Assembly (NCBI GenBank): GCA_017305715.1
Contig: JAFKKG010000014.1
Coordinates: forward strand, 1 to 64,000
DNA: 64,000 bases
Reading direction: 5' to 3'
From: Hyphomicrobiales bacterium
GTDB taxonomy: Bacteria; Pseudomonadota; Alphaproteobacteria; Rhizobiales; Xanthobacteraceae
Positions 1 to 64,000 of this stretch are shown piece by piece; within the stretch, counting starts at the first letter, position 1, and every line of letters begins with the position of its first letter. Below the pieces are notes generated by a model. The model saw nothing but the letters and a program-made list of their open reading frames with translations. It had not been told where the DNA came from and made no database searches. The translations under genes were made by a program, and so were the position numbers.

Positions 1-171
1 CGGGGAGAGCTCGCCATAAGCCGTAAAGCCATTGCGCAGGGAAGGCCGGGTGTTCTCCGCTGGACCTGTATGCTCATGTGCATTTTGTTTTGTGCACGAC
101 GCACATGAGACCGCGGGTGCAGCGCGCACCCGGTCTTCCCTGCGCCCTCGATCCGTGAGGGCGGGAAGTTT
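1..171. repeat. Structured interspersed repeat, copy A
   Basis: This element matches the reverse complement of 46040-46208. It has an outer 19-bp inverted repeat (34-52 with 127-145, one G.T wobble) and an inner 9-bp stem (73-81 with 101-109). The inner stem differs from the other copy by a paired change (A-T here, G-C there), so the hairpin appears to be conserved. It probably continues beyond the window edge. Together with the CtrA box it accounts for the gene-free stretch 1-417; the apparent 71-codon reading frame at 212-427 has no support. Confidence 0.8.
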
Positions 172-317
172 TCCGGCATGACTTCGGGCGCATCGCGTCG
201 CGAGAGGGTGGATGCATGTTTGCGACGCTGCACTGCCGGCCGTCATCATGCCCGGACGACGGAACCGCGAGCCCGCCGCGTGCTGGGTCACCCCAAAATC
301 GACGCTGGCGCCGATGG

Positions 318-333
318 TTAATCGCGTCTTAAC
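318..333 (+). promoter_or_regulatory. CtrA-type binding box upstream of dapC-ftsK
   Basis: The sequence is a perfect TTAA-N7-TTAAC (spacer TCGCGTC), the consensus full site of the alphaproteobacterial cell-cycle regulator CtrA. It lies 85 bp before the first codon of the dapC-like gene, which leads directly into ftsK. The match is seen; binding and cell-cycle control are inferred. Confidence 0.55.
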
Positions 334-417
334 CTCGCCGTATCTATGGTGGTTTGATCCGTACCCGGTCGACCTATCGATCCCCCGACCGCTATTGAAA
401 GTATTGGCGTATCTCGC

Positions 418-1644
418 ATGGCAATGACCGCCCCTTCCGGCGTGGCGCAGGGCGCCGGCAATGTCTCCGCTGCCGGTCAGGCCGAGCGATCGCCGTTTTT
501 GCGGACGGCCGAGCTCCTGGCCCCCTACCAGCCCGGTAAGCCATTGATTGCGCTGTCGTTGGGCGAGCCGCAGCATCCGGTTCCGGGCTTTGTCGGCCCG
601 GTGCTGGCCAAACACATCGCCGATTTCGGCCGCTACCCCATCGCCAAGGGCATCGAGCCGTTCCGGCGGGCGGTGGCGAACTGGCTCTCGGCCCGGTTCC
701 AGCTGCCCCGCGCGGTCGATCCCGACAGCGAAGTTCTGGTGCTGAACGGCAGCCGCGAGGGGCTGTTTTTCGCCGCGATCACGGCGGCGCGCTATGTCGG
801 GCCGCGCAAGGGCCGGCCGGCGATCCTCATGCCCAACCCGTTCTATCCGGCCTACGGCGCCGGCGCCCGCGCCGCCAATTGCGAATCGATCTACCTGCCG
901 ACCACGCTCGCCAACGGCTTCCTGCCGGATCTCGACGCGCTTGACGAGGCGACGCTGGCGCGCACCGTTGCGATGTTCATTGCCTCACCCGCCAATCCGC
1001 AAGGGTCAGTCGCCTCGCGCGACTATTTCACGCGGCTGAAGGGCCTCGCCGATCGCTACGGTTTCATGATCCTTAGCGACGAGTGCTATTCGGAAATCTA
1101 CACCAAGCAGGCGCCGGGCAGCGTGCTCGAATGCGCCGGACCCGATTTCACCAATGTGGTGGCGTTTCAGTCGCTGTCGAAGCGCTCGAACCTGCCGGGC
1201 ATGCGCGTCGGCTTTGCCGCCGGCGACAAGAAGTTCCTCGCCATGTTTCACGAGCTGCGCAATGTCGCGGCACCGCAGGTGCCGGTGCCGTTGCAGCACG
1301 TCGCGGTCGCGGCCTATAGCGACGAGACGCATGTCGAGGAAAACCGCAGGCTCTATCGCATCAAATTCGATCTCGCCGACCAGATCCTCGGCAACCGCTA
1401 CGGCTATGTCCGCCCCGCCGGCGGCTTCTGCGTCTGGCTCGATGTGTCGGATCGTGGCGGCGACGAAGCCGCAACCGTGCAGCTTTACAGGGACGCCGGC
1501 GTGCGCGTGATCCCCGGAACCTATTTGTCGCGGCCGCAGGACGACGGCAGCAATCCCGGCGCCGGCTATATCCGCCTGGCGCTGGTATCGGACAGTGAAT
1601 CAACAGCCGAAGCTTTGCACCGGCTGGTCGAAACCTTGGCTTAA
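418..1644 (+). CDS. dapC: Succinyldiaminopimelate aminotransferase-like PLP enzyme
   Basis: A 408-residue fold-type I class I/II aminotransferase. Visible motifs are the ASPANPQG segment (Asn about 193), DECY (Asp221, pyridine-N partner) and SLSKRSN with the Schiff-base lysine at about 255. The SLSKRSN form and the overall pattern resemble the DapC branch, which transaminates N-succinyl-2-amino-6-ketopimelate in lysine and diaminopimelate synthesis. It starts the group that continues with ftsK 12 bp downstream. An ATG at 424 is an alternative start. The exact substrate is inferred from family resemblance. Confidence 0.75.
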   Translation: MAMTAPSGVAQGAGNVSAAGQAERSPFLRTAELLAPYQPGKPLIALSLGEPQHPVPGFVGPVLAKHIADFGRYPIAKGIEPFRRAVANWLSARFQLPRAVDPDSEVLVLNGSREGLFFAAITAARYVGPRKGRPAILMPNPFYPAYGAGARAANCESIYLPTTLANGFLPDLDALDEATLARTVAMFIASPANPQGSVASRDYFTRLKGLADRYGFMILSDECYSEIYTKQAPGSVLECAGPDFTNVVAFQSLSKRSNLPGMRVGFAAGDKKFLAMFHELRNVAAPQVPVPLQHVAVAAYSDETHVEENRRLYRIKFDLADQILGNRYGYVRPAGGFCVWLDVSDRGGDEAATVQLYRDAGVRVIPGTYLSRPQDDGSNPGAGYIRLALVSDSESTAEALHRLVETLA

Positions 1645-1656
1645 TCGCAGGGCCCC

Positions 1657-4113
1657 ATGAGCATGCCAGCGATCGAACGTGTCATTCCCCTGGTCAGCCA
1701 TCTGCCGGTCTCGATCCGCGACGCGCTGGCGCGGCGCCTGCGCGAACTCGCGGGCCTGTGCCTGATCGCGCTGTCCGGGGTCGCTGCTGCTGCGCTGATG
1801 ACGTGGTCGGTGCAGGATCCGAGTTTGAGCCACGCGACCTCGCGGGCGATCCGCAATATCCTCGGCTATCCCGGCGCGATCGGCGCTGACCTGTTGATGC
1901 AGATTCTCGGGCTCGGGGCGATCATGCTGATCCTGCCCGTCGCGGTGTGGGGCTGGCGCATGCTGACCCACCGCACCTTCGACCGCGAGGCGTTGCGGCT
2001 CGGATGCTGGATTCTCTGCACGGTCATTGCGGCCGGCTTTGTCAGTTGCTGGCCGCATGGCGGCGCATGGCCGCTGCCGACCGGGCTCGGCGGTGTTGTC
2101 GGCGACGCGCTGGTACGCGCGCCGGCCGTGATTTTCGGGCCCCCCGGTTTCATCTACCGGTTTGTGCTCGGCGCGATCCTGTTCGCGGCGATGTGCGCCT
2201 CCTTCCTGTTCGCCAGCGGCTGGGGCTCGCGTCCGCGCGACGACCAGGAACTGACGCCGATCGAGGACGATGACGCCCCGTTCGAAGAAGAACGCGATCG
2301 CAGCTCGGTTTCTCTCGGCTGGATCTATCATGCCCTGATGAGCACGAAGGCGCGCCTCGGCTGGCTGATGTCGACCGCCTACCGTTCGCTGGTCGCGAGC
2401 GCGCCGCAGCCCCGCACCGCCTCGTTCGAACGGCAGGAGCCCAATCTCGGCGGCCGCCAGGCGCCGTCGATTGCGCCGCAGCCGCAGGACACCTACGAGC
2501 ACGAGGAAGAGGAAGAAGACGAGGAGGAGGAAGAAGCTCCGGTCTCGCGCGCCCCGCGCAAGAAGGCTGCGCCAAAGCCATCGCCGCGCAAGGGCTCCGA
2601 CAAGTTCGAACTGCCCGCGGTGTCGATGTTGACCGCGCCGAAAGCCTCCGACCGCCAGCCGCTCAGCAAGAGCGAACTGGAAGCCAATTCGCGCGCGCTG
2701 GAAGGCGTGCTCAGCGACTTCGGCGTCCGCGGCGAGATCGTCAAGGCCAATCCGGGCCCCGTCGTGACGCTGTACGAACTCGAGCCCGCGCCCGGGATCA
2801 AATCTTCCCGCGTCATCGGCCTCGCCGACGACATCGCCCGCTCGATGAGCGCGCTGTCGGCGCGCGTCGCGGTCGTGGCCGGCCGCAACGCCATCGGCAT
2901 CGAATTGCCGAATGCGCATCGTGAAAAGGTCTATTTGCGCGAACTGCTGTCCCTGAAGGACGAATCGCACGCCAAGCTGCCGCTCTGCCTCGGCAAGAAT
3001 ATCGGCGGCGAATCCATCATCATCGACCTCGCGCGCACGCCGCATATGCTGATCGCCGGCACCACCGGCTCCGGCAAATCGGTTGCCATCAACACCATGA
3101 TCCTCAGCCTGGTGTACCGGCTGCGGCCGGATCAGTGCCGGCTGATCATGGTCGATCCGAAGATGCTCGAACTCTCCGTCTATGACGGCATCCCGCATTT
3201 GCTGACGCCCGTCGTGACCGACCCGAAGAAGGCCGTGGTCGCGCTGAAATGGGCGGTGCGCGAGATGGAAGAGCGTTACAAGAAAATGTCCAAGCTCGGT
3301 GTCCGCAACATCGACGGCTACAACCAGCGCCTGGTCGAAGCCAAGGGCAAGGGCGAGGAACTGACGCGCACCGTGCATACCGGCTTCGACAAGGAAACCG
3401 GCAAGGCGATCTACGAGGAAGAAAAGCTCGACCTCGATCCATTGCCCTACATCGTCATCATCGTCGACGAAATGGCCGACCTGATGATGGTCGCCGGCAA
3501 GGACATCGAAGGCGCGGTGCAGCGGCTGGCGCAGATGGCGCGCGCCGCGGGCCTGCACGTGATCCTCGCGACGCAGCGTCCGTCGGTCGACGTCATCACC
3601 GGCACGATCAAGGCGAACTTCCCGACCCGCATCGCCTTCCAGGTCACCTCGAAAATCGACAGCCGCACCATCCTCGGCGAAATGGGCGCCGAGCAACTGC
3701 TCGGCCAGGGCGACATGCTCTATATGGCCGGCGGCGGCCGCATCAGCCGCGTGCACGGCCCGTTCGCCTCCGACGAGGAAGTCGAGAAGGTCGTGCGGCA
3801 TCTCAAGACGCAGGGCCAGCCGGAATATCTGGAAGCGGTCACCGCGGAAGAACCTGCCGAGGGCGAGGACGGCGCGGTGTTCGATTCCACCGGCATGGGC
3901 GGCGATGGCGGCGGCGACCTGTTCCAGCAGGCGGTGGCGATCGTCAAGCGCGATCGCAAGGCCTCGACCTCCTACATCCAGCGCCGGCTGCAGATCGGCT
4001 ACAACCGCGCGGCGTCCTTGATGGAGCGCATGGAACTCGAAGGCATTGTCGGCCAGGCCAACCACGCCGGCAAACGCGAAATTCTGGTCGAGGAAGAAGA
4101 GAGCGGGTTTTAA
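1657..4113 (+). CDS. ftsK: DNA translocase FtsK
   Basis: An 818-residue protein with about four N-terminal membrane segments (residues 25-190), a Pro/Glu-rich linker with a strongly acidic run near residue 290, and a RecA-like motor. The Walker A GTTGSGKS is at about 468-475 and Walker B IIVDE near 602. A C-terminal winged-helix gamma domain (about 750-810) should read KOPS sequences. FtsK pumps DNA at the septum and activates XerCD/dif recombination. The linker is short compared with E. coli FtsK, as is usual in alphaproteobacteria. Confidence 0.95.
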
Positions 4114-4251
4114 TTCCTGCCCCCAAATGGACACGGCGTAATGATTTTCACGTAAAAACGATACCTCAATCGGTCGAAAGCGCGATAAAATGACCGGCGG
4201 CGGCAAGACTCCCTATCTCAACACGCGTTGAACAGAGATTCGAACGACCTG

Positions 4252-5055
4252 ATGACACACCACTTCCCTCATCGCGGCATCCGTTACGGACTGGCGCTTG
4301 TGATTGCTGCGTCCGTCACTGCGTCGCCCGGCGTTGCGCAGAACGTTCCGGTCCCGAAGCCGGCGCCCAAGGCCCGCGACGGTGGCGTGCAGATGAGCGC
4401 GCAGGACCAGAAGGGCCCGACGACCACGGGGGCGACCCAGGCGCCGCCGAACCCGGTCATTCCGAACCCGAACCGCAATGTGCCCGCGAATATTTTTGCG
4501 ACCTTCGATGCCAACCAGAAGGCGCAGGCCGCCAAGGTGAGTGCGTATCTGTCGTCGCTGCAGACACTGGTCGGGAATTTCGTCCAGGTCGGGCCGGATG
4601 GCAGCAAGACCAAGGGTGATTTCGTCATCCAGAAGCCGGGCAAGGTGCGCTTCGAATATGAGGCCCCGAGCCAGATTGCGATCGTCGCCGACGGATCCTC
4701 GCTCGCCGTGCGCGACAAGAAGCTCGCAACCCAGGACATCTATCCGTTGTCGCAGACGCCGCTGCGCTTCCTGCTGTCGGACCGCATCGACCTGCTCAAG
4801 GACACCAACGTCGTCAGCGTCACCGCCGATGACGTCTTCATCAGCGTCACCATCGAGGAGAAGCAGGCGCTGATCGGCACCAGCCGCCTGTTGCTGATGC
4901 TCGGCACCAAGGACGGCCAGCTCAAGCAATGGACGGTGACCGACCCGCAGGGCTACGACACCACGGTCGCGGTCTATAATCTGGATACGTCGAAGAAGGT
5001 CGATCCCGGCCTGTTCAAGATCGATTTCACCAACTATTCCACCCCGCCCGGCTAA
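4252..5055 (+). CDS. lolA: Outer-membrane lipoprotein carrier protein LolA family
   Basis: A 267-residue periplasmic protein. It has a signal peptide (residues about 8-30, ending SPGVAQ), a Pro-rich spacer, then the LolA beta-barrel-like domain, recognisable from LVGNFVQVGPDGSKTKGDF, PGKVRFEYE and the QDIYPLSQTPL region. LolA carries mature lipoproteins from LolCDE to the outer membrane. The ATG at 4252 is preferred to the TTG at 4228 because it places a basic segment directly before the signal core. It follows ftsK, as in other Bradyrhizobium-type genomes. Confidence 0.88.
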   Translation: MTHHFPHRGIRYGLALVIAASVTASPGVAQNVPVPKPAPKARDGGVQMSAQDQKGPTTTGATQAPPNPVIPNPNRNVPANIFATFDANQKAQAAKVSAYLSSLQTLVGNFVQVGPDGSKTKGDFVIQKPGKVRFEYEAPSQIAIVADGSSLAVRDKKLATQDIYPLSQTPLRFLLSDRIDLLKDTNVVSVTADDVFISVTIEEKQALIGTSRLLLMLGTKDGQLKQWTVTDPQGYDTTVAVYNLDTSKKVDPGLFKIDFTNYSTPPG

Positions 5056-5119
5056 ACATTCTTGATTAGGGCTCGCGGACGTGCGTCATCAAGGCACGTC
5101 TTCTCCTTTGCGGGCCCGC

Positions 5120-5935
5120 ATGCGTTTTTCCCTGACCACGTGGAATATCAACTCGGTGCGCCTGCGCATCGATATCGTCGCCAAATTCCTCAAATCGGTG
5201 CGGCCCGACGTCCTCTGCCTGCAGGAGACCAAATGCATCGACGACGCCTTCCCGCTGAAGCGCTTCAAGCGCCTCGGCTATGAGCATGTCGCGCTGAACG
5301 GCCAGAAGGGCTATCACGGCGTCGCCATCGTCTCGAAGCTGCCGTTCGACACCAAGGACATCCGCACCTTCTGCGACAAGGTCGATTCGCGGCACATCTC
5401 GGTGGCATTCGGCGAGAAGGCGCAGCTGGCAAAGCCGCTGGTGCTGCATAATTTCTACGTCCCCGCCGGCGGCGACATTCCCGACCCCGCGCTCAATCCG
5501 AAATTCGATCACAAGCTGAAATTCCTCGACGAGATGAAAGCCTGCGAACCGCTGCATCCGCGCGGCGACGACCGCCACATCCTGGTCGGCGATCTCAACG
5601 TGGCGCCGCACGAGAACGACGTGTGGTCGCACAAGCAATTGCTGAAGGTGGTCTCGCATACCCCGATCGAATGCGAGAAATTGCTGGCGGCGCAGGCCCA
5701 TGGCGAATGGTTCGATGTCGCGCGCGAGCGCATCCCGATGTCCGAGAAGGTCTATACCTGGTGGAGCTACCGCGCCGCCGACTGGACCGTCGGCGACCGC
5801 GGCCGCCGGCTCGATCACATCTGGGTGTCGCGCGCGCTGAAGGAGGGCGTCACGGATTTCCGCATCAGCCGCGATGCCCGCGGCTGGGAGCGGCCGTCGG
5901 ACCATGTGCCGGTCACGGTGACGCTGGAGGTGTGA
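5120..5935 (+). CDS. xthA: Exodeoxyribonuclease III
   Basis: A 271-residue EEP-superfamily nuclease. The start at 5120 gives the typical N-terminus MRFSLTTWNINSVRLR. Visible catalytic features are the CLQETK motif (metal-binding Glu), the GDLNVAPHENDVW segment and the C-terminal RLDHIWVS and SDHVPV motifs (catalytic Asp-His). ExoIII-type enzymes cleave AP sites and remove 3' blocks in base excision repair. It ends the dapC-ftsK-lolA-xthA rightward group. Confidence 0.93.
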   Translation: MRFSLTTWNINSVRLRIDIVAKFLKSVRPDVLCLQETKCIDDAFPLKRFKRLGYEHVALNGQKGYHGVAIVSKLPFDTKDIRTFCDKVDSRHISVAFGEKAQLAKPLVLHNFYVPAGGDIPDPALNPKFDHKLKFLDEMKACEPLHPRGDDRHILVGDLNVAPHENDVWSHKQLLKVVSHTPIECEKLLAAQAHGEWFDVARERIPMSEKVYTWWSYRAADWTVGDRGRRLDHIWVSRALKEGVTDFRISRDARGWERPSDHVPVTVTLEV

Positions 5936-5944
5936 GGTCAGCGC

Positions 5945-5985
5945 GTTGCCGGTTCGCGTGACGAAAACGCGTCAAAACAAGAATC
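5945..5985. repeat. GAAAACGCGTC-type intergenic repeat, partial
   Basis: Contains CCGGTTCGCGTGACGAAAAC followed by GCGTCAAAACAAGAATC. This is one arm of a repeat found more fully at 27221-27280 and 29716-29775, and in reverse orientation at 50464-50510 and 62791-62837. It sits between the convergent xthA and the cNMP-binding gene. Confidence 0.6.
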
Positions 5986-5991
5986 CGGAGC

Positions 5992-6432
5992 TCAGGTGGA
6001 GAGTTTGGCGCCGGCCATCAATATGTCGCTGGCGAGCTGGCTGGTACGGCTGGCGATTTCATCGCGCAGCCGGCGCGCCGCGGCCGGATCGCTTTCGAGC
6101 ACGCGCTGGAACAGGCTGCGCGCAACACGGATGACGGTCGAGTTCTCGATCGCAACCGCGCTGGACGGCCGCTTCATCTTCACCATCAGCGCAAGCTCGC
6201 CGATCAGGGCGCCGGGACCGGCGATGATTTCGGCGCCGCTATCCTCGATCCGGAACGCGCCGCGCTGCACGATATAGCCCGCGTCCGCCTCGTCGCCGGC
6301 ATTGAACAGCTGGTCACCCTGGTAGAATTGGCGCTGCTCGGAGCCGATCGCCAGCATGCGCAGCGCCGTCGTTCCCAACAGGCGCAGTGTCGGGACGCGC
6401 TCAAGCAGGGCTACATCATCTTCGATCGACAT
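5992..6432 (-). CDS. Cyclic nucleotide-binding (Crp-type sensor) domain protein
   Basis: A 146-residue protein made almost wholly of one cNMP-binding beta-barrel: YQGDQLFNAGDEADAGYIVQRG, then the phosphate-binding-cassette-like GPGALIGELALM and RPSSAVA. No helix-turn-helix follows, so it is not a complete Crp/Fnr regulator. It lies 48 bp downstream of the response-regulator gene on the same strand and may be cotranscribed with it. Ligand and partner are unknown. Confidence 0.8.
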   Translation of the reverse strand: MSIEDDVALLERVPTLRLLGTTALRMLAIGSEQRQFYQGDQLFNAGDEADAGYIVQRGAFRIEDSGAEIIAGPGALIGELALMVKMKRPSSAVAIENSTVIRVARSLFQRVLESDPAAARRLRDEIASRTSQLASDILMAGAKLST

Positions 6433-6480
6433 ACGAAACCGGCGATGCCCAAAAAGATACGATTCGTTGGTGGAATCGTA

Positions 6481-7167
6481 TCACGGCACCAGCTTGTAGC
6501 CACCGGCTTCCGTCACCAGGATCTCCGGATTGGCCGCATCTTTTTCGATCTTCTGCCGGAGCCGGTAGATGTGGGTCTCCAAGGTGTGGGTGGTGACGCC
6601 CGAATTATAGCCCCAGACTTCCTGCAGCAGCGTCTCGCGCGACACCGGCATCTGGCCGGCGCGGTACAGGAAGCGCAGGATCGCGGTTTCCTTCTCGGTC
6701 AGCCGCACTTTCCGGGCATTGGCGCCGGTCAGCATCTTGGAGCCGGGCCGGAAGCTGTAGGGACCGACGGAGAATACGGCGTCTTCGCTGGCCTCGTGCT
6801 GGCGGAGCTGCGCCCGGATCCGGGCCAGCAGCACCGCAAAGCGGAACGGCTTTGCGACATAATCATTGGCGCCGGATTCGAGCCCCAAAATCGTGTCCGA
6901 ATCGGTGTCGTGGCCGGTCAGCATGATGATCGGGGCCTTGAAGCCGCCCTTGCGCAGGGAGCGCACGACCTCGCGGCCATCGGTATCGGGCAACCCGACA
7001 TCCATCAGCACGAGGTCGGGGGAATTGGCCTTGGCTGCGCTGGCCCCCTTGGCGCCGGTATCGACCGCGGAGGCTTCGAACTCCTCGTGCAGCGACAATT
7101 GCTCAACCAGCGTGTCGCGCAGATCGGTATCGTCATCCACGATCAGGATCTTGCGAGCATTGGCCAT
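6481..7167 (-). CDS. OmpR/PhoB-family response regulator
   Basis: A 228-residue two-domain regulator. The receiver domain (1-120) has the acidic cluster DDD at 11-13, the phosphoacceptor Asp56 (LVLMDVGLPD), the switch Thr in MLTGHD and Lys in AKPF. The C-terminal winged helix (about 130-225) has the RLTEKE and THTLETHIYRLRQKIE signatures. The start at 7167 places MANARKILIVDDD at the N-terminus. No kinase gene is adjacent, so the partner is unknown. It diverges from the L,D-transpeptidase gene. Confidence 0.9.
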   Translation of the reverse strand: MANARKILIVDDDTDLRDTLVEQLSLHEEFEASAVDTGAKGASAAKANSPDLVLMDVGLPDTDGREVVRSLRKGGFKAPIIMLTGHDTDSDTILGLESGANDYVAKPFRFAVLLARIRAQLRQHEASEDAVFSVGPYSFRPGSKMLTGANARKVRLTEKETAILRFLYRAGQMPVSRETLLQEVWGYNSGVTTHTLETHIYRLRQKIEKDAANPEILVTEAGGYKLVP

Positions 7168-7448
7168 AGGTACGATCCTCTTGAGGCAGGCGGCGGACAC
7201 AAGTGGAAGCGTCACAAGCCGGTCTTGGTACTTTGTCTCGGTCGATTGCGGGTCTTGTTGATAATCCTGGTTCGCGGGCAAACCCGGTTCATCAGCTACT
7301 GATTCGCCTTCAGGTAGGAGATTGTTACAGTTTCACAAGGCGAAGCGCAGTCTATCCCATATTCGCGGGGCTGTTGATGAATGTCCTGTAATGGCGTCAC
7401 ATAAAGCAAAGGCGGCCGGCGAGGCAAGACGGGATCTGAGCGTTAGGA

Positions 7449-8018
7449 ATGGGAAACACTACACTTTCAATCACTTATGAGACAGCTGTGCGTGATCGGC
7501 CGGTGTCGGCGATCCGGGTTCGCCGGGCCGCCGGCGACCCCCGCCGGGGCTGGCTGACAGCCGATGGCTGGACCGTGCCGGTGGCACTTGGTCGCGGCGG
7601 CATCCTTGCCAACAAGCGCGAAGGCGATGGCGGCACCCCGCTGGGCACCTACCGGCCGCTACAATTGTGGTGGCGCGCCGACCGCCACCGGCGCCCGCAA
7701 ACCTTCCTGCCCGCCCGCCCGATTCGCCCCGAGGATGCCTGGTGCGAAGACCCCAACGACCGCCATTACAACCAGCCGATCCGGCTGACGCGAAACGCGG
7801 CCGGCGACCGGCTGACGCGCGAAGATCACCTCTACGATTTCATCGTCGAGATCGACCACAATAGCGCGCCGCGTATCGCCGGCCGCGGTAGCGCGGTGTT
7901 CCTGCACCTGGCGCGTCCGAATTTTTCCCCGACCGCGGGCTGCGTTTCGATGACAAAATCTGCCATGCTGCGCCTGTTGCGTCGGATGGGGCCGCAAACC
8001 AAGATTGTTATCGGATGA
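7449..8018 (+). CDS. L,D-transpeptidase (YkuD fold) protein
   Basis: A 189-residue protein whose C-terminal half is a YkuD catalytic domain: His153 in FLHLAR and the nucleophile Cys165 in TAGCVSM, the family's HX(n)[ST]xGC pattern. The N-terminal GDGGTPLGTY segment is also typical. Such enzymes form 3-3 peptidoglycan cross-links or attach proteins to peptidoglycan. No clear signal peptide is seen with this start, which is odd for a periplasmic enzyme, and the start may be misplaced. Confidence 0.82.
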   Translation: MGNTTLSITYETAVRDRPVSAIRVRRAAGDPRRGWLTADGWTVPVALGRGGILANKREGDGGTPLGTYRPLQLWWRADRHRRPQTFLPARPIRPEDAWCEDPNDRHYNQPIRLTRNAAGDRLTREDHLYDFIVEIDHNSAPRIAGRGSAVFLHLARPNFSPTAGCVSMTKSAMLRLLRRMGPQTKIVIG

Positions 8019-8042
8019 GGCGCATTTCAGGAATTGGGGATT

Positions 8043-8828
8043 ATGCTCGACCGACATCAGATTTCGTCTGCTTCGCAGACGCTGCACGACCATTGGCGCG
8101 CCGGCACCAAGCTTGACGCGATCGACGCCTGGATGCGTCCGCAGAACCGCATTGAAGCCTATGCGATCCAGGCCGCGCTCGAACGATTTTCGAGCACGCA
8201 TCTGTTCGGCTGGAAGATCGCGGCCACCAGCGAGGCCGGACAAAAACACATCAATGTCGACGGCCCGATGGCCGGACGTATTCTCGCGGAGACCGTGATT
8301 GCCGATGGCGGCACGGCGTCGATGGCCGGCAACGAGATGCGCGTCGCCGAGCCCGAATTCGCGTTTCGCATGCGCGCCGATTTGCCGTCGCGATCGACGC
8401 CCTACACGGTGAGCCAGGTGCTCGATGCCGTCGATACGCTGCATCCGGCGATCGAGATTCCGGATTCGCGATTTTCGGATTTCGTCAGCGCCGGCGACGC
8501 GCAGATCATCGCCGACAACGCCTGCGCGCATCTGTTCGTGCTCGGCCCGGCCACGACGGCGGACTGGCGCTCGCGCGACCTGGTCGAGGAACGACCCGTC
8601 ACCACCATGCGCGGCCAGCAATTCATCGGCCACGGCAAGAACGTGCTCGGCGATCCCCGGCTCGCGCTGACCTGGCTTGCCAACGAATTGCGCCAGCTCG
8701 GCGTGACCTTGAAGGCGGGCCGTGTCGTCACCACCGGCACCTGCCATCCACCGCTGCCGATTCAGGCCGGCGACTTCTGCGCGGTCGACTTTGGGGTGTT
8801 GGGGAAAGTGTCGGTGGGATTCGGGTAG
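8043..8828 (+). CDS. 2-keto-4-pentenoate hydratase-like (FAH family) protein
   Basis: A 261-residue member of the fumarylacetoacetate-hydrolase/MhpD fold. Segments such as GWKIAATSE, VAEPEFAFRM (metal-ligand Glu pair), PAIEIPDSRF and GHGKNVLGDP fit 2-hydroxypenta-2,4-dienoate hydratases and related decarboxylases. The ATG at 8043 is used rather than the TTG at 8034. There are no aromatic-degradation genes nearby, so the physiological substrate is not indicated. Confidence 0.75.
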   Translation: MLDRHQISSASQTLHDHWRAGTKLDAIDAWMRPQNRIEAYAIQAALERFSSTHLFGWKIAATSEAGQKHINVDGPMAGRILAETVIADGGTASMAGNEMRVAEPEFAFRMRADLPSRSTPYTVSQVLDAVDTLHPAIEIPDSRFSDFVSAGDAQIIADNACAHLFVLGPATTADWRSRDLVEERPVTTMRGQQFIGHGKNVLGDPRLALTWLANELRQLGVTLKAGRVVTTGTCHPPLPIQAGDFCAVDFGVLGKVSVGFG

Positions 8829-8848
8829 GCCGCGCCGCAAACTCGGTA

Positions 8849-9538
8849 TCACCGATGCCCGAAAATCGCCGAGCCGACGCGGATATGCGTGGCGCCGAAC
8901 TGGATCGCGATGGCGAAATCGGCGCTCATGCCCATCGACAGCTTCGTCAGCCCGTTGCGCGCGGCGATCTTGGCGGTCAGCGCGAAATGCGGCGCCGGCG
9001 CCTCGTCGACCGGCGGGATGCACATCAGACCGGAAATCACCAAACCATATTTGTCCCGGCAGCTCGCAATGAAGGCGTCGGCTTCGCCGGGCGCGACGCC
9101 GGCCTTTTGCGGCTCCTCGCCGGTGTTGAGCTGGACGAATAGTTCCGGCGTCTTGTTCTGGGATCTAATTTCCTTGGCTAACGCTTCGCAAATGCTGGGG
9201 CGGTCGACCGAATGAATGGCGTCGAACAGCGCGACAGCCTCCTTGGCCTTGTTGGATTGCAACGGCCCGATCAGGTGCAGAGCGATTCCCGGGCAAGCGG
9301 CGATTAGCGCCGGCCACTTCGCCTTGGCTTCCTGCACGCGATTTTCACCGAATACGCGCTGACCGGCATCGATAATCGGCGAAATCGCGGATCCGTCGAA
9401 CGTCTTCGACACCGCGATCAATTGTACCGTCGTTCGGTCGCGGCGCGCTTCCTTGCAGGCGCGCGCGATATCCTGCTCCACAGTCGCAAGACCGCTTGGT
9501 AAAGGCCTGGTTAGCGACGTGGTTGTCTCTGGCGTCAT
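8849..9538 (-). CDS. YggS/PROSC family pyridoxal-phosphate homeostasis protein
   Basis: A 229-residue single-domain fold-type III PLP protein. Visible are LIAVSKTF (PLP lysine), FGENRVQEAKAKW, HLIGPLQSNKAK and the phosphate-binding C-terminal SMGMSADF...HIRVGSAIFG. The family buffers PLP and affects amino-acid balance, and has no established catalytic activity. It is convergent with the hydratase-like gene (20-bp gap) and divergent from the diguanylate cyclase. Confidence 0.93.
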   Translation of the reverse strand: MTPETTTSLTRPLPSGLATVEQDIARACKEARRDRTTVQLIAVSKTFDGSAISPIIDAGQRVFGENRVQEAKAKWPALIAACPGIALHLIGPLQSNKAKEAVALFDAIHSVDRPSICEALAKEIRSQNKTPELFVQLNTGEEPQKAGVAPGEADAFIASCRDKYGLVISGLMCIPPVDEAPAPHFALTAKIAARNGLTKLSMGMSADFAIAIQFGATHIRVGSAIFGHR

Positions 9539-9647
9539 GTTCGGCTTCGGCTCGGTAGATTTACGGAATTTCCTCGAATTTTACCAAGTTCGGGAAAGGC
9601 TTTTTGAACCCTTGGCTCTATTTTGTCCCGCGGGGCAGGGGTCGAGG

Positions 9648-11339
9648 ATGTCTGGCGTTACTTTCAACCGCAACCGGGCGAAACTCAAGAAGCTTCTGGG
9701 AATCCGCGCGCGCCTGGCGCTGCTGGCGGTGCTCCTGGTGGCGCCCCTGATGCTGGAACGCGTTCGCTCGCTCGAGGACACCCGCGCCAAGCAGGTGGCA
9801 GCGGCTTCCGAAGAATTCGCCAACATTACCCAGCACAGCGCCGATACCCAGCGCGAGGTGATCTCCTCGGTCGAGACCATGCTGAAATCGGCGGCCTACA
9901 TCCGCGCTTCCGGCGGCATCGCGCGCAGCTGCGAAATATTGCGCGCCAGCCTGCCGAGCAACCTGCCCTGGATCCGCAGCATCATGATCGCCTCGAAGGA
10001 CGGGCTGGTGCAGTGCTCGACCCTCAACATGCAGGTCGGCCTCAATCTCGGCGACCGCGAATATTTCCGCAAGGCGCAGGAAACCCGTGACTTCGTTTTC
10101 AGCGACTATCTGTTCGGAAAAACGAACGGCCGCCCGATGATGATGGCAGCCTATCCGGTGGCCGCCATCAATCCCGAAGAAGACGCCGTGGTCGTCGCCG
10201 GTATCAACATCGACTGGCTGTCGAAGATCATGAACAATCTCGGCGGGCGGCCGGGAATCTCATCCTTGCTGGTCGACAGCGCCGGCGTGGTCATCGCCGC
10301 ACCTTCGGATCAGGCCAGCATGATCGGCCGGCCGCTCGATAACGTGCCGCTATTGTCCGCGATCGCGGAGAAGGCATTGAGTTCCGATGCGCCGAGCGGT
10401 TCGCTTTCCTTTACGGCGATCGACGGCTCCAAACGCGTCATCAGCTTCGCCCGCATCGCCGGAACGCAATCGCGGCTGATCGTCAGCATCGACGAGGCCA
10501 AGGTGACCGCCGCGATCAATCGAGATATCCGCACCGCCTATCTTCAATTGGGATTCGTCTGCCTGTTCGTCCTGCTCGGTGCACTGATCGGCGCGGAGAA
10601 GCTGATCATCAACCCGATCGAGGTCATGACCGGAATGGCCAAGCGGTTCGGCGAGGGCGACTCGTCGGCGCGCGTCGCGCGCCACAAGCTGCCTTCGGAA
10701 TTCATGCCGCTGGCGCGCGCCTTCAACGCGATGGCCGCCCAGCTCAGCCAGCGCGAGCGCGAACTCGTCGCCACCAATGATCGCCTCACCGTGATCGCGT
10801 CGATCGACATGCTGTCCGGCCTTGCCAACCGTCGCGGCTTCCAGAGCCGCCTCGATTTCGAATGGATGAAGGCGCAGCAATACAACAGCGAATTGTCCCT
10901 GCTGATGATCGATGTCGATCACTTCAAGCTCTACAACGACACCTATGGTCACCCCGAAGGCGACGCCTGCCTCACCCGGCTCGGCGAAACGCTGGCCGGC
11001 ATCGCCGCCGACACCATGGGTTTTGCCGGCCGCTATGGCGGCGAGGAATTCTGCCTGCTGTTGCCGAACACGGATTCGCTGAAGGCGCTGGCGGTCGGCG
11101 AGACGGTACGCACGGCGATCCTCGACCTTGCGATGCCTCACGCGACCAGCAGCCATCAAACCGTCACCGTCAGCATCGGTGTCGCCGCCACCCTGCCGAA
11201 CGGCGCGCAGCGTCCGGGCGACCTGATCGAGGCAGCCGACGCCGCCCTCTATGCCGCCAAGCACCGCGGCCGCAACACCGTGGTCGAGCACGGCTTCACC
11301 AGGCTGATCGACGAAGCCGGAATGGCGCTGGCGGGCTAG
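9648..11339 (+). CDS. Membrane sensor diguanylate cyclase (dCache-like, HAMP, GGDEF)
   Basis: A 563-residue protein. TM1 is at about 20-38, followed by a roughly 270-residue periplasmic Cache-like sensor, TM2 (about 300-322), a HAMP linker and a C-terminal GGDEF domain. The active site reads GGEEF (about 464-468), so c-di-GMP synthesis is expected. The RxxD inhibitory site five residues upstream is not present. The ATG at 9648 is chosen because it puts the basic RNRAKLKK segment before TM1; longer frames extend into the YggS gene. Confidence 0.88.
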   Translation: MSGVTFNRNRAKLKKLLGIRARLALLAVLLVAPLMLERVRSLEDTRAKQVAAASEEFANITQHSADTQREVISSVETMLKSAAYIRASGGIARSCEILRASLPSNLPWIRSIMIASKDGLVQCSTLNMQVGLNLGDREYFRKAQETRDFVFSDYLFGKTNGRPMMMAAYPVAAINPEEDAVVVAGINIDWLSKIMNNLGGRPGISSLLVDSAGVVIAAPSDQASMIGRPLDNVPLLSAIAEKALSSDAPSGSLSFTAIDGSKRVISFARIAGTQSRLIVSIDEAKVTAAINRDIRTAYLQLGFVCLFVLLGALIGAEKLIINPIEVMTGMAKRFGEGDSSARVARHKLPSEFMPLARAFNAMAAQLSQRERELVATNDRLTVIASIDMLSGLANRRGFQSRLDFEWMKAQQYNSELSLLMIDVDHFKLYNDTYGHPEGDACLTRLGETLAGIAADTMGFAGRYGGEEFCLLLPNTDSLKALAVGETVRTAILDLAMPHATSSHQTVTVSIGVAATLPNGAQRPGDLIEAADAALYAAKHRGRNTVVEHGFTRLIDEAGMALAG

Positions 11340-11451
11340 CGATCTCGTGGCTCGGACCTGGTACAGCGAGGCGCCCGAAACCAAATCGCGAAACAGCCCC
11401 ATGCGAAGATAGAATGGGGTTCAATTCGCAATCCTATTGCTGTGTGTATCT

Positions 11452-12516
11452 TTAGCCTGCGGCCCGCTGCTCAGGCGCAGCCTCGAGCTCAGTCTCGATG
11501 ACGACCCGGTTGCGTCCGGTTTTCTTGGCCTGATAGAGCGCGCGGTCGCAGCGTTCGATCAGGTCGGCCATGGATTCACCGCCCTGGAACTGCGCCACCC
11601 CGATGGAGATCGTAATGCCGGGCAGCGCTTCGCCGGTCGAACGGCGGGTGAGGTGGCATTCGGCGACCGCACGCCGGATCCGTTCGGCAACGGTGGCGGC
11701 GGTCGCAAGGCCCGCGTTCGGCAAAACGACGATGAGCTCCTCGCCGCCATATCGGGCCGGCAGGTCGACGTCGCGCACGCGCTCGCGCAACACCTTCGCC
11801 ATCAGGCGAAGCACCTGGTCACCGACGCCGTGGCCGAACTCGTCGTTGAAGCGCTTGAAGTGATCGATGTCGATCATAAGGGCGCTGACGGGATCGCCCT
11901 GCTCCAGCGCGGCGAGCTGGGCCTTGCGAAAGAACTCCTCCAGCGCCCGGCGGTTCGGCAGGCCGGTCAGCGTGTCGGTCTTGGCGCGCTCCTCGGACTT
12001 GATGAGGGAATCGCGGATCGCCGCAAGCTCGCGTGATTTCTCGACAAAACTGACTTCGAGCTTGGTGGCGCGCGTGGTCGCCTTGGCGAGTTCACCCATC
12101 AGGCTCTCGATCAGCAGCTTGGGGTCGGCACCGGCTTCCGTGCGTTCGGCAACATCGTTGATCGCGGCCATTTGGGTGCGGTTGTCGGCGATTGCCGTGG
12201 TCAGGAACTGCTTGGCTGAGGCCATCACCGAATGCAGTTGCTGGGAAACCTCGTAAGCCACCGCCTCGTCGGAGGCTTTGGTCCCGACATAGCTGTCATG
12301 GATTTCGCGATTGGTGTGGGCGTCGAATTTGCGCTTGTTGCCGATCAGGATATCGATCGCCCGCTTCAGCGCCGGTGGCGCGCCGATTGTATAGTTGAAC
12401 CAGACATGGAAATTGTTCGGCGTCGGCGGCACGCGATGCTCGGCCATTGACCGCAAGGCCTTTTCGGCGACCGACGTCGCGTACTCGAAATCCAGCTCGT
12501 CGAACGACGCGGTCAC
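11452..12516 (-). CDS. Soluble diguanylate cyclase (GGDEF)
   Basis: A 354-residue protein without membrane segments. The N-terminal 170 residues are helical, beginning [16 protein letters not shown], with a coiled-coil-like linker. The GGDEF domain has GGEEL at about 257-261 and an intact RxxD I-site (RDVD) exactly five residues before it, implying product inhibition by c-di-GMP. GGEEL is a variant of GGEEF seen in active enzymes. It is convergent with the other cyclase, but the two differ in architecture, so this is not a recent duplication. Confidence 0.88.
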
Positions 12517-12732
12517 GGTATGGGTGGTTCCTGTCGGAGAATTTCATGCTGTTTTGATAGGCACGTTCCCATGAATTCGTTAAATGCCCCTCAATCCGGC
12601 CTATCGCCCTGCTTATACCCCCACCGCCACGCGGCCCGGCCCATCGGACCCAACCCGTTGACCCCGCAGTCGATTCTATGGCCTAGTCCGCCGTCCTTTG
12701 ACGGCCGAAAAACCCCAGAACCACGCGATTCC

Positions 12733-15357
12733 ATGACCTCCGAACGCTATAACGCCCGTGACTCCGAGCCGCGCTGGCAACGCCAGTGGGACCAGAAGGC
12801 GATCTTCGCCTCCAAAAACGACGATTCGCGGCCGAAATACTACGTGCTCGAGATGTTCCCCTACCCGTCCGGGCGCATCCATATCGGCCACGTCCGCAAC
12901 TACACGCTGGGCGACGTGCTGGCGCGCTTCATGCGCGCCAAAGGGTTCAACGTGCTGCACCCGATGGGCTGGGACGCCTTCGGACTGCCGGCCGAGAACG
13001 CCGCGATCGAGCGCAAGGTGGCGCCGAAGGCCTGGACCTACGACAACATCGCCGCGATGAAGAAACAGCTGCAGTCGATCGGGCTGTCGCTGGACTGGTC
13101 ACGCGAATTCGCGACCTGCGATCCCAGCTATTACAAGCATCAGCAGAAGATGTTCCTGGACATGCTGCGTGCCGGTCTCGCCGAGCGCGAAAAGCGCAAG
13201 CTCAACTGGGACCCGGTCGACATGACCGTGCTCGCCAACGAGCAGGTGATCGACGGCCGCGGCTGGCGTTCCGGCGCCGTCGTCGAACAGCGCGAGATGA
13301 GCCAGTGGGTCTTCAAGATCACGAAGTATTCGCAGGAACTGCTGGACGCCCTGGACGGGCTGGATCGCTGGCCCGACAAGGTGCGGCTGATGCAGCGCAA
13401 CTGGATCGGCCGCTCCGAGGGCCTCCTGGTGCGCTTCGCGCTGGATCCGGCGACGACGCCGGCCGGCGAGAACGAATTGAAGATTTTCACGACGCGGCCC
13501 GACACGCTGTTCGGCGCCAAATTCATGGCGATCGCGGCCGACCATCCGCTGGCGATCGCAGCGGCGGCGAAGAATCCTGATCTCGCCGCGTTCATCGCCG
13601 AGGTGAAACGCAGCGGCACCGCGCAGGAAATCATCGACACCGCCGAAAAGCAGGGCTTTGATACTGGTATCCGCGCCCTGCATCCGTTCGATCCGAACTG
13701 GAAGCTGCCGGTCTATGTCGCGAATTTCGTGCTGATGGAGTACGGCACGGGCGCCATCTTCGGCTGCCCGGGACACGACCAGCGCGACCTCGACTTCGTC
13801 AATAAATACGCGCTCGGCGTCACGCCCGTGGTGTGTCCCGAGGGTCAGGACCCCAAGACTTTCGTCATCACCGACATCGCCTATGACGGCGACGGCCGCA
13901 TGATCAATTCACGCTTCCTCGATGGCATGACCATCGAGGAAGCCAAGGAAGAAGTCGCAAAGCGGCTGGAGACCGAGTTGCGCGGCAACCTGCCGGTCGC
14001 CGAACGCCAGGTGAATTTCCGCCTGCGCGACTGGGGCATTTCGCGCCAGCGCTATTGGGGCTGCCCGATCCCGGTGATCCATTGCCCGAAATGCGACGTG
14101 GTGCCGGTGCCGGATGCGGACCTGCCGGTGGTGCTGCCGGAGGATGTCTCCTTCGACAAGCCCGGCAACGCGCTCGACCATCATCCGACCTGGAAGCACG
14201 TCACCTGCCCGAAATGCGGCGGCAAGGCCCAGCGCGAAACCGACACCATGGACACGTTCGTGGATTCGTCCTGGTATTTCGCGCGCTTCACCGATCCCTG
14301 GAACGAAAAGGCGCCGACCACGCCTGACGTGGCCAACCGGATGATGCCGGTCGACCAGTATATCGGCGGCGTCGAGCACGCGATCCTGCATTTGCTCTAC
14401 AGCCGCTTCTTCACCCGCGCGATGAAGGAGACGGGCCATATCGACATGAAGGAGCCGTTCGCCGGCATGTTCACGCAGGGCATGGTGGTGCACGAGACGT
14501 ACAAGAGGGCTGACGGGGCCTGGGTTACACCGGCCGAGGTCAAAATCGAGGTTAGTGACAACGGTCGCCACGCTAGCCTGCTTACTACTGGCGAAGCAAT
14601 CACGATCGGCCCGATCGAAAAGATGTCGAAGGCAAAGAAGAACGTGGTCGACCCCGACGACATCATCGCGACCTACGGCGCCGACGTTGCGCGATGGTTC
14701 ATGCTGTCGGATTCCCCGCCCGACCGCGACGTGATCTGGAGCGACGAGCGCGTGCAGGGCGCCTCACGCTTCGTGCAGCGGCTGTGGCGGCTGGTGAATG
14801 AATCCGCCGAACTGGCCAAGGGTGCCCCCGCCGCCCGGCCGGCGGCCTTCAGCGACGACGCGCTGGCGCTGCGCAAGGCGGCGCATGGCGCCCTCGACAA
14901 GGTCTCCAACGGCATCGAGCGGCTGCATTTCAACGTCTGCCTGGCCCATATCCGCGAATTCGCCAATGCGCTGGCCGAGGTGCTGGCGCGCGACGGGCAG
15001 AAGGCGCCCGATCTGGTCTGGTCGGTCCGCGAGGCCGCAGTCATCCTTGTTCAACTGTTCGCGCCCATGATGCCCCATCTGGCCGAGGAGTGCTGGATGG
15101 TCTTGGGGCAATCCGGGCTGATTTCGGAGGCCAATTGGCCCCAAATCGAACGCGATTTGCTGGTTGAAGACACGGTGACGCTGGTGGTCCAGGTCAACGG
15201 CAAAAAACGGGGTGATGTAACCGTGCCACGGGGTGCCCAAAATCCGGAAATTGAGGCTGCCGTTCTGGCCCTCGATGCGGTAAAACTCGCCCTGGGCGGC
15301 AAGGCCGTCCGCAAGGTGATCGTTGTTCCCATGAGGATCGTGAATGTCGTTGGCTAG
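12733..15357 (+). CDS. leuS: Leucyl-tRNA synthetase
   Basis: An 874-residue class Ia synthetase charging tRNA-Leu. Visible are HIGH (residues 50-53, in [10 protein letters not shown]), the CP1 editing domain with [11 protein letters not shown], a zinc-finger-like segment with CPKC motifs, and the second signature KMSKA (630-634), where the usual last Ser is Ala. The start at 12733 matches the family N-terminus ([10 protein letters not shown]). The frame can be extended upstream to 12520, but that part has no family support. Its end overlaps lptE by 14 bp. Confidence 0.96.
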
Positions 15358-15895
15358 AACCCGGATCGCCGCTCGGCTGCTCGCCGTCGCCGCTCTGGCG
15401 GCGCTGACGGCCGGCTGCTTCCAGCCGATGTATGCCGAACGTGCCGACGGCACACCCGGTCTGCGCGAAAAGCTGATGGGCGTGGAAGTCCCGCCCGTCG
15501 ACAAGAACAACGCCTCCCGCGAGGCCCGCGTCCAGGTCGAAATCCGCAACGCCCTGGCCTTCAAGCTCTATGGCAATGCCACCGGCATGCCGCCGACCCA
15601 CCGGCTGGTGCTGCGGTTCTCCACCACGCGCTCGTCGCTGATGATCGATCCGACTACCGCGCTGCCGTCGAGCGAGAATTACGGCATCGACACCCAGTAT
15701 AATCTGATCGATCTTGCCACCAATAAATCCGTGATGACGGGCACGACGTTCTCCCGCGTGTCCTACGACATCCCGGGCCAGTTGCAGCGCTTCGCCCGTG
15801 CCCGCGCCTTCCGCGACGCCGAGGATCGCGCCGCCCAGGAGATCGCGGAAAATATCCAGACCCGGCTGGCGTCGTTCTTCGTCGCCGGCACCTGA
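15344..15895 (+). CDS. lptE: LPS-assembly lipoprotein LptE
   Basis: A 183-residue lipoprotein. A signal peptide ends in the lipobox LTAGC (Cys about 25), followed by FQPMY, the common start of mature alphaproteobacterial LptE. LptE plugs the LptD barrel and helps insert lipopolysaccharide in the outer membrane. The gene sits between leuS (14-bp overlap) and holA, the usual order. Outside the lipobox the sequence is poorly conserved, so the call leans on position and N-terminus. Confidence 0.87.
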
Positions 15896-15902
15896 TCTGT
15901 CC

Positions 15903-15995
15903 GTCATTCCGGTTCGCGCGACGCGCGAACCCGGAATCCAGAGATTATTCGATCGAGATTCCGGGCCCACGCGAAGACGCGTGTCCCGGAATGAC
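15903..15995. repeat. Palindromic GTCATTCCGG-type intergenic repeat
   Basis: The element begins GTCATTCCGG and ends CCCGGAATGAC, with internal inverted arms around CGCGCGACGCGCG. It resembles the short palindromic repeats abundant in Bradyrhizobium. It occupies most of the 126-bp gap between lptE and holA and could act as a transcript-stability or attenuation element. Confidence 0.65.
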
Positions 15996-16021
15996 GACGC
16001 AAGGTCGAACAAGGTCAACCC

Positions 16022-17050
16022 GTGGTCGCGCTTCGTGGAAAAGAGATCGACGCTTTTCTCGCCCGGCCCGATTCCGGCCGGCCCATCATCCTGCTCTATG
16101 GTCCCGATGCCGGCCTGGTGCGCGAGCGCGCCGACGCGCTGCTGGCATCCGCGGTCGATGATCCCAATGATCCGTTTTCGCTGGTGCGGATGGATGGCGA
16201 CGAATTGTCCGCCGAGCCGTCGCGGCTGGTCGACGAGGCCATGACGATACCCATGTTCGGCGGCCGCCGCGCCATCCGGGTGCGCGCCGGCTCGCGCAGT
16301 TTTGCCGCCGGTATCGACACGCTGGCAGAAATGCCGCTCAAGGATTGCCGCATCGTGATCGAGGCCGGCGAGCTGCGAGCGGAATCGCCGCTGCGAAAGG
16401 CCTGTGAGCGCGCCAAGACCGCGGTCGCGATCGCCTGCTATCCCGACACCGAGCGCGATCTGGCGAGGCTGATCGATGACGAATTGCGCCCCTCCAGTCT
16501 ACGCATCGCCGCCGACGCGCGCGCGGTATTGACCGCGCTGCTCGGCGGTGACCGGCAGGCCTCACGCAACGAACTCAAAAAACTCGCGCTCTATGCCCAT
16601 GGCAAGGCCGAGGTCTCGATCGACGACGTGATGGCGGTTGTCGCCGATGCCTCCGAACTGAAGCTCGACCCGATCGTCGACGGCGCGTTCGCGGGCAGGG
16701 TGGATCTGGTCGAGAGCGAGTTTGCAAAGGCAATGATCGCGGGCACCTATCCCGGCGTGATCATTTCGGCCGCCCAACGCCAGGCGGCGTGGCTGCACAA
16801 ATCAGCCCTCGCGGTGGCCGAAGGCACGCCGGTCTCGACCCTGCTCGAAAGCGGCTATCCGCGGCTGCATTTTTCGCGCAAGGCCGCGGTCGAAATAGCG
16901 CTGCGGAATTTCAACGCGACGAAGCTTGTTGCGATCATCGATCAGCTCGCGACCGCCGCCTTCGACATGCGCAAACAGGCCGCGCTGGCATCCGCGATCG
17001 CGCAACGCGCCCTGCTGTCGATCGCAGCGAATGCGAAGCGCAGGGGATGA
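16022..17050 (+). CDS. holA: DNA polymerase III delta subunit
   Basis: A 342-residue clamp-loader subunit beginning at a GTG codon. The N-terminus RPIILLYGPDAGLVRERAD is the typical delta-family opening of the AAA+-like domain, without a complete Walker A. The C-terminal collar region is helical. Delta opens the beta sliding clamp during loading. It follows leuS-lptE, as in many alphaproteobacteria, and overlaps the next gene by ATGA. Confidence 0.92.
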   Translation: MVALRGKEIDAFLARPDSGRPIILLYGPDAGLVRERADALLASAVDDPNDPFSLVRMDGDELSAEPSRLVDEAMTIPMFGGRRAIRVRAGSRSFAAGIDTLAEMPLKDCRIVIEAGELRAESPLRKACERAKTAVAIACYPDTERDLARLIDDELRPSSLRIAADARAVLTALLGGDRQASRNELKKLALYAHGKAEVSIDDVMAVVADASELKLDPIVDGAFAGRVDLVESEFAKAMIAGTYPGVIISAAQRQAAWLHKSALAVAEGTPVSTLLESGYPRLHFSRKAAVEIALRNFNATKLVAIIDQLATAAFDMRKQAALASAIAQRALLSIAANAKRRG

Positions 17051-17409
17051 GCATTTCCGGCGAGACGGGACGCTTCGTAACGCTTTGGCGGCCGGTTGGT
17101 CCGCGCGAGCTGGAATTGATTCGAGAGAGCGGCATGCGCGCGTTCCCGCCTCGGCTTCCGGAGCAGCCGATCTTTTATCCCGTGCTATCGGAAGAATACG
17201 CCGTGAAGATTGCCCGCGACTGGAACGTGCCGGCCAGCGGCTCCGGCTATGTCACTCGTTTTGAAGTACGGCGGAGCTTTCTGGAAAACTATAGCGTCCA
17301 ACCGGCCGGCGGTTCCGCGCATTTGGAATACTGGATTCCCGCGGAGGCAATGACTGCTTTCAACGAGGCCATCGTGGGCGAAATTAAGATCGTCGCTGAG
17401 TTTCATTGA
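17047..17409 (+). CDS. Small conserved protein of unknown function
   Basis: A 120-residue protein starting at the ATGA overlap with holA, so translation is probably coupled. The motifs PRLPEQPIFYPVLSEEYA and IARDWNVPASGSGYVTRFEV recall a widespread small family that annotation pipelines sometimes label 'ADP-ribosylation/crystallin J1'; the basis of that label is not visible here. There is no signal peptide or membrane segment. The function is unknown, and the link to holA may be only transcriptional. Confidence 0.8.
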   Translation: MSISGETGRFVTLWRPVGPRELELIRESGMRAFPPRLPEQPIFYPVLSEEYAVKIARDWNVPASGSGYVTRFEVRRSFLENYSVQPAGGSAHLEYWIPAEAMTAFNEAIVGEIKIVAEFH

Positions 17410-17420
17410 CGGGCACTCGC

Positions 17421-17504
17421 CGTCATTGCGAGCGAAGCGAAACAATCCATACCTCAACCCGGGGATGGATGGATTGCTTCGTCGCTTCGCTCCGCGCAAT
17501 GACG
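17421..17504. repeat. Palindromic GTCATTGCGAGC repeat
   Basis: Begins CGTCATTGCGAGCGAAGCGA and ends with the reverse complement of that arm (CGCTCCGCGCAATGACG-type), with AATCCAT/ATGGATT inside. A second copy is at 20139-20221. It lies between two convergent genes and could act as a bidirectional terminator. Confidence 0.7.
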
Positions 17505-17523
17505 TGGAGAGAGGCCTGCTGAA

Positions 17524-18405
17524 TTAGCTCCCCTTCGCCAGCCGCCGCATCACCTCGTCGAGCTGTTCGAGGTTGCGGTAGTTGATCTGCACGGAGCCGC
17601 CGGGGTCGCGGTGGTTGACCGTCACGGCGAGGCCGAGCGCATCGCTGACACGCTTCTCCAGCGCGATCGTATCCGGGTCCTTGGTCTTGCCGCCGCTGCG
17701 CGCCTTCTGCGGCTTGCGCTCCGGCACGCCCTCCTCGTGCGCCAGCGCCTCGGCCTGGCGGACGTTGAGGCCTTCGGCGACGATGCGCTTGGCGGAGGCA
17801 AGCGGATCCGGCACGCCGATCAGCGCGCGGGCGTGGCCGGCTGACAGTTCGCCCTTGGAGATGAGAGTCTGCACCTCCGCCGGCAGCTTCGTCAGCCGCA
17901 TCATGTTTGCGACATGGCTGCGGCTCTTGCCGACTTCCTTGGCAATCTCTTCCTGGCTGCGTTTGAATTCTTCCGCGAGCGCATGATAGCCCTGCGCCTC
18001 TTCCATCGCATTGAGGTCTTCGCGCTGCACGTTCTCGATGATCATGATCTCGAGTGCGTCAGAGTCGCTGACCTCGATCGGCACGATCGGCACTTCGTGC
18101 AGGCCGGCCAGTTGCGAGGCACGCCAGCGGCGCTCGCCGGCGATGATCTCGTAACGATCGGCCGTGCCCTTGACCGGACGCACCACGATCGGCTGGATCA
18201 CGCCATGCTGCTTGACTGACGCCGCAAGTTCGCCGAGTTCGGCATCGGCAAATGTCCGGCGCGGGTTGCGCGGATTTGCTTTCAGAAATTCGATCGGCAC
18301 CTTGCGCTGATTGCGCGGGCGTTCGACATGCGCGGCCTCGCCGCCGACATCCCCGATCAGACTTGCAAGACCGCGGCCCAGTCGCGAACGCGCTTCGTCG
18401 GCCAT
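17524..18405 (-). CDS. parB: Chromosome-partitioning protein ParB
   Basis: A 293-residue parS-binding CTPase. The N-terminal ParB/Sulfiredoxin domain includes LGRGLASLIGD and the nucleotide-binding IIAGERRWRAS motif. A central helix-turn-helix region (EIAKEVGKSRSHVANMMRL) recognises parS, and the C-terminus should dimerise. The start at 18405 has a GGGAG ribosome site just upstream and is preferred to 18426. Four parS palindromes lie 1.6-3.9 kb upstream. It is encoded after parA, separated by a 165-bp repeat-containing gap. Confidence 0.95.
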   Translation of the reverse strand: MADEARSRLGRGLASLIGDVGGEAAHVERPRNQRKVPIEFLKANPRNPRRTFADAELGELAASVKQHGVIQPIVVRPVKGTADRYEIIAGERRWRASQLAGLHEVPIVPIEVSDSDALEIMIIENVQREDLNAMEEAQGYHALAEEFKRSQEEIAKEVGKSRSHVANMMRLTKLPAEVQTLISKGELSAGHARALIGVPDPLASAKRIVAEGLNVRQAEALAHEEGVPERKPQKARSGGKTKDPDTIALEKRVSDALGLAVTVNHRDPGGSVQINYRNLEQLDEVMRRLAKGS

Positions 18406-18469
18406 CGCCAGCTCCCTTGGATTCACGCAAGATACTCCGGAATTAGAAACTGTGGTTCATTGTGCGGAT

Positions 18470-18562
18470 CGTAGGGTGGGCAAAGGCGCTCTTCGCGCCG
18501 TGCCCACCATTCCATCCGCGAGACAAGTTGGTGGGCACGCTTCGCTTTGCCCACCCTGCGGA
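18470..18562. repeat. Palindromic GTAGGGTGGGCAAAG repeat between parA and parB
   Basis: The inverted arms read GTAGGGTGGGCAAAG... and ...CTTTGCCCACCCTGCG, with a second inner pair GTGCCCACC/GGTGGGCAC. It separates parA from parB on the same strand and could change the ParA:ParB ratio through mRNA processing; that is inference. Confidence 0.7.
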
Positions 18563-18570
18563 TTTCAAGT

Positions 18571-19416
18571 TCAATGCGTGCGCAGCTCGCGCTCGCGCTG
18601 GATCACTTCGGTCGCGAGCTTGAGATACGCATCGCTGCCGACGCATTTGAGATCGTAGACCAGCACCGGCTTGCCGTAGGACGGCGCCTCGGAGATGCGC
18701 ACGTTGCGCGGGATCATGGTGTTGTAGACCTTGGCTCCCATGAACTGCCGCACGTCGGCCACGACCTGGTTCGACAAATTGTTGCGCGAGTCGAACATGG
18801 TCAGCACGATCCCGTGGATCGACAGATTGGGATTCAGCGTCGAGCGCACCTGCTCCACCGTCTGCAACAATTGCGACAGGCCTTCCAGCGCGAAGAACTC
18901 ACATTGCAGCGGCACCAGGATCGCATCCGACGCCGCCATCGCATTTACGGTGAGCAGGTTGAGCGACGGCGGGCAGTCGATCAGCACATAGGTGTAATCG
19001 GCGCCGGGCTCCGCGTCGTTGTTCAGCGCTGCGATCGCGTCGCGCAAACGAAAGGCGCGGCCGGGCGTCGTGCCCAATTCGAGTTCGAGACCCGACAGAT
19101 CCATGGTGGAGGCGGCGATATGCAGGCGCGGCACGGCGGTCACGACCACGGCTTCGCGCAGCGGAGCTTCGCCGATCAGGACGTCATAGGTCGAGCAGTT
19201 GCGGTTGCGGCGATCGATGCCGAGGCCGGTGGAGGCGTTGCCCTGAGGATCGAGGTCGACGATCAGCACGCGCTCACCGATCGCAGCGAGTGCCGTGCCC
19301 AGATTGATCGCGGTGGTGGTCTTGCCGACGCCGCCCTTCTGGTTCGCGAGCGACAAAATGCGCGGATGGGGAGGTGGTGTAGGCGCCCTATCCTCTTGAT
19401 ATAACTGATCAATCAC
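18571..19416 (-). CDS. parA: Chromosome-partitioning ATPase ParA
   Basis: A 281-residue Walker-type ATPase. The deviant Walker A KGGVGKTT is at residues 27-34, with VLIVDLDPQGNAS and YVLIDCPPSL following. ParA forms the nucleoid gradient that moves ParB-parS complexes. The GTG start at 19416 overlaps the rsmG stop as GTGA, indicating translational coupling in an mnmG-rsmG-parA-parB operon. Reading frame extends upstream to 19530 inside rsmG but without family support. Confidence 0.95.
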   Translation of the reverse strand: MIDQLYQEDRAPTPPPHPRILSLANQKGGVGKTTTAINLGTALAAIGERVLIVDLDPQGNASTGLGIDRRNRNCSTYDVLIGEAPLREAVVVTAVPRLHIAASTMDLSGLELELGTTPGRAFRLRDAIAALNNDAEPGADYTYVLIDCPPSLNLLTVNAMAASDAILVPLQCEFFALEGLSQLLQTVEQVRSTLNPNLSIHGIVLTMFDSRNNLSNQVVADVRQFMGAKVYNTMIPRNVRISEAPSYGKPVLVYDLKCVGSDAYLKLATEVIQRERELRTH

Positions 19417-20081
19417 GTTCGTACCCCGGTGCCCATCGCGGTCGGATTGCGCCGCTCGATCCGATCGAGTTCGACGATCCAGCCGTGTCCGCCAGTGCGG
19501 CTGGAATGGAGTTGCGGTTTGATATTCCAATATTTAGTGGCTTCGGTCAATTCAGCCTCTACATCTTGGCCCTTGAGAAATAACGCTTTTGCTCCCTTTC
19601 CCACCAGCGGTTCCGCGAAGCCGATAAGCTGATGTAACGGAGCCAGCGCTCGCGCAGTGACGCAATCGACGGGGCCCGCGATTCTATCCACGATATCCCC
19701 GATGTCAGCGAGGTGCACGGTACCAACTGCCGATGTCACACGAATGGCTTCCCGCAGAAAGGCGGCCTTCTTGGCGTTGCGTTCGACCAGCTGAATATTG
19801 GCGCCCGGCGTTTCCGCCAACGCGCAGGCCAACACCACACCCGGAAAGCCGCCGCCGCTGCCGAGATCGACCCATCTTGTTGCTGACGGGGCGAGGCTCA
19901 AAAGCTGTAGCGAGTCAGAGATATGGCGCGTCCAGAGATTTGGAAGCGTCGACGGCGCCACCAGATTGGTTTTCGCCTGCCACTCCCGCAGCAGGTCGAC
20001 ATAGCGATCCAGCCGCGTTTCCGTTTCACGTGAAACGGGGGTGAGGGCCAGGGCGGCGGCTTTGTCGGAGGTATGGCTCAT
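19413..20081 (-). CDS. rsmG: 16S rRNA (guanine527-N7)-methyltransferase RsmG
   Basis: A 222-residue SAM-dependent methyltransferase (GidB). The motif I DLGSGGGFPG and ARALAPLHQL are visible. It methylates G527 of 16S rRNA; loss gives low-level streptomycin resistance in other bacteria. The start at 20081 gives MSHTSDKAAALAL. Notably, the coding sequence contains a parS palindrome at 20022-20037 (encoding the VSRET stretch). It is followed by parA with a GTGA overlap. Confidence 0.95.
   Translation of the reverse strand: MSHTSDKAAALALTPVSRETETRLDRYVDLLREWQAKTNLVAPSTLPNLWTRHISDSLQLLSLAPSATRWVDLGSGGGFPGVVLACALAETPGANIQLVERNAKKAAFLREAIRVTSAVGTVHLADIGDIVDRIAGPVDCVTARALAPLHQLIGFAEPLVGKGAKALFLKGQDVEAELTEATKYWNIKPQLHSSRTGGHGWIVELDRIERRNPTAMGTGVRT
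20022..20037. other. parS site 1 (ParB-binding palindrome)
   Basis: A perfect GTTTCACGTGAAAC palindrome, flanked by C and G, inside the rsmG coding region. It matches the near-universal bacterial parS core. Confidence 0.85.
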
Positions 20082-20138
20082 AAACTTTGCTTGCTGGGCG
20101 CTTTGGCGATTCGCACGAATGCCAATGGCGTTGAGGCT

Positions 20139-20221
20139 GTCATTGCGAGCGGAGCGAAGCAATCCATCGTGCAGCATAACAGAACGATGGATTGCTCCGT
20201 CGCTGCGCCCCTCGCAATGAC
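20139..20221. repeat. Palindromic GTCATTGCGAGC repeat, second copy
   Basis: The arms GTCATTGCGAGCGGAGCGAA and a matching ...CTCGCAATGAC enclose CAATCCATCGT/ACGATGGATTG. It is the same family as 17421-17504. It fills most of the gap between mnmG and rsmG and ends 14 bp before a parS site. Confidence 0.7.
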
Positions 20222-20234
20222 GGGAGTGGTGGCC

Positions 20235-20250
20235 CGTTTCACGTGAAACG
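20235..20250. other. parS site 2
   Basis: A perfect GTTTCACGTGAAAC palindrome in the intergenic space just after the mnmG stop codon. Confidence 0.87.
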
Positions 20251-20252
20251 TC

Positions 20253-22148
20253 CTACGCCGTCGCCTTAGAACTCTTCCGCCGGGCTTCACGCCGCAGGTA
20301 GGCCGCCAAGATACCGAGCGCCGCCGGTGTCAAACCATCCAGCCGACCCGCCTGTCCCACCGTGCGCGGCCGCGCGGCCTCAAGTTTTGAGCGCGCCTCG
20401 TTGGAGAGACCGGGCACAGCGGCGTAATCGATGTCGGTCAGAACCAGACCCTCGTCGCGCCGGAAGGCGTCCACGTCGGCGGTCTGGCGCTTGAGATAGA
20501 CGTCGTACTTGGCGTCGATCTCGAGGTGGACCGCGATCCCGGGATCAATAGCCGATAGCTCCGGCCAGATGCCCTGCAGCGCGCTCCACTCGATCTCGGG
20601 ATACGCCAATAGCTCAAACGCCGAGCGGCGATGACCGTCCCGGTTCAGCGCCAGGCCATGCTTGCCGGCTTCATTGGGGGTTATCGTCAAGGATTTCGCC
20701 AGCGACTTCGCGGCTTCGAGGGCGGCCATCTTGGCCCCATGGTGCCGCGAACGCGCTTGCCCGACGCAGCCCAGCGCAATGCCCTTATCGGTCAGGCGCT
20801 GGTCGGCATTGTCGGCCCGAAGGGTCAGGCGATACTCGGCCCGCGAGGTGAACATCCGATAGGGCTCGGTGATGCCGCGGGTCACGAGATCGTCGATCAT
20901 CACGCCGAGATAGCCGTCGGCACGGTCGAACACGATCGGGGAGCCGCCTCCGGCCGCCAAGGCGGCATTGAGGCCCGCAACAATCCCCTGCGCCGCCGCC
21001 TCTTCATAGCCCGTGGTGCCGTTGATCTGGCCGGCCAGGAAAAGCCCCGGCAGCCGCTTGGCCTGCAGGGTCGGCTCCAATTCCCGGGGATCGACATGAT
21101 CGTATTCGATGGCATAGCCCGGGCGGACCATTTTGACCCGCTCGAGACCGGGAATGGTCGCGAGGATCGCAAGCTGAACCTCTTCGGGCAGCGAGGTGGA
21201 TATGCCGTTCGGATAGACGGTGGTGTCGTCCAGGCCTTCCGGCTCGAGGAAGATCTGGTGGCCGTCGCGGTCGCCGAAGCGGACGATCTTGTCCTCGATC
21301 GAGGGGCAATAGCGCGGACCGCTGCTCTTGATCTGACCGGAATACATCGGCGAGCGATGCACATTGGCCCGGATCACCTCGTGGGTATCGGGCGTGGTGC
21401 GGGTGATGCCGCACTGGATCTGCGGGGTCGTAATCCGGTCGGTCATGACCGAGAACGGCTCCGGTGGCTCGTCGCCAGGCTGCATTTCGACGGCGGACCA
21501 GTCGATCGTCGTGCCATCGAGCCGTGGTGGCGTCCCGGTCTTCAACCGCCCGAGCTGGAAGCCGGCCCGTTCGAAGGACGCCGACAGCCCCATCGCCGGG
21601 GCTTCGCCGACACGGCCGGCCGGCCAATTCTTTTCGCCGAGATGGATCAGGCCGCGGAGAAAGGTCCCGGTGGTAATGACGACGGCGGCGCAACCGAGCT
21701 CGCGACCGTTGCCGAGGCGGATGCCGGTGACCCGACCATTGGAAACGATCAGCTCATCCGCCTCGCCTTCGACCACGCTGAGATTGGCGGTCTGGGTGAT
21801 GGCGACCTGCATCGCGGCTGCATAAAGCTTGCGGTCGGCTTGGGCCCGCGGTCCGCGGACGGCCGGACCCTTGCGTCGGTTCAGCATCCGGAACTGGATG
21901 CCGCCGGCATCGGCGACCCGGCCCATCAGCCCATCGAGCGCGTCGACCTCGCGAACCAGATGACCCTTCCCCAAACCACCGATGGCGGGGTTGCAGGACA
22001 TCGCGCCAACGGTCGCAAAGCTATGGGTGACCAGCGCCGTCTTCGCGCCCATCCGGGCAGCGGCGCTCGCGGCCTCACAGCCGGCATGGCCGCCGCCGAT
22101 AACGATGACGTCAAAAGAAACGCTGAAGGAATCTTGGCGCGAAATCAT
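20253..22148 (-). CDS. mnmG: tRNA uridine-5-carboxymethylaminomethyl modification enzyme MnmG
   Basis: A 631-residue FAD protein (GidA). The N-terminal dinucleotide fold reads [14 protein letters not shown]. Also visible are [32 protein letters not shown] and the C-terminal YLRREARRK tail. With MnmE it makes the cmnm5U34 modification of tRNA wobble uridines. The start at 22148 ([10 protein letters not shown]) is chosen; the longer frame to 22244 reads through a parS site. mnmE lies upstream on the same strand after a 168-bp gap holding two parS sites. Confidence 0.96.
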
Positions 22149-22217
22149 GGTCGGACTTCTATCGCGGAGTCCGAAATCTCGGAAGCGGGAAATCGCCGGA
22201 CATCGAACGAACCGAGC

Positions 22218-22233
22218 TGTTTCACGTGAAACG
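22218..22233. other. parS site 3
   Basis: The palindrome GTTTCACGTGAAAC preceded by T, in the mnmE-mnmG intergenic region. Confidence 0.87.
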
Positions 22234-22259
22234 GCAGGTTCCACCCGGTTGGCGGAAGG

Positions 22260-22275
22260 CGTTTCACGTGAAACA
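22260..22275. other. parS site 4
   Basis: The palindrome GTTTCACGTGAAAC followed by A, 42 bp (about four helical turns) from site 3 in the mnmE-mnmG gap. Confidence 0.87.
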
Positions 22276-22316
22276 CGTTAGCCATGAAATGAATCAAGAA
22301 TTAAGCTATATAAATA

Positions 22317-23636
22317 TTACTTTCCTACACAGAATTCCCGGAAAATGACATCGAGAATATCCTCGACATCGACGCGCCCCAACAACCGTCCCAGGGAATT
22401 CGCAGCAAGACGAAGCTCCTCCGCAGCGAGCTCCTCGCCCGCTCCGACGACATTCATGCTGCGATGCAACGAAGCTACGGTCTGTTGCAGCAATTGGCGC
22501 TGCCGGGTCCGGCTGATCAAGCCGCCCTCACCGGCGCCAAAGTAATCGTGGGCGAACGCCACCAGAGCCGAGATCAGCTCCGGCAACCCGTCCCCGCTCC
22601 TGGCAGAAATCGCAAAACGACCAGCCTCGGCCATCGGCCGATAGGACTCCAGATCGATCTTGTTGCGAATCCCCCAGACCGGCGCGGTGCCGTCGTGATG
22701 AACTTCCTCGTTCGCGCCGTCGGCGAGCCACAGCACCAGATCCGCTTCCGCCGCACGGGCGCGGGCACGACGTACACCCTCCTGCTCGACCGGATCATCG
22801 GTCTCGCGAATGCCGGCGGTGTCGATGACCGTGACCGGATAACCGTCGAGGTCGAGTTGCACCTCGATGACGTCGCGCGTGGTGCCGGCGTGCGGCGATA
22901 CGATCGCGACCTCGCGCCGCGCCAGTTGGTTCATCAGCGTCGACTTGCCGACATTCGGCGGGCCTGTGATCGCCACCACGAGCCCGTCGCGCAGGCGTTC
23001 ACTTTGGCCCTGTGCCGCAAGGACTTCTTCAATCTCCGTCAAGAGCGCTTTGATCTTCGCCAGCGCCGGCGCGATCAATTCAGCGGGCACATCGCCCTCA
23101 TCGGAAAAATCGATACCGGCCTCGATCAGCGCGGAGGCCTCGATGATTCGCGCGCGCCAGTCGCGCGCTTTGTCGCCAAGCAGGCCCTTCAGCTGCCGAA
23201 GCGCCTGGCGGCGTTGCCGGTCGGTGTCGGCGTGAATGAGGTCGTCGAGGCCTTCGGCTTCGGTCAGATCGAGCTTGCCATTCTCGAACGCACGCCGGGT
23301 GAATTCGCCGGGCTCGGCGGCCCGCATATTTTCCATCGCCGCCAGCGTCGTGAAAACCGCGGCCAACACCGCCCGTCCACCATGGACGTGGAATTCGGCG
23401 ACGTCCTCGCCGGTGGCGCTGGCCGGACCTGGAAACCAGAGCACGACCGCATCGTCCAATGGCTGACCCTCGGCATCCCGCAGCAGCATCCGGGTGGCCG
23501 CCCGCGCCGGCGGGATCCTGCCGCCCAGCGCCGTCAGCGCCGGACTGGCTCCCGGTCCCGACACCCGCACGACGGCGATTGCGCTTGGCGCGCGGCCCGA
23601 CGACAGCGCAAAAATTGTCTGATCCCGCGGATGCAT
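22317..23636 (-). CDS. mnmE: tRNA uridine-5-carboxymethylaminomethyl modification GTPase MnmE
   Basis: A 439-residue protein with an N-terminal THF-binding domain (QTIFALSSG...), a helical middle and an inserted Ras-like G domain: P-loop [16 protein letters not shown] switch, [10 protein letters not shown] and NKID. It ends with the catalytic-cysteine motif CVGK. With MnmG it modifies wobble U34 of tRNAs reading NNA/NNG codons. It is the first gene of the leftward mnmE-mnmG-rsmG-parA-parB group. Confidence 0.96.
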
Positions 23637-23908
23637 CGCCTATTTGTGCAGGCGGGCCCGGAAAGGCAACGCCATTTGAATTCGAAAGGTCTGGGCGGGG
23701 AAATGGGGAGAATGCACCTCCCGCGCCCCGTTTGCTGCAATATTGGTGCAGCAATTATGCTGCAACAGCCGGTCAAATTCTCGCCTGCAGGGTTTCTGGG
23801 CACTAAAATTATAGTAATATCAAATAATTACGCTAATTATCTTGCTCCAGCACCCATCTGACCATGCTGCACCTTTGCTGCAGCAATTGCTGCAACATGC
23901 GGGCAATG
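23637..23908. other. Gene-free region with an iteron-like TTGCTGCAA array around an AT-rich core
   Basis: At least six copies of (T/A)TGCTGCA(A/C) in both orientations lie at 23732-23740, 23746-23754 (reverse), 23757-23765, 23864-23872, 23875-23886 (fused palindrome, two overlapping copies) and 23887-23895. They form two clusters on either side of an AT-rich core at about 23798-23850. No reading frame is credible. The arrangement resembles a multi-site operator or initiator-binding region. It lies between mnmE and the rho terminator; its function is unknown. Confidence 0.7.
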
Positions 23909-23940
23909 AAAAGGCGCCCCGCTTGCACGAGGCGCCCTTT
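23909..23940 (-). terminator. Rho-independent terminator of the rho gene
   Basis: On the minus strand a hairpin with GGCGCC arms extended by three pairs (one wobble) and a 6-nt loop TGCAAG is followed by TTTT. It starts about 20 bp after the rho stop codon. Having an intrinsic terminator after rho is consistent with a Rho-independent end for its own transcript. Confidence 0.8.
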
Positions 23941-23961
23941 CCCAGAACCCGGCCTGACGGA

Positions 23962-25227
23962 TCAGGTGTTCATGGAATCGAAGAATTCCGAGTTGTTCTT
24001 GGTGTTGCGGAGCTTGTCGAGCAGGAAGTCGATCGCATCCATGGTGCCCATCGGATTGAGGATCCGGCGCAGCACGTACATTTTCTTGAGCAGCTGCGGA
24101 TCGGTGATGAGCTCCTCTTTCCGGGTGCCGGAGCGGGAGATGTCGATCGCCGGGAAGGTCCGCTTGTCCGAGACTTTGCGGTCCAGGATCAGTTCGGAGT
24201 TACCGGTGCCCTTGAATTCTTCGAAGATCACTTCGTCCATTCGGCTTCCGGTATCGACCAGCGCGGTCGCGATGATGGTGAGCGAGCCGCCCTCCTCGAT
24301 GTTACGCGCGGCGCCGAAGAATCGCTTCGGGCGCTGCAACGCATTGGCGTCGACACCGCCCGTCAGCACCTTGCCGGATGACGGCACCACCGTGTTGTAC
24401 GCGCGGCCGAGGCGGGTGATCGAATCGAGCAGGATCACCACGTCGCGGCCGTGTTCGACCAGGCGCTTCGCTTTCTCGATCACCATCTCGGCGACCTGGA
24501 CGTGACGCACCGCCGGTTCGTCGAAGGTCGACGAGACGACCTCGCCTTTCACCGAACGCTGCATGTCCGTGACTTCTTCCGGACGTTCGTCGATCAGCAG
24601 CACGATCAGGTAGCATTCCGGATGATTGGCGGTGATGGAGTGCGCGATGTTCTGCATCAGCACCGTTTTACCGGTGCGCGGCGGCGCCACGATCAGCGCG
24701 CGCTGGCCTTTGCCGATCGGAGCGACGATGTCGATAACCCTTGCAGAAAGGTCTTTTCGCGTCGGATCCTCCAGTTCGAGGCGGAAGCGCTGGTCCGGAA
24801 ACAGCGGCGTCAGATTGTCGAAATTGACCTTGTGCTTTGACTTCTCGGGATCCTCGAAGTTGAGCGTATTGACCTTCAGAAGAGCGAAATAGCGTTCGCC
24901 CTCTTTCGGGCTGCGGATATGGCCTTCGATGGTATCGCCGGTGCGAAGACCGAAGCGGCGGATCTGAGAGGGCGAGACGTAGATATCGTCCGGGCCGGGC
25001 AGGTAATTGGCATCCGGCGAGCGCAAGAAGCCGAAACCGTCGGAGAGAACCTCGACGACGCCTTCACCGATAATGTCGGTTTCCTGAATCGCGAGCTGTT
25101 TGAGGATGGCGAACATCAGCTCCTGCTTGCGCATGGTGCTGGCATTTTCGACCCCATTCTCTTCCGCGAACGAGACGAGTTCGGCCGGTGTCTTGGCTTT
25201 GAGGTCTTGGAGTTTCATTTCCCGCAT
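23962..25227 (-). CDS. rho: Transcription termination factor Rho
   Basis: A 421-residue hexameric RNA helicase. The N-terminal Rho_N helix bundle begins [15 protein letters not shown]. The cold-shock-like RNA-binding domain has [23 protein letters not shown] (partly), and the ATPase has Walker A APPRTGKT and Walker [16 protein letters not shown]. The start at 25227 (MREMKLQDL) fits the family length; the frame runs upstream without support. A 255-bp leader separates it from hemJ. Confidence 0.97.
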
Positions 25228-25482
25228 TGGGGTGGTCCTGTGGAGTAACTTTAGGGAAGGGGTGCGAGGGGCTTCGAAAAAAAGCGGACACGAAAAAAGG
25301 AAGGTCCGCAGGTCTAAGCGAGGAAAGTGCCGGTAAGGCTTCAAACCTGATGCGATGGCCGGCTCAACGAGGAGACCGGAACACAACCACATCCGCCTGC
25401 GTGGGGTGGGATTTGGCTAATATAGAAAATCGTCCGGCGCTTCGCAAGCAGGGCTGAAATAGCCCCGCGCCGAAACCGCCGC

Positions 25483-25929
25483 CTAGAACGGCTTGACGAT
25501 CACCAAAATAACGATCCCGATCATGATTAGCGTCGGTACCTCATTGATAACACGATAGAATTTCTGGCTACGCGTATTCCGATCGGCGGCAAAATCCTTC
25601 ACCCAACGCGAAAAAAAGCCGTGGACGCCGGACAGGATCAGCACCAGCGTGAATTTGGCGTGAAACCAGCCGGACGCATACCAATGGCCGCTCCAGGCGA
25701 GGTACAGCCCGGACAGCCAGGTGACGACCATGGCAGGGTTGATGATGGCCTTCAGCAGCCGCCGTTCCATCACCTTGAAGGTTTCGGACTGCCTTGAGCC
25801 CGCCTCGGCATCGCAATGATAGACGAACAATCGCGGCAGATAGAGCATGCCGGCCATCCAGGAGATGACCGCAATCACATGCAATGCCTTGATCCACGGA
25901 TACGCCGTGATCGTGACCCACTCAACCAT
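25483..25929 (-). CDS. hemJ: Protoporphyrinogen oxidase HemJ
   Basis: A 148-residue membrane protein with four predicted transmembrane helices. The first helix has the conserved His in ALHVIAVISWMAGMLYLPRL, and FVYHCDA follows. HemJ oxidises protoporphyrinogen IX to protoporphyrin IX in heme synthesis where HemG and HemY are absent. In many alphaproteobacteria it lies in the hemE/rho/origin neighbourhood. It diverges from ppsR across the putative origin. Confidence 0.88.
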   Translation of the reverse strand: MVEWVTITAYPWIKALHVIAVISWMAGMLYLPRLFVYHCDAEAGSRQSETFKVMERRLLKAIINPAMVVTWLSGLYLAWSGHWYASGWFHAKFTLVLILSGVHGFFSRWVKDFAADRNTRSQKFYRVINEVPTLIMIGIVILVIVKPF

Positions 25930-26376
25930 CGCGCTTCGCCTTGCTCACCGCTGGAACGTTCCGGCCATCTCGCTCGTTGCGAGAAAAGCCCTGCCAGCGT
26001 GGGAGCGAGACATATCCTCAATGCACCGCTTCTCTAACTAATATTTATAGAATCTTAGGTTTGAGTCTAAGTAGCGGTGATTTGGACTCACAACAAACCG
26101 TCCCGCAGTTCTCCCGGCTTGTTCACATCCATCCCCGATCTTGCCGGGCTGTTGGAGCGTTCGAATAACGGCCCATGCATCAAATGCTTGCGCAAGTTTG
26201 CGTTCAGCTTATGCAGAGACAAGTCCACATATTCTCACTATCCTTCCGAGCAGCACGTTGACTTATCCTTTTGGGAGCCCTGTGAAGAAACAACCGGGTT
26301 ATCCCTGACAGGCTGCCCGGGGGCCAAATCTCTGGGCTAAGGTCCACAAGGATTCACAGGATACACAGGGGTATTG
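25930..26376. other. Putative chromosomal origin of replication (oriC)
   Basis: A 447-bp gene-free, relatively AT-rich region between divergent hemJ and ppsR. It holds four GANTC (CcrM) sites: GAATC 26050, GAGTC 26063, GACTC 26085 and GATTC 26351, three within 40 bp. DnaA-box-like 9-mers with two mismatches to TTATCCACA are TTGTTCACA (26119) and TGTGAAGAA (26281, reverse); weaker TCCACA/TTCACA words cluster at 26223-26367. A 12/13 match to the E. coli IHF consensus is at 26178-26190. Position, divergent flanking genes and nearby parS sites support the call, but no perfect DnaA box is present. Confidence 0.6.
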
Positions 26377-27213
26377 GTGCCCACGACCGGCAATTATTTT
26401 CACCTCCATCTGGTCTCCGATTCGACGGGCGAGACGTTGATCACCGTGGCGCGCGCGGTGGCTGCGCAATACGCCAACGTGACCGCGGTCGAACATGTCT
26501 ATCCGCTGGTGCGCAGCCAGAAACAGCTCGACCGCGTGCTCGATGAGATCGAGGAGGCGCCGGGCATCGTGCTGTTCACGCTGCTGGAAAAAGATCTGGT
26601 CAGCCGCCTCGAGACCAAGTGCAGGGATATCAACATCCCGAGCCTGTCGATCATTGGCCCCGTGATGCAACTCTTCGAAGCCTATCTCGGTGCGGCCACC
26701 ACGGGGCGCGTCGGCGCCCAGCACGTTCTCAATGCCGAATATTTCAAGCGCATCGACGCCCTGAATTACACGATGATCCATGACGACGGCCAGCATGTCG
26801 AAGGTCTCGAAGACGCCGACATCGTGCTGGTCGGCGTGTCCCGCACGTCGAAGACGCCGACCTCGATCTATCTCGCCAATCGCGGCATCCGCACCGCGAA
26901 CGTGCCGCTGGTGCCGGGCATTCCGTTGCCGCATCAGCTCGAGACCTTGAAGAAACCGCTGGTGGTCAGCCTCCATGCGACGCCGGAGCGCCTGATTCAG
27001 GTCCGGCAAAACCGGCTTTTGAGCATGGGTGACACCAGCAATGACGATTACATCGATCGCCAGTCGGTAGCCGACGAAGTGGCCTATGCGCGAAAACTCA
27101 GCGCCAGGTTTGGCTGGGCACAGCTTGATGTGACGCGGCGGTCGATCGAGGAAACCGCGGCGGCCATTCTAAAATTGTTCACTGACCGGCAAAGGCAACG
27201 GCTTCCGGAATGA
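26377..27213 (+). CDS. ppsR: Pyruvate, phosphate dikinase/PEP synthase regulatory protein (PSRP, DUF299)
   Basis: A 278-residue bifunctional ADP-dependent kinase/Pi-dependent pyrophosphorylase of the DUF299 family. Visible are [14 protein letters not shown] near the N-terminus and the P-loop-like [15 protein letters not shown]. The GTG at 26377 follows an AGGGG ribosome site and is preferred to the TTG at 26374. In alphaproteobacteria this gene (Rickettsia RP001-type) commonly borders oriC and leads ppsR-maf-coaE-dnaQ, as here. Confidence 0.93.
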
Positions 27214-27220
27214 AACCATC

Positions 27221-27280
27221 CTGTTTTCCAGCGAAGTGGACCCCGGCTCGCGTCAAGAAAACGCGTCAAAACCATAATCT
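27221..27280. repeat. GTTTTCCAGCGAAGTGGA...GAAAACGCGTCAAA repeat
   Basis: A full copy of a roughly 50-bp repeat with inverted ends (GTTTTC / GAAAACGC). Related copies occur at 5945, 29260, 29716, 50464 and 62791. It lies between ppsR and maf. Confidence 0.7.
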
Positions 27281-27286
27281 GCTGCG

Positions 27287-27895
27287 ATGAGTATCTGGCT
27301 TGCAAAAGACGCGTTGATCCTGGCCTCGCAAAGCCGCGCGCGGCAAATGCTGCTGGCCAATGCCGGCATTCCATTCGAAGCCATTCCGGCCGATATCGAC
27401 GAGCGCGCGCTGCAGAAGAATTCCGGGCTCTCGGCACCCGGCGAAATCGCAAAATTGTTGGCGCGGGAAAAGGCGCTGTGGGTTTCGCGGCAAAAACCCG
27501 GCCGGGTCGTTATCGGGGCCGACCAAACGCTGGCACTGGGCAGCCGGCTGTTCAGCAAGCCCGCGGGCCGTGCCGCCGCTGCCGAGCAATTGCGTCTGCT
27601 CGCCGGCAATACCCACGAATTACACTCCGCCTTTGCCGTTGCCCGCGACGGCAAGGTATTGTTTGCCGATGTCGTTACCGCAGGGATGACCATGCGGCGG
27701 CTAAGCGACGGCGAAATCGAGGCCTATCTCGACCAGGCCGGCGACGCCGTGACGACCAGTGTCGGCGCCTACCAGCTTGAAGGGCTAGGGGTGCATCTGT
27801 TCGAACGCATCGAAGGCGACCATTTTACCATTCTTGGGCTGCCGCTGCTGCCGCTGCTTGCATTTCTGCGCAGCGAAGGGCTAGTCGGCTTTTGA
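27287..27895 (+). CDS. maf: Maf-like nucleoside triphosphate pyrophosphatase
   Basis: A 202-residue house-cleaning nucleotide pyrophosphatase. Visible are ILASQSRARQMLLANAG, the acidic VIGADQTL motif and TSVGAYQLEGLG. Maf proteins hydrolyse dTTP/UTP and modified pyrimidine nucleotides. The SRAR variant of the usual SxRR motif is within family range. It follows ppsR and precedes coaE, the standard alphaproteobacterial order. Confidence 0.92.
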   Translation: MSIWLAKDALILASQSRARQMLLANAGIPFEAIPADIDERALQKNSGLSAPGEIAKLLAREKALWVSRQKPGRVVIGADQTLALGSRLFSKPAGRAAAAEQLRLLAGNTHELHSAFAVARDGKVLFADVVTAGMTMRRLSDGEIEAYLDQAGDAVTTSVGAYQLEGLGVHLFERIEGDHFTILGLPLLPLLAFLRSEGLVGF

Positions 27896-27923
27896 AATTT
27901 TCGAAAGAGAAGCGGCGTTCTAA

Positions 27924-28523
27924 ATGCTGATCCTTGGACTGACCGGTTCGATCGGGATGGGAAAATCCACCACCGCAAAATTGTTCGCGGAGGCCGGTGT
28001 TCCCGTCTATGACGCCGATGCGGCGGTTCACCAAATCTATGAGGGCGAAGCGGCGCCGGCGATCGAGGCGGCGTTTCCCGGCACCACGGTCGACGGCAAG
28101 GTCGACCGCGCGCGGCTTTCGGCCCAGGTGGTGCACAATCCTGCCGCCATGAAGCGGCTCGAGCAGATCGTCCATCCGATGCTCGGCGCCTCGCGAAAAA
28201 AATTCTTTGAAGATGCGGAAGCCGCAAGCGCGCCCGTGGTCGTGCTGGATATCCCGCTGCTGTACGAGACCGGCGGCGAGACGCGCGTCGACGCGGTCGT
28301 GGTGGTGACGACGTCGCCCGAAGCCCAGCGCGAACGCGTGCTGGCACGGGGCACAATGGACGAGGCGAAACTCGATTCCATTCTGGCCCGGCAGTTGCCC
28401 GATGCGGAAAAGCGCAAACGCGCGGATTTCATAGTGGATACTTCCCACGGTCTCGACCCCGTGCGCGCCAGAATAAAGGACATTCTGGCCGAGGTTGTTA
28501 AGATGCCGCGGCGGCGGACCTGA
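27924..28523 (+). CDS. coaE: Dephospho-CoA kinase
   Basis: A 199-residue P-loop kinase catalysing the last step of coenzyme A synthesis. Visible are the Walker A-containing [26 protein letters not shown] and [10 protein letters not shown]. It sits 28 bp after maf and 30 bp before dnaQ, so the three are probably cotranscribed. Confidence 0.95.
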
Positions 28524-28553
28524 TTCGCCGATATCAGGCTTTCAAGTAGACGC

Positions 28554-29252
28554 ATGCGCGAAATCGTTCTCGATACCGAAACCACCGGCCTTGATCCGTT
28601 GCGCGGCGACCGGCTGGTCGAAATCGGCTGCATCGAGATCTATAACCGCATGCCGACCGGACAGACGTTTCACCGCTACATCAATCCCGAACGCGACATG
28701 CCGGCCGAGGCGTTCGCCGTGCACGGCCTGTCCGCCGAATTCCTCTCCACCAAGCCGCTGTTCACCGAAGTGGTCGACGAGTTCCTCGAATTCATCGCCG
28801 ATGCACCGCTGGTGATTCACAACGCCTCATTCGACATCAGCTTCATCAATGCCGAGCTCGACCGTATCAAGCGACGGGTGATTTCGAAGGATCGGCTGGT
28901 CGATACGCTATTGCTGGCACGCCGCAAGCATCCCGGCGTGTCGAACCGGCTCGACGATCTCTGCTCGCGCTACTCGATCGACAATTCCCGCCGCACCAAG
29001 CACGGTGCGCTGCTCGACGCGGAACTTCTGGCCGAAGTCTATATCGACCTGATCGGCGCACGGCAGTCGCAGCTCATCCTGGCCTCGGAGACCCGCGAAT
29101 CACGCGCAGAACGGACCGGCGATACGCCGCGGCGGCAGCGCGAGACGCCGCTCGCGCCGCGAATCACCGACGCCGACCGCGAAGCGCATCGGGCTTTCGT
29201 CGCCACGCTGGGCGACAAGCCGATCTGGAATGATTTTCTGAGCGCGGCCTAA
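28554..29252 (+). CDS. dnaQ: DNA polymerase III epsilon subunit (3'-5' exonuclease)
   Basis: A 232-residue DEDDh proofreading exonuclease. ExoI DTETTG, ExoII HNASFDISFIN and ExoIII HGALLDAELL are present. The C-terminal tail (about 180-232) should bind the polymerase alpha subunit. Its last 50 bp, encoding VATLGDKPIWNDF, recur in degenerate form at 29609-29659, beyond a bacteriocin-like gene. Confidence 0.95.
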   Translation: MREIVLDTETTGLDPLRGDRLVEIGCIEIYNRMPTGQTFHRYINPERDMPAEAFAVHGLSAEFLSTKPLFTEVVDEFLEFIADAPLVIHNASFDISFINAELDRIKRRVISKDRLVDTLLLARRKHPGVSNRLDDLCSRYSIDNSRRTKHGALLDAELLAEVYIDLIGARQSQLILASETRESRAERTGDTPRRQRETPLAPRITDADREAHRAFVATLGDKPIWNDFLSAA

Positions 29253-29329
29253 GCCCGAGCGTTTTCCAGCGAAGTAGCGCCGCCTCCCGCGGAATTTCCA
29301 CATGGAAGCGGCGCCCGGATGTTGGTCGC

Positions 29330-29497
29330 TTATTTGAGCAGGGCCTTGGTGGCGTAGTAGCCGGCGACCGCGCCGACGCCGACCAGATAGGCTCCGGCCG
29401 CGACAAACCAAAGGAACCCGCCGTTCACGTCATCGAGCTCGTTGTCCGTGAGGACATTGAGGTCCGCATCCTTCTTCTCTGCGATTGGCATGTTCAT
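29330..29497 (-). CDS. Double-glycine-leader bacteriocin-like peptide
   Basis: A 55-residue peptide. The leader ends LTDNELDDVNGG, a classic double-glycine cleavage signal. The predicted mature part (about 28 residues, FLWFVAAGAYLVG...) is hydrophobic, has GxxxG-like spacing and ends with basic residues, like class II bacteriocins. A GGAG ribosome site lies 7 bp before the ATG at 29497; an ATG at 29491 is possible. No peptidase-containing ABC transporter or immunity gene is in the window. Antimicrobial activity is inferred, not shown. Confidence 0.72.
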   Translation of the reverse strand: MNMPIAEKKDADLNVLTDNELDDVNGGFLWFVAAGAYLVGVGAVAGYYATKALLK

Positions 29498-29608
29498 TTC
29501 TATTCTCCAGTGCTCCGACCGGCTCACCATGAGCGGGTTGGTGGAGAAAATTTACCGCCCGCGCCATTGCGCGACGTGATTTGCGTCACGACACGACTCC
29601 TCAAGCTT

Positions 29609-29659
29609 GGTCGCCACGCTGGACGACAAGCCGATCTGGGACGATCTTCCGGGTGCGGA
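29609..29659 (+). pseudogene. Degenerate duplicate of the dnaQ 3' end
   Basis: This segment matches 29199-29249 through TCGCCACGCTGG.CGACAAG and CCGATCTGG, diverging towards the end. In frame it would read VATLDDKPIWDD versus VATLGDKPIWND in dnaQ. It has no start and no upstream coding, so it is a relic. The two copies bracket the bacteriocin-like gene, suggesting insertion or tandem duplication at the end of dnaQ. Confidence 0.75.
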
Positions 29660-29715
29660 CGATAATCGTCAGCGGCGTTTAGCCGCTGAGCGCCCGATGT
29701 CAGGTCGCGCGGGCA

Positions 29716-29775
29716 GAGCGTTTTCGAGCAAAGTGGATACCGGTTTGCGCTAAGAAAACGCGTCAAATAAGTCTA
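29716..29775. repeat. GTTTTCGAGC...GAAAACGCGTCAAA repeat
   Basis: A second full copy of the inverted-end repeat family also seen at 27221-27280, with AGCGTTTTC and GAAAACGCG ends. Confidence 0.7.
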
Positions 29776-29815
29776 GAGCCCGGTTCCGATTCAGTCGTAA
29801 CGGAAAAGGCTCTAG
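29773..29815. repeat. CTAGAGCC palindromic element overlapping the secB stop
   Basis: The arms CTAGAGCC (29773-29780) and GGCTCTAG (29808-29815) enclose a second, imperfect inner pair (GGTTCCGATT/AACGGAA). The right arm includes the secB stop codon. It may terminate or stabilise the secB mRNA. Confidence 0.6.
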
Positions 29816-30300
29816 CTCGGCTTTACGCCCGAAGCGGCTTGCGTAGCAGCCTGCCGCTCCAGGTTCTGGCGATACAGGCCGACGAAATCGACGGGATCGA
29901 GCATCAGCGGCGGGAACCCGCCGTCGCGCACCGATGTCGCTACGATTTCACGGGCGAACGGGAACAGCAGCCGCGGACATTCGATCATGATCAGCGGGTG
30001 CAGGTTTTCCTTCGGGACGTTGACGATACGGAACACCCCGGCATAGGCGAGGTCGAACGAGAACATGACCTTGCCGGCGTTCTCTGCCTTGCCCTCGATC
30101 GAAAGCGTCACTTCGAACTCGTTTTCGGAGAGGTTGTTGGCGCTGACATTGATCTGGATGTTGATCGCCGGTTGCTGCTGCTGCGGCGCCAGCGAGCCCG
30201 GTGCGTTCGGATTCTCGAACGACAGGTCCTTGGTATACTGTGCCAGCACGTTGAGCTGGGGAGGGGCCTGCTCGGCCGGCGCGCCATTACCGTTGGTCAT
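29812..30300 (-). CDS. secB: Protein-export chaperone SecB
   Basis: A 162-residue homotetrameric chaperone that holds preproteins unfolded for SecA. Visible are [20 protein letters not shown] near the N-terminus and [26 protein letters not shown] in the core (quoted in part). A Gln-rich insert (QQQQ) follows the first motif. The ATG at 30300 is preceded by AGGAG; the TTG one codon earlier is not used. It is convergent with dnaQ and the peptide gene. Confidence 0.95.
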
Positions 30301-30774
30301 CAATTCTCTCCTGAAGCGCTGACGAGCGGAGACCGGGTTTTTCGTCTGAAATCGCTCGAAGGGCGGAAAATGCCTTTGCAGGGCGAGTGGCTATCATAGC
30401 CCCGCTCTGTTCCACAAGGACGACGGGCAGCGGGCGGGTGCCGGGATCCGCCTTTTATGACAAGATATGCCTAATAGTGTACGCCAGTCCCCCATAAGGC
30501 CTCCCCGAGGGCCCCATAACGTCCCCCAAACGTCCCTGGGGGCTATCCTAAATAATTGAATATGCGTGATTTCCGGGAATCATCGGATTTCCCCTCGCGG
30601 CCAAAACGCGCTACAATTCACCCGCGCCAAAACGCGCCATTGGCCGGGCAAAGTTTCATGCCTACATGCTGCAGACTCAATCGATGATGTAATCTCTGCC
30701 GTTCCCAGGGTCTTCACGGGAACGCTCGACCGCCGGACCCGTTGCCGGCGTTAGAACCAGAAAGCGAATACGAC
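30301..30774. other. Gene-free region between secB and the Tim44-like gene
   Basis: A 474-bp divergent intergenic region. It contains the secB ribosome site (AGGAG), a C-rich block at 30489-30536 and an AT-rich patch at 30546-30565 that could hold promoters. A gene for FxsA, which is often found between secB and the Tim44-like gene in related genomes, is not seen. No small reading frame is convincing. Confidence 0.6.
30489..30536 (-). other. Candidate G-quadruplex-forming tract
   Basis: On the minus strand five G-runs of 3, 5, 4, 4 and 5 are separated by loops of 5-9 nt. This satisfies a relaxed G4 pattern, with four runs of at least 4. It lies about 190 bp upstream of secB's start and about 240 bp upstream of the Tim44-like gene. 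Confidence 0.4.
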
Positions 30775-31482
30775 GTGGATATTTACACCATCATTTTCCT
30801 GGCGTTGGCCGTCTTCATCTTCCTGCGCCTGCGCAGCGTCCTCGGACAACGCACGGGAAGCGAACGGCCGCCCTATGATCGCGCCGCGCCGAATGTCGTG
30901 CAGCGGACGCAGGACAACAGCAACGTGGTGCCGATACCGGGTACCGTGATCGATCAGGCGCCCCTGGCGCCAGCGGCGGACGCCGCGCCGGTGGCTGACC
31001 GCTGGAAGGGCATTGCGGAAGCCGGCACGCCGCTGGCGCAGGGCCTGGACGCCATCGTCGCGCAGGATTCCTCGTTCGATCCCCGTCATTTTCTCTCCGG
31101 CGCCCGCAGCGCCTACGAGATGATCGTGCTGGCGTTTGCCAATGGCGACCGCCGCGCGCTGAAGGATCTGTTGTCGAACGAGGTCTATGAGAGCTTCGAT
31201 GCCGTGATCAAGGATCGCGAGAAAAACGAGCAGAAAACCGAAACGCGGTTTGTTTCGATCGACAAGGCCGAACTGGTCGGTGCGGAAGCCCGCGACAAGG
31301 CGGCGCAACTGACGGTGCGGTTCGTGTCGCAGATGATCTCGGTCACGCGCGACAAGACCGGCACCATCGTCGATGGAACGCCGGATAAGGTCGCCGATAT
31401 CACCGATGTCTGGACATTCGCCCGCGACACGAGTTCCCGCGATCCGAACTGGAAGCTGGTTGGCACCGGAAGCGCCAGCTAA
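30775..31482 (+). CDS. Tim44-like domain inner-membrane protein
   Basis: A 235-residue protein with one N-terminal transmembrane helix (residues about 3-22) after a GTG start, a low-complexity spacer and a C-terminal Tim44/MBA1-like domain (about 85-230). Bacterial homologues (TimA in Caulobacter) are inner-membrane proteins of unclear role. The GTG at 30775 gives MDIYTIIFLALAVF, the usual N-terminus. It leads into mltA and smr. Confidence 0.85.
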   Translation: MDIYTIIFLALAVFIFLRLRSVLGQRTGSERPPYDRAAPNVVQRTQDNSNVVPIPGTVIDQAPLAPAADAAPVADRWKGIAEAGTPLAQGLDAIVAQDSSFDPRHFLSGARSAYEMIVLAFANGDRRALKDLLSNEVYESFDAVIKDREKNEQKTETRFVSIDKAELVGAEARDKAAQLTVRFVSQMISVTRDKTGTIVDGTPDKVADITDVWTFARDTSSRDPNWKLVGTGSAS

Positions 31483-33013
31483 CGCCAACTGTCTTGCCGG
31501 CGTTGCAAGGCTGGCGGTGGCAGCGATCGCTATCGCGTTGTCGCTGGCTCCCCTGGATGCATTTGCCGCGCGCCGGGCGCGGCCGCATTCCCAGCCGCCC
31601 CCACAACCGGAATTCTCCAGGCCGCTGCCATATCCGGAGCTGGAGTTGCCGCTTCAGATCACCGGCGCCCAGTATGCGCCGGTCGCCTGGTCCGATATCG
31701 CCGGCTGGAACGAGGACGATCATCTCGCCGCCTACAAGGCCTTTCGCGACAGCTGCAAGCCGATCTCGGCACAAACCAAAGCGCCAGCCGAACCGAAAGC
31801 GCTGGGCACCTCGCTACGCGATCCCTGCCGGGTTGCCAAAGCCCTCGAGGTGACCGACAGCGCCCGGGCCAAGGCCTTTTTCGAGGAACAGTTTCTCCCT
31901 CTGCAGATCTCGCGACTCGGCGAACCCGAGGGCTTCGTCACCGGCTATTACGAGCCCATCGTCGACGGCTCGCGGACCGAGAACGAAGTGTACAAGGTGC
32001 CGGTCTATCGGCGCCCGTCCAATCTGTTCGTCCGCGGCGCCACGCAGAGCTCGGCCGGTTTGCCCAATGGGGGCAAGGTGTTTCGCAAGATCGGCCGCCG
32101 CAAGCTGGTGCCCTATTACGATCGTGCCGAGATCGAGGATGGCGCGATCGCCGGCCGCGGCCTTGAAATCTGCTACCTGAAGGATCAGACCGACCTGCTG
32201 TTCTCGCAGATCCAGGGCTCGGCGCGGGTCAGCCTCGATGACGGCTCGACCGTTCGCATCAATTACGATGCCCACAACGGCTATTCCTATACCCCGGTCG
32301 GGCGCATCCTGATCGAGCGCAACATCATTCCCCGCGATCAGATGTCGATGCAGAAGATCCGGGAATGGATGGAGCGGAATCCCAACGAGGCTGACGAGTT
32401 GCGACGCCAGAACCGGTCCTACGTGTTCTTCCGTGAGGTCAATCTCTCCGACAAGGACGAGGCGGTCGGCGCCCAGGGCGTGCCGCTGACACCGGGCCGC
32501 TCGATTGCGGTCGACAAGGCGCTGCATGTCTACGGCACGCCGTTTTTCATCGAGGGCGTGCTGCCGGTCGAATCGGATCAATCGAAAACGCCGTTTCGCC
32601 GGCTGATGATCGCGCAGGACACAGGCTCTGCGATCGTGGGACCTGCCCGCGCCGATCTCTATCTCGGCGCCGGTGCCGATGCCGGCAAGACCGCCGGCCG
32701 CTTCCGCCACAACATGCGGTTTGTCATGCTGCTGCCGAAGAGCCTCGACCCTTCCGCCCGCGGCCGCAAGATGCCGATACCCGACGCGCGGCCGTCGGAA
32801 AAAATCGCCAAATTGTTTCCGCAGGTCGATCCATTGAAGGATGCGCCAAAAGATCAGAAGGGAGCAGCCGCGGCCGCAACCCAGGCTGCGCCAGCGTCAG
32901 CCGCGCAGGCCGCCGTGATCAAGCCGGTGCCGTTGCCGGCGGCCCGGCCCGACATCAAATCTTCCGATACACCGCGTCGCCGTCACTTTCGCCGCTTTCG
33001 CCACCGTCCATGA
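31406..33013 (+). CDS. mltA: Membrane-bound lytic murein transglycosylase A (MltA)
   Basis: A lytic transglycosylase of about 535 residues. The MltA domain (FVTGYYEPIVDGSR, TVRINYDAHNGYSYTPVGR) is followed by the 3D domain with the catalytic Asp in LMIAQDTGSAI and GPARADLY. It cleaves peptidoglycan to 1,6-anhydromuropeptides. The start is uncertain: the ATG at 31406 overlaps the preceding gene by 77 bp but supplies basic residues before the signal core; a GTG at 31517 with AAGG upstream is an alternative. The C-terminal tail is Ala/Pro-rich. Confidence 0.88.
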   Translation: MSGHSPATRVPAIRTGSWLAPEAPANANCLAGVARLAVAAIAIALSLAPLDAFAARRARPHSQPPPQPEFSRPLPYPELELPLQITGAQYAPVAWSDIAGWNEDDHLAAYKAFRDSCKPISAQTKAPAEPKALGTSLRDPCRVAKALEVTDSARAKAFFEEQFLPLQISRLGEPEGFVTGYYEPIVDGSRTENEVYKVPVYRRPSNLFVRGATQSSAGLPNGGKVFRKIGRRKLVPYYDRAEIEDGAIAGRGLEICYLKDQTDLLFSQIQGSARVSLDDGSTVRINYDAHNGYSYTPVGRILIERNIIPRDQMSMQKIREWMERNPNEADELRRQNRSYVFFREVNLSDKDEAVGAQGVPLTPGRSIAVDKALHVYGTPFFIEGVLPVESDQSKTPFRRLMIAQDTGSAIVGPARADLYLGAGADAGKTAGRFRHNMRFVMLLPKSLDPSARGRKMPIPDARPSEKIAKLFPQVDPLKDAPKDQKGAAAAATQAAPASAAQAAVIKPVPLPAARPDIKSSDTPRRRHFRRFRHRP

Positions 33014-33600
33014 AGCGCCGGCCGACAAACGCTGTTCCCGAACTGCCGGTGCCGCCGCGGCGCAGGCGCAGTCTCAGCGAGGAAGAGCGCGCGCTATGGG
33101 AAAGCGTGGCCAAGCAGGTCAAGCCGCTGCGCAAGCAGCCGCGCGCCCTGAAGCCGGCTTCGCCAGAGGCAGGGCCCGATGTCGCATCAAGGCCGGCCGC
33201 GCCGCCAAAGCCGCCGGCCTCACCGCGAATCATTCCGCCGTCGCGGCCGGAGCCGCCGCCGCTCGCGCCGATCGGGCGCCGTGAGCGCTCACAGCTTTCA
33301 CGTGGCCGGAAGGAGATCGATGCACGGCTCGATCTGCACGGCATGACGCAGATCCGCGCGCACCGCGTGCTGCTCACCTTCCTGCAGCGCGCGCATAGCG
33401 ACGGCCTGACCTTCGTGCTCGTTATCACCGGCAAGGGCAAGGTGGGCGGTTCAGAAGCAGAGCGCGGCGTGCTGCGCCGTCAGGTCCCGCAATGGCTGAG
33501 CTTGCCGGAATTCCGCACGCTGGTGGTCGGTTTCGAGGAAGCGAGCATCGGCCATGGCGGCGAGGGCGCGCTCTATGTGCGCGTGCGGCGGGTACGATAG
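33010..33600 (+). CDS. Smr domain protein
   Basis: A 196-residue protein that starts in an ATGA overlap with mltA. A basic, Pro-rich N-terminus (1-95) precedes a C-terminal Smr (MutS2-related) domain with DLHGMTQIRAHRVL, VLVITGKGK and GGEGALYVRVRR. Smr domains nick DNA or RNA. This order (Tim44-like, mltA, smr) is common in alphaproteobacteria. The physiological substrate is unknown. Confidence 0.88.
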   Translation: MKRRPTNAVPELPVPPRRRRSLSEEERALWESVAKQVKPLRKQPRALKPASPEAGPDVASRPAAPPKPPASPRIIPPSRPEPPPLAPIGRRERSQLSRGRKEIDARLDLHGMTQIRAHRVLLTFLQRAHSDGLTFVLVITGKGKVGGSEAERGVLRRQVPQWLSLPEFRTLVVGFEEASIGHGGEGALYVRVRRVR

Positions 33601-33627
33601 CTTCATCCGGGCCACGGACTGAAGCAT

Positions 33628-34758
33628 TCAGAACGGCCGCACGATTCCCACGCGCGGGATCAGCGTGACGATCCAGCCGAAGATGCTGGTCTTGCGATCA
33701 TCGCCTGATATCGGCGCGACCTCGCGCGATGCGGGAAGGGTTTTCACCGCATGCAGGAGCAGCAACAGGGACACCGCCCAATTCGAAATCCAGCGCGAAT
33801 AGTCGAACACCATCGCAAACATCACGAGGTAGGCGAGGCTGATCACCGCCATCGAAGCAATCACGAGGCGACGATGCACGTCAACCGAAAGCGCTGCGAT
33901 CAAATCCGAAAGATACCGCCATAGCGGCGTGTGCAGCCAGATCAGCAACGCGAACACGGGAAGTCCCAGCAGATTATGCGGCAGGCGTTGCCAGGTATCG
34001 GCGATTTCCGTCGATAGCGGCTGGTACCAGATATAGGCAAAGCCCAAAAGGTCGGTCCGCGACGGGTCTGCCATCCTGCCCTTCAGATAAGCGACGAAAT
34101 CTCCTTCGGGCACCACCATCGTTCCATAGAACTGCGCGGCGAAAAAAAGAACGCCGATCGCGGCGATCGCGGCGACGCCGGCGATGGCGCCGGCGCGGCT
34201 CACGCCCCGCACCAGGTAATAACGCAGCACCACGATGGCCGCGATGACCGGCACATACATCAACAGATGGATGTGGTGGATCAGCACGAGGATCACGGAG
34301 AACAGCGTGGCGAGCAACACGTAGAACAGCGACCGCGCCGGGATCAGCAGCAGGACGATCGCGAACAGGCAGCCGTAGATGTCGAAATGCCCGAGCGTAT
34401 GCATGAAATTCTTCAGGAAGAACGGCGAGCCGGCCATGAACACGAACAGCGGCCAGTGCGTCTCGTCGAAACCGAAGGTACGCCGGAACAATGTTATGAA
34501 CAGGCCGGCGGTGACCAGCCAGACCGCGCCGCCGAGCGCGAATACCAGCCACACCGGCACCTTCGAAGTGAACAGCGCCACGGCCGCGCCGATCAGCGCG
34601 CGCTTGGTGAAGCCGAAATGATAGTTGACCAGCAGATGGATATAGGGGACGAAGGGCGGCAGCGTGATCTTGTGGAAGAAGACCCCGATCAGCACGGCGG
34701 CATTGACGGCCAGCATCAGGCGCCAGGGGTTTTCCCGCAAAAAATGATTCAAGCCCAT
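33628..34758 (-). CDS. Polytopic inner-membrane protein of unknown function
   Basis: A 376-residue protein with about nine or ten transmembrane helices spread over its whole length. The short loops include a His/Asp-containing segment (MHTLGHFDIYG) and ILVLIHHIHLLMYV. The layout recalls GT-C-like or other multi-pass polysaccharide-related proteins, but no catalytic signature is recognised. The ATG at 34758 is used; the TTG at 34773 lies in a repeat. It is convergent with smr. Confidence 0.72.
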   Translation of the reverse strand: MGLNHFLRENPWRLMLAVNAAVLIGVFFHKITLPPFVPYIHLLVNYHFGFTKRALIGAAVALFTSKVPVWLVFALGGAVWLVTAGLFITLFRRTFGFDETHWPLFVFMAGSPFFLKNFMHTLGHFDIYGCLFAIVLLLIPARSLFYVLLATLFSVILVLIHHIHLLMYVPVIAAIVVLRYYLVRGVSRAGAIAGVAAIAAIGVLFFAAQFYGTMVVPEGDFVAYLKGRMADPSRTDLLGFAYIWYQPLSTEIADTWQRLPHNLLGLPVFALLIWLHTPLWRYLSDLIAALSVDVHRRLVIASMAVISLAYLVMFAMVFDYSRWISNWAVSLLLLLHAVKTLPASREVAPISGDDRKTSIFGWIVTLIPRVGIVRPF

Positions 34759-34761
34759 TGT

Positions 34762-34888
34762 CGTCCCGGCCAAGCGAAGCGCGAGCCGGGGCCCATACGC
34801 CGCGGCCGTTGTTGCTTAGCACAGTAGCCGATGGCCCGTTTCGACAATAGACGACCGGGATTATGGGTCCCGGCGTTCGCCGGGACGG
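34762..34888. repeat. Palindromic CGTCCCGGC / CCGGGACG repeat
   Basis: The outer arms CGTCCCGGC... and ...GCCGGGACG, and the inner GGGGCCCATA/TTATGGGTCCC, form a long imperfect palindrome between the membrane protein gene and hslU. Confidence 0.65.
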
Positions 34889-34907
34889 CAGATATTATCT
34901 GCAAGCC

Positions 34908-36209
34908 CTACAAAATAAACCGGCTCAGATCCGCGTTCTTGGCGAGATCGCCGACGTGCTTCTGCACGTAGTCAGCGTCGACCCTGATGGTCTCGCCGTG
35001 GCGGTCCGGGGCGGCAAACGAAATCTCGTCCAGCACGCGCTCCATCACCGTCTGCAGGCGCCGGGCACCGATGTTTTCCACGGTCGAGTTGACGGCGACC
35101 GCGACGTCGGCCAGCGCGTCGATGGCGTCGCCGGTGATGTCGAGCGTGACGCCTTCGGTCTGCATCAGCGCGACATATTGCTTGATCAGCGACGCTTCCG
35201 GCTCGGTCAGGATGCGGCGCATGTCGTCGCGCGTCAGCGCTTCCAGTTCGACGCGGATCGGCAGCCGGCCCTGTAATTCGGGCAGCAGGTCCGAAGGTTT
35301 TGCGATGTGGAATGCACCGGAGGCGATGAACAGGATGTGGTCCGTCTTGACCGCACCGTGCTTGGTCGAGACCGTCGTTCCTTCGATCAGGGGCAGCAGG
35401 TCGCGCTGCACGCCTTCGCGCGAGACCTCGCCGCCACTGCGCCCGTCGCGCACGCAGATCTTGTCGATCTCGTCGAGGAACACGATGCCGTTGTTCTCGA
35501 CCACGTTGATTGCTTCAAGCACCAGCTGGTCGCTGTCGAGCAGCTTGTCGGCTTCCTCGTTGACCAATGTCTCGTGCGAGCTTTCGACTGTCAGGCGGCG
35601 GGTCTTGGTCCGGCCACCCATCTTGCCGAAGATGTCGCCGATCGAAATCGCGCCGAGTTGCGCGCCGGGCATGCCCGGAATCTCGAACATCGGCATGCCG
35701 CCGGAGGATTGGGTCTCGATTTCGATTTCCTTGTCGTTGAGCTCGCCGGCGCGCAGCTTCTTGCGGAAGGAATCGCGGGTGGCCGGGCTGGAAGCCGGTC
35801 CGACCAGCGCATCGAGCACACGCTCTTCGGCAGCGAGTTGGGCGCGGGCCTGCACGTCCTTGCGCTTGCGCTCGCGGGTCTGCGAGATCGCGACCTCGAC
35901 GAGATCGCGGATGATCTGCTCGACGTCGCGGCCGACGTACCCGACCTCGGTGAATTTGGTCGCCTCGACCTTGATGAACGGCGCGCCGGCGAGTTTCGCC
36001 AGCCGCCGTGCGATCTCGGTCTTGCCGACGCCGGTCGGCCCGATCATCAGGATGTTTTTCGGCAGCACTTCTTCGCGCAGATTGCCGGTGAGTTGCAGCC
36101 GCCGCCAGCGGTTGCGCAACGCGATCGAGACAGCGCGCTTGGCGTCGGCCTGGCCGACGATGAAGCGGTCGAGTTCGGAGACGATTTCGCGGGGAGAAAA
36201 GTTGGTCAT
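34908..36209 (-). CDS. hslU: ATP-dependent protease ATPase subunit HslU
   Basis: A 433-residue AAA+ unfoldase. Walker [16 protein letters not shown], Walker [12 protein letters not shown], the intermediate I-domain and the C-terminal [16 protein letters not shown] sensor-2 region are visible. With HslV it forms the two-tier HslUV (ClpYQ) protease. The hslV gene lies 1.1 kb upstream on the same strand, but two unrelated genes separate them, an arrangement typical of this lineage. Confidence 0.96.
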
Positions 36210-36258
36210 TGGCTTTAGCTAGGGTGAAATCTCGTTCTCGGCAAGGCGGCGAAAGCGC

Positions 36259-36870
36259 CTAGATTATCGGCGGGCCCGCCTGCCACTGTTTGATCGCCTC
36301 GAAGGGATGGATCAGCATGATGATGTTCAGCGCCAGATTGTCGCGAATATGCAGCGCCATCACGATTTCGAACACCGCCGCCAGCGCCACGGTGGCGGCG
36401 ACCGGAAGCCTTTTCGCCAGCAGGAAGCCGCCGATCATCGCTAAATTGTCGGAGATCGAATTGACGATGGTGTCCCCGTAATAATCCAGTGAGATCGTAG
36501 CCGCACGATAGCGGTCGATGATCAAATTCGAATTCTCGACCAGTTCCCAGGCGCCCTCGACCAGCATGGCGAGGATAAGCCGTGCCGGCCAGGCGAGCCG
36601 TGGAAACAGCAGGTAGGCCGCGCCATAGAACAGAAAGCCGTGCAGGATGTGCGACAGCGTGTACCAGTCGGCGATGTGCTGCGAATTTTCCGAGCTCTGC
36701 ACCACGCCGTGCCAAAGCTTGACGTAACCGCAGGCGCAGATCGGCAGGCGTCCCATGGCGTAGAGGATTACGGCCTGCAGCAGCAGGATGCTGACCGCGA
36801 TCAACAGCCAGTGCCACGCCGTAAGGGTGCTGCCGACGGCGGGCCTCTCGGCGGGTTGGCTTGCGGTCAT
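36259..36870 (-). CDS. DUF2585 (UPF0314) membrane protein
   Basis: A 203-residue protein with about four to five membrane helices (first at about 16-38). The family-typical features are the [11 protein letters not shown] motif and [23 protein letters not shown]. The function is unknown. It starts inside the acetyltransferase stop (ATGA overlap) and precedes hslU by 49 bp, so it belongs to the hslV-GNAT-DUF2585-hslU unit. Confidence 0.85.
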
Positions 36871-37349
36871 GGGTTGCGGACCATCAGCAGCGCGGGACCA
36901 TCGGGCGTGTCGACCATATAGGCTTTTTCGAATCCCGCCTTCTCATAGGCGCGCACCGCACGGTGGTTGACAGGATCGGGATCGGTGACCATGCGCGGCG
37001 CGCCGCGCATCAGCCGGTCATCCGTGAAGGCCCGAATGAGTGCCGAACCGTGGCCGCGTTCGATCATGCCGGGTTCACCAATGAAGAGATCGATGCCACG
37101 CGTGCCCTTGGGATGTATGCCGAAGCTGGAATTCCAGACGGTAAGATCATAGCATTGGATGTAGCCGAAATCGGCGCCGTTTGTCGAAACCACAAATTGA
37201 TCCATGGCCGGCTCGTCGAGATCGCCGCTGACCAGCTCATATTGCTCATCCGGATCGCCCCACCATTCCCGCACATGCGGATGCGCGAGCCACTGCCGGA
37301 TCAGCGGCAGATCGGCTGCGGTCATGGGACGAAAGGCGTAAGGCGCCAT
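36867..37349 (-). CDS. GNAT acetyltransferase, AAC(6')-like
   Basis: A 160-residue GNAT protein. Its motifs closely follow aminoglycoside 6'-N-acetyltransferases: [10 protein letters not shown] near the N-terminus, [10 protein letters not shown], the acetyl-CoA loop [32 protein letters not shown] and a C-terminal [12 protein letters not shown]. Housekeeping homologues (including siderophore-type acetylases) share these features, so resistance should not be assumed. It lies 3 bp after hslV and overlaps DUF2585. Confidence 0.82.
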
Positions 37350-37352
37350 CCA

Positions 37353-37910
37353 TCAACCGCCCAGCGTCTCGATCGTTACGTTACGGTTGGTATAGACGCA
37401 GATGTCGGCCGCGATATCCAATCCGCGGCGGACGATGGTCTCGGCGTCCTTGTCGGTATCGAGCAGGGCGCGGGCCGCGGCCAGCGCATAATTGCCGCCG
37501 GAGCCGATCGCCATCACGCCAGCCTCCGGCTCCAGCACGTCGCCGGTGCCGGTCAGCACCAGCGAGACATCCTTGTCGGCGACGATCATCATCGCCTCCA
37601 GCCGGCGCAGATAACGGTCGGTGCGCCAGTCCTTGGCGAGTTCGACCGCGGCGCGGGTCAATTGGCCGGGATATTGCTCCAGCTTGCTCTCCAGCCGCTC
37701 GAACAGGGTGAAGGCGTCGGCCGTGGCGCCGGCAAAGCCGCCGATGACGTCGCCCTTGCCGAGTTTGCGGACCTTTTTGGCGTTGGATTTGATCACGGTC
37801 TGGCCGATCGAGACCTGCCCATCGCCGCCGATCACCACCTTGCCGCCCTTGCGGACGGTTAAAATCGTGGTGCCGTGCCAGACCGACGGCTCATTGGGGG
37901 ATGCTTGCAT
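37353..37910 (-). CDS. hslV: ATP-dependent protease peptidase subunit HslV
   Basis: A 185-residue proteasome-beta-like protease. A propeptide of 13 residues ends in HG, exposing the catalytic Thr14 ([20 protein letters not shown], in part). Other hallmarks are [16 protein letters not shown] and the C-terminal NRNVTIETL. It degrades substrates unfolded by HslU. It is first in a leftward unit and is divergent from hisB. Confidence 0.96.
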
Positions 37911-38100
37911 GGAATACCTCGTGTCTGGGCAGATTCAGGGAGCAGATTTAGGGATTTGGGGCCACCGTTACAATCGGCCGGATTCGGTCACCATAGCGTC
38001 ATCCCGCAGTAGCGAAGGCGGCATCGGCCTGTTAAAAGGGCCGCGTTTTCGGCCCCGGGGGCCCGAAATGGGCCAGAGAAGGCCAAGGAAAGCACGTTTC

Positions 38101-38694
38101 ATGCGCATCGCGACCATCAAGCGCAAGACCAAGGAGACCGACATCGAGGTTGCGGTAAACCTCGATGGCACGGGCGTGTCCAAGGTTTCGACCGGTATCG
38201 GCTTCTTCGACCATATGCTCGATCTGCTGGCGCGGCATTCGCGCATCGACATCACGGTCAAGGCGGATGGTGACCTGCATGTCGACCATCACCACACCAC
38301 CGAGGACGTCGGCATCGCGCTCGGGCAGGCGGTAAAGCAGGCGCTCGGCACCATGGCCGGGATCACCCGCTATGCCTCGATCCACATGCCGATGGACGAG
38401 ACGCTGTCGCGGGTCGTGATCGACATTTCGGGCCGGCCGGTGCTGGTGTTCAAGGTGGATTTTCCACGCGACAAGGTCGGCGAGTTCGACACCGAACTGG
38501 TCCGCGAATGGTTCAATGCCTTCACGATCAACGCCGGCGTGACTTTGCATGTCGAGACCTTATATGGCGAGAACAGCCATCATATCGCCGAATCCTGCTT
38601 CAAGGGTCTGGCGAGGGCGCTTCGTGCGGCGGTCGCGATCGATCCGAAAACCGCGGGCGAAGTGCCATCCACCAAGGGTCAGCTCGGCGGCTGA
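38101..38694 (+). CDS. hisB: Imidazoleglycerol-phosphate dehydratase
   Basis: A 197-residue, monofunctional enzyme of histidine synthesis (step 6). The metal-binding repeats are visible as [27 protein letters not shown] and the later [19 protein letters not shown] (in part). The ATG at 38101 gives [16 protein letters not shown]. It starts the rightward hisB-DUF2628-hisH-hisA-hisF-hisE-coaA run. Confidence 0.96.
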
Positions 38695-38720
38695 TACCTG
38701 TTTCGCGGCAGAGAGGTGCG

Positions 38721-39251
38721 ATGCCGGTCTTTACAGTGCATGCCCCGGTCGATGGCACCGCCGATCTGGCGGCGACCGATAAATTCACATTCGTGCGCGA
38801 CGGCTTCCATTTCTGGGCCATGGCGGCGAGCGTGCTATGGCTGATCTGGCATCGGCTCTGGCTGGCGCTGATCGGCTGGATCGTGGTGACGGTGGCGATT
38901 GGGCTCGGCCTCTCCGCGCTCGGCGCAGGCAGCGGGACGATTCTGTTCGCGGACTTCGTGATCGCGCTCCTGATGGGCTTTGAGGCCGCCAGCCTGCAAC
39001 GCTGGACGCTGTCGCGGCGCAAATGGCGCCAGCTCGATATCGTGGTGGCCGACGACGAGGAGGCCGCCGAGCGGCGCTTCTTCGATCGCTGGACTGCGCG
39101 GCAACGCGGTCTCATCAACGACCAATGGGCGGTCGATCGCGGCGGGCCGCCACCGACCCGCAACATCCCGGGCCAGCCGTTCTCGAAACCGCCGCCGATG
39201 CCGCAGGGCGGCATCATTGGATTATTTCCAGAGCCGGGAGGGTCACGATGA
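38721..39251 (+). CDS. DUF2628 membrane protein
   Basis: A 176-residue protein with about three membrane helices (about 38-50, 53-72, 78-95) and a charged C-terminal half ending in Pro/Gly-rich sequence. The N-terminus [12 protein letters not shown] and [10 protein letters not shown] fit the DUF2628 family. It ends in an ATGA overlap with hisH, so it is translated with the his genes. Its role in the operon is not known. Confidence 0.83.
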
Positions 39252-39898
39252 GCGTTGCGATCATCGATTACGGATCCGGCAATCTTCACTCGGCCGCGAA
39301 AGCATTCGAGCGCGCCGCGCGCAGCATGGAAAATCCGCAGAAGATCATGGTGACGCGCGATCCCGAGGCGGTGTTCCGCGCCGATCGCATCGTGTTGCCC
39401 GGTGTCGGCGCCTTCGCCGATTGCCGCAGAGGCCTCGATGCCGTCGACGGCATGCTGGAAGCAATGACCGAAGCGGTGCGTTCCAAGGCGCGGCCGTTCT
39501 TCGGCATCTGCGTCGGCATGCAGCTGATGGCCTCGCGCGGCAAGGAGCATGTCACCACCGACGGCTTCAACTGGATCGCGGGCGACGTCGAGAAGATCAC
39601 GCCGCGCGAGGAGAATCTGAAAATTCCGCACATGGGCTGGAACACGCTCGACATGGTGCGCGAACATCCCGTGCTGGAGCGGTTGTCGCTCGGGCCGAAG
39701 GGCCGTCATGCCTATTTCGTGCACTCCTATCATCTCAACGCCTCGAATGAAGCGGACGTGCTGCTGCGCGCCGACTATGGCGGGCCGGTGACGGCGATGG
39801 TCGGCAAGGACACCGCGATCGGGACGCAGTTCCATCCGGAAAAGAGCCAGCGTTTCGGGCTGGGTCTGATCTCGAACTTTTTGAAATGGAAGCCGTGA
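39248..39898 (+). CDS. hisH: Imidazole glycerol phosphate synthase, glutamine amidotransferase subunit
   Basis: A 216-residue class I amidotransferase. Visible are [11 protein letters not shown], the oxyanion strand LPGVGAF, the nucleophile Cys in [10 protein letters not shown] and the catalytic His/Glu in TQFHPEKSQ. It supplies ammonia to HisF. It is coupled to DUF2628 (ATGA) and to hisA (GTGA overlap). Confidence 0.96.
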
Positions 39899-40635
39899 TC
39901 CTTTTTCCCGCCGTCGATCTGAAAAACGGCCAGTGCGTCCGCCTCGAGCAGGGCGACATGGCGCGCGCGACCGTGTTCAATCTCGATCCCGCGGCGCAGG
40001 CCCGCGCCTTCGCCGATCAGGGGTTTGAATATCTGCATGTCGTCGATCTCGACGGCGCCTTTGCCGGCAAGCCGATGAACGCGCTCGCGGTCGAAGGGAT
40101 GTTGAAGGCGGTCACCATGCCGGTGCAGCTCGGCGGCGGCATTCGCGACCTCAAAACCATCGAAGCCTGGCTCGGCAAGGGTATTGCGCGGGTAATCATC
40201 GGCACCGCGGCGGTGCGCGATCCCGAACTGGTAAAGAGCGCGGCGAAGAAATTCCCCGGCCGCGTCGCCGTCGGTCTCGACGCCCGCGACGGCAAGGTCG
40301 CCGTCGAGGGCTGGGCCGAGACCTCGCAGGTAACGGTGCTGGAAATCGCGCAGCGGTTCGAGGATGCCGGCGTCGCCGCGATCATCTTTACGGACATCGC
40401 GCGCGACGGGCTTTTGAAGGGCCTCAATCTCGATGCGACGATCGCGCTCGCCGAGAGCATTTCCATTCCTGTCATCGCCTCCGGCGGCTTTGCCTCGATC
40501 GACGACGTCAAGGCGCTGCTCGAGCCGCGCGCCAACAAGCTCGCCGGCGCCATTGCGGGCCGCGCGCTCTATGACGGCCGGCTCGATCCCGCCGCCGCAT
40601 TGGCGCTGATCCGCAACGCGCGCCGCGCGGCGTAG
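39895..40635 (+). CDS. hisA: ProFAR isomerase HisA
   Basis: A 246-residue (beta-alpha)8 barrel. It starts with [17 protein letters not shown] from a GTG at 39895 that overlaps the hisH stop as GTGA. An ATG at 39886 would add three residues. The catalytic Asp of the N-terminal half (PAVDLKNG) and the second Asp in FTDIARDG are present. It isomerises ProFAR to PRFAR, the substrate of HisHF. Confidence 0.95.
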
Positions 40636-40645
40636 GGAGACCACG

Positions 40646-41422
<777 letters not shown>

Positions 41423-41502
41423 CGACTCCCTGTCACAAAAGTGCTAAGTCCGTTCCGGGATGGCTCCGGGCTGGCCCGGTGCGCATGTGTTGAGTTCAGT
41501 TG

Positions 41503-41826
41503 ATGCCGCGTTTCACAATCCACGATCTGGCCGCCACCATCGATGCAAGGGCCGCGTCGGGAGGAGAGGCGTCGTACACCAGGAAGTTGCTCGATAAGGG
41601 CGCGGAGCACTGCGCCAAGAAGCTGGGTGAGGAAGCGGTCGAGACCGTGATCGCCGCGGTCGAGAACGACCGCGGCCATTTGATCGCCGAAAGCGCTGAT
41701 CTGCTGTTTCATTTGCTGGTGCTGCTGAAGGTTCGCGGCGTGACGCTGGAAGAAGTCGAGGCCGCGCTCGCGCAGCGTACTGGCCAGTCCGGTCTGGAAG
41801 AGAAGGCTGCGCGCAAGCGCGACTAG
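41503..41826 (+). CDS. hisE: Phosphoribosyl-ATP pyrophosphatase
   Basis: A 107-residue all-alpha NTP pyrophosphohydrolase (step 2 of histidine synthesis). The metal-binding signature KLGEEAVETVIAAV and the ESADLLFHLLVLL helix are visible. The ATG at 41503 is used rather than the TTG at 41500. HisE is encoded separately from HisI, which is not in this window. Confidence 0.94.
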   Translation: MPRFTIHDLAATIDARAASGGEASYTRKLLDKGAEHCAKKLGEEAVETVIAAVENDRGHLIAESADLLFHLLVLLKVRGVTLEEVEAALAQRTGQSGLEEKAARKRD

Positions 41827-41844
41827 TGCATCAAGGGCGACGCC

Positions 41845-42801
41845 ATGGATATACGGGCACCGGACCAGCAATATAATCCCTACCGGATATTCACGCGCGA
41901 GCAGTGGGCGCGGTTGCGCGACGACACGCCGATGACGCTGGAGCCGGGCGAGTTCGAGCGGCTGCGTTCGCTGCATGACCGCCTCGACTTGCAGGAAGTC
42001 GAGGAGATCTTCCTGCCGCTGTCGCGGTTGCTGTCGATCTATGTCGACGCCACGCTGCGGCTCTACCAGGCGCAGCGCCAGTTCCTCGGCATCCGCGACC
42101 GCAAGGTGCCCTACATCATCGGCGTCGCCGGCTCGGTTGCGGTCGGCAAATCGACCACCGCGCGCGTGCTGCAGGCGCTGCTGGCGCGCTGGTCGCCGCG
42201 GCCCAAGGTCGAGATGGTCACGACCGACGGCTTCCTGTTTCCGAACGCCGCGCTCGAGCGGCAAGGCCTGATGCAGAAGAAGGGCTTTCCCGAGAGCTAC
42301 GACCTGCCGACGCTGTTGCAGTTCCTGAGCGACATCAAGGCCGGCCGGCGGCCGGTGCGCGCGCCGGTCTATTCGCATTTGACCTACGACATCGTTCCCA
42401 ACCAATGGGTCGAAGTCGATCGGCCGGACATCCTGATCGTCGAGGGCGTCAATGTGCTGCAGACCGGCCGCCTGCCGCGCGACGGCAAGGCCGTGCCAGT
42501 CGTCTCCGACTTCTTCGATTTCTCGGTCTATATCGACGCCGACGAGCCGGTGCTGCGCAAATGGTATGTGCGGCGCTTCCTGGCGCTGCGGGACACCGCG
42601 TTTACCGATCCGCGGTCGTATTTCCATCGCTACGCCCTGCTCTCCGACGAGGAGGCGACGGCAACGGCGCTGGCGATCTGGGAACGCACCAACCTTGCCA
42701 ATCTCGAGGACAACATCCTGCCGACACGTCCGCGCGCCACGCTGATCCTCAAGAAGGGCGCCGATCACGTCGTCGAGACCGTCGCGCTGCGGCGGCTGTA
42801 G
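41845..42801 (+). CDS. coaA: Pantothenate kinase (type I)
   Basis: A 318-residue P-loop kinase that commits pantothenate to coenzyme A. Walker A is [12 protein letters not shown]; also visible are [18 protein letters not shown] and [11 protein letters not shown]. Allosteric control by CoA is expected for type I enzymes. It follows hisE by 18 bp; coaE, the last enzyme of the pathway, is 14 kb upstream. Confidence 0.96.
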
Positions 42802-42846
42802 TCGCCTTCGTCACTTCGCTCCTCGCAATGACCGATAAGTCCGAAT

Positions 42847-45096
42847 TCACGCCGCGATGTGGTGCGAGGCCGCCAGGCCCGCGATCGCCTCGGCGAGTTT
42901 TTCGCGATCGAGCGGCTTGATCAGAAAACCGTCCATGCCGGACTCAAAGCAGGCGTAGCGATCTTCCACCAGCGTGTTGGCGGTGAGCGCCAGGATCGGC
43001 GTCCGGCGCCCGGGCTGACCGGCTTCGAGGCTGCGCATCCGCTTGGTGGTTTCGATGCCGTTGAGCTGCGGCATCTGGATGTCCATCAGCACGAGATCAT
43101 AGGGACTGCCGGCCGATTTCGCCGACAGCCAGGATTCCAGCGCCTCTTCGCCGTTGGTGGTGATGACGGCATGATGGCCGAGCCGGCTCAGTAATGAACG
43201 CATCAACAACGCGTTGATCTCGTTATCCTCCGCGACCAGGATGGAAAGGCCCTTGCTTGCGGGGGGTGGCGTCGTGACCGGCTCATCCAGCCCCATCATG
43301 GCATCGCCGACGACGCTCGGCGCCGATATTTCGGGTGTCGCCGTCAGGCGGGCGGCGAGCGAGGCGGTGCGCAGCGGCTTGACCAGATAGCCTGTGAAGG
43401 CGGAGGCCACGGAAGGCTGCAGCTCCTGCCGCGTGGCGGGCGTGAACATCACGATCCGCTGGAGGGCGTGCAGCCGCGCGGCTTCGCCAAACGCCTCGAT
43501 GGTTTTCGTGCCGAGCGCATGGTCGATCAGGATGGTGTGCCAGCTGCGCTCCGGCAGCAGGGCTTGCGCCACGTCGGCGTCGGCCACCATGCAGGTCTGG
43601 GCACCCCAGCGTTGCAGTCGCCGCGCGGTCAGCGAGGCCTCGATGCCTTGCGGCGACACCAGCATGATCGACTGGCCGGCAAGATCGGGTGCGGCGAAAG
43701 CCTTCTGGGCGCTCCCCTCGGCGGCGGCGAGCGGGATCGACACCTCGAAGGTCGACCCGAGGCCGGGCTTGCTCTCCAGCGTAATGCGTCCGCCCATCCT
43801 TTTGACGATGCGGTCGCTGATGCTCAGCCCGAGGCCGGTACCGCCATAGCTGCGCGCGATGCGGTCGTCGGCCTGCTCGAACTCGCGGAAAATGCGTTCC
43901 TGCGCCTCGGGCGCGATGCCGATGCCGGTGTCGCGCAACTGGAAGCGGATTTCATTGGGCCAGCTGCCGGGCTCGACGATCAGGGCGACGCCGCCGGTCG
44001 AGGTGAACTTGATCGCATTGCCGGCAAGGTTGAGCAGCACCTGCCGCAACCGCGCCGCGTCGCCGACCACCTCCACCGGCAGGCGTTCGTCGACATAGGC
44101 GGCGATCTCGATCTTGCGGGCCTGTGCGCGCGGCGCCAGCAATTCGGTGATGCCCTCGATCAGCTCCGAGAGCGCGAACGGGCGATGTTCGAGATCGATC
44201 TTGCCGGCCTCGATCTTGGAATAATCCAGCATTTCCTCGATCAGCGAGAGCAGGGCATCGCCGGAGGTCTTGACCGCCTTGACATAGGTCGCCTGTTCCG
44301 GCGTCAGCGGCGTGTCCAGCAGCAGGCCGCTCATCCCGATGATGCCGTTCAGCGGCGTGCGGATTTCGTGGCTGGCCATCGCGAGGAAGCGCGACTTGGC
44401 GCGGTTGGCGGCATCAGCCTGATCGCGGGCGTCGGCTAATGCGCGTTCGCTTTCGGTCCGGTCGGTGACGTCGCGGCCGACGCTCTGCATTTCGGAAGGT
44501 CCGCCGGCATCGTTGCGGACCAGCGCTTCGCGCCAGGCGATCCATCGCGGCCCGCGGGGGCCCGCGACCTTCTGGTCATGGATCCGCGTGCCGTTATACT
44601 CTAGGACGCTATCGCCCTGTTCGAGGACATTGAGCGTAGCACGGCTGCCGATCAGGGTTTCCCGCGGCGCCTGTGCCAGTTCGCAATAGGCGTCGTTGAC
44701 GAATGTAATGTAGCCCTCGGTGTCGCGCAGGATGATCAGATCGCCCTGCGACTCGAACAGCCGGCGGGTGCGTTGCTCGGCTTCCTGCAGTTCCCAGTTT
44801 CGATCCGCCATGGATTCGTTGTGCAGGGCGATCTTGTGCATCTTCTTGCGCACGAAGCGAAACCGGGCGCTCATGGCCGCGAGCGCGACGCAGGCGATCG
44901 CAAACAGGAAGGCGATGCCGATCGCGAAAGTGTGGGGATTGTAGCCGGATGCTTCCGAGCGGCTGCCGGCGATAAAGCCATAGGCTCCGCCGAACGTGGC
45001 GGAGAAGACGATGAACGAGCGGACGGTGAAACTGATCCAGGGATGCCGGCGGCCGAAACGGCGGAAGTAAAGTTTGAACCGGTAAGTCCGCCCCAT
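42847..45096 (-). CDS. Hybrid sensor histidine kinase/response regulator
   Basis: A 749-residue protein. Two N-terminal membrane helices (about 20-44, 57-75) are followed by a PAS domain (about 105-225), HisKA with the phospho-His at about 243 ([10 protein letters not shown]), HATPase_c ([34 protein letters not shown]), a degenerate receiver (about 480-600) and an intact receiver (about 622-740) with the acceptor Asp near 671 (LVLMDIQMP). No output regulator or Hpt gene is adjacent. The signal is unknown. Confidence 0.9.
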
Positions 45097-45265
45097 CGTC
45101 AGTTACCCTGAGATTGCTTGCCCGAATTGAGGCGGCTGGTTTCGCCTGATGCCGGGAGACGATGCGTTGCCGACCTTGAAAAAGTGCTTGAGGCGGGCCG
45201 GCATTCCCGGCGACGATAAAAACAGGGTTGATGAAGTGTTAATGCAACCCGGCCGGCCGACGAAC

Positions 45266-45745
45266 TCACAGCGAGGCGGCTGCGATACGATGCTGGATAC
45301 CGTGGGCGCCGACGATGAGAGCCGCGGCGTCGCGCGCCGAAAAGCTCTTCGAGCGCACGTAGATGCGGTAATCGGCAGGTCCTTCCGCCGAGAGATAGAT
45401 GACGGGCTCGGACGGTGACGGCGCTGCGGAGATGGCGACCAGCTGCGGTGGCGAACGGCTCTCGCAGGCGCCGGATTCCGCGCTGTCGACGTCGTCGATG
45501 ACGGTAAAATCCGCCGCTTCGGCGTCGTCGGATATCTGGACACGGACGGTGGCGCGGCTGGGGTCATTGGTGAAACTGACATGGCGCTCGGCCTGCCAGG
45601 ATAGCGCCGCGATCTGGACCGAGGTGCCTGCAACCTCGATGCAGGGGCGCGGACCGCTCGAGAACTCGCCGCGGGCGAACACGGCCGCGATGGCCAACGG
45701 CACCGCCGAGGCCAGCAGATTGAAACGCAACGTGACTCTACCCAC
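45266..45745 (-). CDS. Secreted hypothetical protein
   Basis: A 159-residue protein from a GTG at 45745. It has a signal peptide (RFNLLASAVPLAIAAVFA) and a mature part beginning near GEFSSGPRPCIEVAG, with two Cys (PCIEV and GACES) that could form a disulfide. No family is recognised. The frame extends to 45973, but that part runs through a palindromic repeat. A TTG at 45730 is an alternative start. Confidence 0.65.
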   Translation of the reverse strand: MGRVTLRFNLLASAVPLAIAAVFARGEFSSGPRPCIEVAGTSVQIAALSWQAERHVSFTNDPSRATVRVQISDDAEAADFTVIDDVDSAESGACESRSPPQLVAISAAPSPSEPVIYLSAEGPADYRIYVRSKSFSARDAAALIVGAHGIQHRIAAASL

Positions 45746-45889
45746 CCAACGCCAGCCCGCGACAACGGGCTTATGGTTGGCAGAGCGTAAACAAAACTCG
45801 TTACTACCGGGTTTATGAGCCCCGCTGTCCGCGAAAGCGGGTGACTCAGTACGCCGCGGCTTCTCGGTTCGGTCATGGGTATCTCCTTC

Positions 45890-45976
45890 GTCATTGCCGG
45901 GCTTGACCCGGCAATCCATCCTCTTCGAAGGAATTTTGCGAAGGTGATGGATGCCCGGGTCAAGCCCGGGCATGAC
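45890..45976. repeat. Palindromic GTCATTGCCGGGCTTGACCC repeat
   Basis: The arms GTCATTGCCGGGCTTGACCC and ...GGGTCAAGCCCGGGCATGAC pair around CAATCCAT/ATGGATG, another member of the intergenic palindrome class. Confidence 0.7.
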
Positions 45977-46039
45977 GAGTTGTTCTTACTGACGCGCCTC
46001 CGCCTTCTCGCGACGGATTGCGCCCGAGCTTTGCTGAGA

Positions 46040-46208
46040 AACTTCCGGCCCTCCAAATCGAGGGCGCAGGGAAGACCGGGTGCGCGCTGCACCCGCGGTC
46101 TCGTGTGCGGTTAGCACTAAGAAAGTTGCACACGAGCATACAGGTTCAGCGGAGAACACCCGGCCTTCCCTGCGCAATGGCTTTACGGCTTATAACGTGC
46201 TCTCCCCG
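46040..46208. repeat. Structured interspersed repeat, copy B (inverted relative to copy A)
   Basis: This is the reverse complement of 1-171 with scattered changes. The outer arms again carry GCGCAGGGAAG and CTTCCCTGCGC. The inner stem is 46100-46108 with 46128-46136 and shows a compensating G-C for A-T change relative to copy A, while the loop sequence differs. It lies in a repeat-rich 874-bp gap. Confidence 0.8.
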
Positions 46209-46619
46209 GAGAACGGCTCTTTTGCCTCCGTTGCGCCCTGGGAAGTCAGATGCCTCCAGGTGCGTTGACGCCAGCAACGCGACGTCAGGACCACACGCCT
46301 TCGCCGTACGTTTCAGCTGCGATCGTCTTCGCAACATCAGCGTCCACCGCTCCCCGCCCAACGTCCGTGACGACGGCCGACGCCCTTCGAGCAGAGCGGG
46401 ATGGGCAATATCTGCCCCTGATTTGGCATTTCGGAAAAGCGAAATTTTGCCCGACGGGCTAATTTATCGCAGCAGCATGATCATGCGGCCCGCCGGGACG
46501 GCTTACGTGGTGCCAGAGTGACGACGAAGCGACTGCGGGTCCGGCACAGTCCTAAGGCAGCAACCGCAACTCGATTGTTTGGGCTTTCTGATTCCGAAGC
46601 GCAAGACCTACGTGGTCGT

Positions 46620-48158
46620 TTACGCCGCGCGCCGCGAATCCTCAGCCAATGCACGATACGACAGCGCTTCGGCGAGATGCAGCCGGCCGATCTTGTCCGC
46701 GCCGTCGAGGTCGGCCAGCGTGCGGGCGACGCGCAGCACGCGGTGATAGCCGCGCGCGGTCAGATGCATGGTCTCGGCGGCGTCGCGCAGCAGTTTCTGG
46801 CCCTGCGCATCCGGTTGCGCGATGGTTTCCAACAGCGACGCCGGCGCTTCGGCATTGGTGCGGATCTGCGGCAGGCCGGCCGCGGCGTAACGCGCGAGCT
46901 GGATGTCGCGCGCAGCCGCGACGCGGGCGGCGACTTCGGCGGAGCCTTCGCTCGGCGGCGGCAGGATCAGATCGGATGCGGTCACCGCCGGCACTTCGAT
47001 GCGCAGATCGATGCGGTCCATCAGCGGGCCGGAAATCCGCATCTGATAATCCGACGTGCAGCGGTCGACAGGTGCGCGCTTGCAGGCATAGCCGGGTTCG
47101 TAGGCATGGCCGCAGCGGCACGGGTTCATCGCCGCGACCAGCATGAAGCGCGCCGGATAAGTGACGCGATGGTTGGCGCGCGATACCGCGACCTCGCCGT
47201 TCTCCAGCGGCTGGCGGAGCGAGTCCAGCACGCGCGGATCGAACTCCGGCAGTTCGTCGAGGAACAGCACGCCCTGATGCGCCAGCGAGATCTCGCCGGG
47301 TTTTGCGCGCATGCCGCCGCCGGTCAGCGCGGCCATGCTGGCGGAATGATGCGGGCTGCGAAACGGCCGCCGCGCCGTCAGCGCGCCGTCGCGGATTTCG
47401 CCGGCGACGGAGGCGATCATCGAGACTTCCAGCAATTCGGACGGCGACAGCGGCGGCAGGATTGAGGGCAGTCTTGCGGCCAGCATCGACTTGCCGGCGC
47501 CCGGCGAGCCGATCATCAATAAATGATGCCCGCCGGCCGCCGCGATCTCCAGCGCGCGCTTGGCGCTTTCCTGGCCCTTGATGTCGCGCAAATCGAGCAG
47601 CGTTTCCTCGCGCTCGTGCACTTTCGGCTGCGGCCGCGACAGCACCTGCGTGCCCTTGAAATGGTTCGCGATCTGAATCAGCGATTTTGCCGCGATGATC
47701 TGGATATCCGGGCTCGCCCACGCCGCCTCCGTGCCGCACGCGGCGGGGCAGATCAGGCCCTCCTCGCGCGCATTGGCGCCGATCGCCGCCGGCAGCACGC
47801 CCGCGACCGGGGCGATCGATCCATCGAGCCCGAGTTCGCCGAGCACCGTAAAACCCGTCAGCGCGTCCGGCGGGATCGCACCGATGGCGGCCATCAGGCC
47901 GAGCGCGATCGGCAGATCGTAATGGCTGCCTTCCTTCGGCACGTCGGCCGGCGCGAGGTTGACCGTGATCCGCCGCGCCGGCAGCGCCAGCCCCGAGGCG
48001 ATCAGCGCCGAGCGCACCCGCTCGCGCGCCTCGGACACCGCCTTGTCCGGGAGGCCGACGATCGCGAACGCCGGCAGGCCGGGCGCGACCTGCACCTGCA
48101 CGTCGACCGCACGGGCCTCGATCCCCTCAAAGGCTACGGTAGAAACGCGTTGGACCAT
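46620..48158 (-). CDS. YifB/ComM-family Mg-chelatase-like AAA+ ATPase
   Basis: A 512-residue protein. The N-terminal ChlI-like/Lon-C-like domain starts MVQRVSTVAFEGIEAR. The AAA+ core has Walker A GSPGAGKS (about 216-223), Walker B GVLFLDELPEF and a cysteine-rich insertion (CRCGHAYEPGYACKR). ComM homologues are helicases aiding branch migration in natural transformation. The ATG at 48158 gives the typical N-terminus. Confidence 0.93.
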   Translation of the reverse strand: MVQRVSTVAFEGIEARAVDVQVQVAPGLPAFAIVGLPDKAVSEARERVRSALIASGLALPARRITVNLAPADVPKEGSHYDLPIALGLMAAIGAIPPDALTGFTVLGELGLDGSIAPVAGVLPAAIGANAREEGLICPAACGTEAAWASPDIQIIAAKSLIQIANHFKGTQVLSRPQPKVHEREETLLDLRDIKGQESAKRALEIAAAGGHHLLMIGSPGAGKSMLAARLPSILPPLSPSELLEVSMIASVAGEIRDGALTARRPFRSPHHSASMAALTGGGMRAKPGEISLAHQGVLFLDELPEFDPRVLDSLRQPLENGEVAVSRANHRVTYPARFMLVAAMNPCRCGHAYEPGYACKRAPVDRCTSDYQMRISGPLMDRIDLRIEVPAVTASDLILPPPSEGSAEVAARVAAARDIQLARYAAAGLPQIRTNAEAPASLLETIAQPDAQGQKLLRDAAETMHLTARGYHRVLRVARTLADLDGADKIGRLHLAEALSYRALAEDSRRAA

Positions 48159-48296
48159 GCCGACCCCTTGCCTCAATCAAGGGTAGCGGAACTAGGCGAG
48201 TTGTGCAAGAACATTACGGGAACATCGGAGGTGGCGAGGCGCACCGTTTTTGCGGCCTGCCGCTACCGAAACGGCTCACACTGCTGGAGAACAAGT

Positions 48297-48688
48297 ATGC
48301 GGCATTTCATTGCCCTCATCCATAAGGATGCCGACAGCGATTTCGGCGTGTTCTTTCCCGATCTTCCAGGTGTCATCAGCGCTGGAAGCACTCTCGACGA
48401 AGCCCGAGCTATGGCAACCGAAGCCCTCGCTTTTCATTTGCAAGGCATGGCAAAGGACGGAGAAGCCGTGCCCGAGCCCTCTTCACTTGAAGAAATCATG
48501 TCCGACCGGAAAACCGGGATGGTGTAGCCGTTCTCATTCAAGCGCCGGACGCTGAGGTGAAAACCGTGCGCATCAACATTACGATGCCGTCGGACGTGCT
48601 TGAGCAAATCGACCGGTATGCGGAACGAGAGGGATTCACCCGATCGGGATTTCTGGCTCGAGCCGCGAAGAAAGTGATGGCGGCATAA
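48297..48688 (+). pseudogene. hicB: HicB-family antitoxin, disrupted by a frameshift
   Basis: The first frame gives 76 residues (MRHFIALIHKDADSDFGVFF...), the HicB partial RNase-H-fold domain, ending at TAG 48525. The next frame continues with GVAVLIQAPDAEVKTV and a C-terminal ribbon-helix-helix (RINITMPSDVLEQIDRYAER, ending AAKKVMAA). One extra G in the run near 48518 would restore a 130-residue HicB, so a 1-nt deletion or sequencing error is likely. A separate GTG at 48566 could still yield a 40-residue DNA-binding piece. No hicA is seen next to it. Confidence 0.8.
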
Positions 48689-48758
48689 CTGTGAGCCGAA
48701 AGACGTAACAAGTGCCGAGGTGCGACAGGCCTCTGCGCAAGGAACGAGAGACGCCCCT

Positions 48759-49070
48759 CTAATTCAACTTCCCGGCCGCGACCACCGCCGCATTCGCCAC
48801 TGGCTGCTCCAGCATCTTCAGCGCCGCATCGAGGCCGTTGCGCAAATTCAGCGCGGCGTTCTGGGTGCAGCGGAGGCGGCCGGATGAGATGAACTTCACC
48901 TCGGTCGAGCCGTCGGGCTTCGGCACCAGGATGCGGGTGGCGAGTTCGATCTCGATCGATCCATTCATGGTGCCGTAGGCGCCGACGATGTCGAAATAGA
49001 CCAGCGGGGCTGCGGCTCCGGTATCTTCATAGACGAGTTCGCCCGGCTTGGCGGTCGGTTGGTCGGTCAA
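48759..49070 (-). CDS. Conserved hypothetical protein
   Basis: A 103-residue soluble protein. It has no signal peptide, membrane helix or recognised domain. The middle (VYFDIVGAYGTMNGSIEIELATR) looks like beta-strands and the C-terminus (LRNGLDAALKMLEQPVA) is helical. GC content and codon use look native. The function is unknown. Confidence 0.75.
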   Translation of the reverse strand: MTDQPTAKPGELVYEDTGAAAPLVYFDIVGAYGTMNGSIEIELATRILVPKPDGSTEVKFISSGRLRCTQNAALNLRNGLDAALKMLEQPVANAAVVAAGKLN

Positions 49071-49242
49071 GGCACTCTCCTACATCGTGTCAGGGGTGAT
49101 TTGCTGGTTACCGCCTTACGCTATTTAAGGGGGCCGCCCTAGCGATCGATGGTGCCGCCTTTTCCGGAGCCCGCGCCGGGCCGCTCAGGAACGATCTCCG
49201 TAAGGGGGCCCAACACCCAAAAAGACGAGTGGGGTCTCGAAA

Positions 49243-49274
49243 GTAACGGCGGGTCCGACCTGGCCCGCCGTTAC
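49243..49274 (-). terminator. Terminator of the RTX-repeat gene
   Basis: An 11-bp perfect stem (GTAACGGCGGG / CCCGCCGTTAC) with a 10-nt loop, followed on the minus strand by TTTC. It starts about 44 bp after the stop codon of the RTX-like gene. The weak T-tract lowers confidence. Confidence 0.6.
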
Positions 49275-49317
49275 TTCGGTGGCGACCGCCGACTATGCGG
49301 CATCTCTCTGGCCTGGT

Positions 49318-49899
49318 TCAGCGAATATCCAGGTAGGAGAAGTCGCCGGTCGAGGTCAGGCCGCGCAGCTCGATGCCGGTGTCCACGATGCCATTGTGAT
49401 CGAGATCTGCGAACAGGTATCCATCATGACCATCGGTGTAGAAGGCAAACTGTACCTTGCCGCCGATATCCTGCCGCGCATATTCCAGCGCAATGTTATA
49501 GGTGCCGGAATAGGTGCCGTCGCCGGTGAACGCGAACTCACGCGTGTTGGCGGCGGTGCCGTGCAGACCCGGCATGCTGAACTGGAGGATATCGTGGCCC
49601 GTTTGGAAATCGGTGATGACGTCGGCGCTGGCGTAGCTCGGACCGCTGTCGCCCAGTTTGAACCGGTATGTGTCGTCTCCGGAACCACCGGTCATCCAGT
49701 CCATGCCTCTTCCGCCTTCGATCATGTCGTTGCCCCTGCCGCCATCGATCGTGTCGTCTCCCCCGCCCGCGTAGATCCAGTCTCGGCCGCCATAGCCCCT
49801 GATGGTATCGGCTGAGCTGGTGCCTGCGAGCGTGTCGGAAACGCCATCGTCGAGGCCGCGATAGGTCCGATAATTATAAGTGCCGCTGATGTTGGCCAT
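49318..49899 (-). CDS. RTX-type calcium-binding repeat protein
   Basis: A 193-residue secreted-type protein. Residues 35-76 contain four to five glycine/aspartate nonapeptide repeats (GYGGRDWIY, GGGDDTIDG, GGRGNDMIEGG, GGSGDDTYRF) that bind calcium in a beta-roll. A C-terminal domain follows with DVITDFQTGHDILQF. It has no N-terminal signal, as expected for type I secretion through a C-terminal signal; no type I secretion genes lie in the window. The ATG at 49899 has GGAG 6 bp upstream. Confidence 0.82.
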   Translation of the reverse strand: MANISGTYNYRTYRGLDDGVSDTLAGTSSADTIRGYGGRDWIYAGGGDDTIDGGRGNDMIEGGRGMDWMTGGSGDDTYRFKLGDSGPSYASADVITDFQTGHDILQFSMPGLHGTAANTREFAFTGDGTYSGTYNIALEYARQDIGGKVQFAFYTDGHDGYLFADLDHNGIVDTGIELRGLTSTGDFSYLDIR

Positions 49900-50095
49900 T
49901 TCGTTCTCCATTTTCTGAGCAAGCGGAAACCGGAGCGCAAGTTTGGCCCCTCCGCGATGAGACGATCTCATCGGGAACAGATTTGCCGTGATTTCGGTAT
50001 GCGCGGTGTGATGGCAGTCACAGTGCGGTGGATCACGAACCGGCATGGTCGCTCCCGATCAACGGCGCGCGGCGCCACAGCAATGGAGCGGGACC

Positions 50096-50299
50096 ATGAA
50101 CAACGAAAATTCGATTCTGAGCGACGCCGCCCTCGACGAAGTCGCCGGCGGGTTCAACTTTGGAAGCTTCTTCGGCATCCCGTCGATGCCCTCCCTCCCC
50201 CATGCGCCGACGCCGAAGTCGTTGTTCGCCTCCGCCTCCAACTATGTGGTCTCGCATAGCCCGGTCGGAGCGATCGGTCGCGCGCTGAAGTTCTGGTAG
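50096..50299 (+). CDS. Double-glycine-leader peptide (bacteriocin-like)
   Basis: A 67-residue peptide. The leader ILSDAALDEVAGG ends in a Gly-Gly cleavage site. The predicted mature peptide (48 residues) is aromatic- and Pro-rich (FNFGSFFGIPSMPSLPHAP) and ends ALKFW. The stop codon overlaps the start of a small membrane-protein gene (TAGTG), suggesting coupling. It is divergent from the RTX gene. No peptidase-ABC exporter is in the window. Confidence 0.72.
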   Translation: MNNENSILSDAALDEVAGGFNFGSFFGIPSMPSLPHAPTPKSLFASASNYVVSHSPVGAIGRALKFW

Positions 50300-50463
50300 T
50301 GGCAGCCATGGCCCAGGTCGCGGCGGTCGCTGCGGGCCTGGCGATTCTCGCCGCGGCTCATTTCGACTTCTGGAACCGCAGCCTGTTGAAGAGCGCGGCT
50401 GTTGCCGTCGGCCTTGCCCTGGTTGCCGCGTGGCTGATCGCGGCGTCGCGGGCGATTGGCTGA
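50299..50463 (+). CDS. Small two-helix membrane protein
   Basis: A 54-residue frame from a GTG at 50299 overlapping the preceding stop (TAGTG); an ATG at 50308 gives 51 residues. It consists of two hydrophobic helices (AAVAAGLAILAAA and AAVAVGLALVAAWLIAA) joined by HFDFWNRSLLKS. Size, topology and coupling to the leader-peptide gene suggest an immunity or accessory role. It could also be an uncharacterised small membrane protein. Confidence 0.6.
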   Translation: MAAMAQVAAVAAGLAILAAAHFDFWNRSLLKSAAVAVGLALVAAWLIAASRAIG

Positions 50464-50510
50464 CGTGTTTTCCTGACGCGAACCGATATCCGCTTCGCTC
50501 GAAAACGCTC
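50464..50510. repeat. GTTTTCC...GAAAACGC repeat, reverse orientation
   Basis: GTTTTCCTGACGCGAACC and TCGCTCGAAAACGC match the reverse complement of the 27221/29716 family. It separates the small membrane protein from the convergent coiled-coil gene. Confidence 0.65.
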
Positions 50511-51019
50511 TACGAGGCGACGGTCAGGTCGGCTTCCGCCAGCCGGCTCTTTCGCACGGCGAACGCCTCGTTCACCGTCTCCATGAAGCGGCCGAGCCAC
50601 TGCTCGGCGGTCTGTGCACGCAATTCCGCCTCGGCGAGTTGTCGTTCAAGCTCCCCGGCCCTCGCCACGCTTGCGGTCAGTTGGTTCGCAAGGTCGGCCA
50701 TCCGCTCATGCGCTTCCTGCCGTTCGGATCGCGCCTGCTGCATCAGCTCGAACGCCTTGGTCTGAATCCTGGCGGATTGCTCTTCCATCGACTGCATGGT
50801 TTGAGCCGCACCGCTGACGAGCTCCAGCGCCTGCAGATAGTCGGACGGCGCACGCCCTGGATTCGAAGGATGTTCGCCGGCCAGTTCGCCGTTCGGGGTG
50901 TTGAGCCTGTCGATCAACCCGCTGACGCGGCGCGCGGTTGATGGGGCGACGAGTTCATGCAGTTGATAGACGCTTGCCGAACCCCTCGATCGCGCTTGGG
51001 CAATTCTGCTCTCGGCCAT
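50510..51019 (-). CDS. Coiled-coil protein of unknown function
   Basis: A 169-residue soluble protein. A roughly 75-residue N-terminal part (SASVYQLHELVAPSTARRV) precedes a long coiled coil (about 85-155; MEEQSARIQTKAFELMQQAR, ELERQLAEAELRAQTAEQWL). There is no membrane helix. The ATG at 51019 is used rather than 51070. A perfect CtrA-type box lies about 60 bp upstream, hinting at cell-cycle-linked expression. The function is unknown. Confidence 0.75.
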   Translation of the reverse strand: MAESRIAQARSRGSASVYQLHELVAPSTARRVSGLIDRLNTPNGELAGEHPSNPGRAPSDYLQALELVSGAAQTMQSMEEQSARIQTKAFELMQQARSERQEAHERMADLANQLTASVARAGELERQLAEAELRAQTAEQWLGRFMETVNEAFAVRKSRLAEADLTVAS

Positions 51020-51076
51020 TGCGTAAGCTCCCCTGTGATGCGCCTTCCGCCACACCCAAGAAATCGCCAATTTATG

Positions 51077-51092
51077 GTTAATAAACCGTTAA
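51077..51092 (-). promoter_or_regulatory. CtrA-type binding box upstream of the coiled-coil gene
   Basis: Read on the minus strand it is TTAA-CGGTTTA-TTAAC, a perfect TTAA-N7-TTAAC, 58-73 bp before the ATG at 51019. This is the second perfect box in the window. Regulation by CtrA is inferred. Confidence 0.55.
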
Positions 51093-51124
51093 TCCCGGCA
51101 AATCCCCGGGGAATTTCGCGCGCC

Positions 51125-51157
51125 AAAAAGCCCGCTCCGCGTCGCCGTGGAGCGGGC
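51125..51157 (-). terminator. Rho-independent terminator of the metallo-hydrolase gene
   Basis: On the minus strand a 9-bp perfect stem GCCCGCTCC/GGAGCGGGC with a 10-nt loop is followed by TTTTT. It starts 17 bp after the stop codon. Confidence 0.85.
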
Positions 51158-51173
51158 CGATCGACGTGTGGCC

Positions 51174-52145
51174 TCAGAGGTTCATCTGCATCGCCGAGGG
51201 ATAATAATGGAAGCCTTCGCTGGTCTTGGCGATGTGGCCATAACCGGGCCAGGCGAAGTGATAGGACATGACCGGGATCTTGTTGGCCGCGATAGTGTCG
51301 AGCAGCCGCACCCGCGTCTCCGCGGCCTGCTTCGGATCGCTGTCATAGGAGAATTGCATGCGCGGCTTCTCCAGCAGCAGCACCGGGTGGTGCGTGAGAT
51401 CTCCCATGAAGCAGAAGGATTTGCCCGCCGAACTCACCATGAAGATGGTGTGGCCCACGGTGTGGCCGGGGGCCGCCATCGCCGTCACGCCGGGCAGGAA
51501 TTCCTGGTTGTCCTTGATGAACACCAGGCGGTCGCGCACCGGCAGCAAATTCTTGCGGGCGTGCACCACGAAATCCTTCAACGGGCTGCCGAGCTTGCCT
51601 TCATCGGTCCAGAAGTCGAAATCGCTCTGGGTGATGTAGTATTGTGCGTTGGGGAATAACGGCTTGTCGTCGGCGCCGACGATGCCGCCGATATGGTCGA
51701 TATGGGCGTGCGACAGCACCACCGCATCGATGTCGCCGGGCTTGATACCGGCTTCCGCCATGCTCTTCTGCTGGCGGCCGGTGGTGGGCCCGAACGCCTT
51801 CGAAGTGCCCATGCCGGTGTCGAACAGGATCAGCTTGTCGCCGGTGTTGACGATTGGCGAGTTCTGCTCGAGCACGACATTGTCGGGCGACAGGAAATTG
51901 TCCGTCAGCATCTTCTTCACTTCTTCATCCGGCACGCCCACGAAGGTGCCCTTGGGCGGACCGAGCGGCAGCGGGCCGTCGGAGACCACGGTTACTTCGG
52001 CGTCACCGAGAATGAAGCGATGCCAGTAAGGCGTCTGCGTGCCGAGTTTCGGCGCCCTGGCCAGCGCGCTGCCGCCGAGCAGGGTTGAGGCGCCGAGGCC
52101 GGCGCCGAGAGCAAGCAGGGACCGTCGCGATACATCCATCGTCAT
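51174..52145 (-). CDS. Tat-exported metallo-beta-lactamase-fold hydrolase
   Basis: A 323-residue protein. A twin-arginine signal (SRRSLLALGAG, residues 6-16) is cleaved near ALARA. The metal site is HAHIDHIGG (His146, His148, Asp150, His151), with further ligands in APGHTVGHT and MGDLTHHP. The substrate is unknown; the family includes lactonases and related periplasmic esterases. An ATG at 52139 is an alternative start. It has its own terminator. Confidence 0.88.
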   Translation of the reverse strand: MTMDVSRRSLLALGAGLGASTLLGGSALARAPKLGTQTPYWHRFILGDAEVTVVSDGPLPLGPPKGTFVGVPDEEVKKMLTDNFLSPDNVVLEQNSPIVNTGDKLILFDTGMGTSKAFGPTTGRQQKSMAEAGIKPGDIDAVVLSHAHIDHIGGIVGADDKPLFPNAQYYITQSDFDFWTDEGKLGSPLKDFVVHARKNLLPVRDRLVFIKDNQEFLPGVTAMAAPGHTVGHTIFMVSSAGKSFCFMGDLTHHPVLLLEKPRMQFSYDSDPKQAAETRVRLLDTIAANKIPVMSYHFAWPGYGHIAKTSEGFHYYPSAMQMNL

Positions 52146-52325
52146 GGGTCTTCCTCCATTATTTTTTGTCGCATTTGGCGTTGCCGCCCGGACAGATTCA
52201 TCCGCAGCTACAGGCTGCGCCCGCGGCCGAAAATTGGCAAGTGGGATTAGACGCGCCGCGGCCTCGCCCGGGAAAGGTGCAGACGCAAACCCGGCGGAGA
52301 AATGTCCTGGAAGATTATTTCTCGA

Positions 52326-53273
52326 CTATTTTTTGGCCCGCTTCGCCTCGATGGTGTCCCAAACCTTGGCAGCGACATCCGGACCGTTGAGCCGAGCGAT
52401 GGCGCGGATACCCGTGGGGGAGGTGACGTTGATCTCGGTGAGGTTGCCGTCGATCACGTCGATGCCGACCAGGAGCAGGCCGCGCGCGCGCAAATGCGGG
52501 CCGAGCGTGGCGCAGATCTCGCGCTCGCGCTCCGACAGGTCGGTGGCCTGGGCGGCGCCGCCGCGCACCATGTTGGAGCGCAGATCGTCGGCGGCGGGCA
52601 CGCGGTTGACGGCGCCGGCGAATTCGCCGTCGACCAGGATGATGCGCTTGTCGCCGTGCTTGACCTCGGGCAGGAAGCGCTGGATCACCCACGGCTCGCG
52701 GAAGGTGACCGAGAACATGTCGAACAGCGAGCCGAAATTCATGTCCTGCGGCATCACGCGGAAAACCGCCGCGCCGCCATGGCCGTGCAACGGTTTCATG
52801 ACGACGGCGCCATGCTCGTCGCGGAATGAATTGATTTCATCGAGATCGCGCGAGATCAGCGTCGGCGGCATCAAATGCGGAAAGTTCAGCACGAACAGTT
52901 TTTCCGGCGCGTTGCGCACGCTGGCGGGATCGTTGACGACCAGCGTCCTGGGGTGGATCCGCTCCAACAGATGCGTCGAGGTGATGTAGGCGAGATCGAA
53001 TGGCGGATCCTGCCGCAGCAGGATCACGTCGAAGGCGGCAAGCGGTTCGCGCTTGGGCTCACCCAGGGTGAAGTGATTGCCGACCTCGTCGCGCACGGTC
53101 AGCACCTGCACCGGCGCCACCAGCTCCTCGCCGCGCAGCGAGAGCTTGTCGGGGGTGTAGTAGGAAATCGAATGCCCGCGCTTCTGCGCTTCCAATAACA
53201 GCGCAAAGGTCGAATCGCCGCGGATGTTGATACGCGCGATGGGGTCCATCTGGACGGCGATATTCAGCTTCAT
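52326..53273 (-). CDS. gshB: Glutathione synthetase
   Basis: A 315-residue ATP-grasp ligase joining gamma-glutamylcysteine and glycine. It opens with [20 protein letters not shown] and contains [23 protein letters not shown], the glycine-rich [13 protein letters not shown] loop and [19 protein letters not shown]. It has full family length. It is downstream of yraN (31-bp gap) in a leftward rsmI-yraN-gshB run. Confidence 0.96.
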
Positions 53274-53304
53274 GTTGTGGGTCCGGGTCTCTGGAGAAGG
53301 TACT

Positions 53305-53715
53305 CTAACTGGCGTCGAACGCCGCTAACAGATGGCGTGGCAGGCGCCGCGGCGCAATCAAAATGGCGTCGAATCGCAGCTCAAATTCGGCATGCTCGGG
53401 ATGCGCCATCAGCCAGGCCTGCGCGGCGTCGATGATCCGCCCCTGCTGGCGCGGCGTGACCGCATGGGCGGCGTCATCGAGCCGGGCTCTGGCCTTGACC
53501 TCGATGAAGGCGATCAGATTGCGTTTTTTGGCGACGATATCGATCTCGCCGTAGGGGGTTTTGAAACGCTTGGCGAGGATGCGGTAGCCCTTGGCCATCA
53601 GGAACGCGGCGGCGCGGGTTTCGGCCGACAGCCCGGTTTTGAACGCCGCGACCCGCTCCGGCGCGGCGCGTTTTGTCGGGGCGTCGGGCGGCGTGGCGCC
53701 GTCAGGCTTCGCCAT
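53305..53715 (-). CDS. YraN-family (UPF0102) putative nuclease
   Basis: A 136-residue protein with the endonuclease-like core [31 protein letters not shown] and FIEVKARAR (the E/D...EVK pattern of PD-(D/E)XK enzymes). The biological role is unsettled. The ATG at 53715 overlaps rsmI by 14 bp; position right after rsmI is the common arrangement. Confidence 0.9.
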
Positions 53716-54661
53716 CATCCTCTCCGTCGCGGCGGTCTTTGGCAAGCTCGAGCGCGCGGGCATAGACCTCGCGGCGCGGCCGGCCGGACAGTTCGACGGC
53801 GTTCGCCACCGCATCCTTGACGCTGCCCTGGGCAAGCGATGACCGCAACAGATCGTCGAGGTCTTGCGGCGTCATGGTCAGGGCGTCGGGGCGGGGCGGG
53901 CCGACCACCAGCACGAATTCGCCGCGGGTTTCCAGCGTGTCGGCAGCCTTCGCCAGCTCGGCGAGCGGGGCGCGCAAGATCTCTTCGTGCAGCTTCGTCA
54001 GCTCGCGGCAGATCGCAGCATCCCGCCCGCTCATGATGCTGGCGAGATCGCCAAGCGTGTCGGCGATGCGGTTGCCGGATTCGAACATCACGAGCGTGGC
54101 GTCGATCCGGGAAAGCTCCGATAGCCGCGAGCGGCGCGCCTGCTCCTTGGCGGGCAAAAAGCCTTCGAAGAAAAACCGGTCGGTCGGCAAGGCCGCGACC
54201 GACAGCGCCGTCAGAACCGAGGAGGCGCCGGGCACCGCGATCACGGCATGGCCGGCGGCGCAGACCTCGCGCACCAGCTTGAAGCCGGGATCGGAAATCA
54301 GGGGCGTGCCGGCGTCCGAGACCAGCGCGATCGAGGCGCCCTGCGCCAGTTTTTCCAGGATTTTCGGCCGCGCCATCACGGCGTTGTGCTCGTGATATTG
54401 CTTCAATTGGGCCGAAATCCCGTAACGCTCGGTCAGCCGGCGGGTGATGCGGGTGTCCTCGCAGGCGATGATGTCGACGCCGGCGAGCGTCTCCAGCCCC
54501 CGCAGCGTGATATCGCCGAGATGGCCGATCGGGGTGGCCACCAGATACAGCCCGGGAACCGGCTTCGGGGCGGTCAGGATCTGGCCATGGATCAAAAATG
54601 TGCGGTCCGTCGAACCCGGTTCGGCGTCAGACCCGTGGTTGGAGCTGGCTTTTGCGCGCAT
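53702..54661 (-). CDS. rsmI: 16S rRNA (cytidine1402-2'-O)-methyltransferase RsmI
   Basis: A 319-residue SAM methyltransferase. [19 protein letters not shown], the [10 protein letters not shown] motif and [16 protein letters not shown] are hallmark segments (quoted in part). It 2'-O-methylates C1402 of 16S rRNA. The N-terminal 35 residues are poorly conserved, so a later start is possible. It is first in rsmI-yraN-gshB and diverges from the PBP-activator gene. Confidence 0.95.
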
Positions 54662-54894
54662 AATACCAATCTAAAGGGGCAGGGGCGCCAGCGCTACAGC
54701 GCGGTGGCCGGACAATTCAGCCGGCGCTCTGCACGACGGGAGGGAGGCTGACGGCCCGCAACCGGCAACGAAGCCGCGGTGCCATAATCCTTTTGTTTTG
54801 GTTAACTATTCGACGACAATATGCCTGAATCCACCCCCCTCAATCAGGAGGTTGGAGTCCTGGCCGATCGTGGTCGGTCAAGAGAAGAGATACG

Positions 54895-56172
54895 ATGGTA
54901 GGCCCGCCCAATTGCAAGCCTGGATCTTCGGATTCTGCGCCGTCACGTCCCCCCTCGTCACGGCCTCAGTCTTCGCATCCGAAGGCCGGGGGCGCGACCC
55001 GGCGGACGGCGGTCGGCCTTATTCTCGGCGCGCCGCTGCTTGGCGCCTGCGCCGGCGTTCAGCAAAGCCTCAGCCAGTTTTCCAACCCGTTTGCCTCGCC
55101 GCAGCCGGAAGCCGGGCCAACCGGCCCACAGCAGCAACCGCTTTCGGTCGGCACCGGCGGGGTCAAGGTCGGCCTGATCCTGCCGCTCTCGGCCGCCGGC
55201 AATGCCGGGCTCGCGGCGCAGTCGATGCGCAACGCCGCCGAAATGGCGCTGGCCGAGTTCCAGAACCCCAACGTCCAGCTCCTGATCAAGGATGACGGCG
55301 GCTCGCCGCAGGGCGCGGGCCAGGGAGCCCAGCAGGCGCTCAGCGAAGGCGCGGAGATCATCCTGGGGCCGCTGTTTGCGCAATCGGTTCCGGCCGTCGC
55401 GCAGCAGACGCGTACGCGCGGTGTTTCCGTGATCGCGTTCTCGACCGATTCCAGCATCGCCGGACGCGGCGTGTATCTGCTGAGCTTCCTGCCGGAATCC
55501 GACGTCAACCGGATCGTCGAGTATTCGGCCGGCATCGGCAAGAAATCCTTTGCGGCCCTGCTGCCCGACAACGCCTATGGCAATGTGGTGGAAGCCGCCT
55601 TCAAGCAGGCGGCGGCGCGCAAGGGCGGCCGCATCGTCGCGTTCGAAAAATACGGCGCCGACCGCTCGGGCCCCGCCCGCACCGTGGCGCAGGCGCTCGG
55701 ATCGGCCGATGCGCTGTTCCTCGCCGATGATGGCGACTCGGTGGTGGCGGCGGCGGACGCGCTCACGGCCGCGGGCGCAAATCTGCGCAACATCCAGCTG
55801 CTCGGCACCGGCCTGTGGGACAATCCGCGGGTATTCGCGAGCCCTGCGTTGCAGGGCGGTCTCTATGCGGCGCCCGATCCGTCCGGCTTTCGCAGTTTTG
55901 CCGGCCGCTACCGCACCAAATATGGCAGCGAGCCCGTGCGCACCGCGACGCTGGCCTATGACGCGGTGGCGCTGGTCGCCGCCTTGTCGCGCACGCAGGG
56001 CGCGCAGCGCTTTGCGCCGGAAACGCTGACCAACCCGTCGGGCTTCGCCGGCATCGATGGCCTGTTCCGTTTCCGCTCCGACGGCACCAATGAGCGGGGG
56101 CTTGCCGTGATGAAGGTGGCGCAGGGCGGCGCGACGCCGGTGGCGGGTTCGCCGAAGAGTTTTGGCGCGTAA
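54895..56172 (+). CDS. Penicillin-binding protein activator-like lipoprotein
   Basis: A 425-residue lipoprotein with a periplasmic-binding-protein fold. The lipobox is LLGAC (Cys52), after an unusually long Pro/Ser-rich N-terminus. Core segments VGLILPLSAAGNAGLA and ILGPLFAQSVPAVAQ fit the LpoA/LppC and ABC substrate-binding superfamily. Beside rsmI-yraN this family is usually annotated as a PBP activator. A GAGAAGAGA ribosome site precedes the ATG. Confidence 0.83.
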   Translation: MVGPPNCKPGSSDSAPSRPPSSRPQSSHPKAGGATRRTAVGLILGAPLLGACAGVQQSLSQFSNPFASPQPEAGPTGPQQQPLSVGTGGVKVGLILPLSAAGNAGLAAQSMRNAAEMALAEFQNPNVQLLIKDDGGSPQGAGQGAQQALSEGAEIILGPLFAQSVPAVAQQTRTRGVSVIAFSTDSSIAGRGVYLLSFLPESDVNRIVEYSAGIGKKSFAALLPDNAYGNVVEAAFKQAAARKGGRIVAFEKYGADRSGPARTVAQALGSADALFLADDGDSVVAAADALTAAGANLRNIQLLGTGLWDNPRVFASPALQGGLYAAPDPSGFRSFAGRYRTKYGSEPVRTATLAYDAVALVAALSRTQGAQRFAPETLTNPSGFAGIDGLFRFRSDGTNERGLAVMKVAQGGATPVAGSPKSFGA

Positions 56173-56174
56173 AT

Positions 56175-57014
56175 CTAGGTTGTCGCCTTCGCGAATTCCG
56201 CCTCGTAGCGGCGGCGGTTGCTCCAATAAATGTTGGCGAACAGCGCGGCTTCCTGGCGGTAGGGGATGTTATCGTCGGCGTCCTGGCTGGCCTGCGCTTC
56301 GATCCAGGCCGCATGATGCGCGATCGCGCCTGACCGGTCGCCGCGCAGCGCTCTGATCTGGAACTCGAACATGTGGCTCTCGATCTCCAGATAGCGATCG
56401 TACCAGCACGTCGACCACTGCCGGTTCTGCAGCGCGAAGCGGCGGATCCAGCGTTCCGTCAGATCCATTTCGTGCTCGGGTTTTGAAAACATTACGTCGC
56501 GCCGGGCTTCCTGCAAGGTCTCGATCGCGACCGGTTTGTTCTTGGCCCACAGCGTCTGCATCGCGGGGTCGGAAAGGTAGCGGTCGGCATAGATCGGATG
56601 CGCAAAGGCCTGTTCGCGCAGTTGTGGAATTTCAAAATAGACGCGGATCTCCGAACAGACACTGGCCTTCAATTCATTGTCTTCCATCTTGCGGTGGAAG
56701 GCATCAAAGCCGATGCCGGGGAAGTACGGCATGAAGGCGGCGTGGAACATCTCGTGCAGGCGGTAGAGATCTTCGATCGCGGGATTGTCGTACGTGCGGT
56801 TCATGGTGACGCCCCACCATGAACAGAAATGCGCGCGCTCCAGTCGGTCGTCGGTCGTGTCGCAGAACAGCCGCGGCAGGCTGGTGAATTGTTCGACGAT
56901 GTCATGGATGAAGCCGCGGTTCGTGTGCGAGGCGCGGATCGGTGCGCTGCGCCACAGCCCGTGCACATGGGCGTGAATCTCTTTCGCATCCGTCAGGATG
57001 ACAGCGTTCTTCAC
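56175..57014 (-). CDS. Uncharacterised protein with an HExxH motif
   Basis: A 279-residue, Trp/His/Tyr-rich soluble protein starting at a GTG that overlaps the preceding PLP-enzyme stop (GTGA). Residues 87-91 read HEMFH, an HExxH metal-binding pattern, followed by acidic MEDNE. No gluzincin family or other known domain is recognised, and no signal peptide is present. Coupling implies it works with the PLP enzyme, perhaps as a metal-dependent oxygenase or hydrolase partner; this is inference. Confidence 0.7.
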   Translation of the reverse strand: MKNAVILTDAKEIHAHVHGLWRSAPIRASHTNRGFIHDIVEQFTSLPRLFCDTTDDRLERAHFCSWWGVTMNRTYDNPAIEDLYRLHEMFHAAFMPYFPGIGFDAFHRKMEDNELKASVCSEIRVYFEIPQLREQAFAHPIYADRYLSDPAMQTLWAKNKPVAIETLQEARRDVMFSKPEHEMDLTERWIRRFALQNRQWSTCWYDRYLEIESHMFEFQIRALRGDRSGAIAHHAAWIEAQASQDADDNIPYRQEAALFANIYWSNRRRYEAEFAKATT

Positions 57015-58108
57015 GATTTGCCTCCGATGGGGCCTGCGGTGCCGATCATTTCGGCCATGATGGGCGTCAAACACAGCCGCAGGCGTGCCTGGGGATCGCC
57101 GGCCGGGCGGCGCAGGAAATCCGCCAGCGCGCGGTCGGTGCCGGCGGTTGCGTCTGCCTGCGCCAGTACGCTGACGTCGCAGGGCGAGAGCGCTAGATCG
57201 AGGCGCTGGCCGATTTGAATCGCGGCCTCGCGCTGCACGCGCTTATACCGCCGCGGCAGATCGAACACATCGTGGCGTTCCAGCAGCGCGATGCCGAGTT
57301 GCAGTGAGGTGAGATTCTTGAACCATTGATTGCCGAACAGGCTTGGCATTGCGCTACGGCACAACATGCCGCCGATGCGGTCGTAATAGACCCCGAACGG
57401 TTTTGACAGGCTGAACGCCAGCGCCTGCACGGCCGGACTGTCCGCGGCAAATCGCAGGGCCGGTTGCTCGGCGATGGAACCGACATAGGTGACGTCGAGC
57501 AGCACGCGGGGATTTTCGGCGCCGGCTGCGAGCTGTGCCAGAAAATCATTGGCGTGCGGCCAGACATTGCCGTCGATCGCCGATGGCTGGCTCAGGCAGA
57601 ACAGGGCGTCACGCGGCAGCGTGCGTCCGACCGTCTGCCAATCGGCACGAGGATGTTCGATCACCGCAATGCCGCAGGCCTCGGCATAGGCCTTGTAGCC
57701 TTCATACTCGCCGGCGAACACATGCACTTGCGGATTGAATTTTTCGACGCGGGCGCGATTGCCGTAGGCCGCGATGACATGAAACAGCGCCTCGCTGCCG
57801 CCGGCGGTCGGATAACGCCACGGGAAACCGGCCGCATCGATCGCGATCACGGGTGCGGCCCACGCCATCCAGCGCCCGATGAAGGCTTCATGCGCGGCGA
57901 ATTGCTTGCCCGTCCAGGCGTCGCGGAATTGTTCGAGATGGCGGCGGCGGGCGGCGTCCGGCCCGTCAACGGCATTGCCGAGAATAAAATTCTTGGCGGC
58001 TTCGGTCTCGGGCGTGACCAGCGCATACACGGTCTTGCTCGCGCCGGCAGCTTTGACGCGGCGGTCGAGCTCGGGATCGTGGATCGGCGGGGTGATGGTC
58101 ATGCGCAT
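57011..58108 (-). CDS. Uncharacterised fold-type I PLP-dependent enzyme (aminotransferase-like)
   Basis: A 365-residue protein. Fold-type I features are GGSEALFHVI (phosphate-binding helix), LLDVTYVGS (Asp binding the pyridine N) and FSLSKPFGVYYDRIGG (Schiff-base Lys). Spacing resembles aminotransferases and related lyases, but no specific subfamily is recognised. It is the first gene of a coupled pair with the HExxH protein. ATG codons at 58108 and 58102 are both possible. Confidence 0.75.
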   Translation of the reverse strand: MRMTITPPIHDPELDRRVKAAGASKTVYALVTPETEAAKNFILGNAVDGPDAARRRHLEQFRDAWTGKQFAAHEAFIGRWMAWAAPVIAIDAAGFPWRYPTAGGSEALFHVIAAYGNRARVEKFNPQVHVFAGEYEGYKAYAEACGIAVIEHPRADWQTVGRTLPRDALFCLSQPSAIDGNVWPHANDFLAQLAAGAENPRVLLDVTYVGSIAEQPALRFAADSPAVQALAFSLSKPFGVYYDRIGGMLCRSAMPSLFGNQWFKNLTSLQLGIALLERHDVFDLPRRYKRVQREAAIQIGQRLDLALSPCDVSVLAQADATAGTDRALADFLRRPAGDPQARLRLCLTPIMAEMIGTAGPIGGKS

Positions 58109-58194
58109 GGCGGTTGGGACGAAATCCGTCGACCCAATTTATCACAGCGGACCGCGCAGCGTCCGAATTCTCACGGCTTTGGCTTATCAAACCT

Positions 58195-59376
58195 TTACGC
58201 GGCGAGATCGGCGACGACGGCGTCCAGCACCGGGAAGCCGGCCTGCGTCACGCGCAGCCTGCCGTCGGGATCGACGATAATCGCGCCTTCTTCGCGCAGC
58301 ACCGCGATCCGGCCGGGATCGAGCGTGCGCCCCGACAGCGCGGCGTAGCGCTTGGGATCGATGCCTTCGGCGAGGCGCAATCCCATCAGCAAGAATTCGT
58401 CGGCGCGCTCTTCCGAGTTGAGGATATCGTCGGTAACAAACCCGTGGCCGTTGGCTTCGACGCGCATCAACCAGGCCTCGGGGCGTTTTTCGGTCGCGAT
58501 CGCGTGCCTCGCGCCATCGATGTCGAGTCGGGCATGCGCGCCCGGACCGATGCCGGCATATTCCTCGCCGCGCCAGTAGACGAGATTGTGTTTGCACTCC
58601 GCGCCCGGCCGCGCGTGGTTGGAAATCTCGTAGGAGGGGAGGCCATGCGCGGCGCAGACATCCTGCGTCACGTCATACAGCGCGCGGGCGACGGCCTCGT
58701 CCGGCGTCTTCAGCTTGCCCGCGGCGTGCAAGCCGAAGAACGGCGTGCCTTCCTCGATGGTGAGCTGATAGAGCGACAGATGTTCGGCGGCTTCCGAAAT
58801 CGCCAGCTTCAATTCATCGGCCCACATCTGCGGCGTCTGGTCGGGGCGGGCGTAGATCAGGTCGAACGAATAACGATCGAATGCGGAGCGCGCGATGGCA
58901 ACGGCGTCCAGCGCTTCGCGGGCGCTGTGCAGCCGGCCCAATGCCTTCAGCGAAACGTCATCCAGCGCCTGCACGCCGAGCGACACCCGGTTGACGCCGG
59001 CGGCGCGATAGCCGCGGAACCGCGTCGCCTCGACGCTGGTGGGGTTGGCCTCCAGCGTCACTTCGACATCATCAGCCACGCGCCAGTGTTTTCCGATCGA
59101 ATCCAGGATCGCGCCAACCGTCTGCGGCTGCATCAATGATGGCGTTCCGCCGCCGAGGAAGATCGAGGTGACTTCCCGTCCCGGCGCGCGGGCGGCGGAA
59201 GTTTCGATCTCGCGCGCAAAGGCATTGATGAACCGCGGCTCGTCGATCGGGGCGTGCCGGACATGGCTGTTGAAATCGCAGTACGGGCATTTCGACAGGC
59301 AGAACGGCCAATGCACGTATACGCCGAAAGCGTCCTTGCTGTTCTCCGAGCTCTTGGGGCGTTCAAGGCTACCCAA
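58195..59376 (-). CDS. hemW: HemW, radical-SAM heme chaperone family
   Basis: A 393-residue radical-SAM protein of the HemN-like clade. The cluster motif is [13 protein letters not shown] (CxxxCxxC with an extra Cys). YVHWPF before it and [10 protein letters not shown] after it are HemW hallmarks. HemW binds heme and is not the coproporphyrinogen oxidase. The start is taken as TTG 59376, overlapping rdgB by 8 bp; the longer frame covers rdgB antisense-free coding and is not credible. Confidence 0.9.
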
Positions 59377-59998
59377 GGCAGATCTCCGCCAGTTTGACGA
59401 AGGCGCGGGCGCGGTGCGACAGGCCGAGCCCAAGCGGCGGCAGCCCGTGCTTTTCGATGCTGGCCATCTCGCCGAAAGTGCGGCCATGGCCATCCGGCAG
59501 GAACGATGGGTCGTAACCAAAACCCTCGGTGCCGCGCGGCGGCCACACCAGAGTTCCATCGACACGCGCCTCGACCTCTTCGAGGTGGCCGTCGGGCCAG
59601 GCAACGCACAGGGCCGAGACGAAATGCGCCTTGCGCTTGTCCGGCGTCTTGGCGCCGCGTTCCTGCAGCAGGCGCTCGACCCGCGTCATCGCCGCCATGA
59701 AATCCTTCGCCTCGCCGGCCCAGCGCGCGGAATAGATGCCGGGCGCGCCATCGAGCGCATCGACCACGAGGCCGGAATCGTCGGCAAAGGACGGAAGCTG
59801 CGTTGCTTTCGCGGCGGCGATGGCCTTGATCGCGGCATTGGCCCGAAACGTGTCGCCGGTCTCCTCGGGCTCGTCGAGCCCGAGTTCGCCCGCGGAAACC
59901 GCCTCGACGCCATGGGGCGCCAGCAACTCGCGCATCTCGGCAAGCTTGCCGGGATTGTGGGTCGCGATCACGAGGCGTCCGGTGATTCGGCGGTGCAT
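59369..59998 (-). CDS. rdgB: XTP/dITP diphosphatase RdgB
   Basis: A 209-residue Ham1-family enzyme that removes non-canonical purine nucleotides. Motifs are [18 protein letters not shown] near the N-terminus, [26 protein letters not shown] (in part) and the C-terminal [10 protein letters not shown]. The ATG at 59998 is used; TTG 60004 is two codons earlier. It follows rph by 11 bp in an rph-rdgB-hemW operon. Confidence 0.95.
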
Positions 59999-60009
59999 GA
60001 TCAATCAGA

Positions 60010-60723
60010 CTACGCGACGGCCATTTTTTGCAAGTCCACCAGACGCGCGACACCTTTGCGCGCCAGCGCCATCAGCGCCAGGAACTCGTCCTGCGAGAAC
60101 GGCGTCTTTTCGGCGGTGCCCTGCACCTCGATGATCCGGCCGTCGCCGGTCATGACGAAATTGGCGTCGGTATCGGCCTCCGAATCCTCGGCGTAATCGA
60201 GGTCGAGCACCGGCGTGCCCTTGTAAATGCCGCAGGAGATCGCCGCGACATTGTCGCGCAACACGTTGGCTTTCAGCATGTTGCGGGTCTTCATCCAGGA
60301 GATGCAGTCGGCCAGCGCGACCCAGGCGCCGGTGATCGAGGCGGTGCGGGTGCCGCCGTCGGCCTGGATCACGTCGCAATCGACCGTGATCTGCCGTTCG
60401 CCGAGCGCTTCGAGGTCGATGGCGGCGCGCAGGGAACGCCCGATCAGGCGCTGGATCTCGACGGTGCGGCCGCCCTGCTTGCCGGCGGCGGCCTCGCGGC
60501 GGGTGCGTTCCAGGGTGGCGCGCGGCAACATGCCGTATTCGGCGGTGACCCAGCCACGGCCCTGGCCCTTGAGCCAGGGCGGCAGCCGCTCTTCCAGCGT
60601 GGCCGTGACCAGCACGTGGGTGTCGCCGAACTTCACCATGCAGGAACCTTCGGCGTATTTGACGACGCCGCGTTCCAGCGACACGGGGCGCAGTTCATCG
60701 GGCGCACGGCGGCTTGGCCGCAT
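60010..60723 (-). CDS. rph: Ribonuclease PH
   Basis: A 237-residue phosphorolytic 3'-5' exoribonuclease that trims tRNA 3' ends. It starts [19 protein letters not shown] and contains [33 protein letters not shown] and [19 protein letters not shown] (in part). Full length, with no C-terminal truncation as in E. coli K-12. It usually diverges from hrcA; here a HEPN/MNT pair lies between. Confidence 0.96.
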
Positions 60724-60754
60724 GGGGAATCCTCCGAAAAATAGCTAGATTTGA

Positions 60755-60799
60755 GCATGATCCATTCGGAAAACCGGTACCCACTTTTCCGGATCATGC
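60755..60799. repeat. GCATGATCC palindromic repeat
   Basis: GCATGATCC...GGATCATGC arms with internal GGAAAA/TTTTCC. It resembles a common rhizobial extragenic palindrome and lies 32 bp upstream of rph, on the border of the HEPN/MNT insertion. Confidence 0.65.
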
Positions 60800-60942
60800 C
60801 CCAAAAACGGTTCGCGGTGCTTGTAGGAGGGGGAACGCGCAGCGGCAAGGGCCTTATTCCAACCGAAACGGCCTGATTGCCCGGCCGCGCGGGCCAGGCC
60901 GGGAATGCTGCGATACCCGGCCGGCCGTGTTATATTGGTTTT

Positions 60943-61236
60943 ATGAAACGTGACGAAGCCATACGCCGCCTCAACGAGCGCGCCCAAGACCTCAAGCGGC
61001 TTGGCGTCGAACATCTCTATATGTTCGGCTCGACCGCGCGTGACGAAGCAGGCGAGGATTCAGACATCGATCTGTTCTTCGACTATCAGAGGGGCAAACT
61101 GGGGCTCTTCGATCTAATGGATGTGAAGGAAGCCGCTGCCCAAATCCTTGGTCGCCCAACCGACATTATGACGCGTGATAGTTTGCACAAGACTCTCCGG
61201 CAACGGATAGAGGCGTCGGCATTGCGAGTCTTCTAG
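60943..61236 (+). CDS. MNT-type nucleotidyltransferase (type VII antitoxin, MntA-like)
   Basis: A 97-residue minimal nucleotidyltransferase. The signature GS-x10-DxD is exact (GSTARDEAGEDSDID, Gly29 to Asp43). In HEPN/MNT systems such proteins AMPylate and silence the HEPN toxin. The ATG at 60943 is used. Its TAG stop overlaps the next gene's GTG (TAGTG). Confidence 0.85.
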   Translation: MKRDEAIRRLNERAQDLKRLGVEHLYMFGSTARDEAGEDSDIDLFFDYQRGKLGLFDLMDVKEAAAQILGRPTDIMTRDSLHKTLRQRIEASALRVF

Positions 61237-61592
61237 TGACCGCACGCTCCCCCATCCCGTGGCTCAGTGACATCGTCGAGGCGATCGAGCGTGTCCGCGG
61301 GGTATTGGGTGATTCATCGCTTGAGGCCTTTGAGGCCGATTGGCAAAAGCAGTGGTTGGTCGAGAGGGGCGTCGAAATCGTCTCCGAAGCAAGCCGCCAT
61401 CTCGCGGACGAACTAAAGGCTCGCAATCCCGACATTCCCTGGAAGAAAGTGGCAGGGATCGGGAACATCCTGCGACACGACTACGGCAAGGTAGCCGCCC
61501 CTATCATGTGGAAGCTGGTAAGGGAGGAGCTGCCACCGCTTGAGCAAGCCTGTCGCGACGAACTGACCGCCGCGACGGGAACCCACGAATAG
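61236..61592 (+). CDS. HEPN-domain (DUF86, HepT-like) protein
   Basis: A 118-residue all-helical HEPN protein, the presumed RNase toxin of the pair. The expected RX4-6H active site is altered: the region reads GIGNILRHDY (74-83), with Gly76 where the catalytic Arg of a typical GMRNxLxHxY motif sits, while His81 and Tyr83 are kept. Thus it may be inactive, or belong to a variant subgroup using Arg80. It is coupled to MntA. Confidence 0.82.
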   Translation: MTARSPIPWLSDIVEAIERVRGVLGDSSLEAFEADWQKQWLVERGVEIVSEASRHLADELKARNPDIPWKKVAGIGNILRHDYGKVAAPIMWKLVREELPPLEQACRDELTAATGTHE

Positions 61593-61668
61593 CTTGTCTG
61601 CACCAAGGACTGGCTTGTCATGGAGCCTCCGGATGGACAGATTAGCGTCAGTTGTCAGGGAGTAATTG

Positions 61669-62757
61669 GTGGCACACCACGATCCGATTGGCCTGATCGC
61701 GCCGAATGCCGGGCTGGCTCAGCTCAATGAGCGTTCGCGCGACATTTTTCGTCAAATCGTCGAGAGTTACCTTGCCACCGGCGAGCCGGTCGGCTCGCGC
61801 AATATCTCACGCCTGATCGCGATGCCGCTCTCGCCGGCCTCGGTCCGCAACGTGATGTCGGACCTCGAAGCGCTCGGCCTGATCTACGCGCCGCACACCT
61901 CCGCCGGACGGCTGCCGACGGAACTCGGCTTGCGCTTCTTCGTCGACGCCTTGATGCAGGTCGGCGACCTCACCGAAGACGAACGGCAATCGATCCAGAC
62001 TCAGCTGGCCTCCGTTGGCCGCGCGCAATCGGTCGAGGCCGCGCTCGGCGAAGCCCTGACGCGGCTGTCCGGCCTGACCCGTGCCGCCGCCGTGGTGCTG
62101 ACCGCCAAATCCAATTCGCGGCTCAAGCACATCGAATTCGTGCGGCTGGAGCCGGAACGCGCGCTGGTGGTGCTGGTCTCGGAGGACGGCCAGGTCGAGA
62201 ACCGCGTACTGGCGCTGCCGCCCGGCGTTCCCTCATCGGCGCTGACGGAGGCGACGAATTTCCTCAATTCCCGCATTCGCGGCCGCACGCTGGCGGAATC
62301 GCGGCTCGAACTCGAAACCGCGCTGGCGCAAAGCCGCGCCGAACTCGATCAGTTGACCCAGAAGATCATCGCGGCCGGCATCGCCAGCTGGTCCGGCGGT
62401 GAAAGCGATGACCGGCAATTGATCGTGCGCGGCCACGCCAATCTGCTCGAGGACCTGCATGCGCTGGAAGATCTCGAACGCGTCAAATCGCTGTTCGACG
62501 ATCTCGAGACCAAACGCGGCGTCATCGATCTGCTCGGCCGCGCCGAGCGCGCCGAAGGCGTGCGCATTTTCATCGGATCGGAGAACAAGCTGTTCTCGCT
62601 GTCGGGTTCCTCCACCATCATCGCGCCCTATAGCGACGCCGCCGGCCGCATCGTCGGCGTTCTCGGCGTGATCGGACCGACCCGGCTGAACTATGCGAGG
62701 GTGATCCCGACCGTGGATTACGCCGCGCGGATCGTCAGCCGCATGCTGGGTGGTTAA
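61669..62757 (+). CDS. hrcA: Heat-inducible transcription repressor HrcA
   Basis: A 362-residue repressor. The N-terminal winged helix (about 15-95) contains [21 protein letters not shown] and [18 protein letters not shown] (in part), and the rest is the HrcA inducible domain. It binds CIRCE elements upstream of chaperone genes; no CIRCE is seen in this window. The GTG at 61669 follows AGGGAG. grpE lies 170 bp downstream. Confidence 0.95.
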
Positions 62758-62790
62758 TCCCGCCCGAAAAGGGGAGGCTTGGTTGTTCGG

Positions 62791-62837
62791 ACGCGCTTTC
62801 TTGACGCGAACCGGCGGCCACTTCGCCTGAAAACGCC
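62791..62837. repeat. GTTTTC/GAAAACGC family repeat, reverse orientation
   Basis: CGCGCTTTCTTGACGCGAAC and CTTCGCCTGAAAACGCC match the reverse of the 27221 family. It lies between hrcA and the grpE promoter region. Confidence 0.6.
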
Positions 62838-62845
62838 ATGGAACG

Positions 62846-62874
62846 CTTGATTTTCGCCCGCTAAAGCACGATAT
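62846..62874 (+). promoter_or_regulatory. Candidate RpoH-type heat-shock promoter of grpE
   Basis: CTTGAT (62846-62851), a 17-bp spacer and CGATAT (62869-62874) resemble alphaproteobacterial sigma-32 promoters (CTTGAA-N17-CxATxT). It is 54 bp before the grpE start. The match is imperfect and untested. Confidence 0.35.
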
Positions 62875-62927
62875 CCCGGGCAGCAAATCCCCATTTAACC
62901 AGACCGTTCTTTTGAGAAGGCAGACTT

Positions 62928-63524
62928 ATGACCGATCCCAACCGGCCGAACGATGACGCGGCGGCGCCGAGCGAGCCCGTGGTCTCGAAGCCCTACATCA
63001 TGCCCGACGATCCCGAAGAGGGATCGGTGGAGGCGCTGACAAAGGAAGCGGCTGAGTCGCGTGACAAGATGCTGCGCACGCTGGCGGAGATGGAAAATCT
63101 GCGCAAGCGCACCGCCAGGGAAGTGGCCGATGCCCGCGCCTACGGCATCACCGGCTTTGCGCGCGACATTCTCGACATCGCCGACAATCTGCAGCGCGCG
63201 CTCGATGCGGTTCCGGCCGAATTGAAGGCGTCAGCCGATCCGGCGCTGAAGGCGTTCATCGAAGGCGTCGAGCTGACCGAGCGGTCGCTGCTCAACACGC
63301 TGGAGAAGAACGGCGTCAAGAAATTCGATCCCCAGGGCGAGAAGTTCAATCCGAACTTCCAGCAGGCGATGTACGAAGTCCCCGACGCGTCGGTGCCGGC
63401 GGGCACCGTGGTCCAGGTGGTGCAGGCCGGCTTCATGATCGGCGAGCGCGTGCTGCGTCCGGCGCTGGTCGGCGTCTCCAAGGGCGGCGCCAAGGCCGCG
63501 CCTGTCACCGACGTCACGAGCTGA
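62928..63524 (+). CDS. grpE: Nucleotide-exchange factor GrpE
   Basis: A 198-residue DnaK cofactor. A disordered acidic N-terminus precedes the long coiled coil ([19 protein letters not shown]) and the beta-wing domain with the family motif near [18 protein letters not shown] and [21 protein letters not shown] (in part). It promotes ADP release from DnaK. It follows hrcA; dnaK and dnaJ are not in the window. Confidence 0.96.
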
Positions 63525-63829
63525 GCTGAACGCGGCGCAGCGTAACCGACCCTCACGGTGAGGAGGCGCGTCAGCGCCGTCTCGAACCACGCTTTGCCCT
63601 TCGGGCTACGCGTGGCGCAGCCACTCACCAAAGAGGGCAAAGCGTGCCCGGCGAAGTCCAACGGGCGAAGAAGGGCTCTCAGGATGGGGAGCCTACAATT
63701 CTATTCCGCGCTATTTATACCTCATCCTGAGCAGCGGCCTCTTGGCCGCGTCTCGAAGGATGCAGGCCCCAGTCGGGCCACATGGTTCGAGACGGCGCAA
63801 GGGCGCCTCCTCACCATGAGGGTCAGGAG
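63525..63829. repeat. Gene-free region with a long inverted repeat
   Basis: The arm 63549-63590 (ACCCTCACGGTGAGGAGGCG...) is inverted at 63783-63823 (...CGCCTCCTCACCATGAGGGT), with further repeat sequence (CCTCATCCTGAGCAG and CGTCTCGAAGGATG) between. It is typical Bradyrhizobium intergenic repeat material. Open frames here follow the repeat and are not credited. Confidence 0.7.
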
Positions 63830-64000
63830 CTACGCATCCATCGGCTTCTCATGCGCCTTCGGCCAGTAGGTGCCAAAGCTCCAGAGATTGCCTTCCGGGT
63901 CCCGGCAGGCAAAATCGCGGCTGCCGTAATCGGTGTTGTGCAGTTCCATTTCGATCTTTGCGCCTGAAGCCTTGACCGTGACGTACAACGCGTCGGGATT
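63830..64000 (-). CDS. VOC (glyoxalase/bleomycin-resistance fold) protein, C-terminal part
   Basis: The last 56 codons of a minus-strand gene whose start lies beyond the window. The end reads YGSRDFACRDPEGNLWSFGTYWP, the typical final strand of vicinal-oxygen-chelate proteins, with the metal-site-like Glu earlier (KIEMELHN). The function is unknown; glyoxalase or resistance activity cannot be told from this fragment. Confidence 0.75.
   Translation of the reverse strand, partial: NPDALYVTVKASGAKIEMELHNTDYGSRDFACRDPEGNLWSFGTYWPKAHEKPMDA

Follow-up and report, generated by a model that had tools for sequence, protein, structure and literature searches.

A two-cluster repeat array around a likely IHF site in the mnmE-rho gap

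Repeat units and neighbouring features of the gap

The window, by which we mean the whole 64-kb stretch of DNA analysed, contains a 325-bp gap between mnmE and rho in which seven TGCWGCA units lie in both orientations and in two clusters separated by 100 bp (Table 1). Within the right cluster, positions 23879-23894 form the perfect palindrome TGCAGCAATTGCTGCA. The original prediction of repeats in both orientations, two clusters and a partial palindrome was thus confirmed, and its end coordinate of 23895 agrees with the sequence. Against these seven units, dinucleotide shuffling of the gap, repeated 10,000 times, gave 0 to 4 TGCWGCA, and the next-densest 325-bp stretch of the window has two. 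The signal of the array is its clustering and spacing, the frequency of the lone 9-mer being unremarkable: TTGCTGCAA with at most one mismatch had 20 matches in the window vs. 13.0 in shuffles, and this number was reached by 6 of 100 shuffles. The earlier label "iteron" is inapt, since the units face both ways and neither an initiator gene nor a DnaA box adjoins them; the neighbours are rho and mnmE. DnaA boxes were also rejected as the array units themselves (none within one mismatch in the gap).

Table 1 Positions of genes and sequence features at and near the mnmE-rho gap of the window
Feature	Position	Strand	Description
parS	20023, 20236, 22219, 22261		Perfect copies of GTTTCACGTGAAAC, around mnmG and rsmG
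mnmE	22317..23636	-	tRNA modification GTPase, from translation; matches in 41/41 family genomes
Promoter-like pair	23641..23669	-	TTGCCT (23664-23669), 17 bp, CAAATA (23641-23646); 4 bp before the mnmE start codon
Left cluster	23733..23764	.	TGCTGCA (23733), TGCAGCA (23747), TGCTGCA (23758); start distances 14 and 11 bp
AT-rich core between clusters	23793..23852	.	30% GC
IHF-consensus site	23818..23830	+	TATCAAATAATTA, exact match to WATCAANNNNTTR; 53 bp from left, 34 bp from right cluster
Rival promoter-like site	23836..23864	-	TGGTCA-17-GATAAT inside the array; consensus scan, 1 found vs. 0.3 in shuffles
Right cluster	23865..23894	.	TGCTGCA (23865), TGCTGCA (23876), overlapping TGCAGCA (23879), TGCTGCA (23888)
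GC-rich inverted repeat with short T run	23908..23941	-	Likely intrinsic rho terminator; bounds the array
rho	23962..25227	-	From translation; matches in 41/41 family genomes; ends upstream of the array

Counted from the start codon of mnmE, the array extends from 96 to 259 bp upstream, and mnmG, rsmG, parA, and parB follow downstream of mnmE on the same strand (we name the neighbouring genes from their translations and the families that these resemble). No regulator gene was recognised adjoining the array. A TTGC(C/G)-type hexamer and (C/G)AAATA at a distance of exactly 17 bp occurred in 41 of 50 gaps of the genus, and we infer that this conserved pair is the promoter of a probably leaderless mnmE mRNA, although CAAATA is poor as a -10 element. 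Sites of the type TGGTCA-17-GATAAT were found in 11 of the 50 gaps at differing positions, and for this reason the conserved pair is preferred as the promoter. On the other side of the array, the terminator scan did not call the inverted repeat at 23908-23941. An Rfam match to BjrC68 on this side (17.2 bits vs. a cut-off of 39) was set aside as one of five sub-threshold matches at chance level. The proposal that the array is an operator of rho is unlikely, given that it lies downstream of rho and of the likely terminator.

Conservation and geometry in the genus

The genus search covered 60 genomes including the window's own, of which 58 were matched (all except G033 and G035); mnmE-rho gaps were read in 50 of these, and eight were omitted. 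After the gap ends had been trimmed by 55 and 70 bases for the unit-enrichment counts, TGCNGCA was found in 124 copies and in 48 of the 50 gaps, compared with a shuffle mean of 7.75; shuffle comparisons across gaps, here and below, overstate independence because the genomes are related. Spacers of 2 or 5 bases between TGC and GCA were depleted instead (1 each vs. 9.0 and 9.4 expected in the 50 gaps). Units per gap ranged from 0 to 8, with no TGCNGCA in gaps L035 and L038 and a single copy in several others. The conservation check proposed with the original prediction thus gave a positive answer across relatives: the array recurs and its spacing is kept, but the number of units varies.

The closest gap sampled, L017, allows a base-by-base comparison with the window. 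The repeat-unit bases were identical at 43 of 45 positions, the IHF core at 9 of 9 and the IHF spacer at 3 of 4, compared with 79 of 161 of the remaining inner bases; at the ends of the gap, 37 of 50 bases on the mnmE side and 49 of 60 on the rho side were identical. The right cluster is preserved in L017. A scan for triple-unit patterns returned at least 120 stretches in genome contigs and 14 in viral contigs, and 33 of the 40 triple-unit matches listed overlap an open frame. The match with the most units (six) among the 134 examined came from Bradyrhizobium sp. AUGA SZCCT0158, and this match and one from a Bradyrhizobium MAG (L327) are themselves mnmE-rho gaps. The Rho of strain AUGA SZCCT0158 is identical to that of the window, and its MnmE has 90% identity over 105 residues; on this basis we assign the window to Bradyrhizobium. 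We consider it close to certain that the array has a conserved function at the DNA level.

Distances between unit starts, counted in the 48 gaps of at least 240 bp, peak at 3 bp (30 pairs), 11 bp (39 pairs), and 14 bp (31 pairs), with a smaller group at 22-24 bp. With a looser unit definition, the 14-bp distance had 36 pairs, 33 of them convergent (T-centred, then A-centred); pairs at 11 bp mix direct and divergent orientations. Of 140 TGCTGCA units, 127 follow an A or a T, whereas the next base on the other side varies, which makes WTGCTGC(A) an asymmetric half-site. Such half-sites are arranged with helical spacing to the left and right of the IHF-consensus site.

The AT-rich core between the clusters likely holds a DNA-bending IHF site, judging from its match to what we take to be the IHF consensus, WATCAANNNNTTR. 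The best match per gap was exact in 14 of 50 gaps vs. 0.7 in shuffles (maximum 4; 200 shuffles), and a match with at most one mismatch was present anywhere in 41 of 50 vs. 10.3 (maximum 17; 200 shuffles). Within the AT-richest 60-mers the consensus, again with at most one mismatch, was found in 37 of 48 gaps, compared with 7.8 on shuffling of the 60-mer (maximum 15; 300 shuffles). Across the same 48 gaps of at least 240 bp, the IHF site lies 52-57 bp from the left cluster in 24, the remaining half having other distances or no unit, and 34-36 bp from the right cluster in 27, with another distance or none in 21. These shuffles and distances are the actual test, since column conservation is biased by the choice of sites according to their consensus match. 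Both IHF alpha and IHF beta are encoded in the window's genome, with scores above the NCBIfam cut-offs. Just to the right of the IHF-like site, GTTAACC was observed in nine gaps (L018-L021, L024, L025, L029, L032, and L039) and was absent from the other 41.

Distribution in the genome and in other genera

Paired units elsewhere in the genome were near background, unlike what is expected of the operators of a regulon. TGCNGCA-N3-9-TGCNGCA had 28 matches in the window's genome vs. 20 for the reversed control, and four of the 28 are in the array. Over 25 genomes, TGCTGCA-N5-8-TGCAGCA had 38 matches vs. 33 in the control; 11 of the 38 lie in the mnmE-rho gap, which leaves 27 outside it, still compared with 33. 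On these motif counts the array is one locus and not a regulon, and such near-background pairs would be unusual for a transcription factor. The single palindrome behaved differently, as at most three mismatches gave 165 genome sites vs. 66 for the reversed control. The five other palindromes with one mismatch are all in open frames of at least 100 codons and have one or two TGCNGCA within 150 bp; we take these five to be probable coding look-alikes.

For the other genera, loci were drawn from mnmE and from rho in 30 of the 41 family genomes each and from mnmE in 30 of the 61 order genomes, and 58 loci, minus about five, were surveyed. In G075 both clusters are present, and between them lies a site that matches the IHF consensus exactly, here on the other strand. 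G083 has units together with PhaR-like boxes beside mnmE although rho is ~1 kb distant, and no IHF match (two mismatches at best). A further genus is represented by G064, with two units 11 bp apart. No array was visible beside rho or mnmE in the remaining loci of other genera, including those with an intervening gene. In several loci of sister genera (among L118-L136) a divergent gene that resembles YyaL/DUF255 by eye lies beside mnmE, at the place of the array.

Candidate functions of the array

The most economical reading is that the array belongs to the control region of mnmE. With moderate confidence, we consider it to be an upstream regulatory region of mnmE that is bent by IHF and that may also serve mnmG-rsmG-parA-parB. 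In such a region, a sequence-specific protein would bind the WTGCTGC(A) half-sites cooperatively and IHF would bend the AT-rich core between the clusters, so that the folded complex would raise or lower transcription of mnmE and perhaps also act on the co-directional mnmG, rsmG, parA, and parB. Control of mnmE had been named as an alternative in the original prediction, and it fits better than the origin or segregation role preferred there, considering the conserved promoter-like pair and that the units stay beside mnmE in G083. It is slightly weakened by the rival promoter-like site and by the look-alike palindromes. In architecture, the array can be compared with the GalR-HU repressosome of the E. 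coli gal operon, where operator clusters are roughly 110-130 bp apart and a DNA-bending protein acts between them. The array likewise has two clusters with a bending-type site between, but each cluster contains several half-sites, the bending site is of the IHF type, and the conserved promoter-like pair lies beyond the loop. A control element of such strong conservation, present at one locus close to the origin region and the par genes, would be of interest in a genus that is important in soil and as a symbiont: its binding factor perhaps has this one array as its target, and the regular geometry makes it easily testable. Our search of the open-licence literature found no description of the motif or of the gap.

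In an unlikely alternative, the TGC-rich array would be bound by PhaR (AniA), a regulator that responds to PHB, and mnmE would in this way be tied to carbon storage. PhaR sites are given as TGCRNYGCASMA for B. diazoefficiens (PMC6201568) and as forming the palindrome YGCRNYGCR for S. meliloti (PMC12542648), and bound S. meliloti sites such as AGATGCTGCACTGCAGCATTA hold the same half-sites as the array (PMC12542648). The likeness to the PhaR boxes of Bradyrhizobium and S. meliloti described in PMC6201568, PMC10888616, and PMC12542648 thus lies in the TGC/GCA half-sites. To score the gaps, we built a 21-bp matrix on 25 sites of S. meliloti, chosen from efficient- or weak-binding promoters in Table 3 of PMC12542648 (with one of the four exoH sites). 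Half of the gaps (25 of 50) scored higher than the 99th percentile of 1,000 shuffles, and most of these high scores fall at either of two positions close to mnmE. TGCRNYGCA was likewise enriched (33 vs. 3.65 expected, in 31 of 50 gaps). The phaR gene is present in 59 of 60 genomes, and in the one genome that has none (G041) the gap contains TGCNGCA once; yet G006, G050, and G051 have phaR and TGCNGCA none or once.

The gap of the window itself contrasts with this pattern, as it holds zero TGC-RNY-GCA and its best matrix score is 1.1, compared with a shuffle median of 4.5. Phasin loci served as a control: matrix hits above 12 were found in 26 of 30 (some overlapping, and the window genome's included), but only 8 TGCNGCA occur in the 6,063 bases around the 43 hits. 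PhaR as the sole explanation was rejected on these two grounds. PhaR-type boxes are found in the same gap of about half of the relatives and not in that of the window, whose units differ in being TGC-N1-GCA with 11/14-bp spacing and are sparse around the PhaR boxes of phasin loci. With regard to the published work, the word "mnmE" does not occur in the main texts of PMC6201568, PMC10888616, and PMC12542648, nor "trmE" in two of these, and the main text of PMC6201568 also contains neither "thdF" nor "tRNA modification". Taken by sequence likeness, PhaR may act at the mnmE-rho gap in many relatives and would not explain the array of the window. If the PhaR reading were true, carbon storage would be linked to tRNA modification or chromosome segregation. 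The best matrix match of the window is at 22454-22474 (score 16.1, TCATGCTGCGATGCAACGAAG), inside the 3' part of mnmE and close to a TTGCAGCAATTG; this match is possibly a chance occurrence in coding sequence.

A role in replication or segregation, which the original prediction preferred, is possible; its specific form, an origin-proximal nucleoprotein site with the layout of E. coli datA or plasmid P1 parS, is in our view distinctly unlikely. At both of these sites, short protein boxes flank an IHF site in noncoding DNA, and the array resembles them in having short boxes around an IHF-type site, also in noncoding DNA. The units of the window differ from those of datA in not being DnaA boxes, and presumably they are not P1 ParB boxes either. 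IHF has a described role at datA (PMC13036160). The two-armed architecture and the location of the array are consistent with such a site, as is the result that no second array was found in the window's genome. It lies upstream of parAB, ~1.5 kb from parS (as predicted, with perfect copies at 22219 and 22261) and ~2.0 kb from the start of the hemJ-ppsR gap, judged from gene order to be the counterpart of the putative oriC placed between bll0636 and blr0637 in USDA110 (PMC3927601). In this gap (25930-26373) no DnaA box was found when one mismatch to TTATCCACA was allowed, and the GC skew minimum near 33.4 kb is a broad trough that does not place the origin precisely.

Evidence against an origin-type site comes from the units and from their distribution. 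They are neither DnaA boxes nor parS, given that no match to GTTTCACGTGAAAC with up to two mismatches lies in the array and that the only ones in the window are the four copies of Table 1. The array is lost in L035 and L038, reduced in other congeners, and unseen beside rho or mnmE in most of the other genera surveyed, with the whole arrangement in one of them (G075) and parts in two. The units of G083, furthermore, accompany mnmE and not rho. The segregation role thus received no support from the survey.

It is very improbable that the array acts at the RNA level as a hairpin element or that it was left behind by a mobile element with terminal inverted repeats. The arms 23732-23753 and 23865-23886 are 82% complementary, and folding z-scores of the minus-strand RNA were -2.58 for the left and -2.07 for the right cluster (-0.95 and -0.69 on the plus strand). 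If the rival promoter-like site were used, the left cluster would sit in the mnmE leader, but a promoter at 23641-23669 puts the array outside it. The inner flank seen most often in the 14-bp pairs, A with C (19 of 36), is moreover a non-pairing combination, and no Rfam family reached its gathering score in the searched sequence. A mobile remnant is disfavoured because the geometry is common to many species, and TTGCTGCA-N0-30-TGCAGCAA occurs once in the genome.

Beyond an IHF-bent control region of mnmE, we can envisage a broader scheme that we consider quite unlikely. Here, a novel DNA-binding protein of Bradyrhizobium with essentially one array per genome as its target would fold the origin-proximal gap around IHF; the origin region and parAB would thereby be expressed or positioned according to the state of the cell, with PhaR boxes providing a tie to carbon storage in some species. 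For B. diazoefficiens, parA is reported to change in expression under at least one condition (PMC9505014), which speaks neither for nor against control from the mnmE-rho gap. Next to the parS pair at 22219/22261 lies the 60-mer with the highest AT content in the window (22277-22336).
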